A DNA stretch of 64,000 nt from Betaproteobacteria bacterium (GTDB lineage Bacteria; Pseudomonadota; Gammaproteobacteria; Burkholderiales; Casimicrobiaceae), in NCBI GenBank assembly GCA_013298695.1, contig JAAFIS010000003.1, forward strand, positions 62,001 through 126,000. Reading direction: 5' to 3'. Shown piece by piece: positions 1 through 64,000 of this stretch. A model generated the notes under the pieces. That model saw only the letters and a list, made by a program, of their open reading frames with translations. It made no database searches and was not told where the DNA came from. Made by a program: the position numbers and the translations under genes. Position 1 is the stretch's first letter. Each line of letters opens with the position of its first letter.

Positions 1-804
1 CTGCGTGTGCACTATCAACTGATTGATTTAGCGCTCGCCGATCGCGACGCAAACGCGCTGCCAGCGCTGATCGAAGCGGTTGCAGTGATGGGATTTTCGG
101 GCGTCAACATCACCTATCCGTGCAAACAGAAAATTATTCCGCTGTTGAGCGAATTGTCGGACGATGCTCGAGCTATGGGCGCCGTGAACACGGTGATTGT
201 TGACGGCACGCGGCTCATAGGTCACAACACCGATGGCTCGGGATGGCGGCGTGGTTTCGAAATGCAAATTGGCAGCGCGAACCTCTCGCACGTCGTGTTG
301 TTGGGTGCAGGCGGTGCGGGCGCAGCCATCGCGCACGCGGTGCTTTCGATGGGCTGTGAGCGGCTGAGCGTGATTGATCGCGATCACGCGCGAGCCGTCG
401 AGCTATCGGAAACACTGAGCCTCCGGTTCAAACACCGCAAAATCGAAGCCATCCATTTTCATGAAGCGGCCCGACTTCTAGAAACAATCCGCGATGCAGA
501 TGGCCTAATCCACGCAACGCCGACCGGCACCGCACATTCGCCCGGTATGCCGATATCAGCGTCACTGCTCCAGGCGCATCATTGGGTGTCCGAGATCGTG
601 TACTTTCCAATAGAAACGGAATTTTTCAAGGCAGCAAAAGCGTGCGGCTGTCGCGTGATGGACGGCGGCGCGATGGCGGTCGGGCAGGCCATCGACGCTT
701 TTGCATTGTTTACGGGCCAAACGCCCAACGCCGAGCGCATGACGGCTCATTTTCAGCAAGTCCTCGCGGCGCGCGATCAACTGTTTACGGAGCAAGCGCC
801 ATGA
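1..804 (+). CDS. Shikimate/quinate dehydrogenase, 5' end outside the window
   Basis: NAD(P)-dependent shikimate dehydrogenase family. The frame is open to the left edge, where the codons read L-R-V-H-Y-Q-L-I-D-L, typical of about residue 20 of this family, so the N-terminus is missing. Counting from the Met/Val at base 7, the substrate-site Lys40 (NITYPCK) and Asp76 (HNTDG) are present, and the nucleotide-binding loop GAGGAG lies at 100-105. The family either makes shikimate for aromatic amino acids or starts its breakdown. Its place just before protocatechuate genes suggests the catabolic role (shikimate or quinate toward protocatechuate); that is inference from context. Confidence 0.85.
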   Translation: MRVHYQLIDLALADRDANALPALIEAVAVMGFSGVNITYPCKQKIIPLLSELSDDARAMGAVNTVIVDGTRLIGHNTDGSGWRRGFEMQIGSANLSHVVLLGAGGAGAAIAHAVLSMGCERLSVIDRDHARAVELSETLSLRFKHRKIEAIHFHEAARLLETIRDADGLIHATPTGTAHSPGMPISASLLQAHHWVSEIVYFPIETEFFKAAKACGCRVMDGGAMAVGQAIDAFALFTGQTPNAERMTAHFQQVLAARDQLFTEQAP

Positions 805-979
805 ACCGCTTCGCAAGCATTGCATTGAACAATTTGCTCGCATGCGCTTTCGTCCATCGCGCGTCTTCCCCAAATCTGCGCGTCGCTCGGAATTCTTTCC
901 ATCGCTTTGCTACCAATGTGTCGATAGGGTGTGTTGACACGATTGACACGGTGAAAATTTATCTTCTACCAGTCTCATC

Positions 980-996
980 GCCCAACAAATTAGGGC
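980..996. repeat. Dispersed palindrome copy upstream of pcaH
   Basis: GCCCAACAAATTAGGGC, 27 bp before the pcaH ATG and 50 bp before the copy inside pcaH. The rest of 805-1022 shows a tandem TTGACAC (934-940 and 943-949) that may be promoter or operator sequence for pcaHGIJ. Confidence 0.5.
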
Positions 997-1022
997 TATA
1001 CGTTTAGAAATAGGATGAATCG

Positions 1023-1721
1023 ATGAACTACGCATTTGAGCTTGACGCCCGGAAGAATTGGGCGAAAGACGTATACGCTGGCTACAAATCTACGAAATTG
1101 CGCGGCCCGCTGCGATCCGCGATTCGCTTGCATGACTCGCTTGCTGCAAGCTTGCCGACGCAAGCGCCAATCGCGTTGATTACAGCGCGCGATTGCGACC
1201 TCACGCGACATGGCGCGGCGGAGCCACAAGGCCAAGCGATCACCGTGTCTGGGCGTGTTGTCGACGAAGACGGACGCGCTGTCTCCGATTCGCTAGTTGA
1301 AATTTGGCAGTGCAACGCGGCCGGTCGCTATGCACACGAAAAAGACGATCATGACGCACCGCTCGATCCCAATTTTTCGGGTTGGGGAAAGTGTTTGACA
1401 GACAGCGATGGCCGTTATCGCTTCAAAACTATTAAGCCCGGCGCCTATCCGTGGGGCAATCACGAGAACGCGTGGCGGCCCGCGCACATTCATTTCTCAC
1501 TTTTTGGAAATGTTTACGCGCAACGCCTCATCACGCAAATGTATTTTCCCGATGATCCGCTGTTTCCGTTTGACCCGATTTTCAACAGTGTGCCTGACGC
1601 CGCTGCGCGTCAGCGCATGATCTCGCAATTTAGTATGGACGAAACCATTCCTGGAACGTCGCTCGGCTTCACGTTTGACATCGTGCTTCGCGGCCGCACT
1701 GCAACACCGACAGGAATGTAG
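1023..1721 (+). CDS. pcaH: Protocatechuate 3,4-dioxygenase beta subunit
   Basis: Intradiol ring cleavage of protocatechuate to 3-carboxy-cis,cis-muconate. The beta subunit carries the non-haem Fe(III). All four expected ligands are visible in the 232-aa protein: Tyr103 (GRYAH), Tyr142 (AYPW), His155 and His157 (RPAHIHF). The start ATG follows an AGGA box. The stop is two bases before pcaG, so the two are translated together. Residues 9-14 (ARKNWA) are encoded by a copy of the dispersed palindrome described at 1046. pcaB, pcaC and pcaD, needed between this step and 3-oxoadipate, are not in the window. Confidence 0.95.
   Translation: MNYAFELDARKNWAKDVYAGYKSTKLRGPLRSAIRLHDSLAASLPTQAPIALITARDCDLTRHGAAEPQGQAITVSGRVVDEDGRAVSDSLVEIWQCNAAGRYAHEKDDHDAPLDPNFSGWGKCLTDSDGRYRFKTIKPGAYPWGNHENAWRPAHIHFSLFGNVYAQRLITQMYFPDDPLFPFDPIFNSVPDAAARQRMISQFSMDETIPGTSLGFTFDIVLRGRTATPTGM
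1046..1064 (+). repeat. Dispersed palindrome copy inside pcaH
   Basis: CGCCCGGAAGAATTGGGCG encodes A-R-K-N-W-A in the N-terminal tail of PcaH, before the catalytic domain. The left half has diverged. Confidence 0.45.
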
Positions 1722-1723
1722 CC

Positions 1724-2203
1724 ATGAACGCCAAGCAAAACTTGCCTTTCGAGCCTACGCCAAGCCAAACCGTTGGCCCCTTTTTTCATCACGCGCTGCA
1801 CTGGGCAAAGAGCGAAGATCGCGCGCCCGACGTTGGCGAACTTCGCGTTCGCGGCATGATTTTTGATGGGGACGGTGTGGGGATTGGCGACGCGATGATC
1901 GAAGCGATGAGCGCAAGCGACGGCAAACTCTCCCGCGCGTACTCGCATGCAACTGGAGAATTTGCTTTCACCGTGAAACGTGGCGCGATCAACGCGCCGC
2001 TTGCCTACGTCACGGTGTTCGCGCGCGGCATGCTCAACCATCATTTCACGTTCGTTGTTGATCGCGCAGACCACGAAGCATTGGCCAATATTCCACACGA
2101 GCGCCGCAATACGCTGGTGGCCAAACCCATCGCGCTCAATGAGTTCGAATGGAGCATACGAATGCAGGGTGAGGCGGAAACCGCATTCATTGATTACCGA
2201 TGA
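1724..2203 (+). CDS. pcaG: Protocatechuate 3,4-dioxygenase alpha subunit, short form
   Basis: Alpha partner of PcaH, recognised by the N-terminal PSQTVGPFFHHAL and the C-terminal RMQGEAETAF. At 159 aa it is shorter than the usual roughly 190-200 aa. The missing part is internal: the stretch after DAMIEA, which in the family reads like WQAN-GRY followed by a long loop and a GFGR motif, is reduced to about ten residues. The alpha subunit binds no iron but lines the active site and holds the oligomer, so the enzyme may have altered contacts. The stop overlaps the pcaI start (ATGA), indicating coupling. Confidence 0.88.
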   Translation: MNAKQNLPFEPTPSQTVGPFFHHALHWAKSEDRAPDVGELRVRGMIFDGDGVGIGDAMIEAMSASDGKLSRAYSHATGEFAFTVKRGAINAPLAYVTVFARGMLNHHFTFVVDRADHEALANIPHERRNTLVAKPIALNEFEWSIRMQGEAETAFIDYR

Positions 2204-2895
2204 TCTCGAAAATCGTTGACTCAGTTGCGGCCGCACTTGCGGGCGTTGACGATGGTGCAACCGTCATGATCGGTGGCTTCGGCGGTGCCGGAATGCCAAC
2301 AGAGCTGGTTGAGGGCTTGATCGCACAGGGTGCCAAAGGCTTAACAATCGTTTCAAACAACGCGGGCAATGCGGAGTTCGGTTTGGCCGCTCTGCTCAAA
2401 GCGGGGCGCGTGAGGAAGGTGATCTGCTCATTCCCGCGACAAGCCGACTCGTACGTGTTTGACGCACTCTACCGGGAAGGCAAGATTGAACTCGAACTTG
2501 TTCCCCAAGGCAATCTTGCCGAGCGGATTAGAGCGGCGGGCGCGGGCATTGGCGGCTTCTTCACCAAAGTGGGCTTTGGCACTGAGCTCGCAAAAGGGAA
2601 AGAAACGCGCGAAATCAATGGTGAGATGTACGTCTTCGAATCCCCCATCTACGCGGATTTCGCATTGATCAAAGCTGAGCAGGGTGACCGCTGGGGCAAT
2701 CTTGTTTATCGAAAAGCGGCGCGAAACTTTGGACCGGTGATGGCGATGGCTGCAAAGACAACGGTCGCTTCAGTACATGAGCTCCGCGAACTGGGCGCGA
2801 TCGATCCCGAGCACGTTATAACGCCGGGCATATTCGTGCAGCGCTTGGTGAAAATTCCTCGCGCGGCGACGATCGCTGCAGGCTTCAAAGCATGA
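2200..2895 (+). CDS. pcaI: 3-oxoadipate CoA-transferase subunit A
   Basis: Alpha subunit of the class I CoA-transferase that moves CoA from succinyl-CoA to 3-oxoadipate, the penultimate step of the beta-ketoadipate pathway. The 231-aa protein has the glycine-rich CoA loop GGFGGAGMPTELVEG near residues 24-38, typical of the A subunit. It overlaps pcaG by four bases at the start and pcaJ by four bases at the end, so pcaHGIJ reads as one coupled operon. Confidence 0.93.
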   Translation: MISKIVDSVAAALAGVDDGATVMIGGFGGAGMPTELVEGLIAQGAKGLTIVSNNAGNAEFGLAALLKAGRVRKVICSFPRQADSYVFDALYREGKIELELVPQGNLAERIRAAGAGIGGFFTKVGFGTELAKGKETREINGEMYVFESPIYADFALIKAEQGDRWGNLVYRKAARNFGPVMAMAAKTTVASVHELRELGAIDPEHVITPGIFVQRLVKIPRAATIAAGFKA

Positions 2896-3530
2896 GCTAC
2901 ACCAAACTCAACCGCGAGCAGCTCGCAGCACGCGTAGCCCGCGATATCCACGAAGGCATGTACGTCAACTTAGGTATCGGTTTGCCAACGCTCGTCGCGA
3001 ATCACTTTCCCGCGAATGTTGAAGTGTTTTTGCAAAGCGAGAACGGGCTGCTTGGAATGGGCGCCGCGCCCGCCAAAGGTAACGAAGACTTCGATCTAGT
3101 CAACGCCGGAAAACAACCCGTGACGCTGCTCGCGGGCGGCTCGTTTTTTCACAGCGCGGATTCATTCGCGATGATGCGCGCCGGTCATCTTGACGTCGCG
3201 GTGCTCGGCGCGTTTCAAGTGGCAGCCAACGGCGACTTAGCCAATTGGCACACCGGAAATCCAGCAGACATTCCAGCGGTCGGTGGCGCGATGGATTTGG
3301 CGGTTGGCGCGAAGCAAACTTGGGTCATGATGGAGCACTTCACCAAAGATGGCGTGAGCAAACTGGTCGAGCGTTGCAGCTATCCGATCACCGGCGTGCG
3401 CTGCGTAAAACGCATCTACACCGATCTCGCGGTGATCGACATTGTTAGCGATCAGTTTGTGTTGCGTGAAACAGTAGCCGGGCTCAGCGCAGCGCAACTA
3501 AGCGAGTTGTCAGGGGTTTCTTTCTTCTAG
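2892..3530 (+). CDS. pcaJ: 3-oxoadipate CoA-transferase subunit B
   Basis: Beta subunit of the 3-oxoadipate:succinyl-CoA transferase. It carries the catalytic glutamate, seen as Glu50 in SENGLLGMG, the family signature where the CoA thioester forms on Glu. Its 212 aa are full length. The ATG overlaps the pcaI stop. It is the last gene of the plus-strand pca run and converges on pcaF with only 24 bp between stops; no clear terminator hairpin is visible there. Confidence 0.93.
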   Translation: MSYTKLNREQLAARVARDIHEGMYVNLGIGLPTLVANHFPANVEVFLQSENGLLGMGAAPAKGNEDFDLVNAGKQPVTLLAGGSFFHSADSFAMMRAGHLDVAVLGAFQVAANGDLANWHTGNPADIPAVGGAMDLAVGAKQTWVMMEHFTKDGVSKLVERCSYPITGVRCVKRIYTDLAVIDIVSDQFVLRETVAGLSAAQLSELSGVSFF

Positions 3531-3554
3531 GCCGAAACGATTTACAGCCGAAAC

Positions 3555-4757
3555 TTACACGCGCTCGACAATGATGGCGATGCCTTGCCCGACACCGATA
3601 CACATGGTGCACAGCGCAAATCGCCCACCGGTGCGCTCGAGTTGATTGATCGCGGTCGTCACCAATCGCGCGCCACTCGCGCCGAGGGGGTGCCCCAATG
3701 CAATCGCGCCACCGTTCGGATTCACACGCGGATCGTCATCCGCAAGCCCGAGCTCGCGCAACACCGCGAGGCCCTGCGCTGCGAAGGCTTCGTTGAGTTC
3801 GATCACGTCGATTTGAGCCAGTGACAAGCCCGTTAACGCCAACACTTTTCTTGTTGCCGGTGCTGGGCCGATGCCCATGATGCGTGGCGCAACGCCCGCC
3901 GTTGCCATGCCGACGACGCGCGCACGAGGCGTAAGGCCGTGCAGCACAGCGGCCGATTCGCTTGCCAGCAGCAGCGCACACGCACCATCGTTCACACCGC
4001 TCGCGTTGCCCGCAGTAACGCTGCCATCGGGCTTCACCACGCCTTTCAATTTCGCCAGCGCTTCCAGCGATGTGTCGCGAGGATGTTCATCGCTACTCAC
4101 AACGATTGCGTCGCCTTTTTTCTGCGGCAACGTAACCGATGTGATTTCTGTATCGAAGAAACCGCTTTGCTGCGCTTTCACCGCGTTTATTTGTGATCGC
4201 AGCGCCATCCGGTCTTGCGCATCGCGCTCGATTTTGAAGTCGATGGCGACGTTCTCTGCGGTCTCGGGCATCGAATCAACGCCATACATCTCTTTCATCA
4301 GCTTGTTGACGAAACGCCAGCCGATGGTGGTGTCGTAAACGGCGTTACTGCGGCTAAACGCAGTGTCGGCTTTTGGCATCACAAACGGCGCGCGGCTCAT
4401 GCTTTCTACGCCGCCGGCGATCATCAGCTGAGCCTCTCCGCTTTTAATCGCACGCGCAGCAGTTCCGATCGCATCCATGCCCGAACCACACAGCCGATTG
4501 ATCGTTGCACCCGGCACACTGATCGGCAATCCCGCGAGAAGCGCGGACATGCGGGCCACGTTTCGGTTGTCTTCGCCCGCCTGATTGGCGCAGCCGAAAA
4601 TCACGTCACTAACAGCTGACCAATCAACTCTCGCGTTACGCGCGATTAAAGCTTTCAGCGGAATCGCACCCAGATCGTCGGTGCGAACGGATGACAGCGC
4701 ACCGCCGTAGCGACCAAAAGGCGTGCGGATTGCATCACAAATAAAGGCTTGAGTCAT
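3555..4757 (-). CDS. pcaF: 3-oxoadipyl-CoA thiolase
   Basis: Thiolase cleaving 3-oxoadipyl-CoA to succinyl-CoA and acetyl-CoA. The 400-aa protein has the acyl-accepting Cys90 (INRLCGSGM), the [10 protein letters not shown] histidine motif and a C-terminal [10 protein letters not shown] with the second catalytic cysteine. The N-terminus ([20 protein letters not shown]) is characteristic of PcaF rather than of generic acetyl-CoA acetyltransferases. It lies at the downstream end of the minus-strand box genes and convergent with pcaJ, where the box route and the protocatechuate route meet, so it probably serves both. Confidence 0.93.
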
Positions 4758-4878
4758 ACGATTGCGGATCGAGAGATTTGAGAGAACAACAGCAAATGCG
4801 ATTCTAAGAGCGATGAGCTAACGCGATCAGCGTTTCCGCATCACAAATGAATTCTCTTTTGCCAACGCAAACGAACTC

Positions 4879-6171
4879 TCAGTAGGTCTCCAGGTGCAAA
4901 CGACCTTCTCTTTTCATCGCGCTCGCAATCGCGTCCCATGAAACACCGGCTTGCTGCGCAATGTCACGCAGTGCGAACAACACGCCTTCTTCCATTGCCT
5001 TCAAACCGCAGACGTAGAAGAAAGAGTTCGCGTCGCTTAGCAGCGGCGCGAGGTCGGCTGCTCGCTCGCGCATCGCATCCTGAACATATTTTTTCTTCTC
5101 GTTCGCTGTTCTCGAAAACGCGAAATTAATATCAATGAAGTCTTTCGGAAGATTGCTGAGTGGCCCGAAATACGGCAACTCTTCTTGGGTTCGCGCGCCA
5201 AAGAAAAGCATGAGTTTGCCGCCTTCGAATTTCCCCGAAGCGCGCAAGCGGCGACGCCATTCGGTCATTGCGCGCATGGGTGCGCTACCGGTGCCGGTGC
5301 AGATCATCACGATGTGGCTCTTCGGATGATTGGGCATCAAGAAACTCGCGCCGAACGGGCCGATCACTTGCACGCGTTCGCCAACTGCGAGATCGCACAA
5401 ATAGTTTGACGCAACGCCGCGCACCGCGTTGCCAGCATGATCTTCAAGCACTCGTTTTACGGTGAGCGAGGCGTTGTTATAGCCCGGGCGCTCGCCATTT
5501 CGCGGACTCGCGATTGAGTATTGACGAGCGTGATGCGGCTTGCCCGAAGCATCGAGCCCCGGCGCGATGACACCGATCGATTGCCCTTCAAGCAGAGGAA
5601 AAGGCAGCGCGCCAAAATCCAACACGATGTGATGTGTGTCGTAGTCGCTGCCGACTTCAGTAACGCGCACATTGCCCGTGACGGTCGCTGTGATGGTTTT
5701 TTCCGCCGCTTTTGGGCCGTAAAGATTGGTGTACGCATGTGCCGCCGACCACGGCGGAAGCGTCGCGCTAAAGTTTCCGGTGTTCGCTGCGTTTAGCGTG
5801 ACCACGGGCGCAACGACTGACGATGCTGCGGAGGCGCTATCCGGATCCGTTGTAGCCCCAGCTGCAGTGACTAAAGCCCGATTTAATTGGGCGACAATCT
5901 CAATGGGTGCAGGAAGCGAATCCCAGCTAAATTGCTCTTCTAGCCCGTAAGAATTGGCTTTCGGCACATCGCGCCAATTGTCAATCGATCCGGTTGGACA
6001 CGGTGGAACGCAAGCCATGCACAGGTTGCATTTCTCCGCATCGACGACGTAGTTGCGATCATCGTGAGTGATCGCACCAACCGGACACGTTGCTTCGCAA
6101 GTGTTGCAGCGAATACAAATCTCGGGGTCGATCAGGTGCTGTTTAATGACCAACGTGTCGGTATCGCTCAT
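4879..6171 (-). CDS. boxA: Benzoyl-CoA 2,3-epoxidase reductase subunit BoxA
   Basis: Supplies electrons from NADPH to BoxB. Residues 19-29 (C-x2-C-x2-C-x3-C) and 48-58 (C-x2-C-x2-C-x3-C) form a ferredoxin-type domain for two [4Fe-4S] clusters. A linker of about 80 aa leads to a ferredoxin-NADP reductase-like FAD/NAD(P) module ([16 protein letters not shown] for flavin, [10 protein letters not shown] for nucleotide), ending in the terminal aromatic residue usual for these reductases. It is 430 aa with a strong GAGGAG ribosome site. A dispersed palindrome (5876-5892) encodes AQLNRA in the linker. Confidence 0.95.
5876..5892 (-). repeat. Dispersed palindrome copy inside boxA
   Basis: On the coding strand it reads GCCCAATTAAATCGGGC and encodes A-Q-L-N-R-A in the linker between the BoxA ferredoxin and reductase domains. 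See the finding on the palindrome family. Confidence 0.6.
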
Positions 6172-6220
6172 GATGGCTCCTCGTTAGTTCCTTTCCCTTC
6201 GCGGGGAGCGATGGTTCGCT

Positions 6221-6314
6221 CCCTCCCCTTGAAGGGGAGGGCGGGGATGGGGATGGGGTTCGATCAATACTAGGGAAACCCAACCCCCACCTCACCTCCC
6301 CCTCGAAGGGGGAG
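6221..6314. repeat. Two GC-rich hairpins in the boxB-boxA gap
   Basis: The 152-bp gap between boxB and boxA holds two strong hairpins, CCCTCCCC/GGGGAGGG (6221-6241) and CTCCCCCT/AGGGGGAG (6296-6314), with G-rich and then C-rich sequence between them that can also pair. It looks like an interspersed palindromic repeat rather than a terminator: there is no T-run on the minus strand. It may change the boxB:boxA transcript ratio by protecting boxB mRNA. Confidence 0.7.
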
Positions 6315-6323
6315 AAACTGAAA

Positions 6324-7751
6324 TCAGTTGAAGCGTATGTACTCAAAATCCACCGCTTGCCGATTGATTCCCATCGCAGGCGGTGCAATCCAGTTCGCGA
6401 ATTTCCCCGGTTCAACAACGCGCCCCATGAGAGCGCCAACAAACGCGCGATCTTGATCAGTCGGCAGCCAGTGCGCAACGTTCGCGTGCCATTCCGCATC
6501 GTTTACGACGCGTCCATCAGGTGAAACTTTCACCCCTGCGAGCGCGCCGATGTTGCGATGAAATGCCTTGTGCGGCGCGGTCAACTGAAACGGAATTCCG
6601 GCTTTTTCAATCACTTTGTTCCACCGACCAACGCCTGCAATCGAATCTTTGATGTAGTCGTCACGCAGTACTTCGTTCAACGCATTCAACATCGGCACTT
6701 CTTTTTCAACAAGTCGCCCTTCCCGCACTTCCAATACTTTGTAGAACTGCCCGCGAAGCTGATGGTCGTCATTGCGTTTACCTTCTTCGTATCGGCCCTT
6801 GAGTCCCGAGCTGTAGAAGGTCGCTGCATTCGATGACTCATCCGCGCCGAATAGATCAATGGTGACCGAGAAATGGAAGTTCAGATAGCGCTGCAATGTC
6901 GGCAGATCGATGACGCCCGCAGCGCGTAGTTTTTGCGCATCATCGGTCTTCAACTCGTTCATCACTTGACAGGTGCGCTGAAGAATGCGCGAGATGCCCG
7001 ATTCGCCCACAAACATGTGGTGCGCTTCTTCGGTAAGCATAAATTTCGTGGTGCGCGCGAGCGGATCAAAAGCACTTTCCGACAACGCGCAAAGCTGAAA
7101 CTTGCCGTCGCGATCGGTGAAGTAAGTGAACATGAAAAACGACAACCAATCAGGTGTGGCTTCGTTAAACGCACCAAGAATTCGTGGATTGTTTTCGTCG
7201 CCTGAACGACGCTCAAGCAAGGCTTGCGCTTCTTCGCGACCGTCGCGACCGAAGTGCTTCTGCAGCAGATACACCATAGCCCACAAATGGCGGCCTTCTT
7301 CAACATTAATCTGATACAGATTGCGCAGGTCGTACATCGACGGCGCAGTAAGCCCCAGATGACGCTGCTGTTCGACGGAAGCAGGTTCGGTGTCGCCTTG
7401 CGTCACGATAATGCGGCGCAGGTTAGCGCGGTATTCTCCCGGCACCTCGTTCCACGCGTTTTCGCCCAAGTGATCGCCGAAGTGGATCTTTCGATCCTCA
7501 ATCGCGGGATTCAAAAAAATCCCCCAGCGATAGTCGCGCATTTTGACGTGACCGAATTGCGCCCATCCTTGCGGATCAACGCTCACCGCGGTGCGCAGGT
7601 ACACGTCACTTTGCGTTGAGCCGTCGGGCCCAATGTCATCCCACCAATCAATGAAGTTCGGCTGCCAACCTTCGAGAGCACGCTGAAGCGTGCGGTCTTC
7701 GGACAGGTTGACGTTATTAGGGATTTTTTCGCTGTAGTTGATCGATTGCAT
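6324..7751 (-). CDS. boxB: Benzoyl-CoA 2,3-epoxidase oxygenase subunit BoxB
   Basis: Di-iron monooxygenase that epoxidises benzoyl-CoA at C2-C3, working with BoxA. The 475-aa protein has two ferritin-like E-x-x-H pairs for the di-iron site, EEGRH at 151-155 and EEAHH at 241-245, and the highly conserved RDYRWGIFLNP segment near 72-82. Length and ends fit the family. A GGAG box lies about 11 bp before the ATG. It sits between boxC and boxA on the same strand, with 209 bp to boxC and 152 bp to boxA, both gaps filled by repeats. Confidence 0.95.
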   Translation of the reverse strand: MQSINYSEKIPNNVNLSEDRTLQRALEGWQPNFIDWWDDIGPDGSTQSDVYLRTAVSVDPQGWAQFGHVKMRDYRWGIFLNPAIEDRKIHFGDHLGENAWNEVPGEYRANLRRIIVTQGDTEPASVEQQRHLGLTAPSMYDLRNLYQINVEEGRHLWAMVYLLQKHFGRDGREEAQALLERRSGDENNPRILGAFNEATPDWLSFFMFTYFTDRDGKFQLCALSESAFDPLARTTKFMLTEEAHHMFVGESGISRILQRTCQVMNELKTDDAQKLRAAGVIDLPTLQRYLNFHFSVTIDLFGADESSNAATFYSSGLKGRYEEGKRNDDHQLRGQFYKVLEVREGRLVEKEVPMLNALNEVLRDDYIKDSIAGVGRWNKVIEKAGIPFQLTAPHKAFHRNIGALAGVKVSPDGRVVNDAEWHANVAHWLPTDQDRAFVGALMGRVVEPGKFANWIAPPAMGINRQAVDFEYIRFN

Positions 7752-7849
7752 TGCTAATTACTCCAGAGACAAACTTCATCTCGGCGGAAGGTTTGGTTGC
7801 GCCACGCCGAGTTTTTTGTGGCGCACAACTTCGTAAATTCAGATCGTAA

Positions 7850-7954
7850 ACGAGCGGGATGAAGCGCTAGGCGCGCGGCGCGGAGGAACCGGAATGTACG
7901 TAAACGTACATGAGGATTCCGAGCACCGCGCAACAACGCGATTCGCCCGCGCAG
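7850..7954 (+). repeat. Interspersed repeat, copy 1 (boxC-boxB gap)
   Basis: A segment of about 105 bp starting GAGCGGGATGAAGCGC and ending CGCCCGCGCAG, with a central perfect stem ATGTACGT/ACGTACAT (7894-7911) inside a wider palindrome (GGAA...TTCC). A diverged copy lies in reverse orientation at 27811-27904. It encodes nothing obvious. Confidence 0.7.
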
Positions 7955-7960
7955 TCACGA

Positions 7961-9625
7961 TCACACCCGATTCCAATCAAACGCGGCTTTGTCGCCTTTG
8001 CCGTACACCTTCAATGCGCCTTTTTCACCGACTGCGTTAGGTCGCTGAAAAATCCAGTTCTGCCACGCCGTCAAACGACCGAAGACGCGAGTGACCATGT
8101 TTTCTCGGCCGTTGAAACGCAGATTCGCTTCCATGCCGGTGAGCGCATCGGGCGACATCGCGACGCGCTCTTCGATAGCAATGCGAACCTCGTCGGCCCA
8201 GTCGATATCGTCGGGGTTTGCAGTGATGAGCCCGACCGCAAACGCCGCGTCGGCGTCGAGCGGCTTCCCGGCAACGGCGCGAACGGCTTCGAGTGCGGGC
8301 GCTTCCTCGTAGAAGCGCCGCTGCAAACGACTCTGACCGGTCGCCATTGGGAAGAGACCGAAATTGGCCTCCGCGACCGTGATCTTCGGCGCTTTCGCTT
8401 CGTCGTCCGGCAGCGCAAGTTGGTATGAGCGATCACAGGCGAGCGCAAACTCAAGAAACGTTCCCGCGAAACACGAACCCGGTTCGATCAAGGCAAACAG
8501 GCTGCGCGACGACACATCAATGCGCGACAAGGTGCGGCGCAGGAAGCCAGTTGTCGCGCGGACGAACCAGTGGTCTTTCTGCGCGAGCAATACGTCATCC
8601 ATGGCGAGCACGTTCGCAGCGTCACCTTCGGTTTTCCAGAGCCACGTGCCGATCTCAAGTTCGTTGGTGCGCATCGACAGAATCGCGTCGTCGAGTTCGC
8701 GTGTGAGCACGAAGGGATACCAGTTCGATGATGCCGTTTCAATCGCAGCAACGTCGCTTTCAATCATTGCGCTCGGCGCTTTAACGGTAAACGTGGCGAC
8801 GCGTTTTGCGCGATCAATGTCGACTCGCACATTCGAATAAATCAACGCGTCGGCTTCAATCGTGCGGTTGAGCGGCGCTAGTGCAACGCCCTTCGCGTTA
8901 GCGTTCACCTGGCGATCACTTTTTTCGGCCAAAGCGAGCGCGCGCTGCTTCACCGTATCAACAAATACTGCAGGTTTCGCGATGCGATCGACGAGCCGCC
9001 AATCTTTCGCGCGTTGACCGCGAACGCCTTCGACGCTGGTGCAAAAAATGTCGGCAAGATCGTGCCGCACTTTGCGTTTGTCGGTCACGCGAGTGAGGCC
9101 GCCCGTGCCCGGCAACACACCCAGCAGCGGCACTTCCGGCAAGCTCACCGCGCTGGATCGATCATCGATCAAAATGATTTCGTCGCACGCGAGCGCGACC
9201 TCGTAGCCGCCGCCCGCGCAAGCGCCATTCACTGCGGCAAGAAATTTCAAGCCGTCGTGTTTCGATGAATCCTCGAAGCCGTTTCTCGTTTCGTTAGTGA
9301 ACTTGCAGAAATTCACTTTCCACGCATGCGACGAAACGCCGAGCATGAAGATGTTCGCACCGGAGCAAAATACTTTTTCTTTCGCACTCGTCAACACGAC
9401 GGTGCGCACTTCAGGATGTTCGAAGCGAATGCGATTGACCGCATCATTCAATTCGATATCAACGCCCAAGTCGTAGCTGTTTAATTTCAACTTGTAGCCA
9501 GGGCGCAGGCCGCCGTTCTCGTCGAAATCGGCGGCGAGCGTTGCGATCGGCCCGTCAACGCTCAGTGTCCAGTGCTTGTATTGCAACGGATTCGTTTGGT
9601 AGTCGACGCGCAGCGTTTCGCTCAT
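7961..9625 (-). CDS. boxC: 2,3-epoxybenzoyl-CoA dihydrolase BoxC
   Basis: Crotonase-superfamily enzyme that hydrolyses and opens the ring of 2,3-epoxybenzoyl-CoA, yielding 3,4-dehydroadipyl-CoA semialdehyde and formate. The 554-aa length is that of BoxC and much longer than a simple enoyl-CoA hydratase. The crotonase core is visible in VFCSGANIFMLG and NGACAGGGYEVALACDEI in the first third. A GAGGAAAAG ribosome site precedes the ATG. It is first in the boxCBA order, directly downstream of boxR. No boxD aldehyde dehydrogenase is present. The formate released could feed the formate dehydrogenase at 20.9 kb. Confidence 0.95.
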   Translation of the reverse strand: MSETLRVDYQTNPLQYKHWTLSVDGPIATLAADFDENGGLRPGYKLKLNSYDLGVDIELNDAVNRIRFEHPEVRTVVLTSAKEKVFCSGANIFMLGVSSHAWKVNFCKFTNETRNGFEDSSKHDGLKFLAAVNGACAGGGYEVALACDEIILIDDRSSAVSLPEVPLLGVLPGTGGLTRVTDKRKVRHDLADIFCTSVEGVRGQRAKDWRLVDRIAKPAVFVDTVKQRALALAEKSDRQVNANAKGVALAPLNRTIEADALIYSNVRVDIDRAKRVATFTVKAPSAMIESDVAAIETASSNWYPFVLTRELDDAILSMRTNELEIGTWLWKTEGDAANVLAMDDVLLAQKDHWFVRATTGFLRRTLSRIDVSSRSLFALIEPGSCFAGTFLEFALACDRSYQLALPDDEAKAPKITVAEANFGLFPMATGQSRLQRRFYEEAPALEAVRAVAGKPLDADAAFAVGLITANPDDIDWADEVRIAIEERVAMSPDALTGMEANLRFNGRENMVTRVFGRLTAWQNWIFQRPNAVGEKGALKVYGKGDKAAFDWNRV

Positions 9626-9663
9626 ACTTTTCCTCGATGTCGTTCACTCAACAATTTCAGCGC

Positions 9664-9714
9664 TGCAAAACGGCGATCTATCGTTGTGGACGTGAACTAT
9701 AGTGCATATTTGCA
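9664..9714 (-). promoter_or_regulatory. Probable boxC promoter with TGCA operator
   Basis: Two TGCA boxes (9703-9706 and 9711-9714, reading TGCATATTTGCA) lie in the spacer just upstream of a minus-strand -10 TATAGT (9696-9701), with another TGCA at 9664-9667. BzdR/BoxR proteins are known to bind TGCA repeats, so this is the best operator candidate for BoxR control of boxCBA. The -35 is weak, which would fit regulated expression. Confidence 0.5.
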
Positions 9715-9739
9715 CCGAATGGAAGGGAAATGTTTGAAA

Positions 9740-10678
9740 TTAGTTAGCGCTCTTCGATGCCTCCCGAACCATTTGACTTAATTTCTTAACGCCCAATTCA
9801 ATTGGGGTTTCACTCGTATTCAGCACAAAATCGGCTTTCGAGTAAAACGCTCTTCTGCCCTCAATGATGCTTTTCAAATCTTCCATGGCTTCTTTGCTCG
9901 CAGCCATCGGGCGTAAATCGCCTTGCTCGCGCACGCGGCGCATGTGATCTTCGGGCGTGGCCTGCAACCACACCGTCGTGCAACGCGACAACAGCAAATT
10001 AAAGGACGCGGTGTCGGAGACGAGGCCGCCAGGCGTTGCGATCACCGCATCGTTATGTTTTGCAATGGCCTGTTCCAGCGCGCGGCGCTCGTAGCGACGG
10101 TACGCATTGATGCCGTAGAGCCCCTGAATTTCGTGCACCGCGCAACCGGCAAGAGCTTCGATATCGCGACCGAGTTCGATAAACGGAAAACCCAATTCGT
10201 CGGCGAGTTTTTTCCCGAGCGTCGATTTGCCTGCGCCGCGCAAACCGATCAACGCGATGCGCCGATCTTTCGCAGAATCAATCGCTGACTTTCCGAGCAC
10301 GCCGGCAACGCTTTGCCGCACGCGCTTCAACGTCGCATCGTCGCAGCGCTCCAACTCCGCGCGCAACATCAACCATTCTGGCGTCGCAGTCGTGAAATCG
10401 CCGAGCAATTCCGCGAGACTCGTGTGCAGCGCTTGCGCAATTTGCAGGAGCACCAGCACCGACGCGTTGCCGACGCCGTACTCCAAATTCGCAAGGTATC
10501 GCTCCGAGACTTCTGAGGCTTCAGCTAGCGCCTTACGTGTCAACCCTCGCTGGGCGCGCAGCTGTTTAAGCCTAACGCCTAGTTCAAGCAAAGACGGATG
10601 CTTAGCCTGATTAATTTGGGCGTCAGGTAAAAGAGTTGTTGATTTCTTTTCTTGTTTCGAACGAACATCGAGTTTCAT
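9740..10678 (-). CDS. boxR: BoxR, transcriptional regulator with shikimate kinase-like domain
   Basis: Regulator of benzoate degradation that senses benzoyl-CoA in characterised relatives. From the ATG at 10678 the protein is 312 aa: an XRE-type helix-turn-helix at about 30-90 (RLKQLRAQRGLTRKALAEAS), a linker, then a shikimate kinase-like domain with Walker A GLRGAGKST at 145-153. Upstream in-frame codons extend to 10786, but the conserved family start and the intergenic promoters favour 10678. Residues 20-25 (AQINQA) come from a palindrome copy. It is divergent from the CoA ligase and upstream of boxC, the usual arrangement. Confidence 0.93.
   Translation of the reverse strand: MKLDVRSKQEKKSTTLLPDAQINQAKHPSLLELGVRLKQLRAQRGLTRKALAEASEVSERYLANLEYGVGNASVLVLLQIAQALHTSLAELLGDFTTATPEWLMLRAELERCDDATLKRVRQSVAGVLGKSAIDSAKDRRIALIGLRGAGKSTLGKKLADELGFPFIELGRDIEALAGCAVHEIQGLYGINAYRRYERRALEQAIAKHNDAVIATPGGLVSDTASFNLLLSRCTTVWLQATPEDHMRRVREQGDLRPMAASKEAMEDLKSIIEGRRAFYSKADFVLNTSETPIELGVKKLSQMVREASKSAN
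9790..9807. repeat. Dispersed palindrome copy at the boxR 3' end
   Basis: CCCAATTCAATTGGG within boxR, about 50 bp before its stop. Unlike the other coding copies it is read in a different frame (P-I-E-L-G). Confidence 0.45.
10605..10621 (-). repeat. Dispersed palindrome copy inside boxR N-terminus
   Basis: The coding strand reads GCCCAAATTAATCAGGC and encodes A-Q-I-N-Q-A in the variable N-terminal extension before the helix-turn-helix domain. Confidence 0.55.
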
Positions 10679-10694
10679 AAGCGCAATATAGTGC

Positions 10695-10750
10695 TTGACG
10701 AGCAAAAACCACCGCAATAGACTGCGATTCGGCATCATATTGCATGTTGC
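10695..10750 (+). promoter_or_regulatory. Probable promoter of the benzoate-CoA ligase gene
   Basis: TTGACG (10695-10700), a 17-bp spacer and TAGACT (10718-10723) form a fair sigma-70 promoter directed at bclA. Just downstream, at about +10, lies TTGCATGTTGCC (10740-10751), one full TGCA plus a near match, a likely BoxR site. The divergent boxR start is 17 bp upstream of the -35. Confidence 0.5.
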
Positions 10751-10817
10751 CGTGAGAAACAACGCTGATTCGGTTCGCCGCAGCAAAGAAAAATCGACCG
10801 CGCCGAAGGAGGCGACG

Positions 10818-12428
10818 ATGAATCACCCAACGCAGGTCGCGGCGCCGCCCGCGCAATTTAATTTTGCGCAGCATTTGATCGAAGCGAACGCGAAGCGCGG
10901 CGGCAAGATCGCATTCATCGACGATCACGGAAAGTTGAGCTACCGCGAACTCGCGCAGCGCATTCCAGCGTTCGCTGCTGCGCTCGTGCGCGCGGACATT
11001 CGCCGCGAAGAGCGTGTGTTGCTCCTGATGCACGATTGCAACGATTGGCCGGTCGCGTTTCTCGGCGCGATGTATGCGGGCATTGTCCCGGTTGCAGTCA
11101 ACACGCTCCTCACTGCGGAGGACTACGCCTACATGCTCCAGCACTCTCTCGCGCAGTCGGCCATCGTTTCAGCCGCGTTGCTACCGACCTTAGAAGCGGC
11201 AATGAAAATCGCGTCGCACAATGGCGGTCATGACGTTCAATCGTTGTTCATCTCAAACGCAAACACGGCGCTGGACAGCAGTGCGTTACCCGAAAATGCA
11301 ATGCACATGGCGCACGCTATGGCCGCATCAACAACGCGTGTAGCGCCCGCAAATACGAACAGCGATGATCCTGGTTTTTGGCTGTATTCATCCGGCTCCA
11401 CCGGGCGGCCGAAGGGCACCGTGCACACGCATGCCAACCCACACTGGACGAGCGAGCTTTATGGCCGCAACACATTGCAAATTCGCGAGAGCGACGTGTG
11501 TTTCTCCGCCGCGAAGCTCTTCTTCGCCTACGGCCTGGGCAACAGCCTTACATTTCCGATGTCAGTCGGCGCTACGACGATTTTGATGGCCGAACGCCCC
11601 ACGCCCGATGCCGTGTTCAAGCGCTGGCGCGGTGAAATCGGCGCGACAAAACCCACCATCTTCTTCGGCGCGCCAACCGGCTACGCCGGCATGCTAGCCT
11701 CGCCCGGATTGCCAACAAAACAGCAAGTCGCATTGCGCCTCGCGTCATCTGCGGGCGAAGCGCTGCCCGCTGAAATCGGTGAACGTTTCACCCAGCATTT
11801 CGGCGTTGAAATTGTGGATGGCATTGGCTCCACCGAAATGCTGCATATCTTCTTATCAAACCGTCCCGGCAACGTTCGCTACGGCACAACAGGCTGGCCG
11901 GTGCCCGGCTATGAGATTGAGCTTCGCGCTGAGAACGGCGGCGACGTTCAAAACGGCGAGCCGGGCGATCTCTACATTCGCGGCGAAAGCGCAGCGCTTT
12001 GCTACTGGGGCAATCGCCAAAAATCGCGCGAAACATTTCAAGGCGCATGGACGAAGAGCGGCGACAAATACGTGAAAAATACCGACGGCACGTACACGTA
12101 TTCGGGCCGCAGCGATGACATGCTGAAAGTAAGCGGCATCTACGTCTCGCCCTTCGAAGTTGAATCCACGCTCATGCAACATGCGGCGGTTTTAGAAGCC
12201 GCAGTGATCGGCGTCACCGATGCCGACGGCCTCACCAAAACCAAAGCCTACGTCGTCCTCAAAGCCGGACAAACCGCCACCGACACCGAACTCAAAGCGT
12301 TCGTGAAAGACAAACTCGCCGCATACAAATACCCGCGATCGATTGAGTTCGTGAACGAGTTGCCGAAAACGGCCACGGGAAAGATTCAAAGGTTTAAGTT
12401 GCGCGAGCGCGAAACGGTGGGGAATTGA
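10818..12428 (+). CDS. bclA: Benzoate-CoA ligase
   Basis: Activates benzoate to benzoyl-CoA (ATP to AMP), the entry step for the box enzymes. The ATG at 10818 follows a perfect AAGGAGG box, giving 536 aa; a longer frame to 10695 overlaps the promoter and is not used here. ANL-family motifs are present: the phosphate loop YSSGSTGRPKGT near residue 190, the GIGSTEMLHIF motif near 335, and the C-terminal hinge SGRSDDMLKVSG with the terminal catalytic lysine in KTATGKIQRF. The substrate is assigned from context and from family-typical stretches such as FFAYGLGNSLTFP; a related benzoate analogue is possible. Confidence 0.92.
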   Translation: MNHPTQVAAPPAQFNFAQHLIEANAKRGGKIAFIDDHGKLSYRELAQRIPAFAAALVRADIRREERVLLLMHDCNDWPVAFLGAMYAGIVPVAVNTLLTAEDYAYMLQHSLAQSAIVSAALLPTLEAAMKIASHNGGHDVQSLFISNANTALDSSALPENAMHMAHAMAASTTRVAPANTNSDDPGFWLYSSGSTGRPKGTVHTHANPHWTSELYGRNTLQIRESDVCFSAAKLFFAYGLGNSLTFPMSVGATTILMAERPTPDAVFKRWRGEIGATKPTIFFGAPTGYAGMLASPGLPTKQQVALRLASSAGEALPAEIGERFTQHFGVEIVDGIGSTEMLHIFLSNRPGNVRYGTTGWPVPGYEIELRAENGGDVQNGEPGDLYIRGESAALCYWGNRQKSRETFQGAWTKSGDKYVKNTDGTYTYSGRSDDMLKVSGIYVSPFEVESTLMQHAAVLEAAVIGVTDADGLTKTKAYVVLKAGQTATDTELKAFVKDKLAAYKYPRSIEFVNELPKTATGKIQRFKLRERETVGN

Positions 12429-12441
12429 TCATCGTCGTTTC

Positions 12442-12472
12442 CGTTCGTGGTGAGCTTGTCGAACCATGAACG
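12442..12472. repeat. Short interspersed inverted repeat
   Basis: CGTTCGTGGT (12442-12451) and ACCATGAACG (12463-12472) form an imperfect stem around GAGCTTGTCGA. This is a common kind of intergenic repeat in proteobacteria. It lies between the convergent bclA and vapC stops and could stop or stabilise both messages. Confidence 0.6.
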
Positions 12473-12499
12473 CAGGGCCACACAAAGGCTCGATCGCGC

Positions 12500-12913
12500 C
12501 TAATGAACCGTCAGACTCGGATACAACAGCAATCGTGGCTCACTCTCCGCGAGCGCGAAAAAGTCACGATCATTGTGAACCAATAGCGCTTCGTGTTCGA
12601 TCGCGATTTGCGCGATCAGGCAATCCACCGCGGTTCGTACGGTGAGCCCCTTCCGGCGCGCGTTGCGATAGAGCGTTGCTGCTTGGTCAAACGTTTCCAA
12701 GCCTTGCAACGGCTGCAGCATTTGCTGTTGGCTCAGGATGTTGCGAATGCTCGCCTCGGTCGCGCCCGCGCGAACGCCTTGCATCACTTCAAGGTAGATC
12801 ATTTCAGTGAGCGCGACGCCTTCGCTCGCTTCGCGACGCAATACAAAGTTCACTGCCTCGGTGCGCCGATCCGCGAGCAAATCAATCCACACACTGGTGT
12901 CGAGCAGCAGCAT
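12500..12913 (-). CDS. vapC: VapC-type PIN-domain ribonuclease toxin
   Basis: PIN-domain endoribonuclease, the toxin of a type II toxin-antitoxin pair. The 137-aa protein keeps the acidic metal site: Asp5 (LLLDTSVWID), Glu42 (YLEVMQG), Asp97 (RTAVDCLIAQIA) and Asp115/Asp117 (HNDRDF). Targets in the family are tRNAs or rRNA; this one's target cannot be told. It is 13 bp downstream of its antitoxin gene, in the usual antitoxin-first order. All catalytic residues are intact, so it should be active. Confidence 0.92.
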   Translation of the reverse strand: MLLLDTSVWIDLLADRRTEAVNFVLRREASEGVALTEMIYLEVMQGVRAGATEASIRNILSQQQMLQPLQGLETFDQAATLYRNARRKGLTVRTAVDCLIAQIAIEHEALLVHNDRDFFALAESEPRLLLYPSLTVH

Positions 12914-12926
12914 CGTTAGCGAGCGT

Positions 12927-13304
12927 CTATTTGCGCGAAGTTTTCGCTGACGCTTTGCGCGCCATAGGCTTACGCGCGCTCGTAGCGCGAACCGCCTCGC
13001 TCTTTGTGCCGACTACCTTCTTCGCAGCGCGTTGCGCGCTTGCATTGCCGTGGTCAAACGTTGCACGAGCTTCTTCCACTCGATGCCATTGCCCAGCACC
13101 GCGCGCAACTTTGTGGTCATAGCCCGCATCAAGCCCGCCCAATCCGAGCAAGCCCGCAATGCTCGGCCGCTTGCTTCGCGCCACAAGCTCAGCCAGCGCG
13201 CGCTCAACCACCTCACGCTTCGTGCGCGCGCCAGTGGCTCGCATAGCCTCCGCCACGAGTTCGTCGTTGAGATCGATATTGGTTTTCACTTGAATATTGT
13301 ACAT
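12927..13304 (-). CDS. vapB: VapB-type antitoxin with long basic tail
   Basis: Antitoxin and autorepressor for the adjacent VapC. The start chosen is the ATG at 13304 (MYNIQVKTNIDLNDEL), giving 125 aa; an earlier in-frame ATG at 13337 would put the start inside the operator repeats. Residues 6-45 form the N-terminal DNA-binding motif (NIDLNDELVAEAMRATGARTK). Typical VapB proteins end near 70-80 aa. Here a tail of about 45 residues follows, rich in Lys, Arg, Ala and Ser (about residues 82-125), resembling a histone H1-like or nonspecific nucleic-acid-binding tail. Confidence 0.85.
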   Translation of the reverse strand: MYNIQVKTNIDLNDELVAEAMRATGARTKREVVERALAELVARSKRPSIAGLLGLGGLDAGYDHKVARGAGQWHRVEEARATFDHGNASAQRAAKKVVGTKSEAVRATSARKPMARKASAKTSRK

Positions 13305-13341
13305 TGCATGTGCAGAAAATGTGCTTGCAACGTACATTGCA
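13299..13341 (-). promoter_or_regulatory. Candidate vapBC operator: two direct repeats
   Basis: GTACATTGCA occurs at 13299-13308 and again at 13332-13341, exactly 33 bp apart, or about three helical turns, so both face the same side of DNA. The first copy covers the vapB start codon region and the second lies just upstream, where an autoregulatory VapBC complex would bind. Confidence 0.45.
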
Positions 13342-13555
13342 GATAGGACTGACGATCAGATTTTCGCAACTGACTCTAAACTCAATACTCTTGCGAATGA
13401 CAGACTAGCGCCATACACATATCCACGATAAGTTGACTACGTCGGCAATCTGCCGAAGACGATGACTGGGAGGATTTAGCTGTTAGATTTCTGATCCAGC
13501 AAAACTCTGTCACTGAAAGGGGTGTCGCACCCTTAGCGTCGGCATTTGCCGCTTT

Positions 13556-14611
13556 CTACCGCGTGTGCAAGAAACTCTGTTTCTGGTCTATTGAATCCAT
13601 CGTCCCATTAAAACGAATGCAGCTGATGCGGTACTTCGCGCCCCTGCCTCGATCTACAAGGCAAACGACTCGTCGCAAGGGTTGACTGTTGTCGCTGAAC
13701 CAATTCGCTAGCAACTGGACCTTCGATTTTGCGGTTGGCGGAGCGGGGAAGAATTGCCCTGCACCACATAGCGTCAATTTAACTGAGAGTTCAGGGGCGA
13801 CGTCCGCCATAAGCCCTGAAACAAGGTCAGGGATTGCGAGTAGGTCCTCAATGTCTCGCGCGCCAGTGTCTGACGCGGATGTCGCGACGCGACAATGCCC
13901 AAGTGTGTGATTTAGGTAGTGGTTTGCGATGTTCCCAAAGGTCTCTACAAAGCACCTCAATCGCGATTCATTCGCCACAATTTCGTCTTCGTCGGTAATC
14001 CATAGGACGTCTTGACCCGAACCACTGATCCCTCGCAGCAGCATGCTTGCTATGTGTGATATGCGCAGCGCTCGCTCGATTGTTGCTGGTTTCCAGCTTT
14101 CGTAACTACCTAGCTCAGGGTCGTGCGCGCTAAGTCTCCCAACCGGTTGGAAGAGACTCAAGAGGCTCTTATCGACGACAAAACTGACAACCACGCCCTT
14201 GATACAGTTTGCAAGAGCCAGAAAACTAGGAAGAGCACGCATCTTTTGTTGATCGGTAAGCCCTTTGTAGGACACCCTGCGCCCATCGCCAATGAAACGA
14301 TTTCGCACCACCTGCTGCGCAACCGACCAATCAGAAATAGACTCAGCGTCTGCGACTACAAATGTGATTGTTGTGTGCGATGCGGAAGCGTGATCGCCTC
14401 CGTAGTCAGATGCGAGTATGAGTCGCGTCGCGTTTCGTAGATTTGGGAAGGCACCGACGAAATCAGTTTCAAAGCGCTCGAATGCCTTGCTTATGTTGTC
14501 AACTAATCCGAAAGACGGTTCTGGAACGTGAGCCCATCCGTCAGACGAGGCCAATCCATCGTGGTTTTCCAACGTGCTGCTTTCGGCGCTGCCGCTAGCT
14601 TTATGAGACAT
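13556..14611 (-). CDS. Uncharacterised protein, DUF3800/RNase H-fold-like
   Basis: 351 aa, not a family I can name with certainty. The pattern resembles DUF3800 proteins (RNase H-like fold): a first strand with an acidic residue and small-residue turn (LILASDYGGDH, Asp69), a second strand (TTITFVVAD), a later strand-loop with VVVSFVVDKS (140-149), an acidic strand end DVLWITDEDE (201-210), and near the end ARDIEDLLAIPDLVSGLMAD (251-270), like the 'LQ-ADLVAGA' helix of that family. The conserved acids would form a nuclease-like site. It runs with the oxygenase-like gene upstream (168-bp gap) on the same strand. Codon choice looks less biased than in neighbours, consistent with transfer; this is only an impression. 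Confidence 0.6.
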   Translation of the reverse strand: MSHKASGSAESSTLENHDGLASSDGWAHVPEPSFGLVDNISKAFERFETDFVGAFPNLRNATRLILASDYGGDHASASHTTITFVVADAESISDWSVAQQVVRNRFIGDGRRVSYKGLTDQQKMRALPSFLALANCIKGVVVSFVVDKSLLSLFQPVGRLSAHDPELGSYESWKPATIERALRISHIASMLLRGISGSGQDVLWITDEDEIVANESRLRCFVETFGNIANHYLNHTLGHCRVATSASDTGARDIEDLLAIPDLVSGLMADVAPELSVKLTLCGAGQFFPAPPTAKSKVQLLANWFSDNSQPLRRVVCLVDRGRGAKYRISCIRFNGTMDSIDQKQSFLHTR

Positions 14612-14779
14612 AACACTTAGGACGGTGACTGCGTCTTCCTGTTTCGATGTGTGCCGGTGTGCCTATTGATCATACTTCCGTCGCACTCAGGCAGCTAATG
14701 AGAGCGCCTTGTCTGAACTCTGCGCTTGCGCGGGTTTTGGGTATCTGTTGCTCATAATCCCAAAATGGGTTCACTTGAA

Positions 14780-15490
14780 TTACCGGCCATCACGGATTAC
14801 AAACGACACCAACAGCAGCCAGCGAAGGGCGGTTTTCTCGCGCCCGGGTTTGGCGATTAGGGGTGTGACTTGATGCCAGAACGGGAGTACCGACACGCTA
14901 ACTCCGGAGCGAATCCCCACATTGACGGATTGATTAAAAAATCCGTCCCTCTCATACAAAAGATACTGACGTTCGACGTCATCATTGGTGAGCGTTATCT
15001 GCAAGTCCACATACCCGTCCCTTAAATGTTTCTCCTCGGGGTGGTGGTCGTTGTGCGTACCGACATAGTCGCTGGATTGATAGCGGATGACCTGAAGGCC
15101 TGGTGACGGCTCCAAACCAAAACCCGATACCCGCTCCGCAAGATTTCGAAGCGATTGCGAGGTCAAAAGCGTCACCAGTCCGGTAGTTCGCGCGATCCGA
15201 GTGGCCCGCTGACGAGGTTGATCCAACATTACCGAAGAGTTATGCATCGATTTGGGCAGCAAATCGGAGTAGTTTCGCTTCATGCCCGTGATCGTAGCTG
15301 GGTCAATGGGAGATCTTACGTCCTTCAAATGAGGACCGATCTGAGACTCCAAAAGCCTAAGTAAATCTAATCGTACAGATGGCCGTATCAACTCCGGAAA
15401 CCAACGAACTCGGTCGGAATTATCTCGAATGCGTGGAACACTTGGAACCTGTTCAATGGCGTCGGAAAACTCGGCTGGAATGGATTTCAT
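14780..15490 (-). CDS. 2OG-Fe(II) oxygenase-like protein
   Basis: 236 aa. The C-terminal half has the double-stranded beta-helix iron facial triad: His146 and Asp148 (YVGTHNDHHPEE), His206 (LPFWHQVTPL), then Arg223 (ALRWLLLVSF), where family members bind 2-oxoglutarate. Strands between them (VDLQITLTND, RQYLLYERDGF) fit. The N-terminal 100 residues match nothing I know. Substrate unknown: prolyl hydroxylase-like, nucleic-acid or small-molecule oxidation are all possible. It is the first gene of a two-gene minus-strand set with the DUF3800-like gene, next to VapBC, which marks the stretch as accessory DNA. Confidence 0.72.
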   Translation of the reverse strand: MKSIPAEFSDAIEQVPSVPRIRDNSDRVRWFPELIRPSVRLDLLRLLESQIGPHLKDVRSPIDPATITGMKRNYSDLLPKSMHNSSVMLDQPRQRATRIARTTGLVTLLTSQSLRNLAERVSGFGLEPSPGLQVIRYQSSDYVGTHNDHHPEEKHLRDGYVDLQITLTNDDVERQYLLYERDGFFNQSVNVGIRSGVSVSVLPFWHQVTPLIAKPGREKTALRWLLLVSFVIRDGR

Positions 15491-15693
15491 CTAGTGGCGC
15501 ATCGGTAAGCACGATGATAGATCGGCTGGCAAGTCCACTCTTGTTTCAGCTCTGATTTTCTCGGGCACGCGCGGGGCGAAGATGAAATTCACGGCGCCTC
15601 GTCACATAACCTGGAGCCCAACCACGGGCGTGGATACCACGACACGTATGGCGGTGGATAGCCCGCAGCAAAGGTAGGATTTTCTACCAGCCC

Positions 15694-17109
15694 TCACTTC
15701 CCCTGCGCATTCCCAAACATAAAGCTAAACCCCGTCGCAGTCGTGCTCTTCGCCTGCGCTGTAGTTGCGAAGGAGTGGCAGCCCATGCAGCTGTTGTTCT
15801 GCGTTTGTATGAAGGTTTCGAGCACGGGGTTGATGAGGGTGTTGGTGCTGATGTCGCCGGGTTTGCCGGGTGAGACGGGTGCGGTGAGCGGGATGGGTTG
15901 ATTGAGGTTCAGCACAGTCTTTGACCATTGCGTGTCGATCATCGCGTAATACTGCCAAGGCGATTTCGGATTGCCTTTGATGAAAAGCTGTTGCGTTTCT
16001 TTGTTGATAGTTGTGGCGGTCGGGTCGTCGGGGAACACTTGCGCTACTTGCGTGGGGTTCGTGCCCTTGGTGTTCACGGGTGTGGTGCTCGCGACATTAA
16101 AGAAGCTGTAGCTTTGCGTGCCCGGTTTGCCCAAGAGCGGCGCGTTATCGATTTGATAGAAGGTGGCCCAGAGCCCGGCGTTTTGCGCGCCGCCGCTTGC
16201 AAACACATGAAAGCCCACCAATCCAATCGGCACCGTATTGCCACTGCCGCCGGGAACGTAGCCTTTCGCCATGTGAAAGCGGCCAGAGGCGGCCTCTGCG
16301 GCGGTAAGCATTTTCCACGCGGCTTTTACTTCGATTGAGCCTTGCGGCAGGATGATGTTTTTCTTGGTGGCGAATGTGGCTTGGCTGCCCGCGTTGTAGA
16401 GCTTGTTGGTAGTGATGTAGTCGTATTGAACTTTGTTCATCGCGACGTCGTAATACACCGGGTTCTTTTGCTGGTCGTAAAGCGTGTTGCCGTCTGCTTG
16501 CTTGATTTCATCCAGCGGGATGTTCGTGGGGCTGTTTGCAGCAAGTGAAGTGCGCAGTTTCGCGACGGCTTGGGAGACTTTGCCGCTCCGCGCGAGTACG
16601 CGCACCTTGCCCGCCCCTGCGTCGCTCGCAAGCGCTGTTGGCGCGGTGGAACCCATTAAGGGATGCGCGGCCAACCGCAACCACGGCATGGGCGTTGCGC
16701 CATTCGGCAAGAACACTTGCTCAGACGTTAAAAAGCTTTCCCACACCGTCATGCCGGGTGCGCCCATCATTTGCGATGTGTCAGGCACACCGCGCGGCCC
16801 CGGCTTCGCAGGCCAATTCAAATAGATGAACGTTTGCCACATCGCGCAATCTGCGCCAGCATTGGTGAATTCGCCGTTCGATAGTTTCGGCACAGGCTTC
16901 AGTTGCACGCCCACCGGATTGATGCCGCCGCAGGGGAAGCTCGGCGGAGCAGGTGGCGCAGGTGGCGTCGGCGCTGGTGCACTCTGCGCCCATGCGGAGG
17001 CGATGCTCGCGCTCGCGATCAATCCAGCGCTGAGTTGCCGAAGCAAAAACTTGCCGCGCTGACCGCGCCGAAGGTTGCTTGGCCCGTGTTCGGTGTTGAG
17101 CGTATCCAT
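15694..17109 (-). CDS. Secreted cytochrome c-like protein with one C-terminal haem site
   Basis: 471 aa. An N-terminal export signal (about residues 20-42: FLLRQLSAGLIASASIASAWAQ) is followed by a proline/alanine linker (APAPTPPAPPAPPS). The body has no catalytic motif I recognise. A single haem c motif, CMGCH, lies at 441-445 near the C-terminus. Such proteins act in the periplasm as electron carriers or as c-type domains attached to oxidative enzymes. It is monocistronic, with the Bug gene 150 bp upstream on the same strand, and its partner cannot be inferred. Confidence 0.7.
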   Translation of the reverse strand: MDTLNTEHGPSNLRRGQRGKFLLRQLSAGLIASASIASAWAQSAPAPTPPAPPAPPSFPCGGINPVGVQLKPVPKLSNGEFTNAGADCAMWQTFIYLNWPAKPGPRGVPDTSQMMGAPGMTVWESFLTSEQVFLPNGATPMPWLRLAAHPLMGSTAPTALASDAGAGKVRVLARSGKVSQAVAKLRTSLAANSPTNIPLDEIKQADGNTLYDQQKNPVYYDVAMNKVQYDYITTNKLYNAGSQATFATKKNIILPQGSIEVKAAWKMLTAAEAASGRFHMAKGYVPGGSGNTVPIGLVGFHVFASGGAQNAGLWATFYQIDNAPLLGKPGTQSYSFFNVASTTPVNTKGTNPTQVAQVFPDDPTATTINKETQQLFIKGNPKSPWQYYAMIDTQWSKTVLNLNQPIPLTAPVSPGKPGDISTNTLINPVLETFIQTQNNSCMGCHSFATTAQAKSTTATGFSFMFGNAQGK

Positions 17110-17263
17110 TGTGCGATCCCTTGGCTGATTACTGTGGTTTGTGTCTCACAGTAGCAGGGGGCGATACACGTCGCACCTATCGAAATTGGTAGGGGTTCGG
17201 CATGGTCATGGTTTGATCCCTTAGCGCGGCAGAACACTTAGCGTTTCGCCGCGCTGGCTTCGT

Positions 17264-18253
17264 CTACTGCGCCTGCAAATTGATCGACTTCGCCATCGCC
17301 GCACCGGAAGCGATTTCGCGTTTGTAGAACGCGTCGAGTTGAGCGAGCGTCATCGGTTCAGCAACGACGGAGCCTGCGGTTTCAATCGTTTTGCGCGTAT
17401 CGGGATTTGAGAGCGCTTTGTAGGCCGCTTCGTGAATGGTTTTGGTCTGCGCATCCGGCGTTTTTGCGCCGACTTGAATGCCGATCCAAATGCTGAATTG
17501 ATATTCTTCAAAACCTTTCGTGTTCTTCGTGGGCGGTAGCTTTGGCAGCGTTGCGAGCGATTGGTTTGCAGCAATCGCAAGCAGTTTGATCTGCCCTTTT
17601 TCTGCGGCACCCAGCACCGGCCCAACCAGCGGAACGACCGCGAAATCAATCGTGCTCCCCATCAAATCTTTGAGATACAACGCGAGTCCGTTATACGGCG
17701 CATGAAGGCCTTTCGCGCCTGCGTTTTGCAGCGCCTTTTCAGCCATCAGGTGATAGAGCGATCCCACGCCAGTCGAGCCGAATGAGAGCGGCTTGTCAGC
17801 TTTCTTCGCGAATGCAACAAACTCATCCAAGGTGTTCGCGGGAAGATCTTTTCGCACCGCGATCGCAATGGGCGTGTGGCCCACGAGCGCGGCCATCTTC
17901 ATGTCTTCCGGTTTGTTTTTCGCAGCGGCCACACCGAGGGGTGTGTAGATCAACTCAAGCGGTGAACCTGCGAGCACGGTGTAGCCATCGGGCGTTGCGT
18001 TTGATGCACGAAGCACGCCGAGCGAGCCACCGACGCCGACCACGTTTTCCACGATGATCGTTTGGCCGAGCGTCTCTTGCATGCCTTTCGCAACGAGACG
18101 CCCCATCACATCCGAACCACCACCCGCAGGAAAGGCGACGATCATGTTCAGCGGCTTGTTGGGGAAGCTTTGTGCATGAGCGAACGCGGCAACAGCGCTA
18201 AGCGCTAACGCTCCAATACATTGGGCAACAACTCGACTAAGTGGCAATTTCAT
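17264..18253 (-). CDS. Bug/TctC-family periplasmic solute-binding protein
   Basis: 329-aa extracytoplasmic binding protein of the tripartite tricarboxylate transporter family, expanded in Burkholderiales. Signal peptide at about 1-27 (VVAQCIGALALSAVAAFAHAQ), then the typical FPNKPLNMIVAFPAGGGSDVMGR. Ligands are usually small carboxylates or aromatic acids; the actual ligand is unknown. A strong AAGGAG box precedes the ATG. No TctA/TctB membrane genes lie nearby, so like many orphan Bug proteins it must use a transporter encoded elsewhere. Confidence 0.92.
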   Translation of the reverse strand: MKLPLSRVVAQCIGALALSAVAAFAHAQSFPNKPLNMIVAFPAGGGSDVMGRLVAKGMQETLGQTIIVENVVGVGGSLGVLRASNATPDGYTVLAGSPLELIYTPLGVAAAKNKPEDMKMAALVGHTPIAIAVRKDLPANTLDEFVAFAKKADKPLSFGSTGVGSLYHLMAEKALQNAGAKGLHAPYNGLALYLKDLMGSTIDFAVVPLVGPVLGAAEKGQIKLLAIAANQSLATLPKLPPTKNTKGFEEYQFSIWIGIQVGAKTPDAQTKTIHEAAYKALSNPDTRKTIETAGSVVAEPMTLAQLDAFYKREIASGAAMAKSINLQAQ

Positions 18254-18317
18254 GTTTACTCCTTTTGGTGATGTAGCACTAATAAGATTGGGCGTTTGTG
18301 ATATTTTCTGGCAAGAC

Positions 18318-18412
18318 TTGTAGGCGCGGGCTTGACCGCGCTTGGTTTACCGGAAGCGGTCGACGCAACGCGTCGGGTGAGGGAGAAAGCGCGGTCGAGC
18401 CCGCGCCTACAA
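18318..18412. repeat. Inverted-repeat element between dadA and the Bug gene
   Basis: A 26-bp arm starting TTGTAGGCGCGGGC (18318-18343) is repeated in inverse at 18387-18412 with one mismatch. The 43-bp loop contains its own hairpin CGACGC/GCGTCG (18361-18375). It resembles the interspersed palindromic repeats common in this group. It could act as a terminator for dadA, but there is no T-run on that strand. Confidence 0.75.
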
Positions 18413-18431
18413 AAAAGCAAGCCGCATCGCA

Positions 18432-19772
18432 CTAAGCCGACGTCCTTGCGGATGCGATGGCCGGTTTCGACACGGTCGGTTTCGAAAAAGCGCGCGCGCC
18501 ACGATCCATTCCCGTGAACGCAAAATCCACTTCTGGCGCGAGCCCGGTCACGATGCGTGCAATGCTCTTTCCCGAACCGCAGGCGTGCGTCCAGCCGAGC
18601 GTGCCGTGGCCGGTGTTGAGATAGAGATTTCCAATCTTGGTCTTGCCGATCAGGGGCACGTTTGAAGGCGTTGCAGGACGCAATCCCGTCCAGAAACTCG
18701 CCTGCGTGGTGTCGCCCGCGCCGGGGAAGAGTTCTTCAACACGGCGAACAATGGCTTCGCAACGCACGCGATTCAAATCACGGTCGTAACCATTCAATTC
18801 CGCCGTGCCCGCAATGCGTAAACGGTCGCCGTTGGGTCCGGTGAGTCGAGAAAAAACGAGTTTGAATTCGTCGTCGGTCAAACTCACTTGATGCGCCATC
18901 GACGCATCTTTCACCGGCATCGTCACTGAGTAGCCCTTCGCCGGATAAATCGGTAAACGAATGCCAAGCGGCGCGGCGTAGATCGGGCTCAAGCTGCCCA
19001 TCGCGAGCACAAAACTATCCGCGCGCAAACGTTGGAAGCGGCCTTCGCTATCGGTCGCCTCCACGTGATCAATCGCGCCGCCGGCTTCGCGCAGCGCCGT
19101 CACCGTGTGGCTCATTAAAAACTTCACTCCCGCTGCTTGGCAGAGTTTCACCAGCTCGCGCGCGAAGCGATTGGCATCACCCGATTCGTCTTCAGCGGTG
19201 TAAGTCGCGCCGGCGAGCTGCGGGCGCATGTGCGCGAGCGCGGGTTCAAGCTTTACCGCTTCGTCCGCGCTGATCACTTGCCGCTCGCAACCCAATTCGC
19301 GCATCTGCTCAGCGGGTTTAAGCGCGCCATCGAACTCTTTTTTCGACGTGTAGAAATGCAGAATGCCTTGCGTGCGTTGATCGTAGGCAAGCCCGGTGTC
19401 GCGACGTAGCGCCTGCAAGGTGTCACGGCTGTACGTGCCCAAGCGAACGATTTGTTCAATGTTGTGCCGCGTGCGCGCGGGCGTGCATTCGCGCATGAAC
19501 TGCAAGCCCCAAAGCCACTGCCGCATGTCTGCGCGAATGCGAAACAGAAGCGGCGCATCTTCCTTGCCGAGCCATTGCAACACCTTGAGCGGCGCGCTCG
19601 GATTCGCCCACGGCTCTGCATGGCTCACCGAAATTTGCCCGCCGTTGGCGAAGCTGGTTTCAGCGGCGGGAGACGCCTGACGATCAACGAACGTGACTTG
19701 ATGACCGAGTTGCGAGAGGTAGTAAGCGGAGCTGACACCGAGGAGGCCGCTACCTAAGACGAGAACATGCAT
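18432..19772 (-). CDS. dadA: D-amino-acid dehydrogenase, glycine-riboswitch controlled
   Basis: FAD enzyme oxidising D-amino acids (classically D-alanine) to keto acids, passing electrons to the respiratory chain. The start at 19772 (MHVLVLGSGLLGVSS) follows an AAAGG box; the frame stays open further up, but that part is riboswitch RNA. 446 aa with the dinucleotide-binding GSGLLG at residues 7-12 and the DadA motifs LPIYPAKGYSVTMP and ATPSNVPLIG. The leader carries a tandem glycine riboswitch, so glycine is the likely signal and perhaps a substrate. A paralogue lies at 35708-37003 without a riboswitch. Confidence 0.9.
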   Translation of the reverse strand: MHVLVLGSGLLGVSSAYYLSQLGHQVTFVDRQASPAAETSFANGGQISVSHAEPWANPSAPLKVLQWLGKEDAPLLFRIRADMRQWLWGLQFMRECTPARTRHNIEQIVRLGTYSRDTLQALRRDTGLAYDQRTQGILHFYTSKKEFDGALKPAEQMRELGCERQVISADEAVKLEPALAHMRPQLAGATYTAEDESGDANRFARELVKLCQAAGVKFLMSHTVTALREAGGAIDHVEATDSEGRFQRLRADSFVLAMGSLSPIYAAPLGIRLPIYPAKGYSVTMPVKDASMAHQVSLTDDEFKLVFSRLTGPNGDRLRIAGTAELNGYDRDLNRVRCEAIVRRVEELFPGAGDTTQASFWTGLRPATPSNVPLIGKTKIGNLYLNTGHGTLGWTHACGSGKSIARIVTGLAPEVDFAFTGMDRGARAFSKPTVSKPAIASARTSA

Positions 19773-19856
19773 GGAAGTACCTTTCAAAGAGAGTGCAGAT
19801 TCGGATCGACCCACACTCGCTTCACGGCGAATGCGTATCGACCGACTCGTGCCGCT

Positions 19857-20029
19857 CCCCCTGTCCTCGGTACCTGAGAGATTCGCGCAGATCCTTGTGA
19901 CCTGCACTTGCTCCTTCGGTGCGCTACCAACTACGTAGCAACTCTCCAGACGGCTTCAAAAAACTAGGCAGTAGCGGTGACCTGAGCGTGTATGGGAGTT
20001 TGCGCCTTCGGTGGATGCGTTTGCTACTG
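19857..20029 (-). ncRNA. Tandem glycine riboswitch
   Basis: Two aptamers on the minus strand upstream of dadA. Aptamer 1 (20029-19969) has P1 CAGTAGC/GCTACTG and the core CACCGAAGGCGCAA with GCTCAGGTCACCG. Aptamer 2 (about 19955-19857) has GGAGAG near its start, GCACCGAAGGAGCAAG, then CTCTCAGGTACCGAGGACAG. These are the diagnostic glycine-aptamer elements (CCGAAGG-GCAA and CUCAGG-GGAC). The short linker of about 13 nt is as usual for cooperative pairs. The downstream stretch to the start codon (19773-19856) would hold the expression platform; I saw no obvious terminator, so control may act on translation. Confidence 0.93.
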
Positions 20030-20069
20030 AACTAGCAAAATAATGCCGCATCGCTCTCCTGCTACATGC

Positions 20070-20098
20070 AATATATTGCATAAATCGTCGCATTGCAA
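20070..20098 (-). promoter_or_regulatory. Promoter of the riboswitch-dadA transcript
   Basis: Minus-strand -35 TTGCAA (20093-20098), 17-bp spacer, -10 TATATT (20070-20075). The -10 is embedded in the perfect palindrome TGCAATATATTGCA (20067-20080). Transcription would begin near 20063, giving a leader of about 290 nt that contains both aptamers. Between 20099 and 20290 I see nothing else. Confidence 0.7.
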
Positions 20099-20290
20099 GA
20101 AATAAAGAAAACACCGCCGTTAATCGAGTCAGGACCCAACAATACGCAGTTTCCGATCGTTAATTGCGATACGAACCGTCGTGACTAAATGACGCGCGCA
20201 GCGACCAGTTTTCTAATCGTGAATTTCATGAGGACAACTCTTTAGCTGCGGCGCAAAGATAATCCGCATCCGGCACACGAGGAAATCAAC

Positions 20291-20638
20291 ATGCCCTTCA
20301 AGTCCCACGACGAATACTTCGCAACGCAGCCGGAACACCTTCGCCACCGACTTCAACAGATCCAGCAGGAAGTCGAGCGACTCGTTCCCGACTGCACGAA
20401 GACCATCAGCTACAACCTTCCCGCGTTCAAGAAAGAAAAGACGTTCTTCTACTTCGCCGCGTTTAAAAACCACATCGGAATCTACCCACCAGTGACCGAA
20501 GATCGCGCGCTCATCAAAGAGACAGAGGCTTTTCGAGGGCCGAAAGGTAATTTGTCTTTCAACCACGAAAGCGAACTCCCGTTACAACTCATCGGAAGAG
20601 TCGCAAAAGCGCTGGCATTGCAGTACGCCACGAAATAG
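20291..20638 (+). CDS. DUF1801 (YdhG-like) protein
   Basis: 115-aa small cytosolic protein of the DUF1801 family, recognised by the N-terminal helix pattern LRHRLQQIQQEVERLVPDCTKTISYNLPAFK and the FAAFKNHIGIYP strand near residues 55-66. Its biochemical function is not established; relatives have a fold used in iron or small-ligand proteins. Monocistronic, with 286 bp of featureless sequence between it and the formate dehydrogenase genes. Confidence 0.88.
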   Translation: MPFKSHDEYFATQPEHLRHRLQQIQQEVERLVPDCTKTISYNLPAFKKEKTFFYFAAFKNHIGIYPPVTEDRALIKETEAFRGPKGNLSFNHESELPLQLIGRVAKALALQYATK

Positions 20639-20924
20639 CTCCGCGAGCCCGGTTGCGCGTTGAGCGCTCGCGGAACCGTGAATGCCGCATTGAACGACCT
20701 GATCCTAACTGCGCTAGAGCGCGCGCGTCGATTCTACTTCCGACCTTTGCAATCAGCGCGGCGTCACGGCATTTGGCCTAGCGTTTCCTGAGAGTTCAAA
20801 CCAGCGTGTAAGGAGCTGCCGAGGTTTCACGCAATCCGGCACAATGAAGCCATCGTTGATACCGCGTTAGAAATCGCTCACCACGCGTCACGTCTTTCCT
20901 CTGCCATCTGCTCTGATCACTACC

Positions 20925-22655
20925 GTGCAAACCGCTGTTCCGCTCTCCGCTATCCGTCGCAAATCATCGAGCGAGGTGCCGTCCGCTCGGTTCGATGACG
21001 TTGATCGCATGTTGCTTGATGCCGGATTCATGCTGGGTGAAACCGGGCCAGCGGGTGCGAAGCTTGGCCTGCGCCGCGATTTGTTGATCGAGTATCTGCA
21101 CGCGATTCATGATCGCTGCAAGCAGCTCTGGCGGCCGCATCTCGCGGCGCTCGCACAACGCATGCGGCTCTCGCTTGCTGAAGTGTACGAAGTAGCAAGC
21201 TTCTATCACCACTTTCATATCGTTGGCGACGTACGTGACGTTGTTCCACCGGTCGCGCCGCGTGCAATCGTGCGTGTTTGTAACGGGCTGAGTTGCGAGC
21301 TGCGGGGGGCGTCCAAACTGCGCGATGACATCGCGTCGAAAGTCGGCCCCGAGGTGTTGGTGGTGGATGCGCCGTGCGTTGGCCGGTGCGACAGCGCGCC
21401 CGCCGTAACGGTCGATCAACAAGAGATCGCGACGCCGAAATTAATAAGCGCTAGCGACGTAATCGACGCAATCTCGAAAACTGCCTCATCTAATGCTGGC
21501 GCCCAAATAAATTGGGCGATGATCCAAGAAGCTGAATATCCAATTCTTCGCGAATGTGTGCACGGCCTGCGCGATGTGAACGGCATCATCGCAACGCTTG
21601 AATCGAGCGGCTTGCGCGGCTTGGGTGGTGCGGGATTTCCGGCGGGGCGCAAATGGCGCATCGTGAAGAGCGAGGCCGCACCGCGCTTGCTGGCGGTCAA
21701 CATCGATGAAGGTGAGCCCGGTACGTTCAAAGATCGTCACTACCTCGAAACGAATCCGCATCAATTCATCGAAGGCATGTTGATCGCTGCGTGGGCGGTG
21801 GGCATCGACGCGATCTATATCTATTTGCGCGACGAATATCACGCCAATCGAGCGATGCTTACGCGCTTACTGGCTGAACTTAATGCGAATCCGCCAATGC
21901 CCAACATGCCGCACATTGAATTGCGGCGCGGCGCGGGCGCATACATCTGCGGCGAAGAGTCAGCGATGATCGAATCGATTGAAGGCAAGCGCGGCATTCC
22001 GCGTTTGCGCCCGCCCTACGTTGCTCAAGTTGGCTTGTTTGGCCGACCCACCCTCGAACACAATTTCGAAACGCTGTATTGGGTGCCGGAAATTTTGCAG
22101 CGCGGCGCGCCGTGGTTTGCTTCTCACGGCATGAATGGCCGCAACGGTTTGCGATCGTTTTCTGTCTCGGGTCGCGTGAAACATGCCGGCGTCAAGCTCG
22201 CACCTGCGGGCATTACGCTGCGTTCATTGATCGATGACTATTGTGACGGCATGGAAGCGGGCCATACGCTCTACGCGTACCTACCCGGCGGCGCATCGGG
22301 TGGCATCTTGCCTGCGTCGCTCGCCGATGTGCCACTCGATTTCGACACGCTGCAGCCCTATGGCTGCTTCATCGGCTCTGCCGCGATCATCGTGTTGTCG
22401 CAGCAGGATCGTGCGACCGATGCGGCGCGAAACCTCATGAAGTTTTTCGAACACGAAAGCTGCGGGCAATGCACGCCGTGTCGCGCGGGCACTGCGAAGG
22501 CGAACGCGCTGATCGCTAGCGATCAATGGGATCGTGAACTGCTCGCGGAGCTATCGCAAGTAATGCGCGATGCCTCGATTTGCGGGCTCGGCCAAGCCGC
22601 GCCAAATCCGATTGATTGCGTAATCAAGTATTTTCCGCGGGAGCTTCGCGGATGA
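20925..22655 (+). CDS. NAD-linked formate dehydrogenase, fused NuoE/NuoF-type diaphorase subunit
   Basis: 576 aa joining two modules that are separate (FdsG and FdsB) in Cupriavidus-type enzymes. Residues 25-100 are the NuoE helical part, and a thioredoxin-fold [2Fe-2S] site has Cys119, Cys124, Cys151 and Cys155. From about 200 the NuoF part follows: NADH/FMN binding (GLRGLGGAGFPAGRKW, then IDEGEPGTFKDRH) and a C-terminal [4Fe-4S] site (ESCGQCTPCRAGT plus ASICGLG). It passes electrons from formate to NAD+. The GTG at 20925 is the first plausible start. A palindrome copy (21500-21518) encodes AQINWA in the inter-domain linker. It overlaps the alpha gene by four bases. Confidence 0.88.
   Translation: MQTAVPLSAIRRKSSSEVPSARFDDVDRMLLDAGFMLGETGPAGAKLGLRRDLLIEYLHAIHDRCKQLWRPHLAALAQRMRLSLAEVYEVASFYHHFHIVGDVRDVVPPVAPRAIVRVCNGLSCELRGASKLRDDIASKVGPEVLVVDAPCVGRCDSAPAVTVDQQEIATPKLISASDVIDAISKTASSNAGAQINWAMIQEAEYPILRECVHGLRDVNGIIATLESSGLRGLGGAGFPAGRKWRIVKSEAAPRLLAVNIDEGEPGTFKDRHYLETNPHQFIEGMLIAAWAVGIDAIYIYLRDEYHANRAMLTRLLAELNANPPMPNMPHIELRRGAGAYICGEESAMIESIEGKRGIPRLRPPYVAQVGLFGRPTLEHNFETLYWVPEILQRGAPWFASHGMNGRNGLRSFSVSGRVKHAGVKLAPAGITLRSLIDDYCDGMEAGHTLYAYLPGGASGGILPASLADVPLDFDTLQPYGCFIGSAAIIVLSQQDRATDAARNLMKFFEHESCGQCTPCRAGTAKANALIASDQWDRELLAELSQVMRDASICGLGQAAPNPIDCVIKYFPRELRG
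21500..21518 (+). repeat. Dispersed palindrome copy inside the formate dehydrogenase beta gene
   Basis: CGCCCAAATAAATTGGGCG, a perfect 7-bp stem, encodes A-Q-I-N-W-A in the linker between the NuoE-like and NuoF-like modules. Confidence 0.6.
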
Positions 22656-25474
22656 ACGCCCGCGTCAATTTTTCGCTGAACGGAAAAACGCTGGAAGCGG
22701 ATGCGAACGAAACGCTGTGGAGCGTCGCACAACGTGAAGGCATTGCAATTGCGCATCTATGCCACACGCCTGGTTTAACGCCCGTCGGCAATTGCCGCGC
22801 GTGCATGGTGGAGGTGGAGGGTGAGCGCGTGCTTGCGGCTTCTTGTTGCCGTAACGTAAGCGAAGGCATGAACGTGCAAACGCATTCGCCGCGTGCAACG
22901 AAAGCCCGCGCAATGGTGCTTGAGCTGTTGATGAGCGATGCTGGCACTTCCACCGATGCGCTCACCAAAACATCTGAACTCTCGTATTGGGCAAAACACG
23001 AAAACGCACAGAGCAACCGCCTTCCGAAGCGTAGTGCACAAGCGTTTTGCGATAGCGCCGACGCATCGCATCCGGCGATTCATGTTGATCTCGATGCCTG
23101 CATTCAATGTACGCGTTGTTTGCGTGCTTGTCGCGATGAACAAAACAACGATGTGATCGGGCTTGCGCTGCGCGGGCCACACGCGAAGATCGTGTTTGAT
23201 GCCGATGCTTTGATGGGCAATTCATCTTGCGTGGCTTGCGGAGAATGTGTGCAGGCTTGTCCTACGGGTGCGCTCTCTCCTGCACGAGGTGCGGGCATGG
23301 CGGAGGTCGCAAAACAAGTGGACACTGTGTGTCCGTTTTGCGGCGTCGGTTGTCAACTCACTCTTAACGTAAGCGACGCCGACGGCACGCAAAAGATTGA
23401 ATTTGTGAACGGAAAAAACGGACCTGCAAATCGCGGGCGACTTTGTGTGAAAGGTCGCTACGGGTTTGACTATGTTCACCATCCCGAACGGCTAACGAAA
23501 CCGCTGATTCGCAGATCGGGCGCGGCAAAGGATGTGAACGATATCGAGCGCGTGAAGCGAGGCGACAAGCCGCTTAACGACATTTTTCGCGAAGCGACCT
23601 GGGATGAAGCACTTGATTTCGCGGCGAACAAACTCGTCACAATTCGCGATCACGCAATCAATGACAAGCGGCCATCCGCAATCGCGGGATTCGGCTCTGC
23701 GAAAGGCAGTAACGAAGAGGCGTATCTTTTTCAGAAGCTTATTCGCCAAGGTTTCGGCACTAACAATGTGGATCATTGCACGCGCCTGTGTCATGCGAGT
23801 TCCGTCGCCGCGCTGCTCGAAGGCATCGGCTCGGGCGCCGTGTCAAATCCGGTCGCTGATGTTGAACACGCAGAATTGATCTTTGTGATCGGCGCGAATC
23901 CGACATCCAATCATCCGGTTGCAGCGACGTGGATCAAAAACGCAGTGCGTCGTGGCGCGCGGCTGTTGCTCGCCGATCCACGTGCGACCGAACTCGCACG
24001 GTTTGCGACTTGGCATCTGCAATTTAATCCCGATACCGATGTGGCGTTGCTCAACGGCATACTCAACGTCGTCATCGGCGAAGGGCTGGTAAATCAAGCG
24101 TTCATCGATGCACGTGTGAATGGTTTCGACGAGCTCAAACGCGCGGTCGCAGACTGCACGCCGGAGCGCATGAGTGAGATATGCGGGATCGATGCGGCAA
24201 CGATTCGCGACATTGCACGAGCGTTTGCTAAAAGCCCACGCGCGATGATTTTGTGGGGCATGGGCATTTCGCAACATGTGCACGGCACCGACAATGCGCG
24301 TTGCTTGATGGCGCTATCGTTAATCACCGGGCAGATTGGCCGCGCGGGCACCGGCCTTCATCCGTTGCGCGGGCAAAACAACGTACAGGGCGCATCCGAC
24401 GCGGGCCTCATCCCAATGATGTACCCAAACTACCAACGCGTTGCCACCGATGTGATTCGTGCGCAATTCGAATCATTGTGGGGACGCGCGCTCGATGCTG
24501 CGCCGGGGCTCACCGTCGTTGAAATCATGCACGCGATTCATCGCAACGAAATTCGCGGCATGTATGTCGAAGGCGAAAACCCCGCGATGAGTGACCCGAA
24601 CGTCGATCATGCGCGCGCGGGGCTCGCGAAGCTCGAACACTTGGTTGTTCAAGATATTTTCCCTACAGAAACCGCGATCCTTGCTGACGTAATTCTTCCC
24701 GCGTCAGCGTTCTACGAAAAATGGGGCACGGTGACCAACACTGATCGCTTGATTCAAATCGGCCGACCGGCAATTGCGCCGCCCGGTGAGGCAAAACAAG
24801 ACGCTTGGATCATCGAGCAAATCGCGCGGCGCGTGGGGCTTGATTGGAACTACTGGCAGCGCGACGACGGCGACGGTCACACGGCATTCGAAGCACCCAT
24901 TGCGCGAATTTATGAAGAGATGCGCAGCGTGATGGCGCCGCTCAGTGGCGTACCGTGGCATCGATTTGCGCGAGAGGGCGCGGTCACAACACCCGCGTTG
25001 AGCGAGTTCGCGCCGGGTCAGTCCATCGTGTTTACCGATCACTTCCCGACATCCGACGGACGCGCGCGTATCGTGCCCGCGGCCTATCAGCTTGGGGTTG
25101 AACGTGCAGACAGCGCTTATCCGTTCATCCTTTCCACGGGTCGGGTGCTCGAGCATTGGCACACCGGCGCGATGACTCGCAGGGCGGCTACGCTTGACGC
25201 GCTCGCCCCGGAAGCAAGGGTCACGCTCAATCCCGCTGATGCCTTGGCTCACTCCATTGTTGACGGCGACGCGGTAGAAATTGCTACCCGCCACGGGCGC
25301 GTCACAGCGGTGGCTCGGTGCTCAAACGAGGTGGCCTGCGGGCAGATTTTCATCCCGTTTGCATATTGGGAAGCGGCTGCGAACAAACTCACTGGCGATG
25401 CGCTAGATCCGTACGGGAAGATTCCAGGGTTCAAAGTGACAGCGGCGCGCCTGAGTTTGGCGGAGAATCAGTAG
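22652..25474 (+). CDS. NAD-linked formate dehydrogenase molybdenum subunit
   Basis: Catalytic subunit (FdsA/FdhF type), 940 aa from the ATG that overlaps the previous stop. It begins with a NuoG-like [2Fe-2S] domain (CHTPGLTPVGNCRACMVEV...SC), then two ferredoxin motifs (CIQCTRCLRAC and CVACGECVQACP), then the Mo-bis-MGD body starting CPFCGVGCQLTL. The active-site molybdenum ligand is a cysteine (HCTRLCHASS), not selenocysteine. The C-terminal molybdopterin domain (GRVLEHWHTGAMTRR) is complete. No fdsC/fdhD or fdsD gene follows, unlike the standard five-gene operon. It would oxidise formate, including that released by BoxC. Confidence 0.93.
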   Translation: MNARVNFSLNGKTLEADANETLWSVAQREGIAIAHLCHTPGLTPVGNCRACMVEVEGERVLAASCCRNVSEGMNVQTHSPRATKARAMVLELLMSDAGTSTDALTKTSELSYWAKHENAQSNRLPKRSAQAFCDSADASHPAIHVDLDACIQCTRCLRACRDEQNNDVIGLALRGPHAKIVFDADALMGNSSCVACGECVQACPTGALSPARGAGMAEVAKQVDTVCPFCGVGCQLTLNVSDADGTQKIEFVNGKNGPANRGRLCVKGRYGFDYVHHPERLTKPLIRRSGAAKDVNDIERVKRGDKPLNDIFREATWDEALDFAANKLVTIRDHAINDKRPSAIAGFGSAKGSNEEAYLFQKLIRQGFGTNNVDHCTRLCHASSVAALLEGIGSGAVSNPVADVEHAELIFVIGANPTSNHPVAATWIKNAVRRGARLLLADPRATELARFATWHLQFNPDTDVALLNGILNVVIGEGLVNQAFIDARVNGFDELKRAVADCTPERMSEICGIDAATIRDIARAFAKSPRAMILWGMGISQHVHGTDNARCLMALSLITGQIGRAGTGLHPLRGQNNVQGASDAGLIPMMYPNYQRVATDVIRAQFESLWGRALDAAPGLTVVEIMHAIHRNEIRGMYVEGENPAMSDPNVDHARAGLAKLEHLVVQDIFPTETAILADVILPASAFYEKWGTVTNTDRLIQIGRPAIAPPGEAKQDAWIIEQIARRVGLDWNYWQRDDGDGHTAFEAPIARIYEEMRSVMAPLSGVPWHRFAREGAVTTPALSEFAPGQSIVFTDHFPTSDGRARIVPAAYQLGVERADSAYPFILSTGRVLEHWHTGAMTRRAATLDALAPEARVTLNPADALAHSIVDGDAVEIATRHGRVTAVARCSNEVACGQIFIPFAYWEAAANKLTGDALDPYGKIPGFKVTAARLSLAENQ

Positions 25475-25535
25475 AAAATCGAGTTTATGGAAGATTTGTC
25501 AGGGTCGCGGGTCGTTTTTAATATTTATCGAATAG

Positions 25536-25722
25536 TTAACTTTTGTTGACTCTCGCCCAGTAAAAGCGCCGTTTTGGCAATACACAAGCAATCCTGAGAA
25601 AGTTCCGAAAATTGCACTTTCTGCAGAAAAATGCACCTGATTTGAGCAACTCGCCGGGTTAAGAATCCAGACGCCGTGAAAAAATCAAACAATTGTTTTA
25701 ATCAACCGATTAACTTTTGTTG
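25536..25722. promoter_or_regulatory. 13-bp direct repeat upstream of the TetR gene
   Basis: TTAACTTTTGTTG occurs at 25536-25548 and again at 25710-25722, each in an AT-rich setting, within the 257-bp gap between the formate dehydrogenase and the TetR-family gene. The second copy abuts the TetR start. It is a candidate operator for that regulator. Confidence 0.4.
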
Positions 25723-25731
25723 GGGCGGCCT

Positions 25732-26499
25732 GTGTCACCTTTCGAAAATCTGATTTCTCCGAGTACTGGATTCACGCGCGACATTGCTGCGCTCACCGCA
25801 GCGGGCTCAACGACCGCAAACGAGGCGCGCACCAAGCTGTCGACGAAGGCGCGCATTCTGCACGCCACGGAATCGCTTTTCTTACAGCGCGGCTATGAAG
25901 GCACCAGCCTTCGCGCGATCACCACCGAAGCGAACGTCAACCTTGCCGCCGTGAACTATCACTACGGCAGCAAAGAAGAGCTGTTCGCGTTGCTACTGCA
26001 AGAGCGGCTCGATCCATTGAACGCTGATCGTGCGAAGCGACTCGAAGCGTTGCAAGCCAAAGGGTTTGATCGCGAACATCGGGTCGAACAAATTATCGCA
26101 ACGCTATTTCTGCCGGCACTGGCTCTTGCGCGAGACACCGATCAAGGCGGCCCAGATTTTTTGCGTTTTATCGGACGCGCTTACGCTGACCCGTCTGACT
26201 TCGTCCGCAATCTGCTTGCAGAGCGCTACGCCAAGACCAACTTGAAATTCAAACAAGCTTTTGCCGAAGCGCTCCCGCATCTGTCGGAGCACGATTTGGC
26301 AATGCGCTTGAACTTCATTCTCGACGCCGTATCTTCAACGCTCGCGAGTGAGGACGTTCGTCGCGTGATCGGCGGAATTCAGCCGAGCGCGGTTAATGAT
26401 GACACCACGTTGCTCGCGTATCTCGCGCCGTTTCTCGGCGCCGCGCTGCGCGCCAATGTGCGCACGGCAGCGCAAATTGCAGCCCTGCAAACGCTCTAG
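25732..26499 (+). CDS. TetR-family transcriptional regulator
   Basis: 255 aa from GTG at 25732; a TTG at 25717 in frame is the alternative. The helix-turn-helix is in about 35-80 (ARILHATESLFLQRGYEGTSLRAITTEANVNLAAVNYHYGSKEELFALLL), followed by an all-helical ligand domain. It is nine bp upstream of a fatty-acid-oxidation thiolase gene, so it most likely represses that pathway and is relieved by an acyl-CoA. It reads into the thiolase and bifunctional enzyme genes on the same strand. Confidence 0.9.
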   Translation: MSPFENLISPSTGFTRDIAALTAAGSTTANEARTKLSTKARILHATESLFLQRGYEGTSLRAITTEANVNLAAVNYHYGSKEELFALLLQERLDPLNADRAKRLEALQAKGFDREHRVEQIIATLFLPALALARDTDQGGPDFLRFIGRAYADPSDFVRNLLAERYAKTNLKFKQAFAEALPHLSEHDLAMRLNFILDAVSSTLASEDVRRVIGGIQPSAVNDDTTLLAYLAPFLGAALRANVRTAAQIAALQTL

Positions 26500-26508
26500 G
26501 AAACCGCA

Positions 26509-27807
26509 ATGCCATCCGCACTTCGTGAACCCATTTTCGTCATCGACGGCGCACGGACACCGTTTCTAAAAGCGCGCAATGCGCCCGGTCCGTTTACCGC
26601 GTCCGATCTCGCGGTCGCCGCAGGTCGGGCCTTACTCGCAAAAATCCCAGTGGACGCAACGCAGTTCGATGAAGTAATTCTGGGCTGCGCCAATCCATCG
26701 GCTGATGAAGTCAACATTGGCCGCTACGTGGCTATGCGCCTTGGCTGTGGCGACAAGGTCACCGGTTGGACAGTGATGAGAAACTGCGCGAGCGGCATGC
26801 AGGCAATCGATTCCGCGATCAACAACATGCTTGCGGGCCGCTCTGAGCTCGTGCTCGCAGGCGGCGTTGATGCCCTCTCGCACGCGCCGCTTTTGTACAG
26901 TGAAAAAATGGTGTTGTGGTTCGCCGCGCTTGCAAGTGCGCGATCACTCGGACAACGCGTGGGCGTGTTTGCGAAGCTATCGCCCGCCGCCATGTTTTCT
27001 CCAATCATCGCCTTGATGCGCGGTCTCACTGATCCGAAAGTCGGGCTGCTCATGGGGCAAACGGCGGAAAACCTCGCGTATCGTTTCGGCATTACGCGAG
27101 CCGAGATGGATGCCTTTGCCGCAGAGAGTCACAAACGCGTGCTCGCAGGTCAAGCTGCCGGGCATTACAAAGATGAAGTCTCGCCACTCATCGATAAAAA
27201 AGGCAATGTGTATGCAAACGATGATGGCGTGCGCGAAGATTCCACACCTGAAAAACTTGCGAAACTAAAGCCCTTCTTCGACAAGAAGTACGGCAACGTG
27301 ACCGCTGGAAACTCATCGCAGATTACCGATGGTGGCGTGTTCGTAGCGCTCGCCACGCAAACCGCAGTTGAAAAATACAAACTGCCGGTGCTGGGAAAAA
27401 TTGTCGACACGCAGTGGGCAGGTTGCGATGCCGCGCAAATGGGGCTAGGCCCTGTTTACGCATCGACCCCCATGTTGAAGCGTAACCAACTCACACTCAA
27501 TGATCTCGACACGATTGAAATCAACGAAGCGTTCGCGGCACAAGTGCTCGCCTGTAAGCGTGCATGGGAAGACGAAAAGTTTTGCAAAGAAGAGCTCGGG
27601 CTCGATGGCGCCATGGGTTCGATTGATATGACGAAATTGAACGTTGACGGTGGTGCAGTTGCGCTGGGGCATCCAGTGGGTGCGTCGGGTGCACGCATCG
27701 TTTTGCATGCGCTCAATACGTTGAAACGTACGGGCGGTAAACGTGCGCTCGCAACGATTTGTATCGGCGGCGGGCAAGGTGGCGCAATGCTGCTGGAGTC
27801 TGTGTAG
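26509..27807 (+). CDS. fadI: Acetyl-CoA C-acyltransferase (FadI-like thiolase)
   Basis: Last step of beta-oxidation: thiolysis of 3-ketoacyl-CoA. 432 aa, with the acyl-accepting Cys93 (MRNCASGMQAI), the NEAFAAQ motif, GHPVGASGAR and the C-terminal ATICIGGGQGG with the second cysteine. Length and the N-terminal REPIFVIDGARTPFLKA fit the FadI group rather than FadA. An AGGAAA box precedes the ATG. It pairs with the multifunctional enzyme 143 bp downstream, separated by an interspersed repeat. Confidence 0.9.
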   Translation: MPSALREPIFVIDGARTPFLKARNAPGPFTASDLAVAAGRALLAKIPVDATQFDEVILGCANPSADEVNIGRYVAMRLGCGDKVTGWTVMRNCASGMQAIDSAINNMLAGRSELVLAGGVDALSHAPLLYSEKMVLWFAALASARSLGQRVGVFAKLSPAAMFSPIIALMRGLTDPKVGLLMGQTAENLAYRFGITRAEMDAFAAESHKRVLAGQAAGHYKDEVSPLIDKKGNVYANDDGVREDSTPEKLAKLKPFFDKKYGNVTAGNSSQITDGGVFVALATQTAVEKYKLPVLGKIVDTQWAGCDAAQMGLGPVYASTPMLKRNQLTLNDLDTIEINEAFAAQVLACKRAWEDEKFCKEELGLDGAMGSIDMTKLNVDGGAVALGHPVGASGARIVLHALNTLKRTGGKRALATICIGGGQGGAMLLESV

Positions 27808-27810
27808 AAA

Positions 27811-27904
27811 GCGCCTGCGCGGGCGCATTGCTTCGTTGGCGGCGCGCTCATGTACGTGAAATACACGTCGCGCAACGCCGCCTCGCACTGCATCCCGCTC
27901 GCTC
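27811..27904 (-). repeat. Interspersed repeat, copy 2 (fadI-fadJ gap)
   Basis: Read on the minus strand it begins GAGCGGGATGCAGTGCGAGG and ends CGCCCGCGCAG, matching the ends of the element at 7850-7954, with a related but degenerate centre (ACGTGTATTTCACGTACATG). Confidence 0.65.
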
Positions 27905-27950
27905 GATTTCTACTACTTGAGCACCCTAGCAATCGTAAAAAAACTCACCC

Positions 27951-29879
27951 ATGACTTACAAAAACTTCAAACTGCGCACCGACGACCATGGCATCACTTG
28001 GATCGGCATCGACGTTGCTGGCGAAAACGTGAATACGATGGGCACGCCAGTGCTTCACGAATTGAACACGCTGCTCGACGATTTTGAAAAAAATCCACCG
28101 AAAGCCGTCGCCTTCTACAGCGAAAAGAAATCGGGTTTCATCGCGGGCGCCAACGTGAACGAGTTTGTTGAAATCGGCAAGACGAACAATCTCGACGAAG
28201 CTGAAGCGCTCGTAAAACGCGGCTACGATGTGTACGAACGTTTAGCGAACGCTAAATATCCGACACTCGCCCTGATCAATGGGTATGCGCTCGGTGGCGG
28301 GCTTGAGCTTGCGCTCGCCTGCCGCTATCGTGTGGCGGTAGATGAGCCGAGCACTCGTCTCGGCTTGCCCGAGGTGATGCTTGGCATTCTTCCTGGGTGG
28401 GGTGGAGTGAAACGCTTGCCGCAGCTTGTCGGCGCACCTGCGGCGATGGATTTCCTGCTCACCGGAAAGACTGCTGATGCGAAAAAGGCGAAGAGGCTCG
28501 GCATGGTGGATGAAGCCGTGCCGCCGCGCATCATGTGGAACACGGCGATCGGCGTTTTGAAAGCACTACCACCGCCGCGCAGGCTCTCGTTCGCGCAAAA
28601 CTTAATGACGAATGGTTTCTTGCGGGGCTACGTCGCAAAACAGGCGCGCAAACAAGTCGCGAAACGCGCGCGCCCGGAACACTATCCCTCACCTTACGCG
28701 ATCATTGATCTCTGGCAGAAATACAACGGTGATATTCACAAACCACAACCGCGCGAATCATGTTCGGTACGTACACTGATTTCGCACCCAACCGCGATGA
28801 ACTTGATCCGTGTTTTCGGGTTGCGCGAAAAGCTCAAAGCACAGGCCAAGGGTATTGATTTCGCTGCCAAGCATGTTCACGTAATTGGAGCGGGTGTGAT
28901 GGGGGGCGACATTGCTGCGTGGTGTGCATTGCGCGGCATTCATGTGACGCTCCAAGATTTGGACGCAACGCGCATTGCGCCTGCGATCAAGCGCGCGGCA
29001 GACATGTACAAAAAGCGCTTGCGCGATGATCGCAAGATCCGCGACGCGATGGATCGTTTGCAACCGGATACGACAGGCGATGGTGCAAAAAAAGCCGATG
29101 TCATCATTGAGGCGATTGTTGAAAACCTCAGCGTAAAGCAAAAAGTATTCGCTGAATTAGAAGCGAAGGCGCGACCCGACGCCATTCTGGCAACGAATAC
29201 ATCGAGTATTCCGCTTGAACAAATCGCGACAGCGCTCAACGACCCGTCGCGACTTGTAGGTATTCACTTCTTCAACCCCGTTGCGCAAATGATGCTCGTT
29301 GAGATCATTAGCGGCGTGCAAACGAACGCGGACGTTGCGAAAAGAGCGACTGCCTTTGTCGATCAAATCGACAAACTTCCGCTCGCGTGCAAGAGCGCGC
29401 CCGGCTTCTGGGTTAATCGCATCCTCGCGCCGTATCTCGGCGAAGCGATGCGCTGTCTCGACGAAGGCATCGCGCCAGAAACGATCGATGAAGCGGCGCT
29501 CGCATTTGGCATGCCAATGGGTCCGATTGAACTCGCCGATGTCGTGGGGCTCGATGTGTGCGCCGCCGTCGGGCAAACGGTGACGCCAGATGCGACTGCG
29601 CCACAAAAACTACAGGCGAAGCTCGACGCCAAACAATTCGGCAAGAAAACCGGCAACGGTTTTTACGTCTGGACCGACGGCAGGGCGCAAAAAAGCTCCG
29701 CGGGCGCTGTTCCCGCTGGACTGACTGATCGTTTGATTGCACCGATGCTCATTGAGGCATCGAAAGCACGCGCTGAGGGCGTGGTGAGCGACGATGATCT
29801 GGCGGACGCTGGGGCGATTTTCGGATGTGGCTTCGCGCCGTTTCGCGGAGGTCCGTTGAACTATCAAACAATGAGATAA
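27951..29879 (+). CDS. fadJ: Fatty-acid oxidation multifunctional enzyme (enoyl-CoA hydratase/3-hydroxyacyl-CoA dehydrogenase)
   Basis: 642 aa. The N-terminal crotonase domain (about 1-190) has the oxyanion-hole segments GFIAGANVNEF and GYALGGGLELALACRYR and the glutamate region LPEVMLGILPGWGG. From about 305 the dehydrogenase follows: NAD loop GAGVMGGDIAAWCA, TNTSSIPLEQ, the catalytic HFFNPV and the C-terminal domain ending in a conserved PFRGGP. It is shorter than E. coli FadJ (about 714 aa), mainly toward the C-terminal end. With FadI it carries out three beta-oxidation steps. The symbol is by family only; FadB-like naming is equally possible. Confidence 0.9.
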   Translation: MTYKNFKLRTDDHGITWIGIDVAGENVNTMGTPVLHELNTLLDDFEKNPPKAVAFYSEKKSGFIAGANVNEFVEIGKTNNLDEAEALVKRGYDVYERLANAKYPTLALINGYALGGGLELALACRYRVAVDEPSTRLGLPEVMLGILPGWGGVKRLPQLVGAPAAMDFLLTGKTADAKKAKRLGMVDEAVPPRIMWNTAIGVLKALPPPRRLSFAQNLMTNGFLRGYVAKQARKQVAKRARPEHYPSPYAIIDLWQKYNGDIHKPQPRESCSVRTLISHPTAMNLIRVFGLREKLKAQAKGIDFAAKHVHVIGAGVMGGDIAAWCALRGIHVTLQDLDATRIAPAIKRAADMYKKRLRDDRKIRDAMDRLQPDTTGDGAKKADVIIEAIVENLSVKQKVFAELEAKARPDAILATNTSSIPLEQIATALNDPSRLVGIHFFNPVAQMMLVEIISGVQTNADVAKRATAFVDQIDKLPLACKSAPGFWVNRILAPYLGEAMRCLDEGIAPETIDEAALAFGMPMGPIELADVVGLDVCAAVGQTVTPDATAPQKLQAKLDAKQFGKKTGNGFYVWTDGRAQKSSAGAVPAGLTDRLIAPMLIEASKARAEGVVSDDDLADAGAIFGCGFAPFRGGPLNYQTMR

Positions 29880-29914
29880 ACATCGTTGCTCGCTCGTTCG
29901 TAGAAAATGATGCT

Positions 29915-31993
29915 ATGAGCGACGCGGCGATATTGACAACAGCGATTGAGAAGCTCCGAGCAGGGAGAGCGCAAGATGCGCTTGTCCTGCTGTCTTCTGT
30001 TCCGCTGGCCGCCCGGAGCGAGGCCGTATTTCGAACGCTGGCCACAGCGCAGGCCATGCAGCACGCCTTCGTCGAAGCGGAGCGCGAGATCCAATTCGCG
30101 CTGCAAGCCGCCCGCAACTCGCAGCGAGCGCCCGAACCGGCAACGCTCGCGATCAGCGCACGTATTGCCGACGACGCAAACAACCTACCGCTTGCCTTTT
30201 CACGATACGCAGCGCTCGTAAAGGCGCAGCCTTCGGTGATTACGTTTTGGCGCTCTTTGTGGCGAATCGCGATCCAGCTTGGTGACGAGACCCTCAAGAC
30301 TGAAGCGCTCGCGCTAACCCGTTCGTCAAAATTCGATTTCACAGTTGATGCGTCGCTCAGCGCAGTGGTCGCAGGCGTTTGGGCGCGGCGTTGCAGTGAC
30401 GGGCGCGATGTCGAGGCATTGGCCCAGGCAATGGTGCGCGCGCGGCAAAGCAATCCAGATGACTCTAAACTTCGCGCGCAGCACCTTGAGTTTCTGATCG
30501 AACTCGATCCACAGCGTGCTCGCGAGCTGATCCAAACTGAGCCTGAAACCGCAATTCTTTCGGCATCCACCGCCGAGCTTGCGTTGCAGCTGAGTGCCGC
30601 GCTCAAACTTCCCGCCTGGTACGACGACGAAGCCGATGTTGACTTTTGGCGCACTCGCTACGCCGACGCGCTAGCCGCGCTCGCCCAACGCGCCCGCACA
30701 GAGAGCATTTCCCCGAGCGTTGTCACCGCAACCCCGTTTCTTCTTGCCTACACCGGGCGCAACGACGTTTCCGTGCAATCGGTCCGCGGAGATTTGTTGT
30801 GTTCGATGGTTAAACCATTGACACCAATCGGTAGTCTTGCGCGCCAACACGCCCACGAGAAGCTACGCATTGGATTCGTTTCGAAACACATTCGCGATTG
30901 CACGGTGGGTCATTATTTTGAGGCTTTCATGCGCTCGCTCGCTGACGCTGAAACTGAGGTCTATCTCTACCCTTGCGGCGTGAGTGATGGTTTCACAGAA
31001 ATTATCGCGAGCGCTGCGGCCGTGTGCAGAAAGTTTGCGCTGAGTGCGGGCGATGATTTGCGCGACGACACCCTTGTTGGCCTAGCGTCCCTGATCGCGG
31101 CCGATGAGCTCGATGTGCTTGTGTTCCCTGAGATCGGAATGGAGCCGCTCATTGAAAAACTAGCCGCGATGCGCATCGCGCCACTTCAATGTGCGTTGTG
31201 GGGGCATCCCACAACCACAGGGCTGCCAACAATTGACGTCTTTTTTTCGGCGCAGTCGATGGAGCCAGCGAACGCGCAATCTCACTACCGAGAGCGACTC
31301 GAGTTGTTGCCCGGGCTCGGCACGTCATATCCAGAACCGCCCGTGCCAACGCCTAAGTTAACAACACGCGCCGCTTTGTCATTACCTGCTGACATTCCGC
31401 TTTTAGTTTGTGCGCAATCAAGCTTTAAGTGGCGCCCGAAGTTCGTGGACGCTGTCGCGAAAATTCTGCGCCGAAACGCGAATGCGAAGCTCGTTATTTT
31501 TCGAAGTCGTGATGCGGTTGCGGCGCACGCGTTTGATCTTCACCTGAGTCGCGCACTGTCTCGCGCTGGTGTTGCTGCGACAGAGCGCGTGTTGGTTTTG
31601 CCAGAACGCAGTCGGCCGGATTTTCTAGCCGTGCTTTCGGTTTGCGATCTCGCGCTTGACACGTTTGATTTCTCGGGTGGCAACACCAGCCTCGACGCGT
31701 TTTCTGTTGCGCTGCCAGTGTTGGCACTACCCGGCGAATTTATGCGCGGAAGGCAAACAACCGCGATGCTCGAAAAGCTCGGTTGCGCCGAACTCATTGC
31801 CGACGATCCCGATGATTTCGTGGATCGCGCGACGCGATTGCTGGCGGATTCGAGCGCGCGCATCGCACTGGGCGAAAAAATTCGGCTTAACGCGCCGAGC
31901 CTATTCGATGACCCAAGGCCGCTTGCGGCACTGCGCAGCAGACTGCATGAGTTGGCGAGCGGAACAAACGGAGGTGAAAGGAATGACAGCTAA
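29915..31993 (+). CDS. TPR-type O-GlcNAc transferase-like (SPINDLY family) protein
   Basis: 692 aa from the ATG at 29915, 33 bp after the previous stop. The first roughly 290 residues form helical repeats of TPR type (alanine-rich, weakly conserved). From about 315 the glycosyltransferase family 41 domain starts with LRIGFVSKHIRDCTVGHYFEAF, continues through ALWGHPTTTGLPTIDVFFSA and closes with the nucleotide-binding DTFDFSGGNTSLDAF and GEFMRGRQTTAML. Bacterial members glycosylate proteins or act in unknown regulation. A paralogue is at 59333-61117. No obvious acceptor-protein gene is adjacent. Confidence 0.85.
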   Translation: MSDAAILTTAIEKLRAGRAQDALVLLSSVPLAARSEAVFRTLATAQAMQHAFVEAEREIQFALQAARNSQRAPEPATLAISARIADDANNLPLAFSRYAALVKAQPSVITFWRSLWRIAIQLGDETLKTEALALTRSSKFDFTVDASLSAVVAGVWARRCSDGRDVEALAQAMVRARQSNPDDSKLRAQHLEFLIELDPQRARELIQTEPETAILSASTAELALQLSAALKLPAWYDDEADVDFWRTRYADALAALAQRARTESISPSVVTATPFLLAYTGRNDVSVQSVRGDLLCSMVKPLTPIGSLARQHAHEKLRIGFVSKHIRDCTVGHYFEAFMRSLADAETEVYLYPCGVSDGFTEIIASAAAVCRKFALSAGDDLRDDTLVGLASLIAADELDVLVFPEIGMEPLIEKLAAMRIAPLQCALWGHPTTTGLPTIDVFFSAQSMEPANAQSHYRERLELLPGLGTSYPEPPVPTPKLTTRAALSLPADIPLLVCAQSSFKWRPKFVDAVAKILRRNANAKLVIFRSRDAVAAHAFDLHLSRALSRAGVAATERVLVLPERSRPDFLAVLSVCDLALDTFDFSGGNTSLDAFSVALPVLALPGEFMRGRQTTAMLEKLGCAELIADDPDDFVDRATRLLADSSARIALGEKIRLNAPSLFDDPRPLAALRSRLHELASGTNGGERNDS

Positions 31994-32069
31994 TCTCAAG
32001 AAAACCCAATTTTATCGGGCGAAGAGTGATATTTACATAAATATAGATTTACGTAACAAAATGCATTTA

Positions 32070-32089
32070 AGCCCAATTAAATTGGGGCT
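32070..32089. repeat. Dispersed palindrome copy, intergenic
   Basis: AGCCCAATTAAATTGGGGCT lies between two convergent stops (31993 and 32102). It is followed by TATATGCTTGAAG, which resembles the flank of the copy at 980 (TATACGTTTAGAA). Confidence 0.55.
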
Positions 32090-32101
32090 ATATGCTTGAA
32101 G

Positions 32102-33106
32102 TTATTTGGATTTCAACTGCAATTTCAACCAGTTTGCACGGTCTTTTCTTGCTTCTTCGTTGAGCGATTCGTCTGCTTCGTACATCTGCCGTGATTTCGG
32201 CTGTGAAGTCGCGCGGAACAAATCGACTTGCTCCAGCGTTTGCACCCACGCGTCGCTCGAACCAAACTGAAAAAACACTTTAGCGGGCGCCGCAAACCCG
32301 ACCCATTTTTCGGGATCGAGCGGATCAATCGAGTTCAAATAATTGCCCCACGCTTCTTTGGGAAACGATTCGCGAAACGCTTTTGCTCGCGGTTGTTCGG
32401 TCACCTGTAACCAGCCGCTTGGTTTGCCCGGTGGGCTCATCAAAATCGCAGCGTCGACTCGCGAATCGACGGCCGTTACCAGCGCCGCCGCCCACGCGCC
32501 AAAGCGATGCCCGACGACCGCGATTTTCTTCACGTCATATTCGGGTCGGGTCGCGGCCCAATCGATTGCTCGCCGCGCATTGACCACCGCTAAACGAATC
32601 GATTCGGCGTCGCCCGCGTTGTTGTCCGCACGGTGCACGTACGGCCGCTTAAACGGCAATTCAATCAAAAGTGATGCGATGCCTTGCGCGGCGAGGGCTT
32701 CCGCTTCGAGCTGAAAGCCAGCACGCTTCACGTCCTGCCCCTCGCGATGTAGCCACAACACCGTCGGATGGCGCCCCTTACCCAACGGATCGATCACGGT
32801 CATCTCAACGGCTTCGCCCTCCGGCGTCGTGAGTTTCCATTCGGTCAGGTTGCAACACTTTGCCTTGGTGAAAGTGCCGCCGGGCGCGACGTCGGCGGTA
32901 GTCTTTGCATAATCGAAACGCGCCGCTTGCTCGGGCGGCGCTTTCGCGTGCAAAATCGGTGTAACTAAACACGTGCTCGCAACGAATATCCCAACAAGGG
33001 CCGCCATGTGTAAAGGCGGCCACTGCTGAAGCGTCAACTGTCGTTTCGGTGCCAAACGTGGCTTCGGAGCGGAACGCTCCAGACCGTAACTAGTCCATTG
33101 TTTCAT
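32102..33106 (-). CDS. Membrane-anchored alpha/beta-hydrolase-fold protein lacking the nucleophile serine
   Basis: 334 aa. One hydrophobic segment (about 33-53) serves as signal anchor. The rest looks like the dienelactone hydrolase/prolyl oligopeptidase type: strand and turn [11 protein letters not shown] (normally HG-G), [23 protein letters not shown], then the nucleophile elbow, which reads G-H-R-F-G (199-203), with Arg201 where Ser is expected. The predicted acid/His positions are also unclear. It is probably non-catalytic or uses another chemistry. A GAGGAGA box precedes the ATG. Divergent from msrP with 26 bp between starts. Confidence 0.75.
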
Positions 33107-33132
33107 TCGTCTCTCCTCACGAGAATTTTTCT

Positions 33133-34092
33133 ATGCTGATCCGCAGTTCTACCGCAAACCCCATCCTGCCGTCCGAAATCACGTCTGAAGCGCTGTTTCA
33201 GAGTCGGCGTGATTGGCTGAAAACCGCGATGGCGGTCGGAGGCGTGGCAGCGCTCCCCGCGCTGTCCGCGTGCAGCGTTGAAGCGCAGGGCGTAAAGCTT
33301 GCGGGCGTGAAGGCGAACCCGCTGTATCTCGTTAACGACGAAAAACTCAACAAAGCGGACGAGTTCAAAAACTATTGCAACTTCTACGAATTCGGCACCG
33401 ATAAATCGGATCCGCCAGTCATGGCGAAGTCGCTCAAAACGCGTCCGTGGACCATTGCCGTTGAAGGCGAAGTGTTGAAACCTCAAGTGTTTGACATTGA
33501 TGCGCTGTACAAGCTCGCGCCGCTCGAAGAGCGCGTGTATCGTTTCCGTTGTGTTGAAGCCTGGTCGATGGTGGTGCCGTGGGTTGGGTTCTCCCTGGCA
33601 GAGCTGATCAAAAAAGTGGAGCCGAAGGGCAACGCGAAATTTGTCGAATTTGTGACCCTGGCCGACAAGTCGCAAATGCCGGGACTTCGTTCGAGCGTGC
33701 TGGATTGGCCTTACGTCGAAGGCTTGCGCATGGATGAGGCAATGAATCCGCTGACGCTGCTTACGGTCGGCGCGTTTGGAGAAATGCTCGCACCGCAAAA
33801 TGGCGCACCGGTTCGACTCGTGGTGCCTTGGAAATACGGTTTCAAGAGCGGCAAATCAATTGTGAAAATTCGTTTTGTCGAAAAGGAGCCGAAGACCGCT
33901 TGGGTGAAATCGGGGCCTGAGGAATACGGCTTTTATTCGAATGTGAATCCGATGGTCGATCATCCACGCTGGAGCCAAGCAAGCGAGCGACGCATCGGTG
34001 AGTTCTCAAAACGCAAAACGCTGATGTTTAACGGCTATGCCGACCAGGTCGCCTCAATGTATGCGGGCATGGACCTTAAAAAATTCTTCTGA
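33133..34092 (+). CDS. msrP: Protein-methionine-sulfoxide reductase catalytic subunit
   Basis: Periplasmic molybdoenzyme that repairs oxidised methionine in envelope proteins. 319 aa with a Tat signal ([14 protein letters not shown], 24-37) and the molybdenum ligand Cys140 in [15 protein letters not shown]. Later family motifs [17 protein letters not shown] and [17 protein letters not shown] are present. Electrons come from quinol through MsrQ, encoded at 34829; a small membrane-protein gene sits between the two, which is unusual. Confidence 0.95.
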
Positions 34093-34225
34093 TTACGGCA
34101 TGCTGGTAAATTCGCGCCGCGCATTGTTGATTTGCGCCGCGATTTTGCCGATTGTCGCGAGCGCATGGATTTGACTATCTCGACGTGGTGAAATGAATTC
34201 ATCGTAACCCGATGAATTTTTTCAA

Positions 34226-34639
34226 ATGTCCGCCGATCTCCAGCAATATCAATCTGTCTACATGCCGCTTGCGTACGCGCATCTTGCCACGGTGCTCCCT
34301 GCGTTCGCTATTGGTACCTATATGATGGTGTCGCACAAGGGCAGTCCCGCGCATCGATTGCTCGGCAAGTTATACATGGCGCTCATGCTTACCACCGGGC
34401 TCATCACATTGCTAATGCCCGCGTTCGCAGGTCCGCGGTTTTTTGGACATTTTGGATTTATCCACTTGTTTAGCGTCCTCACGCTCTACTCAGTACCTAC
34501 CGCGTATTTCGCTGCGCGCCGCCACGACGTGAAGAGCCATCGAAACAGCATGATTGGGCTCTACGTGGGCGGACTTCTGATTGCTGGCGGGTTCACGTTA
34601 ATGCCGGGTCGCCTATTGCATACGTGGCTGTTCACCTAA
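34226..34639 (+). CDS. DUF2306-like membrane protein
   Basis: 137 aa with about four hydrophobic helices (LAYAHLATVLPAFAIGTYM, LYMALMLTTGLITLLMPA, FIHLFSVLTLYSVPTAYF, LYVGGLLIAGGFTLMPG) and histidines near their ends (HRLLGKLY, HRNSMIGLYVGG) as in DUF2306 proteins. Function not established; haem or quinone contact is imaginable. It lies between msrP and msrQ on the same strand, with 133 bp before it and 189 bp after. Confidence 0.75.
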   Translation: MSADLQQYQSVYMPLAYAHLATVLPAFAIGTYMMVSHKGSPAHRLLGKLYMALMLTTGLITLLMPAFAGPRFFGHFGFIHLFSVLTLYSVPTAYFAARRHDVKSHRNSMIGLYVGGLLIAGGFTLMPGRLLHTWLFT

Positions 34640-34828
34640 ATCCGATCGCCCAACGCGGCGACGCAGCGTCGGGCTCGGCGAGGTCGCAGATCACAAGCAC
34701 GCAGCGTTTAGTGAAAGGCACGTAAGAGACCCGCAGTAACGAAATTCGGCGAAGCGCGAACTCACCCGAGTAAAGCGCAAGCAACATCTGCGTTAATCTG
34801 TGTCCAATCAGCGATAGTCTGCGAAAAA

Positions 34829-35464
34829 ATGTCCGTTCTCGCGAAAAGTTTTCGAACGCCTTCTTCTCAATTCGTCCAACGCGTGAAATGGCTGTTGATC
34901 GCGCTCGCACTATTGCCATTCTTTCGATTAGCGTTGGGTGCACCGCTCGGTTGGCTGGGCGTTAATCCCATTGAGTTCATCACGCGCTCAACCGGCACGT
35001 GGACGATTGTCTCGCTCGTCGTGACTTTGTCGATCACACCGCTGCGCCGCGTGCTGAATTGGCCGTGGCTCGTCCGACTGCGTCGCACTGCGGGCTTGAT
35101 CACGTTTTTCTATGCGTTCTTGCATTTCATGACGTGGCTGTGGCTTGACCGGTTCTTTGACTGGAACGAGATCGTTAAAGATATCGTGAAGAGGCCGTTT
35201 ATTACTGTGGGCTTCGCTGCCTTCATCCTGTTAATTCCGCTTGCAATCACGTCTAACAATGCGTCAATCAAAAAACTAGGCGCAGCGACATGGCAAAACC
35301 TGCACAAACTCGTCTACGCGATTGCGGTGTTGGCAACGCTTCACTTTGTTTGGTTGGCACGACGCAATCCCAACGAGCCCTACATTTACGCGGCGATTTT
35401 TGCGCTGCTCCTCGGCGCGCGGGTTTACTGGAAGTATCTTGCTAAGAATCAAAAAAATCGCTAA
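34829..35464 (+). CDS. msrQ: MsrP haem-binding membrane subunit
   Basis: YedZ/MsrQ-type membrane cytochrome b that passes electrons from the quinone pool to MsrP. 211 aa with about six hydrophobic segments. Histidines expected to bind haem are visible in YAFLHFMTWLWLD and NLHKLVYAIAVLATLHFVWL. The conserved GLITFFYAFLH stretch confirms the family. It is the normal partner of the upstream msrP, separated from it by a DUF2306-like gene. Confidence 0.93.
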   Translation: MSVLAKSFRTPSSQFVQRVKWLLIALALLPFFRLALGAPLGWLGVNPIEFITRSTGTWTIVSLVVTLSITPLRRVLNWPWLVRLRRTAGLITFFYAFLHFMTWLWLDRFFDWNEIVKDIVKRPFITVGFAAFILLIPLAITSNNASIKKLGAATWQNLHKLVYAIAVLATLHFVWLARRNPNEPYIYAAIFALLLGARVYWKYLAKNQKNR

Positions 35465-35469
35465 AGTCC

Positions 35470-35548
35470 AGCGTAAATTGGGCTACAACGGCATAAACGA
35501 TGCGGACCGATAAATATAAGAACTAGGCTTTAGCCCATAATAATCGGC
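35470..35548. repeat. Two dispersed palindrome copies downstream of msrQ
   Basis: AGCGTAAATTGGGCT (35470-35484, a half-degenerate copy) and GCCCATAATAATCGGC (35533-35548). The rest of the 243-bp gap to the second dadA holds nothing I can identify. Confidence 0.4.
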
Positions 35549-35707
35549 AATATGTGGAGTTAGCCGTAAACAAACACACCATGCCGTAATAGCAATACCG
35601 AAAATGCATTCGCGCTAGCCAACCGCGTCAAGAATTTTTAGCATCGTGGTTTTAAGTTTTACCGCGTCGTCTTGCGTGACCCGCAGGGCGACGCAAAAGT
35701 GCTCATC

Positions 35708-37003
35708 ATGCGCGTCCTAGTTCTCGGTGCCGGCATCCTCGGCGTTCACACGGCCTACTTCCTTCGTCAACGTGGCTACGACGTCACCGTCGTTGATCGC
35801 CAGCCCGGCGCAGCGCTCGAAACGAGCTTCGCGAACGGATCACAAATTTCGGTGAGTCAATCTGATCCATGGGCATCGCCTGCAGCGCCGTTTAAAGTGT
35901 TGAAGTGGCTCGGTAAGGAAGATGCGCCACTGTTGTTCCGCCTAAAAATGGATCCGAACCAGTGGCGCTGGGGTCTGCGTTTCTTGTACGAGTGTTTGCC
36001 AAGCCGCACGGAACACAACACGCTGATGGCGATGCGATTGTCGGAGTATTCGCGCCGTACGCTCCAGTCGCTACGTCGTGAAACAGGAATTTCGTACGAC
36101 CACGCTGAAGCCGGGATCATGATGATTCACTCGACGCAGCAGAGCTTTGAAGCGGCAGCTGAAGGCGCACAACTTTTGATTCGTAACGGTGAACGACGCG
36201 ATGTGTTGTCGGTTGCCGATGCCGTGAAAATTGAGCCAGCGCTAGCACACACTGCGCCGACGCTCGCCGGTGCCATTTACGCGCCGCATGATGAGTCGGG
36301 CGACGCCTATAAATTCACCATTGCGCTCGCTGAGCGCGCGGCGAAAATGGGCGTTGAATTTCGTTACGCAACGACGGTGAAGCGAATCGAGCGCGAAGGT
36401 GGTGAGGTAAGTCGTGTCGTTGTGAATGACGCCAAAGGCGAACATGCGCTCAAAGCCGATGCGTATGTTGTCGCGTTGGGCTCGTACACACCGGCGATGC
36501 TTCGCGGCGTCGGTGTCGACGCGCTGGTATATCCGGCAAAAGGTTACAGCGCCACATTGCCGATTAAAAACAAGAAAGGCGCGCCGAAGGGCTCCATCAC
36601 TGATGATGAGATGAAAGTGGTGTTCACAACGATTGGTGATCGACTCAGAATTGCTGGAACCGCTGAACTCAACGGCTTCAACCTCGATCTCAACACGGTG
36701 CGCTGCGAGGCCTTGACCAAGCGCGCGAAACATCATTTCCCTGATCTTTGCGTGTGGGACGAAGTGCAATACTGGACCGGATTGCGCCCCGCCACGCCGT
36801 CGAATCTGCCAATCATCGGACGAAGCAAGCTTAAAAACTTGTTCTTGAATACTGGCCACGGCACGCTCGGCTGGACTGAGGGGCCAGGCTCGGCCAAAGC
36901 GCTCTCCGACATCATCGCGGGCGTCGCCCCTGAGGTCGATTACGCCTTCTTGAATGCGCCCCCTCGTAAAATCATTGCTTCAGGAACACCTAAAGCGGCA
37001 TAA
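35708..37003 (+). CDS. dadA: D-amino-acid dehydrogenase, second copy
   Basis: 431-aa FAD-dependent D-amino-acid dehydrogenase. The start at 35708 (MRVLVLGAGILGVHTAYFL) places the dinucleotide fold at residue 1 as in the family; earlier in-frame codons are not needed. GAGILG lies at 7-12, with VYPAKGYSATLP and the FAD-closing RPATPSNLPIIGR. It is close in sequence to the riboswitch-controlled copy at 18432-19772. Here it heads a run with dacC and dat: D-alanine released by the carboxypeptidase could be oxidised or transaminated. Confidence 0.9.
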   Translation: MRVLVLGAGILGVHTAYFLRQRGYDVTVVDRQPGAALETSFANGSQISVSQSDPWASPAAPFKVLKWLGKEDAPLLFRLKMDPNQWRWGLRFLYECLPSRTEHNTLMAMRLSEYSRRTLQSLRRETGISYDHAEAGIMMIHSTQQSFEAAAEGAQLLIRNGERRDVLSVADAVKIEPALAHTAPTLAGAIYAPHDESGDAYKFTIALAERAAKMGVEFRYATTVKRIEREGGEVSRVVVNDAKGEHALKADAYVVALGSYTPAMLRGVGVDALVYPAKGYSATLPIKNKKGAPKGSITDDEMKVVFTTIGDRLRIAGTAELNGFNLDLNTVRCEALTKRAKHHFPDLCVWDEVQYWTGLRPATPSNLPIIGRSKLKNLFLNTGHGTLGWTEGPGSAKALSDIIAGVAPEVDYAFLNAPPRKIIASGTPKAA

Positions 37004-37004
37004 C

Positions 37005-38222
37005 GTGAACGCAAAGAAAATAATCGCGGCGACGCTCATCGCGTCCGTCGCAACGTTTACGCTGCACGGCGTTTCACCTTCGTATGCGCAAACGGGCAAC
37101 GTTGTTGCGCCCCAACCCGCCGCCGCAACCACGGCAGCCGATTCGGTTGTGGCGCAGCCGTTTATCAACGCCGCTGCATACACCGTGGTCGAAGCAACCA
37201 GCGGGCAAGTGCTTGCCGAGAGCGACGCAAAGAAACGGCGCGATCCAGCATCGCTCACCAAATTAATGACCGCGTACATCGTATTCGATGCGCTCTATCA
37301 AAAGCAAATCAACTTAAGCCAGCGTTTGCGCATTCCTGAACGTGCGTGGAAAGCCGACGGTTCTCGCCTTAACGTGCCACCCGGGACGTCGGTGACTGCC
37401 GAGGATTTGGTGCGTGGGTTGCTGATTCATTCTGCAAATGATGCAGCGGTTGCGCTTGCCATTTCAATTGCGGGCAACGAAAGTGAATTTGTATCGCGCA
37501 TGAATCGCGAAGCCAAGCGACTGGGGATGCTCGACACCAATTTCTTAAATCCCTCGGGTCTTTCACAACAAGGCCACTATTCCACCGCGTACGATCTCAC
37601 AGTTCTCGCGCTTGCGTTGATGCGTGAGTACCCGCAGTACGTAAAATTTTTCTCTGAAAAGTCATTCTCAATCGGCGGCAACAGCTACGAGAACCGCAAT
37701 CGCATGCTCTTTGTTGATCCAACGGCCGACGGAATGAAAACCGGTTTTACCGACGCCGCGGGTTGGTGCTTGATTACTACCGTCAAGCGCGGTCCGCGCA
37801 AACTGCTAGTGGTGCTACTCGGCGCGCCGAGCGAGGCCGCTCGCGTCACCGAGACGCAAAAATTGATTGATTGGGCCTTCACTGCGTACGAGCCGCGTCG
37901 TTTCTACGAAGGCGGCAAGGCAATCCAGTCGCTCACCGTTTGGAAAGCAACGGTTGATGAAGTGCCGATTGGATTTCGGGATGACGTAACTGCGATCAAT
38001 GTTGCCGGGAAAACGCACGAAATCACGACCGAACTGACGATTCCTGAGCCTGCTATCGGCCCGTTTCAGTCGGGCGACAAAGTCGGCGTGCTCAAAGTCA
38101 AACGCGCAGGAAACCTGTTGTATGAACGCGATGTCGTCGCGTTTGAATCCGCGCCACAAGCACCGATCTGGAAGCGCATGTGGCACAGCGTCGTTTTATT
38201 CTTCAAGAGTTTGTTCAAATGA
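37005..38222 (+). CDS. dacC: D-alanyl-D-alanine carboxypeptidase (PBP5/6 family)
   Basis: Trims the terminal D-Ala from peptidoglycan stem peptides. The GTG at 37005, one base after the dadA stop, gives 405 aa with a signal peptide (IIAATLIASVATFTLHGVSPSYAQ). Serine-type PBP motifs: Ser83-x-x-Lys86 (SLTK), S-A-N (HSANDAAVAL) and K-T-G (MKTGFTDAAGWC). A C-terminal beta domain and an amphipathic helix (WKRMWHSVVLFFKSLFK) anchor it to the membrane face. The stop overlaps the dat start. Confidence 0.94.
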   Translation: MNAKKIIAATLIASVATFTLHGVSPSYAQTGNVVAPQPAAATTAADSVVAQPFINAAAYTVVEATSGQVLAESDAKKRRDPASLTKLMTAYIVFDALYQKQINLSQRLRIPERAWKADGSRLNVPPGTSVTAEDLVRGLLIHSANDAAVALAISIAGNESEFVSRMNREAKRLGMLDTNFLNPSGLSQQGHYSTAYDLTVLALALMREYPQYVKFFSEKSFSIGGNSYENRNRMLFVDPTADGMKTGFTDAAGWCLITTVKRGPRKLLVVLLGAPSEAARVTETQKLIDWAFTAYEPRRFYEGGKAIQSLTVWKATVDEVPIGFRDDVTAINVAGKTHEITTELTIPEPAIGPFQSGDKVGVLKVKRAGNLLYERDVVAFESAPQAPIWKRMWHSVVLFFKSLFK

Positions 38223-39064
38223 TTTTCCTCAACGGAAGTTGGATGCCCATCGAAGACGCAAAGATAAGCGTGCTCGATCGAGGCTTTATCTACGGCGACG
38301 GGGTGTACGAGTACGTGCCTGTCATTAACCGTAAGCCGTATCGATTGCTTCCGCATCTGAAGCGACTCGATAACTCTTGTCGTGAAATTGGCCTAAAGAA
38401 TCCTTACTCGGTTGAACAATGGACCGACATCGTTAAGCAAATCATCGCAAAACAATCGTTTGATGATCAAGGTGTGTATTGGCAAATCACGCGTGGTGTC
38501 GCGAAGCGCGATCACACGTTTCCTAAAGACACTGAACCGACTGTGTTCATGATGTCAAACCCACTACCCAAACTCACGCAAGCGCAAATTGATGACGGCG
38601 TAAAGTGCTACACCTACCCTGATTTGCGTTGGCATCGCTGCCACATCAAATCGATTTCCCTGCTAGGCAATGTTCTCGCGCGCCAACATTCGGCGGAGGC
38701 TGGCGGCATTGAGTGCGTGATGATTCGCGATGGGTTTATGACAGAGGCATCGGCTTCTAACGTGTTCTGCGTGTTTGGTGACACCATCGTCTCGCCACCA
38801 AAAGACAATCATATTTTGGGCGGCGTCACGCTTGATGGCGTGATGGAGCTCGCTCAGAGAAGCGGCATGAAATTGGTGGTACGTCCGGTGCCCGAAGCCG
38901 AGATGTGGAAAGCCGATGAAATGTGGCTTTCTTCATCGAGCAAAGGTGTGCTCGCAATTACGTCGCTTGACGACAAACCTATCGGCAACGCCTTGCATTC
39001 TGGTCGGCCTGGCCCCATGTTCAAGAAAATGTTTGCAATCATGCAAGCTGACATGAACGCCTAA
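38219..39064 (+). CDS. dat: D-amino-acid aminotransferase
   Basis: PLP fold-type IV aminotransferase, 281 aa from the ATG overlapping the dacC stop. Lys144 (CHIKSISLLGN) is the PLP lysine, the N-terminal RGFIYGDGVYEY is typical, and TRGVAKRDHTFP carries the Arg/His pair that marks D-amino-acid over branched-chain L-amino-acid enzymes. It interconverts D-alanine and D-glutamate. The order dacC-dat-ybeD-lipB-lipA is a conserved betaproteobacterial arrangement. Confidence 0.9.
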   Translation: MIFLNGSWMPIEDAKISVLDRGFIYGDGVYEYVPVINRKPYRLLPHLKRLDNSCREIGLKNPYSVEQWTDIVKQIIAKQSFDDQGVYWQITRGVAKRDHTFPKDTEPTVFMMSNPLPKLTQAQIDDGVKCYTYPDLRWHRCHIKSISLLGNVLARQHSAEAGGIECVMIRDGFMTEASASNVFCVFGDTIVSPPKDNHILGGVTLDGVMELAQRSGMKLVVRPVPEAEMWKADEMWLSSSSKGVLAITSLDDKPIGNALHSGRPGPMFKKMFAIMQADMNA

Positions 39065-39074
39065 CGAACACCCC

Positions 39075-39377
39075 ATGAATACGCCGAGCGCGCCTAATCG
39101 CGGCCCGATCCCAGAAGGCCAAGAAAGCAACTTCGTTTTTCCTACCGAATATCCTCTGAAAGTCGCGGGTAAGAATTCGTCTGCATTGGAGACTGTGGTG
39201 GTGGAAATCGTGACGCGTCACGTGGGTGATTTTGATTCGACGACGGTGACCGTTCGTGAATCGAAAGGCGGTAAGTATCTTGCTGTGTCACTTACCTTTA
39301 CCGCGCAATCGAAAGCGCAGCTTGATGCGCTCTATCGCGAATTGACAGCGCACCCCGAAATTCTTTGGGCGTTGTGA
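39075..39377 (+). CDS. ybeD: YbeD/DUF493 family protein
   Basis: 100-aa small protein with an ACT-like fold, of unclear function, usually found between a carboxypeptidase gene and lipB. Recognised by FPTEYPLKVAGKNSSALETVVVEIVTRHV and the C-terminal LYRELTAHPEILWAL. Its constant link with lipB suggests a regulatory part in lipoate or cell-wall metabolism; this is inference. Confidence 0.9.
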   Translation: MNTPSAPNRGPIPEGQESNFVFPTEYPLKVAGKNSSALETVVVEIVTRHVGDFDSTTVTVRESKGGKYLAVSLTFTAQSKAQLDALYRELTAHPEILWAL

Positions 39378-39392
39378 TCGCCAATTAACTGG

Positions 39393-40004
39393 ATGAAGGT
39401 TCGTCAACTCGGTCGCGTTGATTACGAAGCGACTTGGGCGCAAATGCGTAGCTTCACTGACGCGCGCAAGCAGGACACCGAGGACGAACTATGGATCGTC
39501 GAACACGATCCCGTGCTCACGCAAGGCGTCGCAGGTAAGCCCGAACATTTGCTCGTCAATCCCATGAATATCCCGGTCGTCAAAACTGATAGAGGTGGCC
39601 AGATCACGTATCATGGCCCCGGCCAAACGGTGGTCTACGTGTTGTTCGACCTAAAGCGCGCCGCATTCGGAGTGCGCGAATTCGTCATTCGAATTGAGAA
39701 CGCAGTGATTGCGCTGCTCAAAGACTTTCGCATCGAAGCCCAGGGCAAACGCGATGCGCCAGGCGTGTATGTGTCCGACGCCAAAATCGCCTCTCTCGGT
39801 TTGAAAATCCGCAACGGTCGCAGCTACCACGGCGTTGCGCTCAATGTGAGTATGGATTTAACGCCGTTTTCGTTCATTAATCCGTGCGGTTATGAAGGGT
39901 TGCGCGTCACTCATCTACATGACTTTGGCGTTGATCTCCCCGCAAACGACGTGGGAATAAGGCTTTCAGCGCATCTTGAGCGCACGCTTACCGCGCCGAC
40001 GTGA
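39393..40004 (+). CDS. lipB: Octanoyl-ACP:protein N-octanoyltransferase
   Basis: First step of lipoate synthesis: transfer of octanoyl from acyl carrier protein to lipoyl domains. 203 aa. The catalytic dyad is visible as Lys138 (ASLGLKIRNGRSYHG) and Cys165 (NPCGYEGLRVT), and the substrate-loop RGGQITYHGPGQTVVY lies at about 67-82. It is followed 12 bp later by lipA. Confidence 0.95.
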   Translation: MKVRQLGRVDYEATWAQMRSFTDARKQDTEDELWIVEHDPVLTQGVAGKPEHLLVNPMNIPVVKTDRGGQITYHGPGQTVVYVLFDLKRAAFGVREFVIRIENAVIALLKDFRIEAQGKRDAPGVYVSDAKIASLGLKIRNGRSYHGVALNVSMDLTPFSFINPCGYEGLRVTHLHDFGVDLPANDVGIRLSAHLERTLTAPT

Positions 40005-40016
40005 GAAAATTCAGCG

Positions 40017-41015
40017 ATGGATTCAACTGCTGTCTCTGAGAAACCCGCCGCGACGTTCGATAACGCAGTCGGAACGAAACACAAAGGCGAAGGCAAAACC
40101 GCGCGCATCCCGATCAAGGTGGTGAGCGCGCCGATGCTGCGCAAACCGGAATGGATTCGCGTGAAAGCGCCGACTGGCGAACACGCAACGCGCTTCACCG
40201 AAATCAAAAAGATTTTGCGCGAGCACAACTTGCATTCGGTATGCGAAGAGGCGAGTTGTCCAAATATCGGCGAATGTTTCGGCAAAGGAACGGCCACGTT
40301 CATGATCATGGGAGATATTTGCACGCGGCGTTGTCCGTTTTGCGATGTCGGCCACGGGCGGCCGAATCCACTCGATCAAGACGAGCCGAAAAATCTGGCG
40401 AAAACGATTGCCGCACTGCGACTCAAGTATGTCGTGATCACAAGTGTGGATCGCGATGATTTACGCGATGGCGGTGCGGGGCATTTTGTGGAATGCATCA
40501 AAGAAGTTCGCGCGCAATCACCGCAAACGACGATTGAAGTATTGGTGCCCGATTTCCGTGGCCGCGTGGACAAAGCGCTCGCGATTCTTGAAGCCGCGCC
40601 GCCGGACGTGATGAATCACAACATGGAAACGGTGCCACGACTTTACAAACAAGCACGCCCCGGCTCAGATTACGCGCATTCGCTCAAACTGCTCAAAGAT
40701 TTCAAAGCGAAGTTTCCGGAAGTGCCAACGAAGAGCGGCTTGATGGTGGGCTTAGGTGAAACTGATGAAGAAATTTTGCAAGTGATGCGCGACATGCGCG
40801 ATCACAATATCGACATGCTCACGATTGGCCAATACTTGCAGCCTTCTGCAAATCATCTGCCAGTGCTTCGCTATGTGCATCCCGACACGTTCAAGATGTT
40901 CGAGAGCGAGGCCTACGCAATGGGTTTCAAACACGCCGCCGTAGGTGCGATGGTCCGCAGCTCGTACCACGCCGATCAGCAAGCGAGCGAAGTCGTGCGG
41001 CCAGTCGCTTCGTAA
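40017..41015 (+). CDS. lipA: Lipoyl synthase
   Basis: Radical SAM enzyme inserting two sulfurs into octanoyl groups. 332 aa. The auxiliary cluster cysteines are Cys76, Cys81 and Cys87 ([12 protein letters not shown]), the radical SAM CxxxCxxC is Cys102, Cys106 and Cys109, and the C-terminal RSSYHADQ supplies the serine ligand. It converges on the VOC gene; 139 bp separate the stops and contain one palindrome copy (41038-41053). Confidence 0.96.
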
Positions 41016-41037
41016 TCTTCAGCTAGAGTCGAGGTTC

Positions 41038-41053
41038 GCCGATTGTGTTGGGC
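41038..41053 (-). repeat. Dispersed palindrome copy, intergenic
   Basis: Reads GCCCAACACAATCGGC on the minus strand, in the gap between lipA and the VOC gene. It is most like the copy at 980. Confidence 0.4.
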
Positions 41054-41154
41054 TTAACGAGTGGATTACGTATTTGTCAACGTTGTAGTTAACGAGAGCG
41101 CTCGCCCAAAGAAATCCGCGATTGAGCTCTGATGCTGATTGTAAGCAAGCGGAT

Positions 41155-41526
41155 TCACGTTGCGGATGGCGGTTCCCACATTTCAAACTTATTGCCTTCG
41201 AGATCGTAGCCCCAGCCGAACTTGCCTTGCTCCGAAGATTGAGTTTCCTCTTCAATACGCACATCGGCCGCGCGCAGCTGATCCATCATCGCTTCCAGGT
41301 TGCTCACGCGCCAGTTCATCATCGTGAGTTGTCGGCGCGGCATGTAGTCGCTTTTCTCTTCGAAAACACTCCACAGGGTGTAGTCGTCTTTTTGGTGAAC
41401 GGTGATTGCGCCGCCCCACTCGTTGATATCGACACCTAAATGTCGGGCGTACCATTTGCGCAGCGCTTCCGCATTTTTCGCGCGAATGAAAACGCCACCT
41501 AAACCGAGAACTTTTTCACGTGCCAT
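41155..41526 (-). CDS. Glyoxalase/VOC-superfamily protein
   Basis: 123-aa protein of the vicinal oxygen chelate superfamily. The pattern LGGVFIRAKNAEALRKWYARHLG at the start and GYDLEGNKFEMWEP at the end (with the metal-type Glu in FEMWEP) is typical of the bleomycin-resistance/dioxygenase-like group. Substrate unknown. It is three bp downstream of a small membrane-protein gene and likely belongs to that minus-strand operon. Confidence 0.85.
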   Translation of the reverse strand: MAREKVLGLGGVFIRAKNAEALRKWYARHLGVDINEWGGAITVHQKDDYTLWSVFEEKSDYMPRRQLTMMNWRVSNLEAMMDQLRAADVRIEEETQSSEQGKFGWGYDLEGNKFEMWEPPSAT

Positions 41527-41528
41527 TG

Positions 41529-41726
41529 CTATCGCTCATTCATCATTTTGTTCAACTTGCGGCCAAGCAGCATTAAAACCGCCGTACCGAGCAGCGCACC
41601 CGTCGCGCCGAACACCAAGGGCAACGGCGGCGACTTTGAGAAAAACATGAAGCCCAGCAAATAGCCGAAAGCGCCGCCGCACAGCACACCGGTAACCACG
41701 CAAGCGAAGTAGAGAAACCAGGTCAT
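41529..41726 (-). CDS. Small two-helix membrane protein
   Basis: 65 aa, unrecognised. Two hydrophobic helices with many glycines (FLYFACVVTGVLCGGAFGYLLGFMFF and LPLVFGATGALLGTAVLMLLG) joined by SKSPP, ending in a basic tail RKLNKMMNER. The start overlaps the stop of the thioredoxin-fold gene by four bases (ATGA), which supports it as a real, coupled gene. Confidence 0.7.
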   Translation of the reverse strand: MTWFLYFACVVTGVLCGGAFGYLLGFMFFSKSPPLPLVFGATGALLGTAVLMLLGRKLNKMMNER

Positions 41727-42241
41727 TTCGCGCTCACTTTTTCAATGGCTGCTTTGATCATCGTGTCGACGTTGTAGCCGTAGTAATCCAAACTTGCAAT
41801 GCCGATGACCGGATCCGCAAGGAGCTTGCCATCGCCATCGACCATCATCACCGTTGGGGTGAAAGAGCCTTTGCGCTGTTTCGCAAACTCGCTGTTTGAC
41901 ACGCGCTTGCCATCGAAATCAACGAGCGATTTGCCATCATCAATGGTGATTTGCCGAAACTCCATCGCGTCGCGCCAGCCTTTATCGCGGAAGAGCGGAA
42001 CAATCGTTGTGCGCAGCGAAAAGCGACAAAAGTGACAGCCTTCCAAATTGAAAAAGAGCAAGATCGGTTTCTTCGCTGCTTTGGCTTTCGCGCCGTCGGT
42101 TTGCAGATCGGTTGCAACGGGAAGCATGCGTTCCCACTCAGGGCTTGATGGCTCGGGCTCGTTCGCGTGGGCATTAGGCGACCCGCAAAGCGCTAAAAAC
42201 GCGAGTGCGATAATCAGCCTCATCAAATTAGTAGCGTGCAT
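41723..42241 (-). CDS. Periplasmic thioredoxin-fold protein
   Basis: 172 aa with a signal peptide (LMRLIIALAFLALCGSPNAHA) and a thioredoxin-like domain whose active site is Cys69-His-Phe-Cys72 (NLEGCHFCRFS), followed by a cis-proline segment GSFTPTVMMVD. Resembles the thioredoxin SoxW/DUF255-like group used to reduce periplasmic disulfides. Divergent from hemC with 17 bp between starts; coupled downstream to a two-helix membrane protein that might be its anchor or electron partner (inference). Confidence 0.82.
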   Translation of the reverse strand: MHATNLMRLIIALAFLALCGSPNAHANEPEPSSPEWERMLPVATDLQTDGAKAKAAKKPILLFFNLEGCHFCRFSLRTTIVPLFRDKGWRDAMEFRQITIDDGKSLVDFDGKRVSNSEFAKQRKGSFTPTVMMVDGDGKLLADPVIGIASLDYYGYNVDTMIKAAIEKVSAK

Positions 42242-42258
42242 AGCGTTCGCAATCGGTC

Positions 42259-43188
42259 ATGGATGAACCCCTAATTATCGCCACTCGCGAGAGTCCGCTC
42301 GCCCTCGCGCAGGCCAACTTCGTAAAAGCCCAGATCGAAGCGCTTGAAGACGGCTTCGCAGTCGAACTGCTTGGCATGACGACGCGTGGCGATGAAATCC
42401 AAGATAAGCCGCTCGCGAAAGTCGGCGGCAAAGGCCTGTTCATCAAAGAGCTCGAAGTCGCCATGCAAGAAGGCCGAGCGCACTTAGCCGTGCACTCGCT
42501 TAAAGACGTACCGATGACATTGCCGAAAGGTTTCACGCTCGCTGCGATTCTTGAACGCGAAGATCCGCGTGATGCGTTCGTGTCAAAAAAGTTCGCATCA
42601 CTCGATGCGATGAGCGCGGGGAGCGTGGTGGGCACCTCGAGTTTGCGCCGAGCAGCGATTTTGAAACGCAGATATCCGACACTTGCATTCAAATCTGTGC
42701 GCGGGAATGTGAATACGCGTTTACGCAAGCTCGATGACAGCGAATTCGACGCACTGATTCTCGCCGCTGCAGGCTTGATTCGCCTTGGCATGCGTGAACG
42801 AATTACCGCGCTGATCGAACCCGAAATTTCATTGCCCGCGCCTGGGCAAGCGGCGCTCGGCATCGAAGTGCTCGCCGATGACGAAGATACCGCCGAAATT
42901 GTCGCTGAACTCGACCACGCACCCACCGCAATTTGCTGCACTGCTGAGCGTATGGTGAGCCGCTTGCTTGGCGGTAGTTGTGAATTGCCACTCGGTGCGT
43001 ATGCGGATTGGGTCGATGGTGAAAAGCCGCTGCGACTTCGTGCGTTTGTGGCCAACATGGACGGCTCGCAACTGGTGGAAGCCGAGGCGTTTGGCACACC
43101 CGATATGCCTGAAGCGCTTGGCGAGGAAGTTGCGGAGATGTTGAAAGCAAAAGGTGCGTTGGCGATTATCAAATCGCTTACTTCGTAA
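42259..43188 (+). CDS. hemC: Porphobilinogen deaminase (hydroxymethylbilane synthase)
   Basis: Polymerises four porphobilinogens to hydroxymethylbilane for haem and sirohaem. 309 aa with the dipyrromethane cofactor on Cys241 (LLGGSCELPLG), the N-terminal ATRESPLALAQA and the catalytic Asp region HSLKDVPM. Complete. It is followed 12 bp later by hemD, the common pairing. Confidence 0.96.
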   Translation: MDEPLIIATRESPLALAQANFVKAQIEALEDGFAVELLGMTTRGDEIQDKPLAKVGGKGLFIKELEVAMQEGRAHLAVHSLKDVPMTLPKGFTLAAILEREDPRDAFVSKKFASLDAMSAGSVVGTSSLRRAAILKRRYPTLAFKSVRGNVNTRLRKLDDSEFDALILAAAGLIRLGMRERITALIEPEISLPAPGQAALGIEVLADDEDTAEIVAELDHAPTAICCTAERMVSRLLGGSCELPLGAYADWVDGEKPLRLRAFVANMDGSQLVEAEAFGTPDMPEALGEEVAEMLKAKGALAIIKSLTS

Positions 43189-43200
43189 CTGAGCTAACGT

Positions 43201-44037
43201 GTGAAACCAGCTCCCAAAGACACACCCACGATGAACACCGACTTCCACCTAGGCCAAGCAGCGCGCAGAAAAGACGCGCCGCTCGCACAAGCGCATGTGC
43301 TCATCACGCGCCCCGTCATGCCCGCTTCGCGAACCGCGACACGAATCGCAGCGCTCGGTGCAACGCCGTATGTGTTTCCAACGACGATCATCGAGCCGCC
43401 TGTCAATCCAGAACCCCTCAGAGCCGCGCTAGAGAATCTTTCGACCTATCACGCCGCAATTTTCGTGAGCCCAGGCGCTGCCGAGATGACTATCGCGCCG
43501 ATGGGATCAGCGCCAATCAAATTGCCGAACGCGCTTCACGTTTTCGCGCCCGGCTCGGGCACGGCAGAAGAGCTGCAATTGCGCGGCGTAGCGAATGTTG
43601 AAATTCCCACAACAAGTTTTGACAGCGAAGGTCTTCTAGCGCTGCCCGCACTCCAGGCCTCGGTCATCAAAGGCAAGCGCATTGCGATTTTTCGCGGCAA
43701 TGATGGACGCGAGCTATTGCGAGAAGAACTCACTAAGCGCGGTGCAATTGCCGAAGCCATTACGGCCTACCATCGTCGCGCGCCGACCACGCCGCCGACG
43801 GGTTTGATCGAATTACTCCGAGCTAAAAAACTCACCGCGATTTCCGCGATGAGTAGTGACGCGGTCACCAACCTCGTAGCAATCATGCAGAAAGACGAAC
43901 ACGCGATTTTGTTTTCGTTACCGCTTTACGCAAGTCATGAGCGAATCGCGCAAACAGCGCTCCATGCCGGATTTCGGAACGTGATCACAACGCAAGCGGG
44001 CGATGCGGGTTTAATCACGGCTCTTCTCGATAAGTAA
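43201..44037 (+). CDS. hemD: Uroporphyrinogen-III synthase
   Basis: Cyclises hydroxymethylbilane to uroporphyrinogen III. 278 aa from GTG at 43201; an ATG at 43231 in frame is an alternative, since the domain only begins at AHVLITRP (about residue 36). The two-lobed low-conservation fold is recognised by VLITRPVMPAS, the YHAAIFVSPGAAEM segment, GTAEELQLRG and the AYHRRAP linker. Context right after hemC makes the assignment firm. Confidence 0.92.
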   Translation: MKPAPKDTPTMNTDFHLGQAARRKDAPLAQAHVLITRPVMPASRTATRIAALGATPYVFPTTIIEPPVNPEPLRAALENLSTYHAAIFVSPGAAEMTIAPMGSAPIKLPNALHVFAPGSGTAEELQLRGVANVEIPTTSFDSEGLLALPALQASVIKGKRIAIFRGNDGRELLREELTKRGAIAEAITAYHRRAPTTPPTGLIELLRAKKLTAISAMSSDAVTNLVAIMQKDEHAILFSLPLYASHERIAQTALHAGFRNVITTQAGDAGLITALLDK

Positions 44038-44050
44038 TCGACGCAACCGC

Positions 44051-45013
44051 ATGAGCAAACCTGAAATCGTCGTCATCGCACCCTTGCCCCCATTCTTTGC
44101 GAGACCGTTGAACGAACACTTTATCGTGCATGATTTGCACGGCGCAAAAGACCGGCGCGCATTTATTGACGAGATCGCACCGCGCACCCGCGCGATGGTC
44201 GCGTTCGGCGGCTCACACATCAAAGCAGAACAGCTTGATAATTTTCCGCACCTTGAAATCGTCGCTGTATTTGGCGTTGGTTATGACGGCATTCCGCTCG
44301 CCGCGTGTGAAGCCAAAAAAATAAAAGTCACCAACACCCCAGATGTGTTGAATGACGAGGTCGCAGATACGGCACTCGCGCTAACGCTAATGACGTTGCG
44401 ACAATTCGCCGAAACGCAGAAATTCGTCGAGCGCGGCGATTGGCTCAAAGGCCAATATCCGCTCACAAGATCACTCTGGGGAAAAACGGTGGGCATCATC
44501 GGCCTGGGTCGAATTGGCAAAGCAATTGCAACCAGGCTTGAGGCGTTCAAAGTAAACGTCGCCTATCACGGTCGCAGTCAACAAGATTCGCCATATCGCT
44601 ACTACGCGAACTTAGTTGAAATGGCGCGAGACGTTGACATACTGCTAGCGATCACGCCAGGCGGTGCAGGCACGAAGCATCTCGTGAATGCAGAGGTACT
44701 CGAGGCGCTGGGCGCAGACGGCTATTTGATAAACGTTGCGCGTGGGTCAGTCGTCGATGAGGCTGCACTCGTTGCGGCGATTGAAAACAACACGATTGCT
44801 GGCGCGGGCCTCGACGTGTTTGAAAACGAGCCGAAGGTGCCCGAAGCACTGTTTAACCGCGCGAACGTCGTTCTTTTTCCTCACGCAGCGAGCGCGACGC
44901 TTGAAACTCGTACCGCGATGGGCAATCTTGTTATTGAAAACTTGCGACTTCACTTCGAAGGTAAGTCGGTCAAAACGTTGGTGCCTGAGTTAGTCGGGCA
45001 GGTCGACGCGTAG
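44051..45013 (+). CDS. D-2-hydroxyacid dehydrogenase (glyoxylate/hydroxypyruvate reductase type)
   Basis: NAD(P)-dependent reductase of 2-keto acids, 320 aa. Nucleotide motif GLGRIGKAIATRL near 155; catalytic Arg in NVARGSVVDE, Glu in DVFENEPKVP and His in LFPHAASATLETR, all in the normal order. The sequence resembles glyoxylate or hydroxypyruvate reductases more than phosphoglycerate dehydrogenase (no regulatory domain). 13 bp after hemD, so possibly co-transcribed. Confidence 0.9.
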   Translation: MSKPEIVVIAPLPPFFARPLNEHFIVHDLHGAKDRRAFIDEIAPRTRAMVAFGGSHIKAEQLDNFPHLEIVAVFGVGYDGIPLAACEAKKIKVTNTPDVLNDEVADTALALTLMTLRQFAETQKFVERGDWLKGQYPLTRSLWGKTVGIIGLGRIGKAIATRLEAFKVNVAYHGRSQQDSPYRYYANLVEMARDVDILLAITPGGAGTKHLVNAEVLEALGADGYLINVARGSVVDEAALVAAIENNTIAGAGLDVFENEPKVPEALFNRANVVLFPHAASATLETRTAMGNLVIENLRLHFEGKSVKTLVPELVGQVDA

Positions 45014-45019
45014 GAGATC

Positions 45020-45124
45020 GTCATCCCGGCGAAGGTGGGAATCGAATCCGAGCGCACCGCGCCAACCGCATCGTGACAAAGATCGAAGCGCTCCGAAACT
45101 AGGTTGCCGCCTTCACGCGAATGA
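45020..45124. repeat. Interspersed inverted repeat of the GTCATCCCGGCGAAGG type
   Basis: Ends pair imperfectly: GTCATCCCGGCGAAGGTGGG at 45020-45039 and CCGCCTTCACGCGAATGAC at 45106-45124. About 65 bp of non-coding sequence lies between them. It sits between convergent genes and resembles a widespread proteobacterial intergenic repeat. Confidence 0.65.
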
Positions 45125-45145
45125 CAATTGCAAAAACGGGAACGC

Positions 45146-46726
45146 TTAGTAACCCACCGCGCACCCATCACGTCGCGGATCGGATCCTGTAATGTATCCG
45201 TCCTCTGTCTTCCATATGATCTGGCCGCTACCAAAATCCATGTAGCTGTCTTTGTTTTCTTTGAGTTTGTGCCCGCGTGCGGCGAGCTGTTCTCGAATAG
45301 CCGTCGGCGTCCACGGCTCTAGATCCACTTCTAACCCTTGCTCCACGCGGAAGCGTGGCGCGTCGAGCGCGGCTTGTGGATTCTCGCCAAAATCGATCAT
45401 GCGAATTGCGGTTTGCATATGCCCTTGCGGCTGCATGTGTCCGCCCATCACACCAAATGCGCTCTGTGGTTTTCCGTTTTTCAAAATGAAACCGGGAATG
45501 ATCGTGTGAAATGGACGCTTGCCACCATCAACACAATTCGGATGCTTCGGATCGGTTGAAAAACCATAACCACGATTTTGCAGTGACACGCCATCGACGA
45601 CGACACCCGAACCAAAACCATAGTAATTCGATTGAATGAGCGAAACCATCATGCCGCTTTCATCCGCTGAATTCAAATACACCGTGCCACCCGTAAGCTG
45701 CGCGCTTGGAGAGAAATCCTGCGCACGCTTCACATCAATTTCTTTCGCACGCGACTTCAAAAATGCGCGATCCAGCATCTGCGCAGGCGTTACCCGCATG
45801 TGTGCAGGATCGGCCACCTGGGCCATCACATCGCGAAACGCGAGTTTCATCGCTTCAATCGAAATGTGCCAATAGTCGATGTGATTCGGCCCGAGCGATT
45901 TAACGTCGAATTCTTCCATCATGCCCAGCGCCATGAGGGCCGCGATGCCTTGACCGTTCGGCGGAATCTCGGCGATCTCGTAGCCGTGATAACTTGTTTT
46001 GATCGGCTCCACCCAATCGGCGACATGTGCCGCGAGGTCGATACCTGTCATCAATCCGCCATGTTGTTTCGCATGCGCAACGATGCGCGCCGCAAGTTGA
46101 CCGCGATAAAACGATTCGCCCTCGCTCTCAGCAATCATGCGCAGCGCTTCGGCTTGCGCAGGATTGCGAAACAGCTCTCCCGGCAGCGGCGCACGACCGC
46201 GCGGCACGAAATGTTCAGCAAAGCCAGGCTGGTTTTCAAGAATAGGCACAGCGCGCGTCCACTGCGCTGAAATTATCGGCGAGACCATGTAGCCACGCTC
46301 AGCAATATCGATGGCAGGCGCGAGCAAATCTGCGAACGGCAATTTACCAAGCCGCTTCGAGAGCGCCACCCATCCCGCAATCGCACCGGGCACCGACACG
46401 CTGCTCCAGCCGCGCATAGGAATGCCGTTGGGAAATTGATCGAGGCTCCAAGCTTGTGGCGAGCGGCCTGACGAATTGAGACCTAGAAGTGAATTGTCCT
46501 CAGGCGACCAAATCAGCGCGAAAAGATCACTGCCCAATCCATTGCTTACGGGCTCAACGACGGTGAGCGCGGCAGCGGTTGCAATAATTGCGTCGACCGC
46601 GTTGCCACCCGCTTTCATCATTTGCAAGCCTGCTTGTGCGGCGAGCGGATGCGTGGTGGATACGACGTTGCGCGTCATGATTGGCGAGCGACCGCCGGGA
46701 TAAGGTCGGGTGAAATCGAAGTTCAT
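45146..46726 (-). CDS. Gamma-glutamyltransferase family protein (cytoplasmic type)
   Basis: Ntn-hydrolase of the GGT family, 526 aa from ATG at 46726 (MNFDFTRPYPGGRSPIMTRN); the longer frame to 46804 overlaps the divergent gene's leader. There is no signal peptide, unlike periplasmic GGT. The autocleavage site is seen as TGGTVYLNSADESGMMVSLI, with the nucleophile Thr at about residue 345 splitting large and small subunits. GYGFSTDPKHPN and MGGHMQPQGHMQ are the conserved small-subunit motifs. Substrate may be glutathione conjugates or other gamma-glutamyl or cephalosporin-like amides. Divergent from an amidase gene. Confidence 0.9.
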   Translation of the reverse strand: MNFDFTRPYPGGRSPIMTRNVVSTTHPLAAQAGLQMMKAGGNAVDAIIATAAALTVVEPVSNGLGSDLFALIWSPEDNSLLGLNSSGRSPQAWSLDQFPNGIPMRGWSSVSVPGAIAGWVALSKRLGKLPFADLLAPAIDIAERGYMVSPIISAQWTRAVPILENQPGFAEHFVPRGRAPLPGELFRNPAQAEALRMIAESEGESFYRGQLAARIVAHAKQHGGLMTGIDLAAHVADWVEPIKTSYHGYEIAEIPPNGQGIAALMALGMMEEFDVKSLGPNHIDYWHISIEAMKLAFRDVMAQVADPAHMRVTPAQMLDRAFLKSRAKEIDVKRAQDFSPSAQLTGGTVYLNSADESGMMVSLIQSNYYGFGSGVVVDGVSLQNRGYGFSTDPKHPNCVDGGKRPFHTIIPGFILKNGKPQSAFGVMGGHMQPQGHMQTAIRMIDFGENPQAALDAPRFRVEQGLEVDLEPWTPTAIREQLAARGHKLKENKDSYMDFGSGQIIWKTEDGYITGSDPRRDGCAVGY

Positions 46727-46840
46727 TTCTCTATTTGCGAATGACGAATGGCGAGTGACAGTTGGCCTGAAGCAGCGACGAATTTTCCGCAAAACTTCAG
46801 TCACGCTATCCTAGCGCACTCTCAAGTTTTTCCTCGGGCA

Positions 46841-48187
46841 ATGAACGCAATCACTACCCAAATTGAACAGTTTTCGAAATCGCCCGCGGCGTTGTCGCAC
46901 TCCGTTGATGCACAACTCGCGCGAGCGACCGACCCGCACAATGAAGGTGCGCGAGTTTTCATCTCGCTCGACGCAGAAAAAGTTCGTACGCAAGCGAAGC
47001 AATCGACGGCACGTTACGAGCAACATGCGCCTCGCGCGCTCGAAGGCGTCACTATTTCGATTAAAGATTTGTTTGACGTTGAAGGCGAGGTTACGGGCGC
47101 AGGCTCAACCGTATTGCGATCGCGAGCGCCCGCCAGCGCGGACGCCCCCATTATTGCGCGCCTTCGGGCGGCGGGCGCGGTGATTTTCGGCCGCACCAAC
47201 ATGACTGAGTTCGCGTTCTCTGGTGTGGGTTTGAATCCGCATTACGGTACACCGCGAAGTGTGTGGGATCGTCGTAGCGATGGAACGGGCCGAATTCCGG
47301 GCGGCTCGTCGTCGGGTGCTGGCGTGAGCGTGGCCGACAACATGTGTACCGCAGCGCTCGGCACCGATACTGGCGGCAGCGTACGAATTCCTGCGGCGTT
47401 TAATGGCCTGGTCGGATTCAAGCCGACCGCTTGCCGCGTACCGATAATTGGCGGCATTCCGCTCTCAGTGGCGCATGATTCAATCGGCCCGCTCGCGCGA
47501 TCAGTCGATGATTGCGCGCGCATTGATGCGGTGCTGTCCGGTCAAGCCTATTCGTCGACAACGATGGATTTACGCGGCGTGCGATTGCTGAAGCCGCAAA
47601 GCCTTATTTGGCAAGAGCTCGATGCAGAAGTTGAGCATGCGGCGCTCGCTGCAATTGATCGCCTGTGCCACGCCGGTGCAACGATCATTGAAGCGCCCCT
47701 TAAAGCACTTGACGACGCTTTCAAGACGAGCAACCCCGCAATTTCCGCGCTCGCACTCGATTGGCATAACGAAAACATTAATGTCGACGGCGTGGGATAC
47801 GACCCACGCGTTTGGAAGCGGATGTTGCTCGGGAAGGACGTGACGCGTGCGCAGCTTTCGTGGTCGATGGCGTACCGCCGATTCTGGATTGATCGCATGA
47901 ATCTTTCGCTCGCCGATTACGACGCGGTGATTTGTCCAACCGTTGCGTGCATTGCGCCAGAAATCGCGCCGCTGATCGAAGATGACGATCAGTTTTTCAG
48001 CGCGAATTCGCGCATCCTGCGCAACACGAGCTGGGCAAACGCGCTCGATGGCTGCGCGATCACGCTGCCGTGTCATCCGCCCGGCTGTGCGCCGGTGGGG
48101 TTACAGTTGGTCGCGACCCATGCGCGCGATGCGCATCTACTTGCGCTTGCGCGAGCGTGCGAAATGGCACTACAGAATTTATATTAG
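46841..48187 (+). CDS. Amidase (amidase-signature family)
   Basis: Ser-cisSer-Lys amide hydrolase, 448 aa from ATG at 46841 (MNAITTQIEQFSKS). Catalytic Lys75 (TISIKDLFDVEG), cis-Ser156 (PGGSSSGAGVSVA) and nucleophile Ser180 (GTDTGGSVRIPA) are all present. It lacks the gatA operon context, so a free amidase acting on small amides is likeliest. Divergent from the GGT-like gene; the pair could process amide- or glutamyl-linked nitrogen compounds (inference). Confidence 0.9.
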   Translation: MNAITTQIEQFSKSPAALSHSVDAQLARATDPHNEGARVFISLDAEKVRTQAKQSTARYEQHAPRALEGVTISIKDLFDVEGEVTGAGSTVLRSRAPASADAPIIARLRAAGAVIFGRTNMTEFAFSGVGLNPHYGTPRSVWDRRSDGTGRIPGGSSSGAGVSVADNMCTAALGTDTGGSVRIPAAFNGLVGFKPTACRVPIIGGIPLSVAHDSIGPLARSVDDCARIDAVLSGQAYSSTTMDLRGVRLLKPQSLIWQELDAEVEHAALAAIDRLCHAGATIIEAPLKALDDAFKTSNPAISALALDWHNENINVDGVGYDPRVWKRMLLGKDVTRAQLSWSMAYRRFWIDRMNLSLADYDAVICPTVACIAPEIAPLIEDDDQFFSANSRILRNTSWANALDGCAITLPCHPPGCAPVGLQLVATHARDAHLLALARACEMALQNLY

Positions 48188-48374
48188 AACGCCATTGCTA
48201 ATGGGCGTCGCTGTAGTTTTGATTATTTACCGATAAATAATGCAAAAGTCTGTATAGCCTGAGATAAACGGCTTTACAGTGGATAGGTTGTTGAATTGGA
48301 CCGACGGCACACGATCCCAGATCGGTATAGTTCGCAGCATCCAAAATCAGAAATCTTGTTATCGGGGGACCGCC

Positions 48375-48890
48375 ATGAACACGACCGAAATGCTGCCCGC
48401 ACCGTTCACGCTTGCGGAAGTGGACGCGCACTTGGCTGATGGCGGCGTAACTATTCAAACCGTTACCCGGATCGCTTGTACGCAAGCCGTCGTTTTTGAC
48501 TTTGTGACCCGACCGACGCAGTGGCATCGATGGCACCCCGCCACGAAAGAGGTGACCAACGCGCCGGATCGACCGCTCACTGTTGACGACACAATGTGCG
48601 AACATATTTCAGTCGTCGGCCAGCATTTCAGCGCAATTTGGAAAGTGTACGAATGCGAGCCGCATCGTCACTGGCTGATCGCAACTGACGCGAGCCACGG
48701 GGCATCGAAAATCACTTACGACTGCCGCGTGGTTGATGGCGGCTGCGAATTTCATCGCAGACTCGATTACCGCTCGAAGAATTGGTTCATGCGTTTGCTC
48801 GATAACAACATCATCAAGTGGTCTATTAATCGCCAGTCCACCACGGCGCTTGCCAACTTGAAGGCGCTGCTTGAAAGTGGCAAGGCATAA
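48375..48890 (+). CDS. SRPBCC (polyketide cyclase/START-like) protein
   Basis: 171 aa from ATG at 48375 with a GGGGGA box upstream; earlier in-frame codons run into the leader. The hydrophobic-pocket fold of the SRPBCC superfamily is suggested by RIACTQAVVFDFVTRPTQWHRWHPATKEV at the start, central strands, and the C-terminal helix of NNIIKWSINRQSTTALANLKALLES. Probably binds a lipid or hydrophobic metabolite; function unknown. Followed 25 bp later by a secreted FGE-like gene. Confidence 0.8.
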   Translation: MNTTEMLPAPFTLAEVDAHLADGGVTIQTVTRIACTQAVVFDFVTRPTQWHRWHPATKEVTNAPDRPLTVDDTMCEHISVVGQHFSAIWKVYECEPHRHWLIATDASHGASKITYDCRVVDGGCEFHRRLDYRSKNWFMRLLDNNIIKWSINRQSTTALANLKALLESGKA

Positions 48891-48915
48891 CGGCAAGGTG
48901 CCGACGGAGTTATAG

Positions 48916-49686
48916 ATGACGCGCTATCGCACTTTTGCTTTGGTACTCAGTTTGAGCGCGAGCGCGGCGAGCGCACAGAGCGCTAATCCCGCACAAATTG
49001 ACTGGCAACGAATCACCGATTTTTCAATTGCGCGCACTGAAACGACCGTCGCTCAATTTCGGCGTTTTGCGGACGCCACAAAGCTTGTGACCCGGGCGGA
49101 AAAAAGCGGCGGCGGCGAGGTGTATGAAAACGGCTGGGTGAAGAAATCTGGCTGGAATTGGCAAACACCCTTTGGCGCAAATGCGCGAGCCGCTAACGAT
49201 GAGCCCGCGGCTCACATCACATTCGACGAAGCCGCTGCCTTTTGCACGTGGGTGGGCGCTGCGCTGCCCACGGATGCTCAGTGGGTTATTGCCGCGTATA
49301 CCGAGCAGCGCGAGACGCCATCTTCGCCGTTCGTGCGCGGCAAAACGTACCCTTTCCCGGTGGGTGAGAATCCGAGCGGCGCACAGTGCCTTGCTGATTG
49401 TGGCGTGGCCGCAAAATCTCGCGCCATAGCGCACGGCGCAAAGCTCATGCGAGGTTACGGTCATGCACGAGTGGGCACAAGCACGCGTGGCGTCAATGGC
49501 CTTTTTGACATGGGCGGCAATCTGTGGGAATGGGTCAACGAGCCGGAGCGCGAGAGCCCGGAGAAGCGCACACGAGGCGGCTCGTGGTGGTACGGCGCAG
49601 AGCAGATGAAAGCCAGTTACCTGCAAGGCAAGCCTGTCGATACTGCCGTCGCGTACATTGGCTTTCGATGCGCAAAGCGCGAATAG
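48916..49686 (+). CDS. Secreted formylglycine-generating-enzyme (SUMF1) family protein
   Basis: 256 aa with a signal peptide (FALVLSLSASAASAQS). The FGE-sulfatase fold is visible in FSIARTETTVAQFRRFADATK, AAHITFDEAAAFCTWVGAALPTDAQW, VNGLFDMGGNLWEWVNEP and RGGSWW...GFRCAK. The cysteine pair that binds copper in true formylglycine-generating enzymes is not seen in the GSWWYGAEQMKASYLQ segment, so it is likely a structural or other member of the family rather than a sulfatase activator; no sulfatase gene is nearby. Confidence 0.85.
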   Translation: MTRYRTFALVLSLSASAASAQSANPAQIDWQRITDFSIARTETTVAQFRRFADATKLVTRAEKSGGGEVYENGWVKKSGWNWQTPFGANARAANDEPAAHITFDEAAAFCTWVGAALPTDAQWVIAAYTEQRETPSSPFVRGKTYPFPVGENPSGAQCLADCGVAAKSRAIAHGAKLMRGYGHARVGTSTRGVNGLFDMGGNLWEWVNEPERESPEKRTRGGSWWYGAEQMKASYLQGKPVDTAVAYIGFRCAKRE

Positions 49687-49778
49687 ACCAGCGAAAGCTT
49701 CGGCTCAATTGAGGTACAAGCTCGACGCCGCGATGACTCTGATCGCAGCGACAAGATGCTGCGAAATCCAGAGAAATT

Positions 49779-50873
49779 TTACGGTCGCGCGGGTTGGCGA
49801 GGCGAGGCGGGCTGCACAACGCCAGCACGTTGAGGCGCCTCGCGTTTGCAGGTCACGCGATATTGCACGCGCTCTGAGCTAAACAAAGCGGGCGCGCCGG
49901 GCAACTCGTTGTTGGGTTGAACGTTGAGTTGCGCCCAGCCATCCATCGACGCAACTGCGCCTGAAGCCGCTGCGAGGCTGCCCTGTGCATGCGCAGGCCA
50001 ATTGAGTTTTCGCGTTTCCATCACCGTCATCTGACCGCTACCGATTTGATACGGCTCGTAGCCGCCTAAATATTGATTGCCCATGAAGATGCGTTTACCG
50101 GTGTGTAAAAAGTTACCGTCGATCACACCGATCAAACGCACTTCGCTCGGACAGGCCTCATGTTGCGACCACTCCACACGCAGCGACACGCGATTGATAA
50201 GCGCTGGCGCGGGTTCGCATTTCATGGTGACGGGAAGTTCATAGTCTTCAACTTTGAAACTGCCGTCGCAGTCTACGCGCGCTTTCATCGGGAGCGCTTT
50301 GGGTAGCGTGACACTAAACCCGTTTCGCGCCGCCGCTGCTCGTGCGCTGCTACCCAAACCCGCTAAATGCGCGTTACAAGCCGCCACCGGTACTTTCAGT
50401 CCACCGGTTCGATTCGGACCCGTGTTTGCACTGTTGCCATCGACCGGCATGCTTGCCGGCATTTTGAGGCTCTGCAGCATATCGACGCGGATCGTACCGA
50501 CTGTCGAGACGCGTTGTTGCGATGCGCTCATTGGGATGCTTCCGTAGACGCCGCCCGCGTAGAGCCAACCCTCTTTGAGCCGCTGATTGTCTGGGCAACC
50601 AGCACTCACGCCTGGCGAAACGACTTTGAATTGGGGATCAAACCGCGAGTAAAGTTGTGCCCCCGGCTCGGCGAATACGCGCAGCTCAATGGGAGAGAGC
50701 GGCGGAAAAACGGTGACCCAAGCGGCGTTTGCATGACCAACTGCGATGAACGAACAAGCGCTGATTACGCATCGTCGTAACAAAGTCGCATCGATACATC
50801 GCGGCTTGGCAATGCCTTCTGCGAAGTGGGTAGCAAGAAGTCTATTCTGTGTGATGGGCAGTGAAGTACGCAT
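49779..50873 (-). CDS. Secreted protein of unknown function
   Basis: 364 aa from ATG at 50873, preceded by a GGAGAA box; the frame continues to 50918 but without a better start. The N-terminal segment has an export signal (CVISACSFIAVGHANAAW) after a long basic stretch. The mature part has about six cysteines and strand-rich stretches (ALINRVSLRVEWSQHEACPSEVRLIGVIDG) and ends in a low-complexity Pro/Arg/Ala tail. No known family is apparent. Convergent with the FGE-like gene and 158 bp downstream of the peptidase terminator. Confidence 0.65.
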   Translation of the reverse strand: MRTSLPITQNRLLATHFAEGIAKPRCIDATLLRRCVISACSFIAVGHANAAWVTVFPPLSPIELRVFAEPGAQLYSRFDPQFKVVSPGVSAGCPDNQRLKEGWLYAGGVYGSIPMSASQQRVSTVGTIRVDMLQSLKMPASMPVDGNSANTGPNRTGGLKVPVAACNAHLAGLGSSARAAAARNGFSVTLPKALPMKARVDCDGSFKVEDYELPVTMKCEPAPALINRVSLRVEWSQHEACPSEVRLIGVIDGNFLHTGKRIFMGNQYLGGYEPYQIGSGQMTVMETRKLNWPAHAQGSLAAASGAVASMDGWAQLNVQPNNELPGAPALFSSERVQYRVTCKREAPQRAGVVQPASPRQPARP

Positions 50874-51030
50874 GGAAATTCTCCGCAGCAAGTATCGCCC
50901 CGAAAAACGAAGCGGCAAAAGGTGGCGTGTATCGAGAATGTTCCGCCGGAGTTGGCGGGCTCACATCAACACTACGTATTGCTGGGTCGTTGACTCTCTA
51001 CCGCGGGTTCAATGTTTCCATTACAACAAC

Positions 51031-51055
51031 AAAAAAGGGAGCCGAAGCTCCCTTT
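51031..51055 (-). terminator. Rho-independent terminator of the S9 peptidase gene
   Basis: On the minus strand: stem AAAGGGAGC/GCTCCCTTT around a TTCG tetraloop, followed by a run of six T. It starts 18 bases after the peptidase stop codon. Confidence 0.93.
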
Positions 51056-51072
51056 CTAGGTTCGAATTTCTT

Positions 51073-53007
51073 CTAGGTTTTCTTCAAATGCTTTGAGAGG
51101 AATTTCTCCATAGCCTCATAAAACTCAAACTGATTTTCTTGATTACGGAAGCCGTGCCCCTCATTGTCTTTAACCATGTAATCGACAGCGACACCGCGTT
51201 TGCGCAGCGCTTCGACCATCTGATCGCTCTCGGCTTTCACAACGCGCGGATCTTTCGCGCCTTGGGCGACGAAAAGCGGCGTCTTGATTCGGTCAGCGTT
51301 GAGAGCGGGTGAAGTCGCGGTGAATTGCGCTTTGTCTTTCTCCTGATCGCCGACCATCTCATTCATCATCGCCATGAAAGGTTTCCAGTACGGTGGAATG
51401 GTGTTCAAGAAGGTGAACATGTTCGATACGCCGACGTAGCTCACAGCAGCAGCATAGAGATCGGGCGTTTTGGTGATGCCTGAAAGCGTTGCATAGCCGC
51501 CATAGCTTGCGCCGTAAATCGCGATGCGTTTCGGATCGGCTATGCCTTCTTTGATGAGCCATTGAACGCCATCGGTGATGTCGTCTTGCATCGTCAAACC
51601 CCATTGCTTGAAGCTCGTCTCCCAGAATTTGCGACCGAAGCCGGTCGAACCACGGAAGTTCATTTGCAAAACCGCGAAACCGCGATTGGCTAGGAACTGA
51701 ACTTCAGGGTTGTAGCCCCAGCTGTCGCGCGCCCAAGGCCCGCCGTGAGGATTAACGATGACCGGCAGGTTTTTCGCTGCGACACCTTTCGGCAACGTGA
51801 GATATCCGCGAATCGTAAGCCCGTCACGCGAGGTGTACTGTATTGGCTTCATTTCGGCCATATCAGCTTCAGCAATGGCGGTGTTGATGTCGCCGAGCTT
51901 GGTGAGCTTGTTAGTTTTCACGTCGTAGACGTAGCGCGCGCCCGAGGTGCGATCATTTGACGCAGCAACGACCATGCGTTGCTCATCTTTAGTCATGCTT
52001 TGAACGCCGATTTCATAGGCGGGCAATTGCGCTTTGATCGCTTTGTATACGCGCTCGGCCTCCTTATCGAAGAACACAGGCTCCGCTTTATCAACATCAA
52101 CAATCGTGTTGGTGAGTACCTTGCGCGCTCGCGACCAAGTCAATGTCGACAGATCAGCGATGGGATGTTCGTAAATGAGTTTTCCTTCTTTCGCCGTTTT
52201 CGGATCAAATTCAAACAGCGCTTGCTTGTCCCGACCACGGTTCGACGACACGTACATCTGTTTGTTATCTGCGGTCCAACCAACGATGGCAACGGTTTCT
52301 TTGAAATTCGTGGTTAGCAGCGGTTTGAACTCATCGCTTTCTTTCTCGCGATAGAGAAAGGTCGTGTTTACGCCGTCGCTCGTGCCCGCAGCGCGAAGCT
52401 GCCCTGCGTGATCGGTCACCCAATTGGTGATATTGCCGGGGTTTTGTGCGACGAGCTTTTCCTCGCCGGTTTTCACGTTCACCCGGAATACATCAAAGAT
52501 GCGTTTGTCGCGTTTGTTGTGCGTTACCAGAACGTGATCGTCATCGTCGGGTAGCGCGTCAAGAATCATGGCACGCGTTCCCTCATGCGGCGTCAGATCC
52601 TTAACCTCGCCAGTTTGGATGTTCGCTGTGACGACGTGAAAATTTTCATCGCCACCGAAATCTTTGGTGAACAGTACGTGGTTCGAACCTTTGAAAAAGA
52701 AGTTTGGGATGTCGCGCGCGGTTTCCGTGGTGACGCGCTTGATGCCGTCATTCGTGCCGACTTTTTCAAATGGCTGCACAAAAATGTTCATGCGGCTTTC
52801 ATGAGGTTGCATGAAGCCAATGTATTTGCCGTCAGGCGAAAGTCGAAAGTACGCGCGCTCTGGATTTTTGAAGAAATCGCGCAGCGGGTATTGCTTGACT
52901 TGCGCAAGTGCTGGCGTGGTTGCGGTAATTGCCGAGACGCCGGTCAAAGCTACGGCGATTACCGCGCCCGCCGCGGAGTAACGACCTAACCAATTTTTAA
53001 TTGGCAT
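51073..53007 (-). CDS. S9-family serine peptidase (acylaminoacyl/dipeptidyl peptidase type)
   Basis: 644 aa, exported (AVIAVALTGVSAITATTPALAQ). A beta-propeller-like half (WTADNKQMYVSSNRGRDKQ and similar repeats) leads to the alpha/beta-hydrolase domain from about 395: VNPHGGPWARDSWGYNPEVQ, nucleophile Ser501 in YGASYGGYATL, Asp in QGAKDPRV and His in NEGHGF. It removes N-terminal dipeptides or acyl-amino acids from peptides in the periplasm. Monocistronic with its own terminator; no partner genes. Confidence 0.93.
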   Translation of the reverse strand: MPIKNWLGRYSAAGAVIAVALTGVSAITATTPALAQVKQYPLRDFFKNPERAYFRLSPDGKYIGFMQPHESRMNIFVQPFEKVGTNDGIKRVTTETARDIPNFFFKGSNHVLFTKDFGGDENFHVVTANIQTGEVKDLTPHEGTRAMILDALPDDDDHVLVTHNKRDKRIFDVFRVNVKTGEEKLVAQNPGNITNWVTDHAGQLRAAGTSDGVNTTFLYREKESDEFKPLLTTNFKETVAIVGWTADNKQMYVSSNRGRDKQALFEFDPKTAKEGKLIYEHPIADLSTLTWSRARKVLTNTIVDVDKAEPVFFDKEAERVYKAIKAQLPAYEIGVQSMTKDEQRMVVAASNDRTSGARYVYDVKTNKLTKLGDINTAIAEADMAEMKPIQYTSRDGLTIRGYLTLPKGVAAKNLPVIVNPHGGPWARDSWGYNPEVQFLANRGFAVLQMNFRGSTGFGRKFWETSFKQWGLTMQDDITDGVQWLIKEGIADPKRIAIYGASYGGYATLSGITKTPDLYAAAVSYVGVSNMFTFLNTIPPYWKPFMAMMNEMVGDQEKDKAQFTATSPALNADRIKTPLFVAQGAKDPRVVKAESDQMVEALRKRGVAVDYMVKDNEGHGFRNQENQFEFYEAMEKFLSKHLKKT

Positions 53008-53180
53008 ACGTATCCCTTAAATGATGAAAGTTGAGCGCTAATCGTAGTTATCGACGCGGATTTTTGCCACGGGGAAGTGACAGTGTGCGGAAATTGCTGC
53101 GCCAATCGAGCAGTTTTCATCGCGACTCGCGGTTTGTCATCACGCGACACTATCTCGGAATTAAGATTAATCGGTAGTAC

Positions 53181-53196
53181 GCCGGTTTAATTGGGC
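53181..53196 (-). repeat. Dispersed palindrome copy, intergenic
   Basis: Minus strand GCCCAATTAAACCGGC, 120 bp upstream of the grpE promoter. Nearly the same as the boxA copy. Confidence 0.5.
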
Positions 53197-53299
53197 TAGC
53201 AGCTACGTTTAGTCGGTTAACCACTATTAATAAAATAGGCGTCGAACCCTTGTATTTTGGAATTTTCATCGTTTTTGTAAAAACAATCAGTATTCCCCT

Positions 53300-53326
53300 A
53301 TTGAATCTGTGGGGATGACCCCAAAT
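53300..53326 (+). promoter_or_regulatory. Heat-shock (sigma-32) promoter of grpE
   Basis: ATTGAAT (53300-53306), 12-bp spacer, CCCCAAAT (53319-53326), against the sigma-32 consensus CTTGAAA and CCCCATNT. The start would be near 53333, about 35 bases before the GrpE ATG. Confidence 0.7.
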
Positions 53327-53367
53327 ACCGTGCAACACCTTGTTTTAGCTACGAAATTTGCCGGACG

Positions 53368-53961
53368 ATGGCCATGCCAGACGAACAAAATACACCCACT
53401 CCCGAAATGCCCGCTGACGACGAGAGCGCAAAGCTCGCCGCTGAAGCGATCGAAAATGCCAATGCTGCTGCCGAGCTCACTCTAGAAGAGAAGCTCGCGG
53501 CTGCCGAAAACGAGATTGCCGCGCTGAAAGATCAACACTTGCGCGCGCTCGCCGAGCAAGAAAACATCCGCAAGCGCAACCAGCAAGAAGTGCAAAACGC
53601 TCGTGAATACGCCGCACGCGACTTCGCGTTCTCGATGCTCTCGGTAAAAGACACCCTCGAAATGGTGCTGAAAGACGATAAGAGCACTACTGAGCAATTG
53701 AAAATGGGTGTCGACATGACGCTCAAGAATCTCGCCTCTGCGTTCGAACGCGCCAAGGTTAAAGAAGTGAAATCGGACGGCGCGAAATTCGATCCGAATG
53801 TGCACCAAGCCATGAGCCAAATCGAATCGGACCAACCGGCAGGCACCGTGCTTCAGGTGTTCCAGAAGGGCTACATGATCGGCGAGCGCTGTTTGCGCCC
53901 TGCGATGGTCGCTGTTTCGGCGCAGCCCAAACAGCAGGACGACGGAGCCTCCGGCTCCTAG
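53368..53961 (+). CDS. grpE: GrpE nucleotide-exchange factor
   Basis: Exchange factor that releases ADP from DnaK. 197 aa with an acidic N-terminus, a long coiled coil (about 30-90: EEKLAAAENEIAALKDQHLRAL), the four-helix part and the C-terminal beta domain (FDPNVHQAMSQIESDQPAGTVLQVFQKGYMIGERCLRPAMVAVSA). The final eight residues (Q-D-D-G-A-S-G-S) and the TAG stop are encoded by the left hairpin array, so the native 3' end has been replaced or overwritten. The ATG at 53374 is an alternative start. Confidence 0.96.
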   Translation: MAMPDEQNTPTPEMPADDESAKLAAEAIENANAAAELTLEEKLAAAENEIAALKDQHLRALAEQENIRKRNQQEVQNAREYAARDFAFSMLSVKDTLEMVLKDDKSTTEQLKMGVDMTLKNLASAFERAKVKEVKSDGAKFDPNVHQAMSQIESDQPAGTVLQVFQKGYMIGERCLRPAMVAVSAQPKQQDDGASGS

Positions 53962-54010
53962 GACGTCGGCCTTCCGGCCTAGGACGACGCGACTTCGTCG
54001 CTATGACGCA
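53935..54010 (+). repeat. Left hairpin array of the grpE-dnaK insertion
   Basis: Four 9-nt linkers alternate with three small hairpins: CAGGACGAC (53935), hairpin GGAGCC/GGCTCC (53944-53958), TAGGACGTC (53959), hairpin GGCC/GGCC (53968-53979), TAGGACGAC (53980), hairpin GCGAC/GTCGC (53989-54001), TATGACGCA (54002-54010). Loops are TCC, TTCC and TTC. The grpE stop is the TAG of the second linker. Confidence 0.88.
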
Positions 54011-54083
54011 AGGTCTTCGGTGAAAACGGAAACCAACGCATGCTTTTGATGTTCGCTGTCAGATTTAACGCATAGAGAAATTA

Positions 54084-54452
54084 ATGACTACCGACGAAAA
54101 ACAGCAGCGATCCCATCGCGACTTTCCGGTTTGGAAGGCGGCGATGACGCTTGCTGAAACCGTGTACGAAATTAGCGCGAAATTTCCAGCGGATGAGCGA
54201 TTTGGGTTGACCGCGCAGATTCGGCGTTCGGCGGTGTCGATTCCGTCAAACATTGCAGAAGGTGCCGGTCGTTCAGGCACCAATGAACTCGGTCACTTTT
54301 TAGGCATCGCGCTCGGCTCCGCTGCCGAACTTGAGACCCAACTTGAATTAGCAGATCGTCTTGATTTGGCCGAAGGTTTCGGCGAAGCCTTCGACCAACT
54401 AGAAGACGTAAGAAAACAACTCATCTTATTCAGGCGTTCATTAAAGACATAG
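54084..54452 (+). CDS. Four-helix-bundle (23S rRNA IVS-type) protein
   Basis: 122 aa of the S23/TIGR02436 four-helix-bundle family, seen in DFPVWKAAMTLAETVYEIS, RFGLTAQIRRSAVSIPSNIAEGAGR and ELGHFLGIALGSAAELETQLELADRL. Relatives are encoded in intervening sequences of 23S rRNA genes, as diversity-generating retroelement accessory proteins (Avd), and as solitary genes of unknown role; they are small, basic-faced and can bind nucleic acid. It is inserted between grpE and dnaK on the same strand and framed by inverted hairpin arrays, with AGAG before the ATG. The context suggests the gene and arrays form one mobile or RNA-processed element. Confidence 0.9.
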   Translation: MTTDEKQQRSHRDFPVWKAAMTLAETVYEISAKFPADERFGLTAQIRRSAVSIPSNIAEGAGRSGTNELGHFLGIALGSAAELETQLELADRLDLAEGFGEAFDQLEDVRKQLILFRRSLKT

Positions 54453-54456
54453 ACAT

Positions 54457-54534
54457 TGCGTCCTAGCGAGCAAAGCGAGCGTCGTCTTAGAGGTCGAAGA
54501 CCTCGTCGTTCTAGGGCGAAAGCCCGACGTCCTT
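54457..54534 (-). repeat. Right hairpin array of the grpE-dnaK insertion
   Basis: Mirror image of the left array: TGCGTCCTA (54457), a 15-nt unit GCGAGCAAAGCGAGC (54466-54480, hairpin lost or mutated), GTCGTCTTA (54481), hairpin GAGGTC/GACCTC (54490-54504), GTCGTTCTA (54505), hairpin GGGC/GCCC with GAAA loop (54514-54525), GACGTCCTT (54526-54534). Each linker can pair with the linker in the matching place on the left. Confidence 0.88.
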
Positions 54535-54547
54535 TTGCGAGCCGCCA

Positions 54548-54577
54548 CTTGAATGGTGATCGAAGCGAACCCACATA
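54548..54577 (+). promoter_or_regulatory. Heat-shock-like promoter of dnaK
   Basis: CTTGAAT (54548-54554), 15-bp spacer, CCCACATA (54570-54577), a fair sigma-32 match. It lies downstream of the right array, so dnaK can be induced independently of the interrupted grpE message. Confidence 0.55.
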
Positions 54578-54609
54578 GCACAACAACAACTTAGTTACGG
54601 AGAAAAAAC

Positions 54610-56574
54610 ATGAGCAAAATCATCGGCATTGATCTGGGAACCACGAACAGCTGCGTAGCAGTGATCGAGGGCGGTCAGCCTAAAGTCATCGAAAATTCGG
54701 AAGGCGCGCGCACGACGCCGTCAATCGTTGCCTACATGGAAGACGGCGAGATTACCGTCGGTGCGCCTGCGAAGCGTCAAGCGGTGACGAACCCGAAGAA
54801 CACGATCTATGCAGTGAAGCGCTTAATCGGTCGCCGCTTCGAAGAAAAAGAAGTGCAGAAAGACATCAGCTTGATGCCGTATGCGATTGTCAAAAATGAC
54901 AACGGTGACGCTTGGGTTGAAGTGCGTGGCAAGAAAATTTCGCCACCTGCGGTCTCCGCAGAAACGCTGCGTAAGATGAAGAAAACGGCAGAGGACTACC
55001 TCGGCCACGAAGTCACCGAAGCGGTGATCACTGTGCCTGCCTACTTCAACGATTCGCAGCGCCAAGCGACAAAAGACGCAGGCCGAATTGCAGGCTTAGA
55101 AGTCAAGCGCATCATCAACGAGCCGACCGCAGCGGCGCTCGCGTTCGGTATCGACAAAGTCAAAAAAGACGGCAAGTTCGCGGTGTACGACTTGGGCGGC
55201 GGAACGTTCGACGTTTCGATCATCGAAATCGCAGACGTCGATGGCGAAAAGCAATTTGAAGTGCTCTCTACTAACGGTGATACGTTCTTGGGCGGCGAGG
55301 ATTTTGATCAACGCTTGGTCGATTACCTCTGCGAAGAATTCAAGAAGCAAAGCGGCATCGATCTCACCAAAGATCCGATTGCATTGCAACGTATCAAAGC
55401 GGCCGCAGAGCGCGCGAAGATTGAGCTTTCTTCAAGCCAGCAGTCGGAAATCAACGAACCTTACATCGCGATGGATGCGACCGGGCCGAAGCATCTCGCG
55501 CTCAAAGTCACGCGCGCGAAGCTCGAATCGTTGGTGGAAGAGTTGATCAATAAAACGATCGAGCCTTGTCGCGTTGCGTTGAAAGATGCGGGACTGTCGG
55601 TTAACCAGATTGATGATGTAATTTTGGTGGGCGGTCAGACGCGGATGCCAAAAGTCATCGAAGCGGTGAAAAACTTCTTCGGCAAAGAGCCACGTAAAGA
55701 CGTAAATCCTGACGAAGCCGTTGCCGTTGGCGCTGCGATCCAGGGCTCCGTTCTCGCGGGCGATCGCAAAGACGTGTTGTTGTTGGATGTGACACCGCTT
55801 TCGCTCGGTATCGAAACACTGGGCGGCGTGTGCACAAAACTCATCAAGAAAAACACCACGATTCCAACGAAGGCATCGCAGGTTTTCTCGACGGCGGACG
55901 ACAATCAATCCGCTGTGACGATTCACGTGTTGCAAGGTGAGCGCGAAGTCGCTGCGGGCAACAAGAGCCTTGGCCAATTTAATCTTGAAGGTATTCCGCC
56001 AGCGATGCGCGGCACGCCGCAGATCGAAGTGCAATTCGATATCGACGCCAACGGCATCCTGCACGTGAGCGCGAAAGACAAAGGCACTGGCAAAGAAAAC
56101 AAGATCACCATCAAAGCGAACTCGGGCTTGTCAGAAGACGAAATCCAGCGCATGGTGGATGATGCGAAAGCCAATGAAGCCGACGACAAAAAACGTCTCG
56201 AAACCGTTCAATCGCGCAACGCGCTTGACACGCTTGTACACAGCGTGAAGAAGAGCCTCGGCGAATACGGCGAACAAATCGACGCCGCTGAGAAAACGAG
56301 CATCGAGACCGCGATTAAAGACGCCGAAGAACTCCTAAAAAATCAGGAGGCCACGAAAGAGGCCATGGACGCGAAAGCCGAGTCGCTCTCCGCCGTTGCT
56401 CAAAAACTAGGCGAGAAAATGTACGCCGCCGCTCAAGCCGAAGCACAGAAAGCGGGCGGGGCTGAAGCCGCAGCAGGTGGCGCAGAAGCAAAAGCCGCCA
56501 GCGGGAAACCAGGCGACGACGCGAAAGTAGTGGATGCGGATTTCACTGAGGTGAAAGACGATAAGAAGAAGTAA
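54610..56574 (+). CDS. dnaK: Chaperone DnaK (Hsp70)
   Basis: 654 aa, complete Hsp70. ATPase domain: [15 protein letters not shown] at the start, then [16 protein letters not shown] near 195-210 and [12 protein letters not shown]. The linker [15 protein letters not shown] precedes the substrate-binding domain, followed by the helical lid and an Ala/Gly/Glu-rich tail ending in EVKDDKKK. It works with GrpE (upstream) and DnaJ; no dnaJ follows here, whereas it commonly does. A stem-loop terminator comes 14 bp after the stop. Confidence 0.98.
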
Positions 56575-56588
56575 ATGGTTGAATGAAT

Positions 56589-56616
56589 CGGGCTCCTGCG
56601 GGAGCCCGAGTTTCTT
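56589..56616 (+). terminator. Terminator of dnaK
   Basis: Stem CGGGCTCC/GGAGCCCG (56589-56608) with a TGCG loop, followed by a T-rich run AGTTTCTT. Confidence 0.85.
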
Positions 56617-56627
56617 GGGAGTTAAAT

Positions 56628-57086
56628 ATGAAGCAGATGGTCGTTAACGCGTTGGTTTCGCTTCTTACGGGGTTTTTCCTTGTCGTTGGTTTGGGCGGAG
56701 GAGTGTTGGTTGTCAGTCTGATTGACGATAAATTGAAGGACAAGCCGCGAGAGCGATATGGTCTTAATGCTCGTTTTGTACCAATTCCCGATTCCGCAAT
56801 CGTTGAAAGCTCGGTTGTAAATAACGTCCCGAAATTCACCGTCAGAGGCTCACTACGAAATACGGACACAATCGACTGGGATGTCGGTTTTATTCGCGTC
56901 GAGATACTTTCGAAAGCCACACCCGTAGGCAAATGCGAAGAACGCGATAGCCCGGATTATCGTATCGTGAAGCCCGCGCAAAGCATCAACTTTTTAATCG
57001 TGTGTTCAAGCATCGCTTTTCCAGTTTCGGGTGACATGCTTGACTATCGAGTTAAAGCTGAACGCTGGAATGACCAAAAGAAATAA
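56628..57086 (+). CDS. Membrane-anchored protein of unknown function
   Basis: 152 aa from ATG at 56628 with a GGGAG box; it begins 11 bp past the dnaK terminator. One N-terminal membrane helix (VVNALVSLLTGFFLVVGLGGGVLVVSL) is followed by a beta-rich outer part with two cysteines (KCEERDS and FLIVCSS), which could form a disulfide. No family recognised. Probably expressed from read-through or its own promoter. Confidence 0.7.
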   Translation: MKQMVVNALVSLLTGFFLVVGLGGGVLVVSLIDDKLKDKPRERYGLNARFVPIPDSAIVESSVVNNVPKFTVRGSLRNTDTIDWDVGFIRVEILSKATPVGKCEERDSPDYRIVKPAQSINFLIVCSSIAFPVSGDMLDYRVKAERWNDQKK

Positions 57087-57407
57087 TCAGCGGCGTCACC
57101 CCGGGGATTCGTACGCGTTTGACGCGATAGGGAGAAAGACCTTACGAGACGGCTCCGCGAATCGTCATACGTGCGAAGCGCACTTCGTCGACCAACACAT
57201 CGCGAATCCTGCTTTCAATTTGGCGATAGTTTCGTAGCCCGGATGCTGGCATCCGGGTTCCCGTTTCTGACGTAGCCGCGATGAAGTGAAACGGAATCGC
57301 GGCGCTTTTACCCGATCTCGATTTCACTTCGTTTCGTCCCGGCTACAAAAAATAGATCGCTTCGCGACGGACTAGAGAAACCCGGATGCCAGCATCCGGG
57401 CTACAAG
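57087..57407. other. 321-bp intergenic region with nested inverted repeats
   Basis: No credible gene. 57234-57404 is an inverted-repeat element described separately; the remainder, 57087-57233, holds nothing I recognise. Confidence 0.7.
57234..57404. repeat. Nested inverted-repeat element with 26-bp perfect ends
   Basis: Ends: 57234-57259 and 57379-57404 are perfect 26-bp inverted copies (start GTAGCCCGGATGCTGGC). Each arm is itself a hairpin CCCGGATGC/GCATCCGGG. An inner inverted pair is GTAGCCG...AAGTGAAA (57272-57290) and TTTCACTTC...CGGCTAC (57322-57345). It resembles a pair of interspersed palindromic units in head-to-head orientation and ends four bases from the brnA stop. Confidence 0.85.
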
Positions 57408-57704
57408 TTATGTCTTCGTCCCGCGTAACTCTGCCCGAATCGTTCTTCGAATCGCCTGCAGCACATCATCACTGCGCAGTTTGTCTTTTAACGCTTCGTT
57501 GATAAGCGCTTGATAGCTTGTCCCGAGCTTTTCGGCTTGCGCGCGATACTCCGCCAACACCGGCGCGTCAAGACGAATGGTGATTCGCTCTTTCTTTTCA
57601 CCCGCCTGCAGGCGCGCGAGCGCGGGTACGTCTTGCACGCGCTTTGCGTTACCGAAATCCATATCTTTCAATCGAGTGTGGAGATTACGTGAACTGTTGC
57701 TCAT
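57408..57704 (-). CDS. brnA: BrnA-type antitoxin
   Basis: 98-aa antitoxin of the BrnT/BrnA type II system. The C-terminal ribbon-helix-helix part is seen as ITIRLDAPVLAEYRAQAEKLGTSYQALINEALKDKL (about 42-76). It represses the operon and neutralises BrnT. The ATG overlaps the 3' end of the ancestral brnT frame (57685), the arrangement expected for an intact pair, although the toxin frame is broken upstream. Confidence 0.85.
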   Translation of the reverse strand: MSNSSRNLHTRLKDMDFGNAKRVQDVPALARLQAGEKKERITIRLDAPVLAEYRAQAEKLGTSYQALINEALKDKLRSDDVLQAIRRTIRAELRGTKT

Positions 57705-57969
57705 AGGTTTTCCTTTGCTTTGCGGTAGCTCTCCACGCTGAAATCAATCGAATCTCATCGCTCGCAGGTTACGTCCAAACAACGATAAGCGCTTTTCCGG
57801 ACTCGCTTCGCCCCAGCGTGACAAAACGAACCTCGCTTTCCGCATCATCGTCTTCGCGGGTGAGAGCGAATTGATCGAAGAGAACCGTTTGCGCGTCTTC
57901 GAAGGTGACGCCGTCGTGCGCAGTCGGGTTTCTCTTTGCTTTTGCGGGATTCCAGGTAACGACCATCAT
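57685..57969 (-). pseudogene. brnT: BrnT toxin gene with in-frame nonsense codon
   Basis: RelE-like ribonuclease toxin. The frame gives 66 aa (VVTWNPAKAKRNPTAHDGVTFEDAQTVLFDQFAL...ALIVVWT) and then TAA at 57769-57771. In the same frame after that stop comes P-A-S-D-E-I-R-L-I-S-A-W-R-A-T-A-K-Q-R-K-T-Y-E, the conserved BrnT C-terminus (normally like IRIISARRA with ER-x-x-YE), up to a second stop at 57685. A one-base change of the TAA would restore about 94 aa. The truncated product lacks the last strand and helix and is probably inactive. Confidence 0.88.
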
Positions 57970-58101
57970 CTAATTGTATGCACATTTGTATGCCGTAGAA
58001 AACGTATGCTTAGCCGCACCTCGTTTGCCCCAGCTGTCGGAAGCGGCGTACTTCTCCCATCAATAGTTGGTGGCGCTAGATGGGGAGCGTTGAAAACGGG
58101 C

Positions 58102-58695
58102 CTACATCATCACGCTTTTCAAAACTTGCTCACAAAACAAGATGAAATACTCCGCATCACCGTCGCTACGAAAACCGCGATATGGAATCGTGACCGCAAC
58201 AGATTGCCTCCCAATTTCGATATGCATCGTGGTGGGCGCGCCACCGGGCCAGCGCCGCCACCTGTTGATGAGGTCATCGGTTAGAACGTTTTTTACCGTT
58301 TCCGGTGCATCGCTGTAGGCTACGAATGCAGTGTCAAAAGCGCCGTTATCAAATTGCATTCGCATCAGGGATTCTTCCGCCGCGCGATTGGCGGTCAACT
58401 TGTCGTCCTTTGGTGCGAGTCGCATCCGCCACGAAATCGGCATGACAACTCCTGCGCGAAATTCCAGTTGCGGATCAGGTGCTTCGCTGTCGACCAGCGT
58501 TTCCCGCGCATGCCATCCAAAGACCTGCGGAACGTTGCAAGACCACGCGTTCGCCCCTTCGTACACCCAACCGCGCGCCACCGCCGCACGCCCGCGCGGG
58601 GAAGCGTTCGCACGAGCGCTAACCGCGCGCCCGAGAAAAATCATGGCGAACAACAACACAGCGCCGACAACAATCATCAATGCAAACTCACCCAT
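58102..58695 (-). CDS. Membrane-anchored protein of unknown function
   Basis: 197 aa from ATG at 58695 with an AAGGAGCG box; the frame extends to 58740 but the ribosome site favours this start. One N-terminal helix (FALMIVVGAVLLFAMIFLGRAV) precedes a soluble domain with strand-rich segments (GGAPTTMHIEIGRQSVAVTIPYRGF) and no known motif. Divergent from the glutathione peroxidase gene with 69 bp between starts. Confidence 0.65.
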   Translation of the reverse strand: MGEFALMIVVGAVLLFAMIFLGRAVSARANASPRGRAAVARGWVYEGANAWSCNVPQVFGWHARETLVDSEAPDPQLEFRAGVVMPISWRMRLAPKDDKLTANRAAEESLMRMQFDNGAFDTAFVAYSDAPETVKNVLTDDLINRWRRWPGGAPTTMHIEIGRQSVAVTIPYRGFRSDGDAEYFILFCEQVLKSVMM

Positions 58696-58764
58696 CTCGC
58701 GCTCCTTCTTGCCGCAGATTCGCGTAGCATTTGCGATCATCGATTAGAACCGATTGAACACATC

Positions 58765-59301
58765 ATGCGTAAATTTCTTGTACTGTTTTGTATGTCGATA
58801 GTCTGGGCGACCACGACATTCGCGCAACCGCCCGCCGTGTTAAGTCACACGCTCAACCCACTTCTTCCCGGAAAACCGATTGCGCTGTCGCAATACGCGG
58901 GCAAAGTCGTGCTGGTGGTGAATGTGGCGAGCGAATGCGGTTTCACGCCGCAATATGAAGGCTTAGAAGCGCTTTACAAACGCTATCAATCTAAGGGCTT
59001 TGTGATTCTGGGAATTCCAGCGAACGATTTCGGTGGGCAAGAGAAGGGTAGCAACAAACAAATCGCGGAATTTTGTAAAGCGAATTTTGGTGTGACCTTT
59101 CCGATGTTTGAAAAGATTGACGTGCCAATATCAAAGCATCCGCTGTTCGCTTCTCTCATTGGCGCAACGCGGCAAGCGCCAAAGTGGAATTTCCACAAAT
59201 ATTTGATTGATCGCAAGGGGGCTGTGATTGCTTACCCGAGCACGGTAGAGCCCCTATCGCCGACCTTGGTGAAGGCCGTTGAAGCGGCGCTCGCGATGTA
59301 G
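58765..59301 (+). CDS. Exported glutathione peroxidase-like enzyme
   Basis: 178 aa with a signal peptide (FLVLFCMSIVWATTTFAQ); the longer frame upstream overlaps the divergent gene and is not used. Peroxidatic Cys in NVASECGFTPQYEGLE, Gln in NDFGGQEKG and Trp in KWNFHKYL form the catalytic tetrad. A second cysteine (AEFCKANF) suggests a thioredoxin-type two-cysteine mechanism rather than glutathione. Reduces peroxides in the periplasm. Confidence 0.93.
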   Translation: MRKFLVLFCMSIVWATTTFAQPPAVLSHTLNPLLPGKPIALSQYAGKVVLVVNVASECGFTPQYEGLEALYKRYQSKGFVILGIPANDFGGQEKGSNKQIAEFCKANFGVTFPMFEKIDVPISKHPLFASLIGATRQAPKWNFHKYLIDRKGAVIAYPSTVEPLSPTLVKAVEAALAM

Positions 59302-59332
59302 CTAGTCCGCGTGGCTATGTGGAACGCTACGG

Positions 59333-61117
59333 TTACCCGCGAATACGCGCTTCACCCGTTTCTCTCCACATGCCCCAGAGCGCAGTTTCGAGATCGCGCG
59401 CGAATGAATGCGCATCGAACAAGGGGCTAGCCATCACCATTTCGCGTAGGCTAGAGCGAAGCAGCGCAAGCGCATCAACGTCGCTCGCAAAGGCAACTGC
59501 TTTCTCGACGTAGCTTTCAACACTCGGTGCAATCCAGTTATCGAGTCCAGCAGCGGTTAACAAACTTACACCTTGCCTTGAGATCAAGCTATCGCCTGCT
59601 AGCGTGAGCGTTGGAACACCCATCCATAGCGCTTCACAGGTTGTGGTGCCGCCTGGAAATGGAAAAGTGTCTAAGATGAAATCAATCTCGTGATGCGCTC
59701 TCAAATAGTCCAGCCGATTTGTTGCGGCAACGAGCGTGACACGTTGCGGGTCGATCGCATGCTTGACGAGCCGTTCGCGAAATAGAGCGCTGACGGCTTC
59801 ATCCGCAAACGCAGGTGATTGCACTCGAAGGCGTGCATTGGGAATTCTGGTGAGACACGCTGACCACACGGCGAGCACCGCGTTCGTGATCTTTGCGTAA
59901 TTTTGAAAACACCCGAGCGTGCAGTAACCACGCGCTTGCGCAGGTAATGGATTCACCGCGACCGCGTGCCCCGGTGGAGAAAAGCACAAACGCGTTCGTG
60001 GCAATCTCCAAACACGCTCGCTGAACTGTGCGCTGTGTTCTTTTTGCACGCTGATCTCGTCAACAAGAACGTAGTCAATCGCTGGCACTGCGGTCGTTGC
60101 GAAGTAGCCCAACCAAGATACGCTGACCGGCGCTGGCTTGAGTGCAAACATCGGCAAGCGATTGCCGAGCGTGTGCCCCGAAAGATCGACCAAAACATGA
60201 ATGCCGTCGTCACGAATTTGCTGCGCAAGGGCTGCGTCACTCATCGCATGCACGTTGCGCCATTGCTCGGCAGATTGCCGAAGCGCGCTCGCGGTGTCGC
60301 TTGACGCAGGCGACTCGTAGCGATTCGAGTAGAGGAAGATGGACAGCTGCGTTGCGTCGAGCTCTTTCAAAACTGTCTGTAGAAAATAGCCCACGGGGTG
60401 GTCGCGGAAGTCTGCGGATACCAGTCCCACGCGAAGCCGTCCATGCGGCATGGTCTGCGGCCACGATGTGAAACCATGGGCTTGCGTTACGCGAGCAATG
60501 TGTGTTGCGTACGCGTCAGAGAGAGCTCGTTGCTCCAGCGATGTCATCGTTGACGTGTAAGTCGCCGCCAATAAAAGACCATCCCATGCGAGCCATGCGT
60601 TCGGGTTAAGTCGCGTCGCATGTTGATACATCGCGATTGCCTGATCAACCTGCCCCAGATAGCTTAGCGTTGATGCGAGATTGAGCGCAATCATGGCGTC
60701 GTTCGGTGCAAGCGACAGCGCTTTTCGATGCGTCACTTCGCTCTCGTGAAGTCGACCCAGCTCCATTTGCAGAGTGCCGATCGAACTCAGCAGCATCGGC
60801 GTCGGCTTCAATGCGTACGCGAGACGAAGGTGACGCTCCGCTTCGGAAAACTGACCGAGTTCTTTGTAGATGACACCTAAATTTTGCTGCGAGTCGGCGT
60901 CGCGCTCATTGATTTCAACGGCGGTGCGTGTCGCCCGCAATGCTTCTTCGAGTCGACCTTGCAATTTAAGCAATCCCCCCAGAGCTTTCCAACCGAACGA
61001 GTGGGTGGGAAAGCGTTTGCTGAATGCGGTTGCTGCAACAAACGCTTGTTCGTAGCGCGCGGCCTTGAAATCGGCAACGATTTGGTCGGCGAGTTGTTGT
61101 TGGGAAGGGGGCGACAT
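59333..61117 (-). CDS. TPR-type O-GlcNAc transferase-like (SPINDLY family) protein, second copy
   Basis: 594 aa. The N-terminal TPR repeats are clearer than in the paralogue (LGGLLKLQGRLEEALRATRTAVEINERDADSQQNLGVIYKELGQFSEAERHLRLA). The glycosyltransferase family 41 part starts near 228 with LRVGLVSADFRDHPVGYFL and continues with DLSGHTLGNRLPMFALKPAPVSVSWLGYFATTAVPAIDY and DTFPFPGGTTTCEALWMGVPTL near the end. Acceptor unknown; no partner gene adjacent. The frame and domains are complete. Confidence 0.88.
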   Translation of the reverse strand: MSPPSQQQLADQIVADFKAARYEQAFVAATAFSKRFPTHSFGWKALGGLLKLQGRLEEALRATRTAVEINERDADSQQNLGVIYKELGQFSEAERHLRLAYALKPTPMLLSSIGTLQMELGRLHESEVTHRKALSLAPNDAMIALNLASTLSYLGQVDQAIAMYQHATRLNPNAWLAWDGLLLAATYTSTMTSLEQRALSDAYATHIARVTQAHGFTSWPQTMPHGRLRVGLVSADFRDHPVGYFLQTVLKELDATQLSIFLYSNRYESPASSDTASALRQSAEQWRNVHAMSDAALAQQIRDDGIHVLVDLSGHTLGNRLPMFALKPAPVSVSWLGYFATTAVPAIDYVLVDEISVQKEHSAQFSERVWRLPRTRLCFSPPGHAVAVNPLPAQARGYCTLGCFQNYAKITNAVLAVWSACLTRIPNARLRVQSPAFADEAVSALFRERLVKHAIDPQRVTLVAATNRLDYLRAHHEIDFILDTFPFPGGTTTCEALWMGVPTLTLAGDSLISRQGVSLLTAAGLDNWIAPSVESYVEKAVAFASDVDALALLRSSLREMVMASPLFDAHSFARDLETALWGMWRETGEARIRG

Positions 61118-61263
61118 GTGATGTTGTTGCGCGGACTACGATGCAGACGAAGTCATTTTGAGTGAGCGAGGACAGCGTTCGTAACTTAGGCTATTGCGTT
61201 TAAATTGATATCTTCGCATCATTTGTACTACGATGCGTTCATCGCTGTCTATTGCATAGAACT

Positions 61264-61674
61264 ATGACTTTCGCCATCTTCACCATTCTTCTCGTCGCAC
61301 TCATGCCAATCGTCTGCGCGGGCATCGCCAAGGGTGGAAAGTTCAAAACGCATCCGCGTGATGGCGGTTTTGATAACCGCAACCCGCGCGATTGGTTGGC
61401 CAAGCAAGAGGGGTATCGAAAATGGGCGGATGGAGCGCAGCAGAATTCGTGGGAAGCGCTGCCATTTTTCGCGAGCGCAGTGATCGTGAATCACATTTTG
61501 GGCGGCGCAGGAATCACCGCGAACTTACTTGCCGCAGCATTTGTACTGCTGCGGGCAATGTACGTTTATCTCTATCTCTCGGGAAAGCACGGCGCACGGT
61601 CTCTTGCTTGGGTCATCGCGCTCGCAGTCAACGTAGCGATTTTTTCTCTCCCGGTGGTGTTTCAGTATCTCTAA
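61264..61674 (+). CDS. MAPEG-family membrane protein
   Basis: 136 aa from ATG at 61264. Four hydrophobic helices in the MAPEG (eicosanoid/glutathione metabolism) pattern: FAIFTILLVALMPIVCAGIAKG, EALPFFASAVIVNHILGGAG, LLAAAFVLLRAMYVYLYLSG and LAWVIALAVNVAIFSLPVVFQYL, with the PR-DWLAKQ loop between the first two. Bacterial members are mostly uncharacterised; some show glutathione transferase activity. Confidence 0.85.
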   Translation: MTFAIFTILLVALMPIVCAGIAKGGKFKTHPRDGGFDNRNPRDWLAKQEGYRKWADGAQQNSWEALPFFASAVIVNHILGGAGITANLLAAAFVLLRAMYVYLYLSGKHGARSLAWVIALAVNVAIFSLPVVFQYL

Positions 61675-61711
61675 GAAACAGAGCACTTGTCGAACGAACA
61701 ATTCAAGCGTG

Positions 61712-61797
61712 AGCCCAATTTATACGGGCTAAAAATGTAATTCTAGAGGTTGACTACATTCTGTTTTTCAACCCAAGGCGCCCAAATGAACTGGGCG
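61712..61797 (+). repeat. Two dispersed palindrome copies in one intergenic gap
   Basis: AGCCCAATTTATACGGGCT (61712-61730) and CGCCCAAATGAACTGGGCG (61779-61797), 49 bp apart, between the convergent MAPEG gene and persulfide dioxygenase gene. The second could be read A-Q-M-N-W-A in one frame, like the copies within genes. Confidence 0.6.
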
Positions 61798-61827
61798 AAC
61801 ACTGAAAAAGTTGATGGGATATTTGGG

Positions 61828-62946
61828 TTAGTTTTGTTTCCACGGCAAGCCGCGTGCACGCCATCCTGCGATCGAATTGCGGTGAGCGCGCTGATCGGGA
61901 TCACCTTCGAAGCCTTCGAGGACGTTGTACGCTGTGAATCCCAGTTCTGTTGCGCGCTTTGAAGATGGAATTGAGCGCACGCCGGAGCGACACAGCATCA
62001 AGAACGGCTTGCCAGAATGCTTTTGCGCAATAGCGCGAAGCTCTTCATCGAAGCGCTCATTTACTGTCATCGCAGGCCACTGTTTCCACGCGGCAACCTC
62101 CGCGTTGGGGACGAAGCCGACCCACGCGCGCTCAGCGTCAGTGCGAATGTCAACGAGCACCGCCTTGCCTTGTTGCCACCATTGAAAGGCGAGTTCGGGT
62201 GACACATCGCCCGCGTAACCCTCAGCTGTGCGTGGCGTGTCGTCGTCATGAGCACCTGCATCGTGGCGTTTACCGAGCGTTCTATTTGCAGGCACCGCCT
62301 CGTCAATCCGGCGCGGCTTCGGTAAATTTAGTGCGTTCATCAAGGCTACGAATTCGGCACGGGTCTTTCCTGCAAGGCGAGGATTTTGAGCGCGTTCACG
62401 TCCAATTGTGCTCTGGGTGTTGCCTTTGTAATCGTGGCCTGGCCAAACGATAGTTTCGCTCGGCAGCGTGAATAGTTTTTCAGTGATGCTTGTGTAGAGC
62501 GCGTCGGCTGAGCCCGATTGGAAATCAGTACGACCGCAGCCGTTGATCAAAAGCGTATCTCCGGTAAACGCATGATTCTGCCAAATGAAGCTCATACTCC
62601 CTGCCGTATGACCCGGCGTGTGGATTGCACCCAGTGTTTCACCACCAAAAGTAAGCGTGTCGCCGTCTTCAAGTTGACGTGCTGCGGCGTTGATTGCACA
62701 ACCCGCAGGCACAGCGACACTCGCGCCCGTGTGTTCGACCATTGCATACGCAGACGTGATGTGATCTGCATGAGCGTGTGTTTCCACGACCCAACGCAGG
62801 CGCAGACCATGCTCGCGCAGCACGGCTAAATCGCGATCCATTTGCGTATCGACCGCATCGATGATGAGCGCATCGCGGGTCACCTCATCCGCCAGAATGT
62901 AGGTGAACGTGAATGAATCGGGATCAAACAGCTGAATAGGTTGCAT
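61828..62946 (-). CDS. Persulfide dioxygenase-rhodanese fusion
   Basis: 372 aa. Residues 1-240 are an ETHE1-type metallo-beta-lactamase domain (HAHADH at 57-62, HTPGHTAGSMSF, GDTLLINGCGRTDFQSG) that oxidises glutathione persulfide to sulfite. A rhodanese domain follows (about 255-365) with active-site Cys319 in LCRSGVRS, which can move sulfane sulfur between thiosulfate and glutathione. Fusions of this kind are known from Burkholderia. It is 11 bp downstream of the CsoR-family gene and likely under its control. Confidence 0.93.
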   Translation of the reverse strand: MQPIQLFDPDSFTFTYILADEVTRDALIIDAVDTQMDRDLAVLREHGLRLRWVVETHAHADHITSAYAMVEHTGASVAVPAGCAINAAARQLEDGDTLTFGGETLGAIHTPGHTAGSMSFIWQNHAFTGDTLLINGCGRTDFQSGSADALYTSITEKLFTLPSETIVWPGHDYKGNTQSTIGRERAQNPRLAGKTRAEFVALMNALNLPKPRRIDEAVPANRTLGKRHDAGAHDDDTPRTAEGYAGDVSPELAFQWWQQGKAVLVDIRTDAERAWVGFVPNAEVAAWKQWPAMTVNERFDEELRAIAQKHSGKPFLMLCRSGVRSIPSSKRATELGFTAYNVLEGFEGDPDQRAHRNSIAGWRARGLPWKQN

Positions 62947-62957
62947 CGTGGTCTCCG

Positions 62958-63227
62958 CTAAACATATCGTGTTAACAAACCTTCTACCTCGCTTTGCTCA
63001 ATTTCTCCGTGCTCTAGCGCGCAACCCAAGAGCGCATAAAACGAACGATCCAACGCCTTCCGCGAGGCTGCGAGCTGCTGCGCCACCGATTCACACGGCG
63101 CACCCTCTTCAATGAGGCGAATCACTGCGCGAACCTGCCCTTCAGCTCGGCGCAGTCGCAGCAATAGTTTCTTCTCTGCAGATGCCGTTAATTCTGTTGG
63201 CGCTGATCGGCGTTTTGATACGGTCAT
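62958..63227 (-). CDS. CsoR/CstR-family repressor
   Basis: 89-aa all-helical DUF156 regulator (LLLRLRRAEGQVRAVIRLIEEGAPCESVAQQLAASRKALDRSF). Cys45 sits at the usual first-cysteine place. At the second site the residues are Cys69 and His73 in LLGCALEHGE, not the H-x3-C of copper sensors nor the lone Cys of persulfide sensors at 29 residues' spacing. The neighbours (persulfide dioxygenase-rhodanese downstream, YeeE/YedE transport genes divergent) argue for a persulfide or sulfide sensor. First gene of a two-gene operon. Confidence 0.85.
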   Translation of the reverse strand: MTVSKRRSAPTELTASAEKKLLLRLRRAEGQVRAVIRLIEEGAPCESVAQQLAASRKALDRSFYALLGCALEHGEIEQSEVEGLLTRYV

Positions 63228-63259
63228 GGGTGTAGGGCGGAATTCTTTAGGTTAACACT

Positions 63260-63288
63260 TGTATTGTATACAGGTAGGGGGTATATTG
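63260..63288 (+). promoter_or_regulatory. YeeE promoter with overlapping CsoR-family operator
   Basis: TTGTAT (63260-63265), 17-bp spacer, TATATT (63283-63288) is a good sigma-70 promoter toward the YeeE genes. Its spacer and -10 are occupied by an A/T-flanked G-tract, GTATACAGGTAGGGGGTATA, of the kind bound by CsoR-family repressors (63267-63286). It lies in the divergent region between the repressor and transport genes and can serve both. Confidence 0.65.
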
Positions 63289-63337
63289 AATATAAGCTGA
63301 TTCGGTTTACAAAGTATCAAACAAAAGGATGTTCGGT

Positions 63338-63742
63338 ATGCACCCTTACGTCATCTCGCTGATCGGCGGACTGCTGATCGGCATCTCAGTATTCATCATG
63401 GCGCGCGGGCTTGGCCGCGTTACCGGCATTAGCGGCATCGCTGCCAGCGCGCTGGTGGCGCGTGACAGCGGCTGGCGTTGGGCATTTTTACTGGGGCTGT
63501 TGCTCGGAGGCTGGGCGATCTCGTCGCTGCTAAATCTTTCGGCGACGCCCGTAGCAAGTGGTTGGTCCCTGCCGATCGCGGGGTTGCTCGTGGGCTTCGG
63601 AACGGTGCTTGGCAGCGGCTGCACCAGCGGGCATGGCGTTTGTGGGATCGGCCGACTATCGGTGCGCTCGATCGTAGCCACAGTCGTATTCATGGCCGCA
63701 GGCATCGCAACAGTTGCGTTGCTGCGCGCGCTTCAATATTAA
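63338..63742 (+). CDS. YeeE/YedE-family transport protein, first half
   Basis: 134 aa from ATG at 63338, about 8 bases after AAAGGAT; an ATG at 63329 is too close to that box. Four or so membrane helices. The sulfur-transport signature [20 protein letters not shown] (about 92-111) has a cysteine pair. The split two-protein form is common in proteobacteria; the partner gene follows nine bp later. Imports sulfur species such as thiosulfate in characterised relatives. Confidence 0.92.
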
Positions 63743-63751
63743 GGCGCAACG

Positions 63752-64000
63752 ATGAACTCAACAAAAGCAATTGCAATGGCGTTTATCTCTGGACTCATTT
63801 TCGCTGCGGGCTTAGCGCTCGGCGGCATGATGGATCCGGTAAAGGTGCGCGGGTTCCTTGATATTTTTGGGATTCCCGCAGGTCGCTGGGATCCGTCGCT
63901 CGCCTTCGTGATGGGCGGCGCGCTGATCGTCGCCTTTGCTGCGTTTCGTCGCGAATGGATGCGCGCGAAGCCTTGGGCAGGCGGAGTGTTTGAATTCCCG
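63752..64000 (+). CDS. YeeE/YedE-family transport protein, second half, cut by the window edge
   Basis: 83 codons are visible from ATG at 63752: MNSTKAIAMAFISGLIFAAG, then LALGGMMDPVKVRGFLDIFG, the DUF6691/YeeE-half signature, and two further hydrophobic segments. It is open at the right edge. With the previous gene it would form a complete transporter in the persulfide/sulfide module. Confidence 0.85.
   Translation, partial: MNSTKAIAMAFISGLIFAAGLALGGMMDPVKVRGFLDIFGIPAGRWDPSLAFVMGGALIVAFAAFRREWMRAKPWAGGVFEFP

What the first reader, a model, noticed from the sequence alone, without database searches (positions are those of the whole stretch)
53935..54534. 600-bp composite element between grpE and dnaK: a four-helix-bundle gene framed by register-matched inverted hairpin arrays
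Left of the gene are four 9-nt linkers (consensus TAGGACGAC) separated by three hairpins of 12-15 nt. To the right stands the mirror image, four linkers (GTCGTCCTA) separated by three units of 12-15 nt. In order from the gene outward, each left linker is complementary to the right linker in the same place: TATGACGCA with TGCGTCCTA, TAGGACGAC with GTCGTCTTA (with a G-U pair), TAGGACGTC with GTCGTTCTA, CAGGACGAC with GACGTCCTT. RNA could form a long helix of four 9-bp segments with facing hairpins at three junctions, enclosing the gene. The hairpin stems differ in sequence between sides while the linkers are kept. That implies selection on structure. Relatives of the protein are encoded in 23S rRNA intervening sequences that RNase III excises from paired flanks; here the host is a chaperone mRNA. 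The element may be mobile, RNA-excised, or both. I know of no named element with this design.
Basis: partly seen in the sequence, partly recalled or inferred. Interest (0 to 1): 0.82.

Follow-up and report, generated by a model that had tools for sequence, protein, structure and literature searches.

The report
Inverted repeat arrays framing IVP gene
A small gene sits between two chaperone genes inside a mirror-image pair of short repeat arrays, and similar mirror-image arrays, built from many different 7-letter repeats, frame relatives of this gene in many bacterial groups, which points to an unnamed family of selfish elements related to the classic inserts in ribosomal RNA.

Summary
A 369-bp IVP gene (PF05635/TIGR02436) lies between grpE and dnaK, framed by mirror-image arrays of four 9-nt linkers and three hairpins. 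It is not alone: about 20 gene-less inverted pairs of the same arrays were read in this genome, around unrelated cores. In the genus, arrays of hairpin or plain heptad type occur in all 8 genomes with the grpE-dnaK IVP gene (only 1+1 hits in G002) and are near-absent from 9 without it; 8 of those 9 were examined at the site and have no IVP there. In G009 and G011 the same site carries plain 7-nt arrays, so the hairpin array looks like a heptad array with hairpins between units. Beyond the genus, 83 of 107 IVP loci have complementary flanks (control ORFs 2 of 200), often heptad arrays; one such locus lies inside a 23S rRNA gene. Element-specific register pairing is not supported. Best reading: an IVS-type element in mRNA, a genus-specific variant of a widespread inverted-heptad/IVP family, with the protein acting in trans on the arrays (inferred). 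No paper found in my searches links heptads to IVP.

The parts
53935..54534 (+). whole element: left array, IVP gene, right array
   Evidence: homologous occupied and unoccupied sites
53935..54010 (+). left array: linkers 53935-53943, 53959-53967, 53980-53988, 54002-54010; hairpins 53944-53958, 53968-53979, 53989-54001
   Evidence: hairpin covariation in the genome-wide family
54084..54452 (+). IVP / four-helix-bundle gene, 122 aa, under purifying selection
   Evidence: PF05635 E 2.8e-32, TIGR02436 E 6.1e-32, PDB 2gsc E 6.3e-26, dN/dS 0.025-0.053 in 7 of 11 computable pairs of 28
54457..54534 (-). right array (mirror image): linkers 54457-54465, 54481-54489, 54505-54513, 54526-54534; hairpins 54466-54480, 54490-54504, 54514-54525
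53368..53961 (+). grpE; its last codons and its TAG stop (53959-53961) lie in the element
   Evidence: comparison with unoccupied sites
54610..56574 (+). dnaK, downstream host gene
   Evidence: translation shows the DnaK N-terminus (named by me from the translation)

Best explanation
The region is an IVS-type genetic element sitting in an mRNA: an IVP gene framed by inverted arrays of a short repeated unit. It belongs to a widespread family in which IVP genes are framed by inverted arrays of often 7-nt units, with units differing from locus to locus; 23S rRNA intervening sequences are the members that sit in rRNA. In this genus the heptad unit around GACG has been elaborated by a variable hairpin between successive units. 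Most copies carry no gene: a pair of arrays around a unique core. How it probably works (inferred): in the transcript the two arms fold into a long interrupted stem that is tolerated, and probably cut by RNase III, between neighbouring genes of an operon; the ring-shaped IVP protein recognises the repeated unit as RNA or single-stranded DNA and is needed in trans for arrays to arise, spread or be kept. Shown: anatomy, dispersal, presence/absence, co-occurrence with the gene, conservation of the gene, one gene tree that conflicts with its neighbours. Inferred: cutting, binding, and the way it moves.
For: grpE-dnaK site in the genus: IVP in 8 genomes, distance from the GrpE LRPAMVAV motif to dnaK 540-865 nt; no IVP in 8 others examined, 158-189 nt plus one of 320. 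Similar at dnaX-ybaB and ybaB-recR in 15 loci printed: hairpin type, heptad type, partial, or empty by genome. Hairpin-unit pattern in G000, G002, G005, G009, G010, G011, G012, G014 (IVP at the site): 34, 1, 24, 43, 16, 0, 19, 52; nine congeners without it 0-1; 13 other-genus genomes 0 except one with 1 (reversed-pattern control 0-6 in the genus, up to 14 in other genera). Heptad pattern, same order: 1, 1, 23, 12, 10, 22, 18, 16; 0 in the nine and 0 in the 13. 116 usable IVP loci of 125: 88 with inverted-flank z above 3, 23 in direct orientation; control ORFs 2 of 200. Without the genus 83 of 107. Tandem arms 108 of 232, 84 at multiples of 7, against 7 of 306 control windows. L065: IVP inside 23S rRNA (Rfam 2442 bits) with CAACTGT-type heptads, z 11.1. 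Purifying selection on IVP and tree conflict for G009. Both neighbouring ORFs co-directional with IVP in 75 of 97 cases against 135 of 240 control triples, p 3e-4.
Against: No element caught moving; no target-site duplication could be read because unoccupied sites are too diverged. Cores of gene-less pairs are mostly unrelated (12 of 190 pairs z above 4, some of these from leftover array units) and none resembles the IVP gene (0 of 20 with z above 3; one reaches 3.0 against the window's leader), so they are not simple deletion copies of one element. G002 has the gene but almost no arrays. Within the genus L054 (G010, right array not recognisable), L055 (G011) and L057 (G009) fall below z 3. 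28 of 116 IVP loci have z of 3 or less and 15 of these also lack a tandem arm. Array/gene co-occurrence could be shared ancestry. No transcript data.
Confidence: 0.6

Rival explanations
1. The arrays are REP/BIME-like hairpin repeats moved by a Y1 (RAYT) transposase, and the IVP gene was caught by chance between two of them.
For: Hairpins with short conserved spacers; Y1_Tnp genes in 13 of 15 genus genomes searched; in G002 and G005 a Y1 gene lies about 3.2-3.6 kb downstream of the IVP gene (coordinates).
Against: Y1_Tnp is also present in genomes with no or one array hit (G001, G004, G006, G013, G015); G000 has one weak match (29 bits). Array units were seen at 1 of the 10 Y1 loci fetched; G000's own Y1 locus was not fetched. 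It does not explain why IVP genes elsewhere have inverted arrays of unrelated repeats.
Confidence: 0.12
2. The arrays are host regulatory structures (mRNA stabilisers, RNase III sites or attenuators in operons), and the IVP protein is a host RNA-binding regulator of them.
For: Elements read at dnaX-ybaB-recR and grpE-dnaK lie between co-directional genes; IVP is conserved; IVP sits in the dnaK operon in two genera (the dnaK-dnaJ case is my reading of the flanks).
Against: Presence/absence between congeners at three sites, unrelated cores, 64 heptad consensus strings, many of them near-variants, among 84 heptad arms, no terminator-like site on the + strand.
Confidence: 0.2
3. Heptad arrays arise by replication slippage and inverted repeats by template switching; the IVP gene is a passenger that needs no function in this.
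For: Array length varies from about 2 to 34 units within the 250-nt flanks read; the two arms of a locus tend to share the unit (1.5 mismatches against 3.5 across loci, 22 loci).
Against: Only 2 of 200 control ORFs show it (many control flanks are coding DNA, so this control is lenient); arrays follow the gene in the genus; edges of hairpin elements are fixed, and 9 of 17 pairs have exactly 4+4 linkers.
Confidence: 0.15

Closest known systems
23S rRNA intervening sequences (IVS) with S23/IVP ORF, e.g. that of Coxiella burnetii (PMC4990558, passages read); IVP ORFs are also reported in rRNA inserts of CPR bacteria (PMC11270868, passage)
   Same: IVP gene between inverted repeats that pair; an IVP gene with heptad arms was found in 23S rRNA here (L065)
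   Different: Here the host is an mRNA between two protein genes; arms are arrays of linker-hairpin units; gene-less copies are many; excision untested
Xanthomonas and Nostoc G-rich heptad repeats (PMC4692102, passages read)
   Same: Dispersed heptads, with 70 and 75 convergent inverted pairs in two Xanthomonas genomes; the GGGAATC-type unit frames an IVP gene in Luteimonas between what I read as accB and accC (L141)
   Different: The terms four helix, S23 and 23S do not occur in that paper's main text; it considers G-quadruplexes; the unit here has no G-runs of that kind
Cyanobacterial short tandemly repeated repetitive sequences (STRR; recalled)
   Same: Heptads stand left of the IVP gene in all 6 cyanobacterial plasmid loci read of 39 plasmid records matched; inverted arms on both sides are clear in L299, L300, L302, mixed in orientation in L303, weak on the right in L301 and L304
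   Different: No IVP link known to me
TAACTGA repeats of Beggiatoaceae (PMC4679880, passages read)
   Same: Dispersed intergenic 7-mers
   Different: Direct, with one inverted case reported; the IVP terms I searched do not occur in its main text
MITEs and REP/BIME elements (recalled)
   Same: Short, dispersed, hairpin-forming
   Different: Cores mostly unrelated, no transposase in the element
Avd of diversity-generating retroelements (PMC10053308, passages)
   Same: That paper describes Avd and the IVP family as homologous four-helix-bundle proteins
   Different: No reverse transcriptase match in G000 or G014

Membership tests
IVP / S23 family (PF05635, TIGR02436) | profile match over the curated cut-off | tested here: met
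   111.5 bits against 33.8; 110.1 against 24
23S rRNA intervening sequence | IVP ORF framed by inverted repeats | tested here: met
23S rRNA intervening sequence | located inside a 23S rRNA gene | tested here: not met
   between grpE and dnaK
23S rRNA intervening sequence | excised by RNase III | not testable with these tools
   no transcript data
MITE / TIR transposon derivative | terminal inverted repeats shared by dispersed copies | tested here: met
MITE / TIR transposon derivative | copies share internal sequence | tested here: not met
   12 of 190 core pairs with z above 4
MITE / TIR transposon derivative | target-site duplication | tested here: inconclusive
   unoccupied sites too diverged
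REP/BIME with RAYT | repeats beside the Y1 transposase gene | tested here: inconclusive
   units at 1 of 10 Y1 loci fetched; G000's Y1 locus not fetched
Diversity-generating retroelement (Avd) | reverse transcriptase in the genome | tested here: not met
   no PF00078 match in G000 or G014; matches in 10 of 15 genus genomes searched
Widespread inverted-heptad/IVP family described here | complementary flanks of an IVP gene made of repeated units | tested here: met
   window z 11.8; 88 of 116 loci z above 3

The most novel reading that the evidence does not exclude
IVP proteins are the trans-acting factor of an undescribed class of mobile or array-building elements: they recognise short (often 7-nt) units and bring about inverted arrays of them around arbitrary sequence, with or without the gene. 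rRNA intervening sequences, the heptad repeats of Xanthomonas and cyanobacteria, and the hairpin arrays of this window would all be products of this one class.
Probability: 0.4. Interest if true: 0.92.

Novelty: new variant of a known kind. Interest (0 to 1): 0.76.

Why it matters
S23/IVP proteins are described as having no known function (PMC4990558, passage), and heptad repeats have been reported more than once without a cause (PMC4692102, PMC4679880; passages). The link found here gives both a testable partner: does the ring protein bind arrays of its own unit, and are arrays lost when the gene is lost? It may also explain why IVP genes turn up in lists of CRISPR-associated genes (PMC3936711, PMC10910872; passages): in two cyanobacterial plasmids read here the IVP gene sits with repeat arrays between cas6 and cas4.

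Tried and rejected
Register-matched long helix as a selected trait: tested by permutation and by swapping arms between elements, not supported. Gene-less copies as deletion derivatives of the IVP element: 0 of 20 cores resemble the gene with z above 3. Reverse transcriptase as a needed partner: none matched in G000 or G014. Rfam at gathering scores: only two glycine riboswitch hits in the window. Phage carriage: no IVP match at E 1e-5 in 50,697 phage records; 39 plasmid records match, at least 30 of them cyanobacterial by name. No DNA similar to the 600-bp element in the plasmid collection.

Errors corrected: read 19 loci on the wrong strand; one search repeats the flank test after orienting them (88 of 116 in place of 78 of 120) and repeats the context count. 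Control ORFs (200 of 369 found) came from loci of 9 kb or more, which were not among the 19. misread minus-strand loci; one search corrects it. The reversed-pattern control is not valid, because the reversed pattern is the same heptad; the comparison with sister genomes G023, G028, G032 (0 matches) stands. In one search, of 24 pairs two share a right arm with a neighbour and one (C6) has a doubtful right arm, leaving about 20 gene-less pairs plus the IVP pair; a few of the 37 clusters are probably chance; only 27 stretches chosen for pattern hits were read, and some pattern places were not. Dropped before the count: one duplicate of the window (L088) and nine loci with short, N-bearing or misread flanks.

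Full report
What is there. The element spans 53935-54534 exactly as described: four 9-nt linkers and three hairpins on the left, the IVP gene at 54084-54452, and the mirror image on the right. The gene encodes a 122-aa member of PF05635 and TIGR02436; the only solved relative found by sequence is XCC0516, 2gsc. The TAG stop codon of the grpE reading frame is the first three bases of the second linker, so the element holds the end of GrpE.

A dispersed family in the same genome. The genome has one IVP gene at E 0.001 but 85 matches to the linker-hairpin-linker pattern, against 6 for the reversed control. In 27 stretches read, 37 linker clusters were found, 24 of them as a left array followed by a right array; two of these share a right arm with a neighbour and one is doubtful. 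Nine of 17 pairs with at least three linkers per side have exactly 4+4; the commonest outer linkers are [CA]AGGACGWC and the commonest inner ones TA[TG]GACGCA. In the stretches read, no right-then-left pair lies closer than 353 nt. Twenty cores of 40-130 nt are mostly unrelated to each other (12 of 190 pairs z above 4) and none resembles the IVP gene; one reaches z 3.0 against the window's leader. Hairpins covary: 3.97 of 5 terminal pairs against 2.75 +- 0.07.

Genus comparison. An IVP gene lies between grpE and dnaK in 8 of 17 genomes. Of the other nine, eight were examined at the site and have no IVP there; in G003 grpE was not found; G007 has a divergent IVP gene elsewhere. Hairpin-unit counts are 34, 1, 24, 43, 16, 0, 19, 52 in G000, G002, G005, G009, G010, G011, G012, G014 and 0 or 1 in the nine others; reversed-pattern controls are 0-6 in the genus and reach 14 in other genera. 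A plain heptad pattern gives 1, 1, 23, 12, 10, 22, 18, 16 in the same eight, 0 in the nine, and 0 in 13 genomes of other genera. At grpE-dnaK, G009 has plain heptads with outer AAGGACG and inner GACGCAAAGC edges on both arms; G011 has the same outer edges, the same inner edge on the right only, and a left array that runs into the start codon of IVP. In G010 the right array at this site is not recognisable. The dnaX-ybaB and ybaB-recR sites show both types, parts, or nothing, by genome. I conclude that the hairpin array is the heptad array with hairpins between units. In a tree of GrpE, DnaK and YbaB pieces (16 genomes, G003 left out) the IVP-less G001, G004, G006, G007 and G015 group together (0.918), within the others if rooted on the most divergent genomes; the IVP tree groups G009 with G011 (0.992) where the neighbour genes group G009 with G000 and G002 (0.976), which suggests exchange of the element alone (the DnaK piece of G009 is only 47 aa). 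dN/dS of IVP is 0.025-0.053 for seven computable pairs and 0.073-0.135 for four others; 17 of 28 pairs are saturated.

Beyond the genus. IVP loci came from relatives and class searches and the best 80 genome contigs matches: 126, of which one duplicate and nine with short, N-bearing or misread flanks were dropped. Of 116, 88 have inverted complementarity of the two 250-nt flanks with z above 3, 58 above 5, 32 above 8; in direct orientation 23 pass z 3. Among 200 control ORFs 2 pass z 3. Against right flanks of 20 other IVP loci of like G+C, 60 of 116 loci score best with their own. Without the genus 83 of 107 pass z 3. 108 of 232 arms are tandem arrays, and 84 of these have a period that is a multiple of 7, against 7 of 306 control windows. 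There are 64 unit consensus strings among 84 heptad arms, many near-variants; in 22 loci with heptads on both arms the two arms differ by 1.5 positions on average against 3.5 across loci. Read 5' to 3' towards the gene, G exceeds C in 75 of 84 heptad arms. 15 of 116 loci show neither sign. The loci were chosen by protein similarity, not by flank.

The rRNA link. L065 of genome G017 lies inside a 23S rRNA gene (Rfam LSU_rRNA_bacteria, 2442 bits) with CAACTGT-type heptads on both sides, the right arm just under my tandem cut-off (13.5 against 14); L096 carries 23S motifs beside IVP (z 3.5) but was not run against Rfam. The same G017 has an IVP gene with GGGGGAA-type heptads between what I read as dnaK and dnaJ, and four further close inverted pairs of that heptad, 100-290 bp across; its three sister genomes have none. 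All six cyanobacterial plasmid loci read have heptads left of the IVP gene; inverted arms are clear in three, mixed in one and weak on the right in two; two of the six lie between cas6 and cas4.

Mechanism. A long stem in the transcript and RNase III cutting follow by analogy with the rRNA elements (PMC4990558, passages) and are untested here. Trans action of IVP on arrays is inferred from co-occurrence. G000 and G014, two genomes with many copies, have no reverse transcriptase match. Y1 transposases do not follow the arrays across the genus, although one lies 3.2-3.6 kb downstream of IVP in G002 and G005. No sigma-70-like site was found in 53800-54640, which fits reading of IVP from the grpE transcript but does not show it.

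Register. The claim that paired linkers match in order is true but not special. Selection on the long helix is therefore not shown in this family; selection on the hairpins is supported.

Literature. Searches found no paper that links heptad arrays to IVP genes; preprints and most subscription papers are not held. PMC3936711 (passages) and PMC10910872 (passages) list IVP among CRISPR-associated genes.

Noticed in passing
window 19851-20071, - strand: Tandem glycine riboswitch aptamers (Rfam RF00504; 53.9 and 38.8 bits).
   Followed up: no
L302, L303 (plasmids of Anabaena sp. 90 and Pseudanabaena galeata): IVP gene with heptad arrays between cas6 and cas4; may be why IVP appears in lists of CRISPR-associated genes.
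   Followed up: partly
L064 (G012:C14): A divergent IVP gene between what I read as hisA and hisF, without arrays (z 1.1); a similar gene in G007 (L061) at a contig end. Possibly a domesticated IVP.
   Followed up: no
G002 and G007, control columns: The reversed control pattern hits 11 times in G002 and 4 times in G007: another heptad family; G007 has GAACAGT-type inverted arrays at dnaX-ybaB.
   Followed up: no
L220, L221, L230, L233 (ybaB loci of G009, G002, G015, G001): Other long inverted repeats (CCCTCACCC / GGGTGAGGG and GCGGGGA types) stand in the same intergenic sites in congeners, as if these spots take up many kinds of small elements.
   Followed up: no
L214 (G011), start of IVP: The left heptad array runs into the IVP start codon (ATGACGAATGACGAG), so the first codons of the gene are array sequence.
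   Followed up: partly
G058: L059, L063, L066: One genome with three IVP matches (the third weak, E 5e-6); L059 and L063 have inverted arms of different heptads (z 6.7 and 11.6), L066 does not reach significance (z 1.2).
   Followed up: partly
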